21,999 nucleotides of DNA from a virus. This document shows positions 1-21,999 of the stretch, piece by piece. Made by a program: the position numbers and the translations under genes. Numbering within the stretch: the first letter of the stretch is position 1; the number at the start of each line of letters is the position of its first letter. Below the pieces are notes generated by a model. It ran no database searches and had not been told where the DNA came from. It saw only the letters and a list, made by a program, of their open reading frames with translations. The stretch covers positions 1 through 21,999 of the IMG/VR virus record IMGVR_UViG_3300028008_000118; one strand, given 5' to 3'.

Positions 1-314
1 ATATTATTATAGATAAGCGTACCTATCCTGTATAAATCAGAAGGCACGGTCCAATAATTGTTACTACGGATCATTGCCGCTGTAACCTCAAATAAGTTTA
101 TTTTTTCGTTAAGGAGGTTGAGCATGTCGGAGAACTCCGTGTCGTTTCCATGCATTCTACCGAACTGGTTGATGTCATAGAAGTATTGCTCGAATAGATC
201 CATCTGTGCTTGATTAGCAAACAGATTAAATTCTTGAGGCGTAACATACCCTCGTTGCTCTTTATTGAGTATACTTAATACTCGTTGATAAACAGTGTCT
301 ACGCTTACGCTCAT
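1..314 (-). CDS. Putative neck/head-tail connector protein, cut by the window edge
   Basis: The reading frame starts at an ATG at 314 and runs off the left edge, giving 104 visible N-terminal residues (begins MSVSVDTVYQRV). The visible part is mostly helical, with a motif around residues 13-33 (LSILNKEQRGYVTPQEF) and a later YWTVPSDLYRIG segment. It is the third gene after the major capsid protein, a usual place for head-completion or portal-ring proteins. I recall similar proteins next to capsid genes in marine phage metagenome contigs, without a defined function. It lies just after a strong hairpin (334-359), so it may be expressed from its own unit or by read-through. The connector role is inferred from position only. 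The C-terminus is missing. Confidence 0.75.
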   Translation of the reverse strand, partial: MSVSVDTVYQRVLSILNKEQRGYVTPQEFNLFANQAQMDLFEQYFYDINQFGRMHGNDTEFSDMLNLLNEKINLFEVTAAMIRSNNYWTVPSDLYRIGTLIYNN

Positions 315-333
315 AATGTTTTATGTTATTAAA

Positions 334-359
334 GTGGAGACCGCGTTAGCGATCCCCAC
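334..359 (-). terminator. Terminator-like hairpin between the 287-aa gene and the next gene
   Basis: Read on the minus strand, the 26 bases fold into an 11-bp stem (GTGGGGATCGC with GCGGTCTCCAC) closed by a TAAC tetraloop and followed by TTTAATAA. Two of the pairs are G-U wobbles in minus-strand RNA and would be A-C mismatches in plus-strand RNA, so the structure belongs to the minus-strand transcript. It lies 8 nt after the stop of the 287-aa gene and 20 nt before the next start. The U-tract is short (three), so it could be a partial terminator or an RNA-processing or stabilising hairpin. Confidence 0.65.
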
Positions 360-367
360 CATTTGAC

Positions 368-1231
368 TTATAGTCGTTTTTCAATTACATTCAGTACTTC
401 CATGCCTTCATCTGTTTTGAAGAATGCAGCAAGCGCTGAATAAGGGTGTTCGTCAAAAGGAACAGTCATGATCTTGCGTTTATTTTCGCCGTACATAAAT
501 GTTCTGTTATCACTTGATAATGTTAGCAATCCACGCTCTGTGGCTTTGATCCCAATATTTCTTAGTTCCACGTTATCGTCATTGGCTAGCTCTAGGAACA
601 AACCAGGTTGTTTACGCGCAAATATAAGTAAATCTCTTTTAAGTTCCTTAGAAGAGAGCTCAGATACCTTAGATCCACTCTGGACACGCATTATTGCTTC
701 AGCCTGGTCAACCGGCATAACTTTAGCGGCATTAAGTGCTTCTAATTCCATTTCAATCCAATCAACTTCGTCTTCAGCTATTGACTCGGGCTTATACTCT
801 GCAATTATACCCGAAGTAACAAACGGGTGCACTGCTAAAAATTTTTGCATTGCCGGGTTCTCTTTTGGAACTCGTAAGATACCGTTTCTTAAAACAATAC
901 GCCCTAATGTTACTGTACCTTCCTGCTCATCAACAAATGGAGAGCGTTGGTTTGTAGCATAGCGTATTTCTCGCTGATATCCTTTTTCTTTGTCAAAGTA
1001 AAGCAATGGGCTCTTAGCGGAATGCATTGTAGGGACAGTGTAAGCCAACGGTTCTTTGCCGCTAGCTAGCTCGTACAATCGGTCTTTAAAAACCCATTCA
1101 TCTTTTTTCTTTGTAACTTTTTTTGTTTCAGGTTGAATAGTTGCAAGAACTTCTGGTTCTGGTTCAACATATGTTTCAACTTTTGCTTTTGGTGCAGCTT
1201 TTTTAGCCGCAGGTGTTTTTGCTGTTGCCAT
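368..1231 (-). CDS. Conserved phage protein downstream of capsid (287 aa), probable virion protein
   Basis: Residues 1-45 are a low-complexity Lys/Ala/Pro/Glu-rich tail (MATAKTPAAKKAAP...). The rest is a mixed alpha/beta domain with the segment LLYFDKEKGYQREIRYATNQ (residues 77-96), followed by SPFVDEQEGTVTLGRIVLRNG. This block looks familiar from marine phage contigs, where it also follows the major capsid gene, but I know of no assigned function. The 70-nt spacer upstream of its ATG carries a strong hairpin, and another hairpin follows its stop, so its level may be set separately from the capsid protein. A flexible charged N-terminus would suit a head-associated or assembly factor, which is inference. 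It has no transmembrane segment, signal peptide or recognisable catalytic motif. Confidence 0.8.
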   Translation of the reverse strand: MATAKTPAAKKAAPKAKVETYVEPEPEVLATIQPETKKVTKKKDEWVFKDRLYELASGKEPLAYTVPTMHSAKSPLLYFDKEKGYQREIRYATNQRSPFVDEQEGTVTLGRIVLRNGILRVPKENPAMQKFLAVHPFVTSGIIAEYKPESIAEDEVDWIEMELEALNAAKVMPVDQAEAIMRVQSGSKVSELSSKELKRDLLIFARKQPGLFLELANDDNVELRNIGIKATERGLLTLSSDNRTFMYGENKRKIMTVPFDEHPYSALAAFFKTDEGMEVLNVIEKRL

Positions 1232-1235
1232 GATA

Positions 1236-1264
1236 TAATATAATTAAATAAAGGTAATAATTAC
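1236..1264 (-). promoter_or_regulatory. AT-rich spacer element with GTAATTAT and ATTTAATTATATTA
   Basis: On the minus strand this spacer reads GTAATTAT (1257-1264), then ATTTAATTATATTA (1236-1249) just before the ATG at 1231. The same 14-mer occurs at 9902-9915, and GTAATTAT recurs at 3976-3983, 9929-9936 and 14211-14218, each time in front of a new gene cluster. It may be a phage promoter or an AT-rich translation leader. Here GTAATTAT also overlaps the capsid-downstream hairpin, so the match could be coincidental. Confidence 0.25.
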
Positions 1265-1288
1265 CCCCGCCACAAGGACGAGGGTAAT
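1260..1288 (-). terminator. Hairpin after the major capsid gene with an alternative pairing
   Basis: In minus-strand RNA a 12-bp stem forms (ATTACCCTCGTC with GGCGGGGGTAAT, loop CTTGT), including two G-U wobbles. It starts 13 nt after the capsid stop codon. The 3' arm (1260-1265) can instead pair with ATTACC at 1253-1258, a near-perfect 13-nt palindrome. No long U-run follows (TATTACCTTTATTT). It could be a partial terminator that lowers downstream expression relative to capsid, or an mRNA 3'-end stabiliser. Confidence 0.6.
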
Positions 1289-1301
1289 ATTAAATTAACG
1301 C

Positions 1302-2753
1302 TTATGCGTTAGTTGTTTTCTTCAACAATACGAAGTTGTTAGCTGCTTGAGTACACATTGTGCGCTCTGAAAGGAAGTGAACATTCATTTCATCAGCATC
1401 GCTAGTGTAATTTCCGCCAACTGAGCCAGTAACCCAAGACTTCATACGACGATCGTCTGCTTCAGAAGCACGGTAACGAACGTGTAAGAAAGGACGTGAG
1501 ATGTTCTTGCCTAATTGTTGGTCATAAACAGTAGAAGTACCTGCAGGAACGATTACACCTTCAATGTCGCCGATAGATCCGCGAGTAGTTGAATCGTTCA
1601 AGTATTTCCAGTCAGTCTTGTAGAAGTCATAAGAACCACGACGGAATCCAGAGAAACCTAAGTTCAATGCCATATCTTCAGAGTTATCAAATACACCGTA
1701 AGATGTACCACCAGCTCCGTAAGAGTTCTGAGCAGCAAGCATATTGTCGATAGACAAAGAAGTTGCACGATCCAAGAACATCATGTTCTCTTCAATAGCA
1801 CCTTGCTTATCAAGCTCAGAAAGAATAGTATCAAACTCACCTAGTCCGTTACCACCGCCAAAATCAGCGTTGTTGTAAACCAAGCCGCGCTCTTCCAATA
1901 CAGAGAACAAACCTTGAGTACCCGCAATTACTTGACCACCGTTAGCCGCTGGCGCATTAAACGTTGATACAGCTTTTTCAGCTTCAACCATAGACATTTC
2001 TAGGTAGTCTTCAAAGCGTAGACGAGACTCATGCTCAGACTTCAAGTACCACATGTAACCAGAGGTTCCAGCTTCAGTAGTTACTTCAACCCAACCGATC
2101 TGCGCCGTATCAGAACCGTTAACACTGTACTTATCACGTAAGATAATAGGCTGGTTAGAAAACTGCGTGAACGAAGCGTCCAATGAGTTACCAGCTTCTT
2201 TAGATCCTTTCCCGTACTCATTACCATATACAAACAAGCTTAAGTCTGTAGAACCTACTGCAATACCAGCTGGAGCAAGACCTGCTGCTGTTTCGTAAGC
2301 TTTGAATGCCACAGTTTGAATAGTAGCTGAAGTAGCTGTAACTGCTGTTACGAAAGCTTTGAAAGTAGTGATAGCTCCACCCGCAAGGCTTTGGCTAACT
2401 ACCAAAGTCATACCTGGACCAATCAAAGAAGGCTTAGTAGCTGTTTGAGCAATCTCTAAGGTGCTAGTTGTTTTTAGTTCAACATCATCGTAAGCAATGT
2501 GTAGGCGACCTTGTTCAGACCATACTACTTGATCAGAGGCCATAGGCATCTCTGCTCCTACCATACGTAAGAATCCGCCGATCGTACGATTACCGTAACG
2601 CTCTACTTCTTTCTCGTATACCTCAGGAAGAAATTGTTGTGTAAAATCCATATTCGCTAAAGGAATATAGTTGTCACCGAACAAGCCCTTAACAGGACGT
2701 GGTGTTAGGTGCGCTAAATTTGCCAGACTAGCCGGCGCTGTTGCAAATGCCAT
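1302..2753 (-). CDS. Major capsid protein
   Basis: This 483-aa protein sits between the scaffold gene and the head-completion genes, the standard place for the HK97-fold capsid subunit. Its N-terminal region includes NYIPLANMDFTQQFLPEVYE, then YGNRTIGGFLRMVGAEMPM (about residues 54-72) and SDQVVWSEQGRLH. I recognise this run as a conserved block of marine phage capsid proteins. The middle (about 100-190) is Thr/Ala/Val-rich with alternating beta pattern and could be an inserted or surface-exposed domain. The C-terminal part has the aromatic, charged character of a P-domain (FLHVRYRASEADDRR). No protease-cleavable delta domain is obvious, consistent with a separate scaffold gene upstream. The leader (AAAATTTTACACAAATG) has no Shine-Dalgarno sequence. 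Confidence 0.9.
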   Translation of the reverse strand: MAFATAPASLANLAHLTPRPVKGLFGDNYIPLANMDFTQQFLPEVYEKEVERYGNRTIGGFLRMVGAEMPMASDQVVWSEQGRLHIAYDDVELKTTSTLEIAQTATKPSLIGPGMTLVVSQSLAGGAITTFKAFVTAVTATSATIQTVAFKAYETAAGLAPAGIAVGSTDLSLFVYGNEYGKGSKEAGNSLDASFTQFSNQPIILRDKYSVNGSDTAQIGWVEVTTEAGTSGYMWYLKSEHESRLRFEDYLEMSMVEAEKAVSTFNAPAANGGQVIAGTQGLFSVLEERGLVYNNADFGGGNGLGEFDTILSELDKQGAIEENMMFLDRATSLSIDNMLAAQNSYGAGGTSYGVFDNSEDMALNLGFSGFRRGSYDFYKTDWKYLNDSTTRGSIGDIEGVIVPAGTSTVYDQQLGKNISRPFLHVRYRASEADDRRMKSWVTGSVGGNYTSDADEMNVHFLSERTMCTQAANNFVLLKKTTNA

Positions 2754-2777
2754 TTGTGTAAAATTTTAAATGGATTA

Positions 2778-3947
2778 TTATTTTTTAAACTTAACCTTAA
2801 GCTTAGAGCTGTTAGTTCCACTGTCAACCGCGCGTATTTTCCACCCATTAGCCGCTGTTACTTCTTCGTGAACCCCTCTCGGATTCATATCAACGTTTTT
2901 TGTGCGGGCCATACTATCTTTTACTGCATCAGCTTTGCCTTGCTCATAAAAGTGTTGTGCGACTTGATCAGCGTTCATTGCTGTGAACAGCGATTTATGG
3001 TAGCCTTTGGCATCCGACATTTCACCTTTTTCGTTCAAGAACTTCTTGATAAAGTTGTTAATGTCACCTTGGGTCTCCTTAACCTTGCCAGTGTCGTTAA
3101 CTTTGAAGCGGTACTTCTTGTCCCCAACGTTGTAATCAAACCCTTGAAAACTTTCGTTGAACACTTTCGCGCTTTCGCGATTAAACCTACTGGTTTGTTG
3201 TTCTGCAATTTTAGCAGCATCCTCACTCTCTTTTGTATAGCGACTAAAAAATTCAACCGCTTTTTGCTGGTCAGGGTTTAGCCTAGACCCAGCTTTAATT
3301 TCATCGTAATATTTAGACTTTAAACTGTCTAAATGATCTTTAGCTTCCGACAGCGCGCGTTTGCGTTCTATTTTTTTCAAACGAACCTCGCGTTCATCGT
3401 CAAGCTCTTCGTCGTAAGCAAATTTGTCATTTAATAGAAAATCTATATCTTCTCTATCGTATGCTTTGTATTTCGTTTCGTAATATTCACGAAGCAATTG
3501 ATCTTCGTTTAATTGCGAGTAGTCTGTATTAAGCCGTACGTAATCCTCTAAAGTACCGCCCGTCTCGTCCATAAAATCAACAACTTTCTGAATGTTTTCA
3601 GGTAAGTTTGCGCCGGCTTTTGTGGACTCCTCAATTGCTGTAGCTACGTCTTCTTCAAGTTGTTCCGCTACCTCTTCGACTTCTTCATCTGTAATCTCTT
3701 GCAGTGCGGACTCTTGTTCTGCTACTTCTTCTTGAACAGGTTGTTCATCTTGAACGCGCTCTTCTTCTCTGGCAGGTTCTTCAACTGCTGTTTCGACGTT
3801 TTGTTCTGGTACTTCTTCGCTAACTGCGGGTTCGTCGCGTACAGGAACCTCATCTGTGCTTTGCTCTTGAACGGCATTAGCTTGCATGTTTACTTTGATA
3901 GTGCCATCTTCATCGACGCCCACTACCGGGTTAGTTTCTTCACTCAT
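2778..3947 (-). CDS. Capsid scaffolding protein
   Basis: The 389-aa protein lies between portal and major capsid genes and has the charge layout of a phage scaffold. Residues about 1-110 are extremely acidic and low in complexity (repeats of VQEE, EEPAREEE, EEVEEVAEQLEEDV). A helical, coiled-coil-prone middle (about 180-250; DDEREVRLKKIERKR) follows. The C-terminus is short, basic and glycine/serine-containing, ending KLKVKFKK. In phages such as P22 and T7, a basic C-terminal segment of the scaffold contacts the capsid subunit; the same role is inferred here. No maturation protease motif is visible in it. A 32-nt spacer with a GTAATTATA element precedes it, so scaffold and capsid may be transcribed as a pair. 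Confidence 0.85.
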   Translation of the reverse strand: MSEETNPVVGVDEDGTIKVNMQANAVQEQSTDEVPVRDEPAVSEEVPEQNVETAVEEPAREEERVQDEQPVQEEVAEQESALQEITDEEVEEVAEQLEEDVATAIEESTKAGANLPENIQKVVDFMDETGGTLEDYVRLNTDYSQLNEDQLLREYYETKYKAYDREDIDFLLNDKFAYDEELDDEREVRLKKIERKRALSEAKDHLDSLKSKYYDEIKAGSRLNPDQQKAVEFFSRYTKESEDAAKIAEQQTSRFNRESAKVFNESFQGFDYNVGDKKYRFKVNDTGKVKETQGDINNFIKKFLNEKGEMSDAKGYHKSLFTAMNADQVAQHFYEQGKADAVKDSMARTKNVDMNPRGVHEEVTAANGWKIRAVDSGTNSSKLKVKFKK

Positions 3948-3952
3948 GATAA

Positions 3953-3983
3953 GATATTATAAAATTGTTATTACTATAATTAC
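3953..3983 (-). promoter_or_regulatory. Candidate promoter/leader element before scaffold-capsid
   Basis: Minus-strand GTAATTATAGTAATAACAAT precedes the scaffold ATG (3947) and overlaps the portal stop codon. Copies with the same first nine bases lie at 9928-9936 and 14210-14218. The match is too short and AT-rich to prove promoter function. Confidence 0.3.
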
Positions 3984-6406
3984 CTAGGTTCAAAGGTACC
4001 TAAGCCGAACCCGCCGCCAAGTATATCGTTTCCAGAGGATTCGAAGTTCTTAGGTGGTGAGTCATTTTTTCTTTGATCAATTAACTCGCTTTGTTGAGTC
4101 GCTTGCATTTTAGTTCTTTCGTCTTTGCGATCTTCTTTTTGCGCCTCTTTGGACTTTTGGCCATCAACCTCTATACCTTTAAGTTGCATATTGTACTGGA
4201 ACTCCAAAGCCATAAGCTCTTTCTTTAATTGAACCTCAGCTTGCATTTTCTGCTGCCCAATTTGAGCTTTCATTTGTTCAAGCTGCGCTTTTGTTTGGAA
4301 CAGCGCTTGTTCTTTCTGTATTTCCGCTTGTGCCGCTACTTGTTGTGCCTGCGCATTTGCTTGTGCCTGCGCTTGTATGTTTTGCTGCTGCATTTCTTGA
4401 TCGCGCAATTGTTTTTGCTTTCTACGTAGTTTTAACAGCTGATTAGCTAGCTTTAGATTCTTAACTTCGCGTATGTCAATTGCATCTGATAAGTCTATAA
4501 GACCAGCGGATAATGCGGTTTGTATGTTATTTTCTAGCATGCCTTTCTCCTCGTCATCTGGCGATAACTCTAGGACAATGCCGAAATCATGTAGATATAA
4601 ATCGTTTAGCTCTTCCAACACACCTACATTAAAACCGCCTATTTTTTGTATAAACGCTTCTTTAGATGGACTGTACTCAAGTATATCTGATATTCTAAGT
4701 GATAAAGACTCTGCTGTATCTGCTGTTAAGAATAGACCAGAATCCAATATATGTCTTGTAGCCGTATTTGAATTTGCCGCTGCTAATTTCTGCACACCAA
4801 CTAACGCTCGTGCGTCAGGACTTGACCCGTCGCGCGCTTCATTAAGACCCGTTACATCACGGATCATTTGCAGATAATAGTTATATGTTTGAATTAATGT
4901 TTGCAGCTTCTGTCCACCCGCGCCGGTCTGTAACGGCTGAATAGGCACTTTACCAGGATTCATATCACCCTCTTGTGTAAATGATCTACCAATAACAGAA
5001 CCCGTTTGGAAGAACATATTAAGTGCTTCTTGTGGGTTGTAATTTGTCCCGTTACCTAAATCAATTTCAGCAAGGCCGTCAGCATCCATGTAAACTCCAT
5101 CAGGCATCATTTTAGATAGTACCTGCTGCATCTTTAAATGCGTAAGCTGTATCATATCAGCAAAACCCGTACAGCGACTAACAATCGACTCAATGCGACC
5201 TCTATACATTCTGGGTGCTACAATACTGTAATTCATTTTTACTTTATTGTAATCACTTTTAGGGCGTACCATATTTTTTGCCATACCCCATTCCAATAGC
5301 ATACTAGGGCCTAATATCATAGCTCCTTCATATAATACCTCGAGCGAACGTGATGCTTTAGCGAATCCCTCTGAATCTATTGGTGGGTTAAATTGATCGT
5401 CTCTTGGTATAGCTTTTAAGCCGCCGGTAGCTGTTTCTTTTACTTTGTACACCTCGTTCATGTAAGTCTTGTAATTAAAATACAAAACCTGCACCGTATT
5501 AGAATCATAGCCACGATCAGCGCCGTCATTAAATTGATTCCAAGAAGTTGTATTATTATAAGACCCTGCTGCTTTTATTTTATCAAGCTGTGCCTGATCA
5601 AGCTGAGGGTATTGCTTTTTTAATTCGTTGATCGGTATGTTCTTAACTTCCCCAACATAGTATATGTCTTCAAAATAAGGAGACTCAGTGTAAGAGTAAA
5701 CCAGGTTTGCTGGATCTACGTAGTCAATAACAACACCCTCGGATTCTGAGAATGTATTTTTAACCGCACCGATACCGATGGTTGTTAAATCGTAATATAC
5801 TCTTCTTTTAGCTAAATCATAATTGTTGCCATCAAACAAAGTATTAATCGCTATTTCCTCAGCTATTTCAATACCTTGTTTATAGCTTAGCTGCATATGC
5901 AACTCTAGCTCTTCTTTTGAACCCGGTAAATTTTCTTTATCGTTTTCGTATAAGTTAATACCAAATGCTTCGGCCGCGTAATCATTAATCTCCTGCGCTT
6001 GCATGTCTCTTATAATAGAGTCCATATATGCAGTGCGCTTTTCAACACCGTAAGGGTCTTGCGAATATGCTTTTACATCAAAAGATCTGTCTGCAATACC
6101 ATTAACAACAATATCAACAAACTTAGATAGTATGGGTACAGGCTTCCAATCTAAATTAAGATAAGACAAATCGCCATTAACTGATAATTCATCTTTATAC
6201 TTTTGTATCGGCTGTTCGCCTCTAGCATATAATCTTAACCCGTGAAAACTATTTTGATTACTTTGAAATCTTACGTTCCCTGAATTGCCACCAAACCATT
6301 CAGATTGAATAGCTCTACCTACCTGGCGGCCATACTCAAATGACATCTTCTCCTGGTCGCTAGCAACCTGGCTAGGGAAAAAATTATTTACAACTGACTC
6401 AGCCAT
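3980..6406 (-). CDS. Portal protein
   Basis: This 808-aa protein follows TerL by 4 nt and precedes the scaffold gene, the classic portal position. It would form the dodecameric channel through which TerL pumps DNA. The N-terminal half has a portal-like alpha/beta body (about residues 60-480; for example FVDIVVNGIADRSFDVKAY and DLTTIGIGAVKNTF). Residues about 550-640 carry RHILDSGLFLTADTAESLSL and an acidic LELSPDDEEKG segment. The C-terminal 150 residues are a long Gln/Ala/Lys-rich coiled coil (about 660-780) followed by a glycine-rich tail, consistent with the helical barrel of large podovirus-type portals. At roughly 800 aa it is far longer than siphovirus portals (about 400-500 aa), which argues for a podovirus-like particle. 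The start has no Shine-Dalgarno sequence. Confidence 0.9.
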   Translation of the reverse strand: MAESVVNNFFPSQVASDQEKMSFEYGRQVGRAIQSEWFGGNSGNVRFQSNQNSFHGLRLYARGEQPIQKYKDELSVNGDLSYLNLDWKPVPILSKFVDIVVNGIADRSFDVKAYSQDPYGVEKRTAYMDSIIRDMQAQEINDYAAEAFGINLYENDKENLPGSKEELELHMQLSYKQGIEIAEEIAINTLFDGNNYDLAKRRVYYDLTTIGIGAVKNTFSESEGVVIDYVDPANLVYSYTESPYFEDIYYVGEVKNIPINELKKQYPQLDQAQLDKIKAAGSYNNTTSWNQFNDGADRGYDSNTVQVLYFNYKTYMNEVYKVKETATGGLKAIPRDDQFNPPIDSEGFAKASRSLEVLYEGAMILGPSMLLEWGMAKNMVRPKSDYNKVKMNYSIVAPRMYRGRIESIVSRCTGFADMIQLTHLKMQQVLSKMMPDGVYMDADGLAEIDLGNGTNYNPQEALNMFFQTGSVIGRSFTQEGDMNPGKVPIQPLQTGAGGQKLQTLIQTYNYYLQMIRDVTGLNEARDGSSPDARALVGVQKLAAANSNTATRHILDSGLFLTADTAESLSLRISDILEYSPSKEAFIQKIGGFNVGVLEELNDLYLHDFGIVLELSPDDEEKGMLENNIQTALSAGLIDLSDAIDIREVKNLKLANQLLKLRRKQKQLRDQEMQQQNIQAQAQANAQAQQVAAQAEIQKEQALFQTKAQLEQMKAQIGQQKMQAEVQLKKELMALEFQYNMQLKGIEVDGQKSKEAQKEDRKDERTKMQATQQSELIDQRKNDSPPKNFESSGNDILGGGFGLGTFEPR

Positions 6407-6410
6407 AGTT

Positions 6411-8624
6411 TTATTTTATTATTTTCGATATATCTCCGTCTTGCTTATATCTTGCAATATTGAGATTTAATTTTGTTCTTTGTAAAGCGGCATTTGGTCT
6501 ATACATATCCTTGTGGCAAGCCATTACGGCTAATCCAGAACTAATCGCGGCATCAAATCTTGTTCGGTTATTTATATCGAACTTAGACCAGTCGTTTAAG
6601 GTATCATTAAAATACATACTACCGTAAGTGCCATCTTCTTTTAATCCAATGTACTTATCTATGTACATCTCAATAGCAGCCGCGTGCGCTTGCTTGATGT
6701 CTTCGCTGGAGTTTGGTATACCTCCAATTTCTTTTTCAGTTACAGAAAGCTTGTTCCACAATCTGTCAGGTCTATTCATAGAATAACCCCTGTACCCTCT
6801 ACGCTTAAAGTAGTAAAGTAATCTAGGTTTGTTATTCTCAGCTAATAAAGGCATTCCGTAAAAGACGCAAGCCATTAGCACGTCTTCAAAAAATATCTCC
6901 GCAGTTTGAGGCCTAGCTATATATTCTAAAAAGAATGTACTAGGTGGCGCGTCTTCCATGCTAAACTTTGTTAGTCCATGCAACGCACCTTTTGAGCCCT
7001 TGCCGTCGGTAGTACCTGAAATATCGTAACTATCACAGCCGAATGCACCCATATGTTCATTCCCTGGATATTTTATACCGTTTTTAACAATTGATCTGTT
7101 TTGCACATCAGCATTAGGTATCCAAGACACTTTAAATCTACCCTGCGGGCTTGGTAAAAACATTACCTTAGTGTCTTTTACGCCTGCTTCCCACTGAAAA
7201 TTACCGGTGGTTATGATATTAGTATTACGCAGATCGTCGTTATAATCAATTTGTTCGTAAATTTTTGCTAAGTTAAAAATACTATTTTTAGTTTCATCTC
7301 TAAACGCGTGCTCAGTGGTACGCGGGAACTGTCTATAGTATTCATTTAACGCGTCCTGGTCGCCTTTAAGGCCTTCAACTTCATTGTTCCAGTAATCTAT
7401 AACTCCTGTATCAATAGTATCACCAAACGGATCTAAAACGATTTCTTCTTTTGGAGTGTCAAATACGGGCTGACCATGCTCATCAATAAAACCTTCGTAG
7501 TTCCATTCCATAGGAATAAACAAACTGTACAATCCTGATTTTGTTTGCCCGTTATTATTGCGCTTAGTAACGTCAGAGTCGTTATAAAGCTTTTTAAAAT
7601 TACCGCCTCCTTTTTCTAAAGCGTTTGATGTGGAACCCATCATGCACTTACCTATAATGCGACTACCTAATCTAAGACACGTTTTTGTCACGCGCCAATT
7701 GTTTAGTATATTGTCTGGTCTTTCCCACTTACCGCTTTCATCATGCACTAGCAGTTTTAGCTTTTCACCATCGTAAGAGTTATCTCCGGTGTTTTTCCAA
7801 TCAATAGTTGTATCCAGACCTTCCATTTCAACACGCGTCTCCTTCGACTGTATAGATTTGCGGGTTAGCTTAGAAGCAGGAACCCTATATGCCAGTTCAG
7901 TCTTCGGTCTATCCATACCATCTTGTATAGGCTTGAAGAAAAACGGGTAGTTAAGGGAAATCGGTACAACTTTGTCGGTAAACATTTTCTTGGCGTCACT
8001 ACCTGATTTTGATAGTATACCGAATCTGGCGTCGCCTGATATGGTCGCAAGGTTAACGGTTTCTCCTGATGCCATAAATGAGAATCCACTCCGTCTGTTT
8101 TTAAGGTAGCACATTCCGTAAGCTCTTGTGTCTGCTTTAACGGCTTCCCAGAATATGTAAAACAATCTGTTTGCTTCTCTGTAATCGGGGTGGCCAACGT
8201 CGATCTTACTCCACTGCAGGTACATGTAATGAGTGCCAGTAATATAAGTTGGGACGTCTTTGTTATAAAACCAATAACCGTTTTCACGATTGTTAAATTC
8301 CTCATCTATATAGCCCTCCCATTTTTCTTTAAATTCATTTGAATAAGACTGCCAATCGAATATACTTTTAATATTTTTAAGCTCCTTAGGATACTCCTTA
8401 ACGGTCCATTTGTTAGCTTTTTTATTTAAGTTTTTAGGGACCGGCGGTAAACCTATAACCAATCCTTGTATATCTATTATTTCGCCGACTTGGCCTGTCT
8501 TACTTATGACAATTAGATCTTGCTCTTTATTATAACCATACTTCCACTTTTTACTTTTATTTAATCGGTGTAGTGTAGTATGCTTTATAGGCTCCACTGT
8601 TTTTACTAAATTCTGCTCGTACAT
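6411..8624 (-). CDS. terL: Terminase large subunit (DNA-packaging ATPase/nuclease)
   Basis: The 737-aa protein has both TerL domains. ATPase: a divergent Walker A, NRRSGFS, at residues 176-182 (the usual invariant Lys after Gly is Phe), Walker B LLVHDE at 291-296 with catalytic E296, and a coupling-type GSTSNA motif near 330-335. Nuclease (RNase H-like): acidic residues D531 in FGCDSYD, E596 in LLAENNK and D691 in RTRFDAAISSGLAVMA. The N-terminal 110 residues precede the ATPase core and may contact the small subunit or the portal. Its ATG overlaps the preceding gene's stop (TAATG), so translation is probably coupled. TerL docks on the portal encoded immediately downstream. RR just before the Walker A glycine is shared with other phage terminases, and the variant is treated in the findings. 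Confidence 0.92.
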   Translation of the reverse strand: MYEQNLVKTVEPIKHTTLHRLNKSKKWKYGYNKEQDLIVISKTGQVGEIIDIQGLVIGLPPVPKNLNKKANKWTVKEYPKELKNIKSIFDWQSYSNEFKEKWEGYIDEEFNNRENGYWFYNKDVPTYITGTHYMYLQWSKIDVGHPDYREANRLFYIFWEAVKADTRAYGMCYLKNRRSGFSFMASGETVNLATISGDARFGILSKSGSDAKKMFTDKVVPISLNYPFFFKPIQDGMDRPKTELAYRVPASKLTRKSIQSKETRVEMEGLDTTIDWKNTGDNSYDGEKLKLLVHDESGKWERPDNILNNWRVTKTCLRLGSRIIGKCMMGSTSNALEKGGGNFKKLYNDSDVTKRNNNGQTKSGLYSLFIPMEWNYEGFIDEHGQPVFDTPKEEIVLDPFGDTIDTGVIDYWNNEVEGLKGDQDALNEYYRQFPRTTEHAFRDETKNSIFNLAKIYEQIDYNDDLRNTNIITTGNFQWEAGVKDTKVMFLPSPQGRFKVSWIPNADVQNRSIVKNGIKYPGNEHMGAFGCDSYDISGTTDGKGSKGALHGLTKFSMEDAPPSTFFLEYIARPQTAEIFFEDVLMACVFYGMPLLAENNKPRLLYYFKRRGYRGYSMNRPDRLWNKLSVTEKEIGGIPNSSEDIKQAHAAAIEMYIDKYIGLKEDGTYGSMYFNDTLNDWSKFDINNRTRFDAAISSGLAVMACHKDMYRPNAALQRTKLNLNIARYKQDGDISKIIK

Positions 8625-8896
8625 TATTTAGATCTTTTTTCAGCGAACCCTGAAAAAGCTTCTTTTTTTTCTTCTTTAGGCTTGTTCTCTAGTATGCGTT
8701 CTTCGTCTTGGATACGATTTAGTATTTCAAAAGCATCAAATATAGCTAACTTTTTAGTGGCTGCTGCGTTTTTTAATCGATCAGCAGATATATCGTCATC
8801 AGAATCAACTATAGCTTCTTTAGCAACTTTAATAAGTTCTTCAACAGCTTTGTGACCAGCTAGGATTATACTCTTCTTCGTTTCCTTGATATTCAT
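8624..8896 (-). CDS. Small helical protein directly upstream of TerL; small terminase subunit candidate
   Basis: From the ATG at 8896 it encodes 90 aa; an upstream GTG (8926) is possible but lies deeper inside the preceding gene. The protein looks almost entirely helical. It has the segment DDDISADRLKNAAATKKLAIFDAFEILNRI (around residues 33-62, given here only to locate the core) and a charged Lys/Glu-rich C-terminus ending EKRSK. It overlaps the previous gene by 56 nt and TerL by 1 nt. Position and size fit a small terminase subunit, but I see no clear helix-turn-helix, and I recall relatives annotated only as hypothetical. The functional call is therefore by context. Confidence 0.7.
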   Translation of the reverse strand: MNIKETKKSIILAGHKAVEELIKVAKEAIVDSDDDISADRLKNAAATKKLAIFDAFEILNRIQDEERILENKPKEEKKEAFSGFAEKRSK

Positions 8897-9431
8897 ATTC
8901 GACTGTAATTTGATTGGCGGGCACACGGTATAATCGTTCGCCCTCTATATTAAATTCGTATTCCATACCAGGTTTGAAACCCACGAGCGACCCTGCTTCA
9001 AAACCTTCACTAGCATACTTAATAATACCTATTAAAGGTTCTTCTTTATGTAAGCTAAATTTATCTTTTGCCTTTATAGGCTTTACAAAACAAAAACCAG
9101 GTAAAGCATTCCATTCGCTATTGCGTTTGTATGCGTAAACCTGGTCAGGATATACAAAGAACATATCTTCTTTATAAAACGCTCGGCTGTTTTTTTCTTT
9201 GCCTCTAACGTCTCTAAATCTTCTAAACACATTATGATGCACTATTATTTCGTCGCCTTCATGTATATCACCGTTAGTAATTTTAGGTACGCTATTGACT
9301 ACGCCAAGCCTGCTTGTGTAGTGGTGGTTTTGTACTTCTGTATTTAACAGCAGCTTTTTGCCGTTTATTTTTTTTTCGCTAGTAGATCGCCCATCTTTCG
9401 GGCTAACTATAAAGTTGTATACGCTTTGCAT
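8841..9431 (-). CDS. Tandem GroES-like protein (two co-chaperonin-type folds)
   Basis: The ATG at 9431 overlaps the previous stop (TAATG) and gives 196 aa. Two segments follow the order of GroES strand elements. Repeat 1 (about 4-102): YNFIVSP; a long loop with NGKKLLLN where GroES has its mobile-loop GGIVL; RLGVVNSVP where GroES has RGEVLAVG; IHEGDEIIVHHNV where GroES has VKVGDIVIFND; and FFVYPDQVYAYKR as the last strand. Repeat 2 (about 110-182): PGFCFVKPI, then LIGIIKYAS, GFKPGMEYEFN, and LYRVPANQITVEYE, with only a very short mobile loop. The C-terminus is YQGNEEEYNPSWSQSC. Similar proteins in marine phages are, as I recall, sometimes labelled GroES-like. It sits in the packaging gene block, well away from this phage's groEL/groES pair. 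Confidence 0.75.
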   Translation of the reverse strand: MQSVYNFIVSPKDGRSTSEKKINGKKLLLNTEVQNHHYTSRLGVVNSVPKITNGDIHEGDEIIVHHNVFRRFRDVRGKEKNSRAFYKEDMFFVYPDQVYAYKRNSEWNALPGFCFVKPIKAKDKFSLHKEEPLIGIIKYASEGFEAGSLVGFKPGMEYEFNIEGERLYRVPANQITVEYEYQGNEEEYNPSWSQSC

Positions 9432-9649
9432 TACCACTTAAGATCATATTCGATGGATATTGCCATGTTCTTGTTAAAGTCTTTCCATGGCATCACTAGT
9501 TCACCTTTTTGTATATACACAGAGTACTTATCAGATTCCTCTAGTATATTTACTATAGTATGACCACCATACACTTCCTGTCCAACAGAATAGTGCATGG
9601 CGTCATTTTTATAGTCTTTCCCAATACTAATCTTCCTTATTATCTGCAT
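9431..9649 (-). CDS. Conserved small protein of unknown function (72 aa)
   Basis: An ATG at 9649, inside the end of the preceding gene, gives MQIIRKISIGKDYKNDAMHY as the N-terminus. An upstream TTG would add seven residues but seems less likely. The protein is beta-rich with SVGQEVYGGHTIVNIL and ELVMPWKDFNKNM, which suggests a small SH3-like or barrel fold. No catalytic or metal motif is visible. The start overlaps the upstream coiled-coil gene by 23 nt and its stop overlaps the tandem GroES-like gene (TAATG), so the three are probably translated in a coupled way. I recognise it as part of a gene block recurring in marine phages, with no known role. Confidence 0.75.
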   Translation of the reverse strand: MQIIRKISIGKDYKNDAMHYSVGQEVYGGHTIVNILEESDKYSVYIQKGELVMPWKDFNKNMAISIEYDLKW

Positions 9650-9890
9650 TTTCCGCGATAGTTCCGTCAACTAAGCTAACGCTTACATTGCCGTAGGATT
9701 TTTCCAGATTAACTTGGAATACATTAAGCTCTTCCTTTGCTTTGTCTAATTTGCCAAGAAGCTCCATTTTTTGAACTTCCAACCCGCCAATGCTTAGCTG
9801 AGTTTGGTTAATTAATTGCACGATTGCTTGAAGGTTTTCTAGCTCTTCAGCTTTAATTTTTTCGACTTTGGTTTCTTTTACTTTTTTCAT
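9627..9890 (-). CDS. Small coiled-coil protein (87 aa)
   Basis: The protein is Lys/Glu-rich, starting MKKVKETKVEKIKAEELENL. Heptad-like spacing of Leu/Ile/Val over about residues 10-65 predicts a coiled coil. The tail (about 66-87) is short and acidic (GNVSVSLVDGTIAENADN). It is the first gene of the overlapping block that leads into terminase and portal, and follows a 68-nt AT-rich spacer. The function is unknown. A structural or assembly-adaptor role would fit its form and position, but nothing in the sequence proves it. Confidence 0.75.
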   Translation of the reverse strand: MKKVKETKVEKIKAEELENLQAIVQLINQTQLSIGGLEVQKMELLGKLDKAKEELNVFQVNLEKSYGNVSVSLVDGTIAENADNKED

Positions 9891-9901
9891 TTTTGCTGGT
9901 T

Positions 9902-9936
9902 TAATATAATTAAATTATTGTTACTTTTATAATTAC
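9902..9936 (-). promoter_or_regulatory. Candidate promoter/leader before the packaging-head cluster
   Basis: The 68-nt spacer reads, on the minus strand, GTAATTATAAAAGTAACAAT then ATTTAATTATATTA, ending 12 nt before the ATG at 9890. GTAATTATA is shared with the spacers at 3975-3983 and 14210-14218, and the 14-mer with 1236-1249. This is the longest spacer between 13.9 kb and 1.3 kb except that at 11027-11100, so it is a reasonable place for a promoter. Confidence 0.35.
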
Positions 9937-9958
9937 TTGATTTGCTTGATAACTAAGG

Positions 9959-10432
9959 CTATGGGGTTGGTGTGGCGTCTATATTTATAAAATCTGTAAC
10001 CCCCTGAACAGGGTTAAACGTGTATGTAGGTGCTGTTGCCGGCGATTGGGTCGTAGACACGGTAGGTAAGCTACCCCCGGCGGCTGAGGTCCCGACTTGC
10101 AATATAACAGACGTGCCGGTATAGGTTGCCTGACAAGACACTGTAGTTGGCGCTAAAGCCTCAACAATAACATCCACCGTGTCAGTGGTAAATACGTTAA
10201 TAGTTGGAGCCGTGCTATTCATAGCGATACCGGAAAGCTTCGAGTTTACTGAAGTAGCAAATAAAGCCCCTCCTCGATATACATTAACCGTTACCTCAAA
10301 AGCTTCACATCCGCTAGGCGGCGGCGTTGAGGTAGTGTTTCTAATATTAAGAGGGAATGTTGCCGGGCCAGGCCCAGGCGAGCCTCCGCAGTTATCGCAC
10401 CAATATACATAGTTAGCGATGCCAATACCCAT
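9959..10432 (-). CDS. Pro/Gly-rich beta protein next to spike-base homologue; possible virion decoration protein
   Basis: The 157-aa protein begins MGIGIANYVYWCDNCGG, with a CxxC pair at residues 12 and 15 and a PGPGP linker. The rest is Thr/Ser/Val/Ala-rich and beta-patterned, with further cysteines at about 42 and 100, like an Ig-type or spike domain. There is no signal peptide or membrane segment. It starts 1 nt after the stop of the spike-base-like gene, so the two are probably coexpressed. In the Rhodobacter gene transfer agent the spike base (Rcc01079) is paired with a spike fibre (Rcc01080). A comparable fibre or decoration role here is inference from adjacency. Confidence 0.7.
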   Translation of the reverse strand: MGIGIANYVYWCDNCGGSPGPGPATFPLNIRNTTSTPPPSGCEAFEVTVNVYRGGALFATSVNSKLSGIAMNSTAPTINVFTTDTVDVIVEALAPTTVSCQATYTGTSVILQVGTSAAGGSLPTVSTTQSPATAPTYTFNPVQGVTDFINIDATPTP

Positions 10433-10433
10433 C

Positions 10434-10718
10434 TTATTTGATGCTTAAGATATCAGAAGCCGCGGTCCCTGTAGCTAAAACATAATCGCAGATGATTGGT
10501 AAAAAGCACCCGTTCCCTACATTTTTAAATACAACTGCATCTGCGGCAGTAGGAGCACCTGCACTAAAGTCTTGCCCTGATATAATTACCTTAACGTCAC
10601 CAGCAGTGCCCACATAAAGCGCCGCTCCGTTTAGCTTTGTTGTACCGTCTATTGTATCGCTAGGTGTAATAGCGGCAACTGCTGTTGCAAATTCGGGTTG
10701 ATTTGTAAAAGTTCCCAT
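10434..10718 (-). CDS. Small virion protein resembling GTA head-spike base (Rcc01079 family)
   Basis: The 94-aa protein has the family's typical run: ITPSDTIDGTTKLNGAALYV in the first half, GTAGDVKVIISG, then FKNVGNGCFLPIICDYVLATG and a final TAASDILSIK. In Rhodobacter capsulatus GTA, the relative Rcc01079 forms the base of spikes on the head. Many tailed phages carry such small beta proteins among virion genes. The start is an ATG after an AT-rich leader without Shine-Dalgarno. It follows the DUF6321-like gene by 20 nt and is followed after 1 nt by a proline/glycine-rich protein. Placement in a virion role rests on family resemblance recalled from sequence, not on a search. Confidence 0.75.
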   Translation of the reverse strand: MGTFTNQPEFATAVAAITPSDTIDGTTKLNGAALYVGTAGDVKVIISGQDFSAGAPTAADAVVFKNVGNGCFLPIICDYVLATGTAASDILSIK

Positions 10719-10738
10719 TATATATATTTATTTCTTTA

Positions 10739-11026
10739 TTAACATTTCCATCTACGGCGTGCAGCGCAGATACGTTTATCCGGTGTCTTCGAACAATTTA
10801 TATTATGCATTTTCATTTGCCCTCTTGACCGAGCGCAATATGATGTACGACGCTTGCCGCCGCCTGGTTGAGGCGCCTTTAGCTTGCCCCCTGTTTCTTT
10901 GTTATATGCAGCGCGCCCAGCTGCTGTCATTCCAGCGCCCTCTTTAGCACTTAAAAAGTGCCGCCCTTTACCTTTTGTCGTTTTCTTTAGCTTCGCGAAA
11001 GGCGAAGACTCTTGTACGTATGCCAT
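10739..11026 (-). CDS. Basic DUF6321-like phage protein
   Basis: From the ATG at 11026 it encodes 95 aa. The frame is open further upstream to 11053, but without a better start. It is very basic, with AKEGAGMTAAGRAAYNKETG, GKLKAPQPGGGKRRTSYCAR, and a C-terminal RICAARRRWKC. The pattern 'GxTxxGRxxYNxxTGxxLKxP ... KRRxSxCAR ... RRRWxC' matches my recollection of the DUF6321 family, common in marine phages and of unknown function. Cysteines in SYCAR, NINCSK, RICAA and at the final position could bind metal. The charge suggests nucleic-acid binding, for example in the packaged head. It lies behind a 74-nt spacer with inverted repeats. Confidence 0.8.
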   Translation of the reverse strand: MAYVQESSPFAKLKKTTKGKGRHFLSAKEGAGMTAAGRAAYNKETGGKLKAPQPGGGKRRTSYCARSRGQMKMHNINCSKTPDKRICAARRRWKC

Positions 11027-11040
11027 AATATAGTGAAAAT

Positions 11041-11102
11041 GGGGAACGGGCAATAAAATAAGGTAGCGATTCCTTTTCCTACACGCCCGATGTAACCCCG
11101 TT
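11041..11102 (-). other. Intergenic segment with competing inverted repeats
   Basis: In the 74-nt spacer between the HExxH gene and the DUF6321-like gene, CGGGC (11047-11051) can pair with GCCCG (11085-11089), enclosing GTAG/CTAC (11063-11066 with 11079-11082). Alternatively AACGGG (11045-11050) pairs with CCCGTT (11097-11102). The two pairings exclude each other. No U-tract follows. It could be a leader or processing structure for the downstream gene. It does not fold as a tRNA. Confidence 0.3.
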
Positions 11103-11454
11103 ATTTTTTAGTTTTTTGATATGCTTCTTTTTCCCAAGGAAGATCATGAGCACCTTCCATCATTGTTTGGCGGGTGTATACTCTAGCGGGTGAACGAGTG
11201 TCTCTCTTCCACATTACTGTATCCGCTGTATAACCAAGTTTACCCTGAGCCATTTGCTCAAGATGCACTTTCTCGTGTTCAACAGCGTCGTTAATCTTAT
11301 TTTGCGGTAAGCCTTTTTGAACAAATATAGTGCCGTCGCGGTTAGCCTCGGCTTGTATGTTATCGCCTAACTGCTTTTCAAAAACAGGCGTTCCATGGTC
11401 TGACGCTTCTTTATTGATACCAAACAGCGTCTCTTTGTTCTTAAGTTTAAACAT
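11101..11454 (-). CDS. Small HExxH (zincin-like) protein
   Basis: The ATG at 11454 gives 117 aa, starting 2 nt after the upstream stop; a TTG further up would overlap that gene. HEKVH at residues 60-64 (in AVEHEKVHLEQM) matches the zincin HExxH motif, whose His residues bind zinc and whose Glu is the general base. A downstream WEKEAY (107-112) offers Glu as a possible third ligand, as in gluzincins. Hydrophobic residues flank the motif as in a real active-site helix. Proteins of this type are widespread and uncharacterised in marine phages as I recall. It could act as a protease in virion maturation or lysis, or be a non-catalytic zinc protein. It has no signal peptide. Confidence 0.8.
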   Translation of the reverse strand: MFKLKNKETLFGINKEASDHGTPVFEKQLGDNIQAEANRDGTIFVQKGLPQNKINDAVEHEKVHLEQMAQGKLGYTADTVMWKRDTRSPARVYTRQTMMEGAHDLPWEKEAYQKTKK

Positions 11455-11456
11455 TA

Positions 11457-11612
11457 CTAATCGCAATCACAATCGCCGCTGCAGCCGCAATCGTCATCAA
11501 TTGTTGTAAAATTTGCAGCTACTTTACCTGCTGCGTCAATAGTCACTTCCTGCATTGCAGGGTAACTGTTAATGCTTTCTTGCACTCTTTTAGTAATAGG
11601 TATTACTTTCAT
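11457..11612 (-). CDS. 51-aa protein with Cys/Asp-rich C-terminal tail
   Basis: The small frame begins with an ATG at 11612 that overlaps the preceding stop as ATGA and ends with TAG at 11457. It starts MKVIPITKRVQESINSYPAM and ends DDDCGCSGDCDCD. Four cysteines in a CxCxxxCxC array, interleaved with six aspartates, form the last 13 residues, which suggests metal binding. The ATGA overlap upstream and the 2-nt gap to the HExxH gene downstream argue strongly that it is real. A neighbouring zincin-like protein makes a zinc-related role tempting, but there is no direct evidence. I recognise no homologue. Confidence 0.7.
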   Translation of the reverse strand: MKVIPITKRVQESINSYPAMQEVTIDAAGKVAANFTTIDDDCGCSGDCDCD

Positions 11613-12049
11613 CGTTCTTTATCTTTAATCATATCATCAATAGCTTTGTTATAAACTTTATCAGTATACGATTTGTTTTTATAAAATTTGCTTGAGGGTC
11701 CAATAGGCATATCATCGTAGCCTAGCATTATATTATACATCCGTGTTATTAGTCTTCTCGTTTTTTGAGATACTTTAAAAACACTATACTTAATTGTTGT
11801 TTTATTGCGATGGCGCCAAACTTCTATCCAGCCTTCTTTACGCAGTCTTTCCCACCGCTTTTTATCCCAAGCGTAGGTGTAAGATCCGTTAATAAAATCA
11901 TCACGCGTAAACCTGTTTTTGCAATCTAAATATATTAAAAGCTCAAGGTCTGCGTCTTTTATACCATAAGTTTTACAGGCCCATTTTCTAACAAGCCTGT
12001 AATACTTAAGTAAATTTATATCTCGAAGGTCATTAGGTTCTAATCTCAT
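11609..12049 (-). CDS. Winged-helix-like (MarR-type) protein of unknown role
   Basis: The 146-aa, basic, mostly helical protein has the segments ADLELLIYLDCKNRFTRDDF and KKRWERLRKEGWIEVWRHRN. The latter looks like a recognition helix running into a beta wing, followed by KTTIKYSVFKVSQKTRRLITRMY. This resembles a MarR-like winged helix in which helix-loop-helix is followed by a hairpin and a dimerisation helix. Its start overlaps the groES stop as ATGA and its stop overlaps the 51-aa gene as ATGA, so it is embedded in the chaperonin operon. It may be a DNA-binding regulator of virion or lysis genes, or a DNA-associated virion protein. Related marine phage genes exist but their role is unknown to me. 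Confidence 0.75.
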   Translation of the reverse strand: MRLEPNDLRDINLLKYYRLVRKWACKTYGIKDADLELLIYLDCKNRFTRDDFINGSYTYAWDKKRWERLRKEGWIEVWRHRNKTTIKYSVFKVSQKTRRLITRMYNIMLGYDDMPIGPSSKFYKNKSYTDKVYNKAIDDMIKDKER

Positions 12050-12303
12050 TCTACAATAACAACGTCTTGAGCAGTAATTACGTGGAACAAGTTATCATTC
12101 CACTCTATACCGTGACCAGCATGTTTATCGTACCTAATTACATCTCCTTCGCTAACTCCTATTACCAAATGCCCACAACTAATAACTTTAGCTTTTAAGT
12201 ACCTAACGTCGCTGTTTTGCTTTTCAGTTAATTCTAAGCCAGCTACTGTTTTAGGAGCTTCCTTAAGCTTTTCTATAATTATATAATAATTAATTGCTTT
12301 CAT
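12046..12303 (-). CDS. groES: Phage GroES-type co-chaperonin
   Basis: The 85-aa protein follows the GroES strand order: YYIIIEKL (RVIVKRK in E. coli), a mobile loop with TVAGLELTEKQ (residues 19-29), LKAKVISCG, then SEGDVIRYDKHAG (VKVGDIVIFNDGYG) and FHVITAQDVVIVE (LIMSESDILAIVE). The hydrophobic tripeptide that docks on GroEL (IVL in E. coli) is here L23-E24-L25, with a charge in the middle. The roof hairpin of about ten residues between the VG and KVGD elements is missing, as also described for T4 gp31. It starts 14 nt before the groEL stop, so the two are translationally coupled in groEL-groES order. Its stop overlaps the next gene as ATGA. Confidence 0.88.
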   Translation of the reverse strand: MKAINYYIIIEKLKEAPKTVAGLELTEKQNSDVRYLKAKVISCGHLVIGVSEGDVIRYDKHAGHGIEWNDNLFHVITAQDVVIVE

Positions 12304-13855
12304 CTAGACGCATATTAGAAATTATACAATCAGCGGACATAATAGTAATAGATACGCTAATAGCGTTTTTAAGAGCGGTTTTCGTAACTAATACCGGATC
12401 AATTATACCAGCCTTAATCATGTTAACTTGCTTACCTGATATGGCATCAATACCTTTATTTCGTTTTACCACAAAGTCCTCATGCTTAATATTAGCGTTA
12501 GCCATTATGGTTTGGAAAGGCGAGCGTACTGCTTTAAGCAACGAATTATATCCAGCGCCTTTATTTTTAATTTTTTGAGAAGCATATAATAAAGCTATTC
12601 CGCCGCCTGGCACAATGCCTTCTTTTAATGCCGCTTGGGTTGCGTAAATAGCATCCTCAACACGATCTTTCTTTTCTTTAAGCTCAACCCTAGAATCTGC
12701 ACCTACGTATATAATTCCCACTTTACCAGTGAGCATAGACAAACGCTGCTCTAATTTGTTTTTAATGTAACCGTTAGTTTCAGATGCTACTTTAAGTCGT
12801 ACGTCTTCAATACGCTCTTCTAACGTCTGCTGATCAACATCAACTTGTAGTATAGTATTTTTATTGTTTGTAACAGCTTTTGTAACTTCACCTAATACTT
12901 GCGGGTCTATTAAATCTAAATCGTCACCAAGCTCTTCGTTAATAACGGTAGCGCCTGTTAGCATTGCTAAATCATCTAGTGTGTCCGCCTTAGTGTTACC
13001 AAAGCCGGGTATGTCTATTATATTTACCTTAATATTACCCTTTACTTTATTCGCTATTAAAGTTTGGTGAGGTTGCTGCTCTACGTCAGCTATAATTAAT
13101 AAGCTTCTATTCTTTTTAACAACGTGCTCTAGAACGCTTTGTATTTTTCTTATGCTAGCTATGCCCGAAGACACAATTAATACATAAGGATTATCCAGTA
13201 CAGCTACGCCTTTGTCTCTGTCTGTAATAAGATGCGGCGATTTAAGGCCTGAATCAAATTGCGTGCCCTCTACAAAATCAACGTACGTTTCATTCGTATC
13301 GGACTCCTCCATTAAAACAACTCCATCTTTTCCAACGCGCTCGAAAGCTTCGCCAATCTTTTTTCCAAGAATTTTGTCATTGTTGCAGCTAATGTAAGCA
13401 ACTTGCTGTAACATTTCACCCTCAACCGGAATACTGGCACCATCAAGATGAACCATAATTTCTTTAGCACAGCTTTCAACGCCTGCTTTAATTTCTCTAA
13501 TCTCTTTTTCATCTGCTTCTTTTGTAAGCTCTGTTAGTAAAGCATGAGCAAGGACAGTAGCCGTAGTGGTACCGTCCCCTGCTTCACGCACAGTGTTTCT
13601 AGCAGCCTCTTTCACAAGGGTGGCTCCTATGTTTTCGACCGAATCACGTAAGACTACGCTTTCCGCAACGGTTACACCGTCTTTTGTAATGACCGGTCGG
13701 CCTAAGGCGTCTTCGTAAATTACGCATTTACCTGAAGCACCTAAAGTGGACTTCACTGCGTTTGTTAACTTATCGACGCCGGCCATTATTTTTTTATTGG
13801 CTTTATCGCCAAATGTAAGATCTTTAACGATCTCGCTCGGGTTATTAAATTCCAT
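12290..13855 (-). CDS. groEL: Phage-encoded GroEL chaperonin (Cpn60)
   Basis: The 521-aa protein aligns over its whole length with E. coli GroEL (548 aa). ATP-site elements are intact: TLG at 37-39 (TLGAS instead of TLGPK), TKDG at 57-60, GDGTTTAT at 93-100 with catalytic D94 (D87), VEDAIYAT with the D398 equivalent, PGGG, and GIIDP with the D495 equivalent. The YNAAT nucleotide-binding segment reads IDAIS, an Asp seen also in organelle Hsp60s. Apical-domain residues that bind polypeptide and GroES differ: Y199, Y203, F204, L234, L259 and V264 become L204, H208, L209, Q239, H263 and A268. L237 and V263 stay hydrophobic (L242, I267). The C-terminal GGM repeat is absent. It should form a double-ring folding machine for virion proteins, probably with the GroES encoded next. 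The leader is AT-rich with no Shine-Dalgarno sequence. Confidence 0.95.
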   Translation of the reverse strand: MEFNNPSEIVKDLTFGDKANKKIMAGVDKLTNAVKSTLGASGKCVIYEDALGRPVITKDGVTVAESVVLRDSVENIGATLVKEAARNTVREAGDGTTTATVLAHALLTELTKEADEKEIREIKAGVESCAKEIMVHLDGASIPVEGEMLQQVAYISCNNDKILGKKIGEAFERVGKDGVVLMEESDTNETYVDFVEGTQFDSGLKSPHLITDRDKGVAVLDNPYVLIVSSGIASIRKIQSVLEHVVKKNRSLLIIADVEQQPHQTLIANKVKGNIKVNIIDIPGFGNTKADTLDDLAMLTGATVINEELGDDLDLIDPQVLGEVTKAVTNNKNTILQVDVDQQTLEERIEDVRLKVASETNGYIKNKLEQRLSMLTGKVGIIYVGADSRVELKEKKDRVEDAIYATQAALKEGIVPGGGIALLYASQKIKNKGAGYNSLLKAVRSPFQTIMANANIKHEDFVVKRNKGIDAISGKQVNMIKAGIIDPVLVTKTALKNAISVSITIMSADCIISNMRLDESN

Positions 13856-13885
13856 TGTATTAAATTTGATTGAATTAAGTTGGTG

Positions 13886-14170
13886 TTACTCGAATGTTTT
13901 AACGACTTTTGGTCCTTTAATAAATTCAAGCTTTTTAAGGTAATGATCAACAGAGCTGTCTATTGCTGATTCAGCACCGGTTACTGTTTCCCGACGAGTT
14001 ACGTCTTTCCAGCTTTCTTCCCAAAACAATTCTGTTTGGAAATAGCCATTTGGTAGCTGCACAATACGCCAGTTTGATTTGGCGGAGGCATGCTTCCAGA
14101 ACGCTTTGGTTTCTTCGGATACTTGTTGGTTACCACTTGTCGTAGTGGTAGTACGGTAATAAAAAGTCAT
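13886..14170 (-). CDS. Conserved small phage protein of unknown function (94 aa)
   Basis: It begins MTFYYRTTTTTSGNQQVSEE and contains NWRIVQLPNGYFQTELFWEE, SWKDVTRRETVTGAESAID and a Lys-rich C-terminus. The aromatic central part (GYFQTE, WEESW) resembles a fragment repeated in marine phage proteins of unknown role. There is no signal, membrane segment or catalytic motif. It lies between the holin and groEL, 30 nt upstream of groEL, behind a 44-nt AT-rich spacer with a GTAATTATA element, and may thus be the first gene of the chaperonin transcription unit. Confidence 0.7.
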   Translation of the reverse strand: MTFYYRTTTTTSGNQQVSEETKAFWKHASAKSNWRIVQLPNGYFQTELFWEESWKDVTRRETVTGAESAIDSSVDHYLKKLEFIKGPKVVKTFE

Positions 14171-14189
14171 TTTGGTTTTTTTAAATTAA

Positions 14190-14218
14190 TGATGGTTTAC
14201 TTATTATTCTATAATTAC
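14190..14218 (-). promoter_or_regulatory. Candidate promoter/leader before the chaperonin cluster
   Basis: Minus-strand GTAATTATAGAATAATAAGT overlaps the holin stop codon and precedes the ATG at 14170. It shares GTAATTATA with the spacers at 3975-3983 and 9928-9936. The three sites precede the chaperonin, packaging and scaffold-capsid clusters. No Bacteroidota-type TAnnTTTG box is seen near it. Confidence 0.3.
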
Positions 14219-14622
14219 TTGCGCATTAGTTTAGTTAAGTCTTTAGTCTTATCGGTAGAGCCCATTGAAGAGCCAAACCAATAACCATAAACATCGCCTA
14301 ATGTACGCAAAAAGAAGCCACTAAACGTGGTTATCAATCCTTTCTGTACTTCGCTGAGGTTTTCCCAGTCCAAGAAGTCTGTGAAGATAGCTGTAGCCAA
14401 TCCTAACGCGATAACTAATGTTACGTATGTAAGTATGTCAGGCGTTGCTTTATTCTTCCCTAGATCGCGTGCAGCGCGGCGGTCCTCAACCTCTTGCTTA
14501 TATGCTTTTTCTATAAAAGCTTTTTTCTCTTCAGGCGTTTCTATGAACTTATCAGCAATATCTACTGCTTTGTCTATAAGCGAGGAGCCGCCCCCGGTAA
14601 GTAAATTTATTAGTTTGCTCAT
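14215..14622 (-). CDS. Holin (GTA-type, 3TM holin family)
   Basis: This 135-aa protein begins with an amphipathic helix (KLINLLTGGGSSLIDKAVDI), then a charged helix (about 30-55, EDRRAARDLGKNK). Two hydrophobic stretches follow: about 62-83 (DILTYVTLVIALGLATAIFT) and about 93-117 (LITTFSGFFLRTLGDVYGYW). WFGSSMGS-TDKTK near the end is typical of the GTA holin family (Pfam 'Holin of 3TMs'). A holin perforates the inner membrane at the end of infection. No endolysin is visible in the window. It is encoded between the lectin-domain fibre protein and the chaperonin cluster, with only 12 nt to the upstream gene. Confidence 0.85.
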   Translation of the reverse strand: MSKLINLLTGGGSSLIDKAVDIADKFIETPEEKKAFIEKAYKQEVEDRRAARDLGKNKATPDILTYVTLVIALGLATAIFTDFLDWENLSEVQKGLITTFSGFFLRTLGDVYGYWFGSSMGSTDKTKDLTKLMRK

Positions 14623-14634
14623 AATGTATTAAAT

Positions 14635-15600
14635 TTATAGCTGCACTACACTTTGACCGTTAGCAGTCTTAAAGTCGTAATTGCCACTGTTGTCTGGATC
14701 GTTTGCAGAAGGAACAGATGTTGAGGTATCACCAAATATCAAATTGGTAGTGTAACCCGCATCAGAAGCAGATATAGGTGTGCCGGAATTGTACATAGTG
14801 CTAGCATTAGCGCTAGAGGTGATCTGGTCCCACATGTGCATGTACATATAATCCGCGATACGACTACCTCCCGTGTTGTGATCGTTACCACAAAAAGTTA
14901 CCTCCGTTAAAGTTAAGGTTGACCTTGTGTTGCTATTTGAAGTGGCTTGAGAGGTAAGCTCCGTGCCATTCCAGTAAATTTTAAATGCGTTTGTTGCAGA
15001 AGACTGAGATGCGTCATAACTTAGTACCAAATTGCAAAAACCATCGCTATTAACGTTTCCGCGATTACTAGCAGACCACTTATTGTTTGAAGAAGTACCT
15101 GTACCTGTTGCTGAATTATTACTGTGTAGTGCCCACTGTCTGTCAAAATTTCTACTGCCGCTTCTGTATCTTGCTATAAATCGATTGAAACCATAATCGT
15201 ATTGAAAGAAAAACCTATTTGATGTCCCCGTGCTTCCAGTGGGCGTTAAATCAAAAATTATTAAGTTTAAATCAGTGGTAGCCCATTGCGGCCGTATCCA
15301 AAGCGAGGCACTAAAGTCCTCAGAGGTAGAAGCTAAAGGACGATCGGTTGCATTGTCCCATACAATGTCATTACTAAGATCCCAATAATACTGGGCTGCA
15401 GGTTGTGCGCTATGGTCATAACCGTACCAATCGCTCATTGCAAAAGGCGCGGTGGAAGACGGATAGCTAGGTGAATTAGTATTGATAGTGAATATATCTC
15501 CCTGGGCTAATCCCTTTAGCGAAGCTGTTTGAGTAGGGTCAACCTGGCCTTCGGTTAAAATCTCAGCTACGTTTATTGCTCCGCTACTTGGTAAAGCCAT
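14635..15600 (-). CDS. Virion protein with LamG/concanavalin-like lectin domain
   Basis: The N-terminus (about residues 1-65) is LPSSGAINVAEIL...WYGYDHSAQ, a short module with a final YGYDH that I recall at the start of many flavobacterial phage structural proteins; it probably attaches to the particle. Residues about 68-321 are a beta-sandwich-like domain (FSASLWIRPQWA, LIIFDLTPTG, FCNLVLSYDAS, FKIYWNGTELTS, LTLTEVTFCGN, YMYMHMWDQITS). These have the strand pattern of LamG-like lectin folds, which bind glycans, and would make it a candidate receptor-binding protein. The start overlaps the end of the S74 fibre gene by 17 nt, so the two are likely translated together. Confidence 0.82.
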   Translation of the reverse strand: MALPSSGAINVAEILTEGQVDPTQTASLKGLAQGDIFTINTNSPSYPSSTAPFAMSDWYGYDHSAQPAAQYYWDLSNDIVWDNATDRPLASTSEDFSASLWIRPQWATTDLNLIIFDLTPTGSTGTSNRFFFQYDYGFNRFIARYRSGSRNFDRQWALHSNNSATGTGTSSNNKWSASNRGNVNSDGFCNLVLSYDASQSSATNAFKIYWNGTELTSQATSNSNTRSTLTLTEVTFCGNDHNTGGSRIADYMYMHMWDQITSSANASTMYNSGTPISASDAGYTTNLIFGDTSTSVPSANDPDNSGNYDFKTANGQSVVQL

Positions 15601-18600
15601 CTAACTTAATTTTTAAATCGTTAATTTGCTCTTGCTGTTCTTTCATAGCTTCGATAAGAACCGCTACAATGTTACCGTAAGCTACAGAGTACATGCCATC
15701 TTCATTTTCATGCACCACTTCCGGTATTACCTCCAATAACTCTTGAGCTACGACACCCATCGAAGATTTACTTTCGCTTATTTTATTATACGTTACGCCG
15801 CGAAGTGATAAAACTTTGTCTAACGCGTTCGGTATGGTTTCTATATTTTCCTTAACCCGCGCATCTGAAAAAGCGGTTATGTCTCCGGTTGCTGTAAAAG
15901 CTCCAGATAAAGCATTACCACTAGAAGACAAGTTCCCTAAGCCAACTTCCCCCGGGGAGTCTATAGTACAATTTAAAGTAACTGAACCTGAAGTACCGCC
16001 ACCTGACATTCCAGTACCTGCAGTCACAGCAGTTATATCTCCAGTGTTGGTGGTATAACCCGCATCATTGTTAAATCCGCTAATGTTTACATTTGCGGGG
16101 TCTCCAGCGATTTCTTCCCAGGTTACGCCAGTTATAAAACCACTATCGTTGCTAAATATGCTTAGACCTATTTCGTTGGCAGCTTTTCTACGCTCAGCTC
16201 CATTGTCTAACACGATAAACTCATCGGTACCGACCATGGTTTGAGTCATGTCTGCCAACTCTGATAAGTCAAGGGTGATAGCAACGGAGCCGCTAGTTGC
16301 CGTACCGTCTAATCCTGTACCTGTGCTTACTCCTGTTATTGTACCTGCGTTAGCAGTGAATCCAGAATCGTTATTAAAACCACTTATGTTTATGTTTGCT
16401 GGATCACCTGCGATTTCAGTCCAGTCTACGCTTGTTATATAACCCGCATCGTTAGTCCACTGGTTATTACTACCAGACTTATTGGTAAAAGTTTGTGTGT
16501 TACTTGCTGTTGTAGTACCGCTGCCTGTTCCCGCACCTATAAGGGTTCTTACCTCCGCGCCAGTAATGCCTGAGTTTAATGATGGAGTTGTCCCGTTAGA
16601 CAAAATTGCAGGCGTACCAGAATCTGTAACTTTTGCGGTGTTAGCAGTTATAGCAGTAGCTTGTGATGAGGTAATACCGGTCTTTGCACTATTAGCAGTT
16701 ATTGCGGATGCTTGAGCACTAGATATAGTTGTAGTATTACCAGCCTTTGCCGTGGTGCTTGTTGTACCTATTGTTAAGTCAGATTGACCAGCCCCTATAA
16801 GATCTCTAATTTCCCCCGCATTCATATTTGTGTTTAGAGACGGTTCTGAACCGTTAGACAAAATAGCAGGCGTGCCTGTGTCAGATACTTTTGCGTTATT
16901 GGTTGTTATGTTTGATGCTTGTGTCGTTGTAATACCTACCTTAGCCGTGTTCGCGGTTATTGCGGAAGCCTGAGCACTCGTGATTCCAGTCTTTGCACTG
17001 TTCGCTGTAATAGCTGATGCTTGGCTACTTGATATAGTAGTCGTATCACCCGCCATAGCCCTAGTGGATGTTGTCCCGATAACCAGCGAGGATGTACCAG
17101 CTCCTATGAGCGTTCTCATTTCTCCAGCTGATATATTTGTATTAAGCGATGGTTCAGAGCCGTTAGACAAGACCGCAGGTGTGCCTGTATCAGACACTTT
17201 AGCTGTGTTAGCTGTGATTGCTGATGCTTGCGCGGTAGATATTGTTGTTATGTTACCCGCTTTAGCCGTGGTGCTTGTTGTACCGATTACCAAGTTTGAC
17301 GAACCAAACGGTAAGTCATTTACATTACCGAAGCTTACCTGGTTTGAAGCGTCAGAAAATAGTATTTTAAAACCATCTTCCATTTGTGTGCCGGATAAAT
17401 CCTCAGCTTCAAGTATAATATTGTCTGTTCCTGCATAGTCTACGTTTACCGTGACCGCTCCAGATGTTCCGCCGCCTGTTAAGCCTGAACCAGCAGTTAC
17501 CGCTGTAATATCACCAACCGGGACACCGGCTACTGCGGTGTCAACATATAGTTTGTTTGCAGCATCCGTATTTGCAGATACTGTATCAACACCTTGTATT
17601 CTACCAGTACCACCTAAAGTTATATCACCACCTTGTACTGATATATCCCCTGAAAAAACTGCATCGTTGTTAACTCTATTCAAACTTAAAACAGTAGTAC
17701 CACTTGCAGAGTTATCATGTCTTTTTATTAAAAACTGATTAAGACCACCGTCATAATTTAAACTAAAACCGTGGTTTAAATTACTTTCAAATAATCCTAA
17801 TTTTGTATCATGCTCCCCGCCAGCTCTTATATTTACAGCTGATGTACCTGAATCTGTAAAACTTCCAACATTAACGTCAGCTGTAAATGTTTTAACACCA
17901 CCTATTGATTGTGCTCCTGTAGTTCTTACTACTGTAGAGTCTACTGCAATATCATCTGCATTGGCTGTAATTCCATCACCGCCTATTGCATTTAAAGTAA
18001 CAGTGCCGCTTGTTCCGCCGCCGGTTAAACCAGTTCCTGCAGTTACGCCTGTAATGTCTCCCGCAGAGGTTATGTATCCAGCATCATTAGTCCACTGCAG
18101 GTTAGAACCACTTTTGTTAGTGAACGTTTGAGTGTTAGACGCGGTGGTTGTTCCTGTTGTGCTCGATGTTCCTGCTCCTATTAAAGTCCTAACCTCAGCC
18201 GCGGATATACCGCTATTTAAACTTGGCGTTGTACCATTAGACAGAATTGCAGGAGTACCTGTATCAGACACCTTACCATTGTTGGTAGTTATGTTTGATG
18301 CTTGTGTTGTAGATATTGTTGTAGTATCACCAGCCATTGCGGTAGTTGATGTTGTACCAATAACTAGATTAGAAGTACCACTTCCGGTACCTGCACCAAT
18401 CAAGGTGCGCATTTCGGCTGCTGAAATACCAGTATTCAAACTGGGTGTCGAGCCGTTGCTTAATACAGCTGGTGTGCCTGTATCATTAACAACCCCGAGA
18501 TTGGAACGGGCGGCAGAAGCGCTTGACGCTCCTGTTCCCCCATTAGCAACAGATAAATCTGTGCCAGACCAATTCCCGTTGTTGATGCTGCTTAGGGCCG

Positions 18601-18727
18601 CTAATGACCCTAAGCTTATCCAATTGACCTTAGTACCCGTTGAAGAGAGTACCTGGCCAGAAGTTCCTAAATCGCCGTCTTTATCCTCTACTCCAGCGGT
18701 TAGGCCTAAATTATTTAAAAACTTCAT
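15584..18727 (-). CDS. Tail fibre with repeat array and C-terminal S74 intramolecular chaperone
   Basis: The 1047-aa protein has a short N-terminal attachment segment (MKFLNNLGLTAGVEDKDGDL). Its long shaft is made of repeats such as DTGTPAILSNG-TPSLN-ISAAE-RTLIGAG (five copies) and AGTGLTGGGTSG-VTLN. The C-terminus is a peptidase S74 domain: SDARVKENIE with the Ser-Lys dyad S954 and K959, then GVVAQELLEVIPEVV, and a final coiled coil AMKEQQEQINDLKIKLDG. In this family the domain trimerises the fibre and then cuts itself off before the serine, here releasing 94 residues. A LamG-like virion protein gene follows with 17-nt overlap. The shaft probably forms a beta-rich trimer. It is likely a receptor-binding or side fibre. 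Confidence 0.92.
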   Translation of the reverse strand: MKFLNNLGLTAGVEDKDGDLGTSGQVLSSTGTKVNWISLGSLAALSSINNGNWSGTDLSVANGGTGASSASAARSNLGVVNDTGTPAVLSNGSTPSLNTGISAAEMRTLIGAGTGSGTSNLVIGTTSTTAMAGDTTTISTTQASNITTNNGKVSDTGTPAILSNGTTPSLNSGISAAEVRTLIGAGTSSTTGTTTASNTQTFTNKSGSNLQWTNDAGYITSAGDITGVTAGTGLTGGGTSGTVTLNAIGGDGITANADDIAVDSTVVRTTGAQSIGGVKTFTADVNVGSFTDSGTSAVNIRAGGEHDTKLGLFESNLNHGFSLNYDGGLNQFLIKRHDNSASGTTVLSLNRVNNDAVFSGDISVQGGDITLGGTGRIQGVDTVSANTDAANKLYVDTAVAGVPVGDITAVTAGSGLTGGGTSGAVTVNVDYAGTDNIILEAEDLSGTQMEDGFKILFSDASNQVSFGNVNDLPFGSSNLVIGTTSTTAKAGNITTISTAQASAITANTAKVSDTGTPAVLSNGSEPSLNTNISAGEMRTLIGAGTSSLVIGTTSTRAMAGDTTTISSSQASAITANSAKTGITSAQASAITANTAKVGITTTQASNITTNNAKVSDTGTPAILSNGSEPSLNTNMNAGEIRDLIGAGQSDLTIGTTSTTAKAGNTTTISSAQASAITANSAKTGITSSQATAITANTAKVTDSGTPAILSNGTTPSLNSGITGAEVRTLIGAGTGSGTTTASNTQTFTNKSGSNNQWTNDAGYITSVDWTEIAGDPANINISGFNNDSGFTANAGTITGVSTGTGLDGTATSGSVAITLDLSELADMTQTMVGTDEFIVLDNGAERRKAANEIGLSIFSNDSGFITGVTWEEIAGDPANVNISGFNNDAGYTTNTGDITAVTAGTGMSGGGTSGSVTLNCTIDSPGEVGLGNLSSSGNALSGAFTATGDITAFSDARVKENIETIPNALDKVLSLRGVTYNKISESKSSMGVVAQELLEVIPEVVHENEDGMYSVAYGNIVAVLIEAMKEQQEQINDLKIKLDGFTK
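16530..18493 (-). repeat. Five diverged repeats in the fibre gene (about 100 bp each)
   Basis: Units at about 18389-18493, 18170-18270, 17093-17195, 16786-16890 and 16530-16631 each encode a version of DTGTPAILSNG...LIGAG. Amino acids are well kept while codons differ at many third positions, so these are old duplications held by protein-level selection. Shorter shaft repeats (AITANSAKTGITS, VIGTTSTTAMAGDTTTIS) lie between them. Confidence 0.8.
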
Positions 18728-18740
18728 ATATTATATTTTA

Positions 18741-20744
18741 TTATCCTATTCTTTGAATCAACACTCTAATGCTATTTGTTGGCGTTGCTCCAAATGATAC
18801 GCCCACGGTGTTTGTTGTTGCGCGATCGATATCTGCATACACAGTGTCGAAGGTTACAATGTCGTAAAGCTGCACAATTACATCTTTAGTACCTAAGTTG
18901 TGGGTAACCGTTGCGTTAGCCGTGATTGTAGTAGCATAAGTAAGTTGACCGTTAATTGATGATGCTGCATCAGCTAGTGGAGCTAAGTACTGCGACCCAG
19001 CAGTGCCAGAATCAGCCATAACAAAATCAGTACCAACACCGCCGCTAATACTCCCCAGCGTAAGAGATAACGCAGCTGTGGAGCCTTCAGAAGCAACGCC
19101 GCCTGTAAGACCGTCACCCTCAGTAGTAATAGATTGAACGTAGTTACCAGTAGTCTCAGTGCCTAGTATAACACCGTTATTCTTTATAGTAACTGCACCC
19201 GCCGCGCTAACAGCAAAGTTATCAGAACTGAATGAAGCGATACCAGCGACAGTCGTAGTGGCTAGATCAACATTACCCTGTACGGTAGTCCATTCAGCTA
19301 AAGTAGTAGGGGAGTCGTTATTCGCGATAAGCAAGTCACCAATTCTTACTTGTTCAGTAAAGAAAGAACCATCGGCTGTAACCGCCCATTGGAATCCTTG
19401 CTGAATATCTATTGTTGGTGTGCTGTCAAGATTAGGTGAGTTGGTAGCTGCATTGTAGCCGCCTTGGAAAGACGATGCACCTGCAACTGCTGTATCCACA
19501 TATGTCTTGACCGCTGTAAGCGACGCCATTGGGACATCCTTAAGCTTGGTCTTTTTAACATCGTTACTCGCGTCAGCTATAGGAATGAAATCCTCCGCGT
19601 CTGCGGCTTGAGCACCTTGCACTTCAATATAGTTACTCGCACCTGTATATTGTAGGCCAACTGTTGGAGTAACTGAAGCAGTCCCAGTTACGCGAATACC
19701 ATCACCCGCAGCAACGCTTGTTACAGTACCTACATTAGTAGTATACCCGAAGTCTGTTACAAAAGTGTGAATTTGGTCACCTGTAGCAAGGTTAGTACCT
19801 GAATCAGCGACAGCAGCAGTGTTAGCAGCAACTGTTGGCGCAGCTGCAGTACCACCAATTGTGATTGTATTTGCGTTACCCGAAGTAACACCTGTTACCG
19901 TACCAACATTATCTGTAAAAGGTAAATCAGTTACTTGACCATATTGCACAACATTTGATGTATCTGAATATGGTATTAAGAAGCCGTCTTCAAGAGTTGT
20001 GCCTGTAGAGTCGTTACCTACAAGAATGTAGTTGTCTGTTCCAGATAAATCTAAAGCAACACTGCCCGACCCTGTAATAGTACCACCTGTTAAACCATCG
20101 CCAAACGCTATGGAAGTAACCGTACCACCAGAGTTTTGGTCTGTTGCCCATGCCGGCACACCAGATGCTACTTTAAGTACTTGGCCAGCTGATCCAATAC
20201 CTAGCTTAGCTAATGTGGTTGTAGAATCCGCGTAAAGTATATCACCAACTGTGTAGCCAGTTTGTCCAGTACCACCATTTGCAGCAATCAATGTACCACC
20301 TAATGTTAATGTCCCGCTCGTGGTAATTGCACCACCTGTTAGTGTAAGACCAGTAGTGCCGCCTGAACCCGATACGCTTGTTACTGTACCGCCTCCTGAG
20401 TTAGATATTGCATCGAATACTGCTTGTGAATCAACTAAGTAATTTTGACCATCTGCTACAGCACCTGTTAGAATTTCAAATTCAGGTATTGGCCCAGTCG
20501 CATTTGCTATTGCTAGCTGCACACCCGTATTACCAGTAGCTCTAAGACCGACCGCGGTGATATCACCTGATACGCTTACCCAACCAGACCCATCGTATAT
20601 TCTTAATACTTTGAGCGAGGCTGATGTATCGTAGTACACCTGTCCAGTTGCTGGGGTAGTGGGCGCGGTACCTAAGTTCTGGATTGCCGCATTATCCAGG
20701 TAGTTTTTATTCAGGTCAATACCTGACAGAAATTTAATAGCCAT
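18741..20744 (-). CDS. Tail fibre/structural protein with C-terminal HNLG domain
   Basis: The 667-aa protein starts MAIKFLSGIDLNKNYLDNAA and continues QVYYDTSASLKVLRIYDGSG, an attachment module typical of phage fibres. The shaft is Gly/Thr/Ser/Val-rich with phage-fibre repeats (GTVTSVxxGDG, YTVGDILYADSTTTLAKLG, AGQVLKVASGVPAWA). The last about 65 residues (TVTHNLGTKDVIVQLYD ... NSIRVLIQRIG) form a compact beta domain also found at the end of the 230-aa protein encoded upstream. There is no S74 domain, so it does not self-process in that way. The A-rich leader (AAACAAACAAAAAACATGG) has no Shine-Dalgarno sequence. It probably forms a trimeric fibre or tip with the neighbouring genes. Exact placement on the particle is unknown. 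Confidence 0.88.
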   Translation of the reverse strand: MAIKFLSGIDLNKNYLDNAAIQNLGTAPTTPATGQVYYDTSASLKVLRIYDGSGWVSVSGDITAVGLRATGNTGVQLAIANATGPIPEFEILTGAVADGQNYLVDSQAVFDAISNSGGGTVTSVSGSGGTTGLTLTGGAITTSGTLTLGGTLIAANGGTGQTGYTVGDILYADSTTTLAKLGIGSAGQVLKVASGVPAWATDQNSGGTVTSIAFGDGLTGGTITGSGSVALDLSGTDNYILVGNDSTGTTLEDGFLIPYSDTSNVVQYGQVTDLPFTDNVGTVTGVTSGNANTITIGGTAAAPTVAANTAAVADSGTNLATGDQIHTFVTDFGYTTNVGTVTSVAAGDGIRVTGTASVTPTVGLQYTGASNYIEVQGAQAADAEDFIPIADASNDVKKTKLKDVPMASLTAVKTYVDTAVAGASSFQGGYNAATNSPNLDSTPTIDIQQGFQWAVTADGSFFTEQVRIGDLLIANNDSPTTLAEWTTVQGNVDLATTTVAGIASFSSDNFAVSAAGAVTIKNNGVILGTETTGNYVQSITTEGDGLTGGVASEGSTAALSLTLGSISGGVGTDFVMADSGTAGSQYLAPLADAASSINGQLTYATTITANATVTHNLGTKDVIVQLYDIVTFDTVYADIDRATTNTVGVSFGATPTNSIRVLIQRIG

Positions 20745-20763
20745 GTTTTTTGTTTGTTTTGTT

Positions 20764-21456
20764 TTAGTTTAAATATGCTTTGCCACTGAATGCGGCTGAA
20801 AATGTTAGTATTAAAGAATTGTCATTTATATAGTCTACCTCACCATGTACCAGCGTTCCCGCGGAGTCTACCACAGATACCGATGGGTTTTTGCCTAAAT
20901 TATGCGTTATTGACCAAGTTGTCGCTGGTGTAGGCTGCGTAAATGTAAAATTTAAGTCGCCATCTGACGGTAAATTTGGATATACTGCAAAACCGTAGTA
21001 TTTGTTCCTAGTTATATTGCCGTTTGCAACAGTTAAACTTAAAACAGCGTCAAAATAGTCATTATCCGCTGGATCTACAATAAAAGATACCAGTTTATAT
21101 ACGCCAAAATTGTTAGGGTTGTCTAATCTAGCTAAAATAACCTGTCTGCCGACTAAAGTTGCTAGATAAGCGCTTACATCCACCCCAGCAGCGGATGTTT
21201 TAGTGAACTTTAAATTTGTTATGTTGCCGAAATTAGCGTTTGGGGAGGGTCCAGAGATAATACCGTCAACGGCATCGTCAACCAAGTAGCTATAATTGTT
21301 TTGCCCAACGATTTTTAGGCTACCGGAAGCGTTCATCCAACTAGAAATCCCGTTTAGCGTGTAGTTTTTAGTTATCAGACCCGTTGCATCGGTACCTATT
21401 ACCTTATCCGTGCCGGTAACGTCTGTATCTACTGGATATGTGCTTATTCTAGCCAT
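20764..21456 (-). CDS. Tail fibre-associated protein with C-terminal HNLG domain
   Basis: The 230-aa protein begins MARISTYPVDTDVTGTDKVI, a common N-terminal attachment motif (GTDKVIGTD). A beta-rich middle follows with VGRQVILARLDNPNNFGVYK and an NGNITRNKYYGFAVYP segment. The C-terminus is the domain TWSITHNLGKNPSVSVVDSA-G ... VDYINDNSLILTFSAAFSGK (about 178-230), widespread at the ends of phage fibre and baseplate-type proteins. It looks like a short fibre or fibre-adaptor protein preceding the larger fibres. Spacing to the neighbours is short (8 and 19 nt), as expected for cotranscription. Confidence 0.85.
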   Translation of the reverse strand: MARISTYPVDTDVTGTDKVIGTDATGLITKNYTLNGISSWMNASGSLKIVGQNNYSYLVDDAVDGIISGPSPNANFGNITNLKFTKTSAAGVDVSAYLATLVGRQVILARLDNPNNFGVYKLVSFIVDPADNDYFDAVLSLTVANGNITRNKYYGFAVYPNLPSDGDLNFTFTQPTPATTWSITHNLGKNPSVSVVDSAGTLVHGEVDYINDNSLILTFSAAFSGKAYLN

Positions 21457-21464
21457 TATCGATG

Positions 21465-21707
21465 TTAAATTTTATAGTTTTCGTCACCCTCTTTCTTGGT
21501 GCCTTCGCCGTCATTACCTCTATTCTGCGCCGGTGTCTCCCAACGCTTGTCTTTATGATCGTAATCCTTACCTTCAGCCGCTGACGGGTTCGCTCTAGCC
21601 TCACGTTGTGCATGTGCTTTCTTAGCTCTCCGAGCTGGCGTCATTGCATAAGCCTTATCGCGGGCCGCTTTATCGCGACGTGCTTGAGGAGATAGCCTTT
21701 GAGCCAT
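21465..21707 (-). CDS. Small highly charged protein of unknown function (80 aa)
   Basis: It begins MAQRLSPQARRDKAARDKAY, and the first half is Arg/Lys/Ala-rich and probably helical (TPARRAKKAHAQREARA). The second half is hydrophilic with GKDYDHKDKRWETP and a final NDGEGTKKEGDENYKI. I recall similar small proteins in marine phages next to fibre genes, with no function. Charge suggests nucleic-acid or protein binding. It is the first gene of the minus-strand run visible here and follows a 291-bp region without a convincing gene. Confidence 0.75.
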   Translation of the reverse strand: MAQRLSPQARRDKAARDKAYAMTPARRAKKAHAQREARANPSAAEGKDYDHKDKRWETPAQNRGNDGEGTKKEGDENYKI

Positions 21708-21999
21708 GTTATATATTATTAGTTACGGTCATACCTTGTATGATCACGCGGTTGTGACGGTAATTAATATGCGACAATAGCTCACTACTATATATTATAA
21801 TAGCCTATCGTCACGTTTTATAACCGACCTATTCCGAAGGAATTTTTTTTGCAAAATACAACCCCCAAATAACTTTGTGAGATAAATAGAGGTATTGTGT
21901 TACACACTTATATACAAACGAATCCCCCGAATGGGAAAGCTGTTTCTTTTGACCAGCCCCCGTGTCTGTTTCTGTTTTACGTTCCAGGTTATCAGGTTC
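21708..21999. other. Gene-poor upstream region with inverted repeats
   Basis: No convincing complete gene is present. On the minus strand the sequence just before the 80-aa gene is AT-rich (ACTAATAATATATAACATG). GTGACG near 21756 and CGTCAC near 21809 form an inverted pair, GACAATAG/CTATCGTC lies inside it with one mismatch, and the loop holds the near-palindrome CTACTATA-TAT-TATAATAG. Further right, ATTCC-GAA-GGAAT followed by eight T (21831-21851) is a weak terminator-like hairpin for plus-strand transcripts. This could be a promoter and regulatory region for the late run. No standard promoter boxes are clear. Confidence 0.45.
21829..21999 (-). CDS. Possible 3' end of a gene entering from the right edge
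   Basis: A minus-strand frame is open from the window edge to a TAG at 21829-21831 (56 codons). Its first part (PDNLERKTETDTGAGQKKQ) has the composition of a real protein. The later part (YLYLSHKVIWGLYFAKK) looks more like translated spacer. The other two minus-strand frames close sooner. If real, only its C-terminus is visible. It could equally be non-coding. Confidence 0.25.
   Translation of the reverse strand, partial: EPDNLERKTETDTGAGQKKQLSHSGDSFVYKCVTQYLYLSHKVIWGLYFAKKIPSE

Follow-up and report, generated by a model that had tools for sequence, protein, structure and literature searches.

We found that a 117-residue HExxH protein, encoded by a marine bacterial virus in a chaperonin gene string, shares N-terminal leaders and an SPxK motif with the proteins of neighbouring genes. 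The whole is best explained, with a probability that we put at roughly 0.45, by a free-standing minimal gluzincin-type peptidase that would be addressed together with tagged cargo proteins and would trim them. Our best reading, which we partly infer, is processing or co-targeting of tagged virion cargo; the catalysis, virion location and substrate of the HExxH protein are all putative.

The DNA analysed, hereafter the window, is a 21,999-base IMG/VR virus record. The gene lies in a tight minus-strand string that runs, in order, through GroEL, GroES, a 146-residue protein, a 51-residue protein and the HExxH protein; the overlaps between the first four genes are 14, 4 and 4 nt, and a 2-nt gap separates the fourth from the HExxH gene. 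An earlier note on this DNA had described a small HExxH protein in a chaperonin operon, and its reading frame, motif and position in the gene string are all borne out. The features are as follows.

11101-11454, minus strand: HExxH protein, 117 residues plus stop, ATG start; predicted minimal zincin-like metallopeptidase
11263-11277, minus strand: HEKVH motif, residues 60-64, in helix 51-69; predicted ligands H60 and H64, base E61
11131-11133, minus strand: E108 codon; predicted third zinc ligand, in helix 106-115
11176-11193, minus strand: SPARVY, residues 88-93; SPxK/R-type motif in the insert of the family's long form
11434-11454, minus strand: MFKLKNK, the peptidase N-terminus; FK-type leader
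11457-11612, minus strand: 51-residue protein; PIT-type leader (MKVIPITKR), Cys-rich tail
11609-12049, minus strand: 146-residue conserved protein (phrog_17028, E 3.6e-9), which served as synteny anchor
12046-12303, minus strand: GroES co-chaperonin, 85 residues (phrog_3188, E 5.2e-10)
12290-13855, minus strand: GroEL chaperonin, 521 residues (phrog_5725, E 8.6e-137)
10739-11026, minus strand: DUF6321 protein, basic, with SPFAKL from residue 8 (Pfam PF19846, E 4.5e-14)

Past the HExxH gene come the DUF6321 protein, on which a literature search found nothing, a small match to a tail-fibre PHROG, several small proteins and a second GroES-like protein, and then the terminase, the portal, an acidic protein that we read as a scaffold, and a virion structural protein that we take as the major capsid protein (MCP). 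The phage thus has two GroES-like proteins, a 196-198-residue form near the terminase (8841-9437, minus strand, phrog_13932) and the 85-residue form beside GroEL. Relatives found by tblastn with TerL and MCP are Flavobacterium elemo phages, Cellulophaga phages, Maribacter phage Panino and the uncultivated podovirus MW202828, so a host in the Flavobacteriia or a related group is likely; the distant TerL relatives cr130_1 and cr272_1 are crass-type phages. Promoter and terminator scans stayed at chance level (12 versus 9.1 and 3 versus 3.2), and an Rfam search gave nothing at gathering scores. Elsewhere in the window, a 51-residue ORF (MPFKSKAQMRFLYATNPQLAKK...) at 3722-3877 on the minus strand lies entirely within the 2778-3947 gene in a different frame and matches phrog_1375 (E 1.5e-5); a similar sequence occurs in 6 of 82 loci searched, and in three of these SPFPM, SPLKM or SPLQK lies close to the C-terminus. 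The ORF is probably a real overlapping gene.

HEKVH occupies residues 60-64 and PWEKEAY residues 106-112 (WEKEAY 107-112), the glutamates of the latter being E108 and E110. The motif is the sole HExxH among the 24 window coding sequences examined (7,008 residues), where shuffling predicts 0.07, and 0.77% of shuffles of the 117-residue protein itself yield one. The protein belongs to a large uncharacterised viral family, as judged by sequence: a profile scan confirmed it in at least 478 of 600 listed IMG/VR stretches, and genome bins of bacteria or archaea contain seven family loci. Pfam gave no match for the window protein at E 1. Two PHROGs without an assigned function, phrog_10499 and phrog_16532, are in effect this family, with matches to 38 and 37 of 38 members at a cut-off of E 0.01, and 10 of the 38 match phrog_87, 'metallo-protease'. 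The homologues detected in the phage collection were all distant, in four Methylophilales phages (E 4e-5) and Ochrobactrum phage vB_OspM_OC (best 3e-5), and two further rows below significance.

A first scan of 50 viral relatives showed HExxHxxQ in all 50 and WExxAY in 49 (the exception, L030, ends early), but the first scans were queried with motif peptides and are unfit to judge motif conservation, which is why the 146-residue neighbour was chosen as an anchor. Eighty loci were sampled in this way, the anchor being blind to the motif and the family profile not, and 70 of them have the family by profile; the other ten have no such protein, although one among them, L279, ends too soon to tell. 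Within the 70, H60 is kept in 68 (Glu in the other two), E61 and H64 in all 70, E108 in 69 (one gap), R95 in 68 and W107 in 65. Conservation of HExxH among homologues, one of the checks that the earlier note had named, was therefore upheld in these anchored relatives; of the two downstream glutamates it had put forward, E108 stands and E110 was rejected as third ligand, being kept in only 28 of 70. The HExxH motif is thus accompanied by a downstream Glu on a second helix, in conservation and in the model alike, as in Glu-zincins, and a predicted zinc site of H60, H64 and E108 with E61 as base is well supported. The gene is under purifying selection: dS exceeds dN in all 10 relatives compared (e.g. 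0.62 and 0.067 for L005), dS being saturated or nearly so for the most distant ones. Natural variants that lack the first His, L264 (4081-4440) and L269 (4153-4512) with EEIEH and L162 (2800-3174) with EEDNH, retain E61, H64 and E108; these forms may lack activity or bind metal in another way.

Two AlphaFold2 models, from alignments of 38 sequences (pLDDT 85.9, pTM 0.78) and 56 sequences (pLDDT 88.7, pTM 0.79), agree on a layout of small strands, a helix at 51-69, a hairpin and a helix at 106-115 with E108. HEKVH had been said to lie in an apparent helix, and helix 51-69 of the pLDDT 88.7 model indeed contains it. Foldseek against the PDB gave no match at E 0.001 or below; its best solved matches, not significant alone, are abylysin and selecase at E 0.07-0.10 (top rows 4jiu, E 0.070, prob 0.98, and 4qhj, E 0.079, prob 0.97; VIA Z 4.3 and 4.0), and an unrelated chain, 8ixw, ranked sixth. 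Against predicted viral structures nine matches reached E 0.001, the best being a 301-residue uncultured-virus protein. The top VIA rows are IrrE/PprI (3dte, Z 6.3, 3.4 A over 84 residues at 8% identity), followed by DPC-repair proteases (Wss1 and 6mdx, which we take to be SPRTN) and abylysin, all with Z below 8, and at lower Z by further metallopeptidases (toxin, aminopeptidase and collagenase structures). Most of the best structural alignments are to named metallopeptidases, and the alignments to solved metallopeptidases cover both the HEKVH and E108 motifs. A search of PDB sequences with the family profile returned selecase as the sole match (E 0.0072), stopping at HExxH. Modest fold matches together with the conserved site make a zincin-like metallopeptidase, as a predicted fold, well supported.

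The earlier note had held 117 residues to be very short for a protease, an objection that lapses because abylysin, jannalysin and selecase, among the nearest solved folds, are chains of 104-110 residues. These minigluzincins (abylysin, jannalysin, provisionally M95, and selecase MJ1213) share with the phage protein their size and HExxH motif, and abylysin and selecase top the Foldseek list. They are, however, archaeal, the sequence likeness is weak and extends only up to HExxH, and the phage family has its own GxLxY...PWExEAY signature. Selecase is an active enzyme. What survives of the minimal metallopeptidase proposed earlier is a predicted gluzincin-type site in a minimal metallopeptidase; a prohead-protease role is not supported.

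Both N-terminal leaders recur on unrelated protein bodies. The FK leader, M(x)[FY]K[MLIQ], opens 23 of 181 cluster representatives versus 3.8 expected, a pattern that also catches TerL proteins starting MYKQ (20), which were counted as noise. The PIT leader, PITx[RK], marks 9 clusters out of 209 and 13 out of 232 versus 0.1 expected; internal control windows gave 2 and 0. When bodies were clustered without their first 20 residues, the tagged proteins of at least 60 residues fell into 38 body clusters, among them the peptidase with 138 FK and 5 PIT leaders and another with 27 FK and 96 PIT leaders. The broad SPxK-like pattern matched 362 times versus 32.5 in 1,493 proteins of loci L001-L140 and the window, a count dominated by two clusters (179 + 72 = 251 of 362), and was present in at least half of the members of 39 of 209 clusters. 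The strict form, SP[ALMFIV]K[MKQI], matched 81 times in 1,718 proteins of L141-L300, a set not fully independent of the first as some contigs are in both, versus 3 reversed and 4.75 shuffled, and was found in 19 of 232 clusters versus 1; other patterns counted beside it gave 12 (TP), 11 (SA), 7 (SPxE), 4 (NP) and 3 (PS) matches. Synonymous codons of PIT and SPxK are broadly like background, which points to selection on the peptide. The second codon of the FK leader is biased (GCA in 25 of 30 Ala), so initiation effects may add to the FK signal.

Three proteins of the window are tagged: the peptidase (MFKLKNK, SPARVY), the 51-residue protein (PITKR) and the DUF6321 protein (SPFAKL, a looser SP match). 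The 51-residue gene directly precedes the peptidase gene in 31 of 129 loci, and all 32 members of its cluster have the PIT leader; some relatives (L005, L015, L020 and other loci) carry SPMKM adjoining CGCGCG-type Cys-rich tails, and a metal-binding or zinc-donor role for this protein is conceivable. A 321-residue SP/PIT-tagged protein of another locus, L154, had no tblastn match in the phage collection. Literature searches with the SP and leader strings gave no report of the leaders; the matches were unrelated, those to leader strings as judged from their titles.

Tagged genes gather close to the peptidase gene. They occupy positions -1, +1, +2 and +3 in 40 of 115, 23 of 119, 42 of 120 and 23 of 116 loci, many of which are close kin, and are rare at -2 and -3 (2/105 and 1/99) and more than three genes away (22/958). 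Among the 146-residue-anchored loci, 33 of 69 with the peptidase had a neighbour in the 3 kb downstream that was tagged or bore an SP match, versus 0 of 9 without (Fisher p 0.0085, kinship ignored), one cut-off locus and one with the anchor missed being left out. Six longer contigs with the peptidase carry 5, 3, 4, 8, 11 and 0 SPxK motifs, the peptidase's own included, versus 0, 1, 0, 1, 3, 0 and 0 in seven without it and 2 in one with a weak homologue; this count did not take in three contig tails and portions of two named records. Because the loci are kin and some share a contig, none of these counts represents independent events. A TerL-anchored comparison of SP motifs and peptidase (30 loci, 20 with the family and 10 without) was set aside: 11 of the 20 family loci had no SP match, and absence in the loci without the family means little because other genes, often tail-fibre-like, fill the stretch before TerL.

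The preferred explanation is that tailed phages whose named TerL/MCP relatives infect Flavobacteriia make the peptidase, most likely late, from the chaperonin gene block near the terminase and head genes, and with it small proteins that are often basic and of low complexity. Zinc would be held by H60, H64 and E108, with E61 predicted to activate water. The leader and the SPxK motif would bring peptidase and cargo together, most likely in the assembling or ejecting virion, and the peptidase would trim the tagged cargo proteins and not the capsid protein. Two family members, L035 and L140, also count for this reading: in each, the peptidase domain is fused to a long low-complexity protein.

An active peptidase might instead work like the ImmA/IrrE peptidases on a host protein with a regulatory or defence role and sit among tagged genes by chance, which we consider unlikely. 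IrrE/PprI supplies the top VIA rows and 3dte the best structural alignment, the Ochrobactrum phage homologue is annotated as ImmA/IrrE family (E 3e-5, L122 query), and the homologue in Methylophilales phage Melnitz-3 lies among mostly hypothetical, non-structural genes. On the other hand, identity to 3dte is 8%, and the ImmA/IrrE profile PF06114 does not match the window protein at E 1 and matches 3 of 38 relatives (best E 0.0042). Moreover, in many relatives the peptidase gene shares a block with those for chaperonin and DUF6321 and with pre-terminase genes, the leaders are common to the peptidase and its neighbours, and comparable loci lacking the peptidase lack the tagged neighbours as well.

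It is also improbable, in our estimate, that the leaders and the SPxK motif are real but unrelated to the peptidase; they might, for example, serve basic internal proteins in binding DNA or in folding, and the link would then come from a shared gene order. Proteins with the motif are in many cases basic, and SP-Lys motifs occur in DNA-binding histone tails. The pairing is, furthermore, incomplete: 36 of the 69 peptidase loci have no tagged neighbour downstream, G008 has the peptidase and no SPxK motif, and G026 has three motifs with no peptidase found. Against this, the family itself bears the leaders, FK in 90 and PIT in 5 of 129 proteins (neither in 34), and its long form bears the SP motif.

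Much less probable is a non-catalytic, zinc-stabilised structural protein, as the earlier note had also suggested. Small size and the three members without the first His would fit such a protein, and no activity was detected for the first reported minimal Glu-zincin (PMC3890501). The base E61, which a structural zinc would not need, is nevertheless kept in 70 of 70, and a purely structural zinc site is disfavoured for that reason.

The prohead protease profiles PF03420 (S77) and PF04586 (S78) do not match the window protein at E 1. Neither do they match in 11 contigs that carry the HExxH protein, and among 18 records searched S78 was found in none and S77 in one, Melnitz-3. Five named phages related by TerL and MCP (phi38:1, phi18:3, Panino, elemoE and MW202828) have neither the HExxH family nor S77/S78, which implies that the head lineage does not need the HExxH protein; the same holds for the gene content of Gundel_1, related by TerL only. 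That the HExxH protein replaces the S77/S78 enzymes in maturing the major capsid protein is therefore highly unlikely, despite the carrier contigs without S77 or S78 and a gene near the terminase and head genes, since it is absent from the five named phages whose MCP and TerL are homologous, Melnitz-3 carries an S77 prohead protease as well as a HExxH homologue, and nine loci with the same 146-residue neighbour manage without it. Some relatives have holin-like (our own reading), M15 and amidase genes close by, which lends weak support to a role in lysis.

Trimming of tagged cargo would have a counterpart in T4, where internal proteins bear a capsid-targeting sequence of about 10 residues and a protease is present in the same core (PMC9958956). 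Like that system, the phages studied here have a short N-terminal sequence on proteins encoded beside a protease; unlike it, their protease is unrelated to gp21 (S77 is not matched), the leader is unrelated, and the virion location of the tagged proteins is putative. We regard as doubtful, if attractive, the more specific proposal that unrelated parts have come to form a system analogous to the T4 pair of capsid-targeting sequence and gp21. In it, exchangeable leaders (MAFKMKGFSGFK-like and PITxR/K) and SPxK would address to the virion a changing set of small cargo proteins and a zinc peptidase of 100-150 residues, itself often bearing the same leader, and the cargo would be trimmed before or during ejection. 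Crass-type phages load both head and tail with large amounts of protein cargo (PMC10172136). Taken alone, the HExxH protein stands for a family that is uncharacterised but whose kind of fold is known, and it would be useful as a very small metallopeptidase scaffold. If the preferred explanation is true, leaders common to unrelated phage proteins, with a small peptidase, would form an addressing code for phage cargo. Such cargo, with bodies so diverse, is difficult to recognise, and the leader could help to predict it in uncultivated phages.

Zincin-like domains have been proposed to process phage cargo such as P1 DdrB, and the phage MPTase domain of polyvalent proteins is described as a three-stranded sheet, an HExxH helix and a Glu helix (PMC5512222). 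The HExxH protein resembles these domains in its HExxH helix followed by a Glu helix, its small sheet, its phage origin and the proposed link to packaged or injected proteins; whereas they sit in large multidomain proteins, it is a single-domain protein encoded by a 117-residue ORF, with the two fusions mentioned above. Giant proteins of 3,859 and 3,694 residues with HExxH motifs, in L053 (741-12320) and L054 (36852-47936), belong to named phages of the lineage without the small peptidase and recall the polyvalent proteins.
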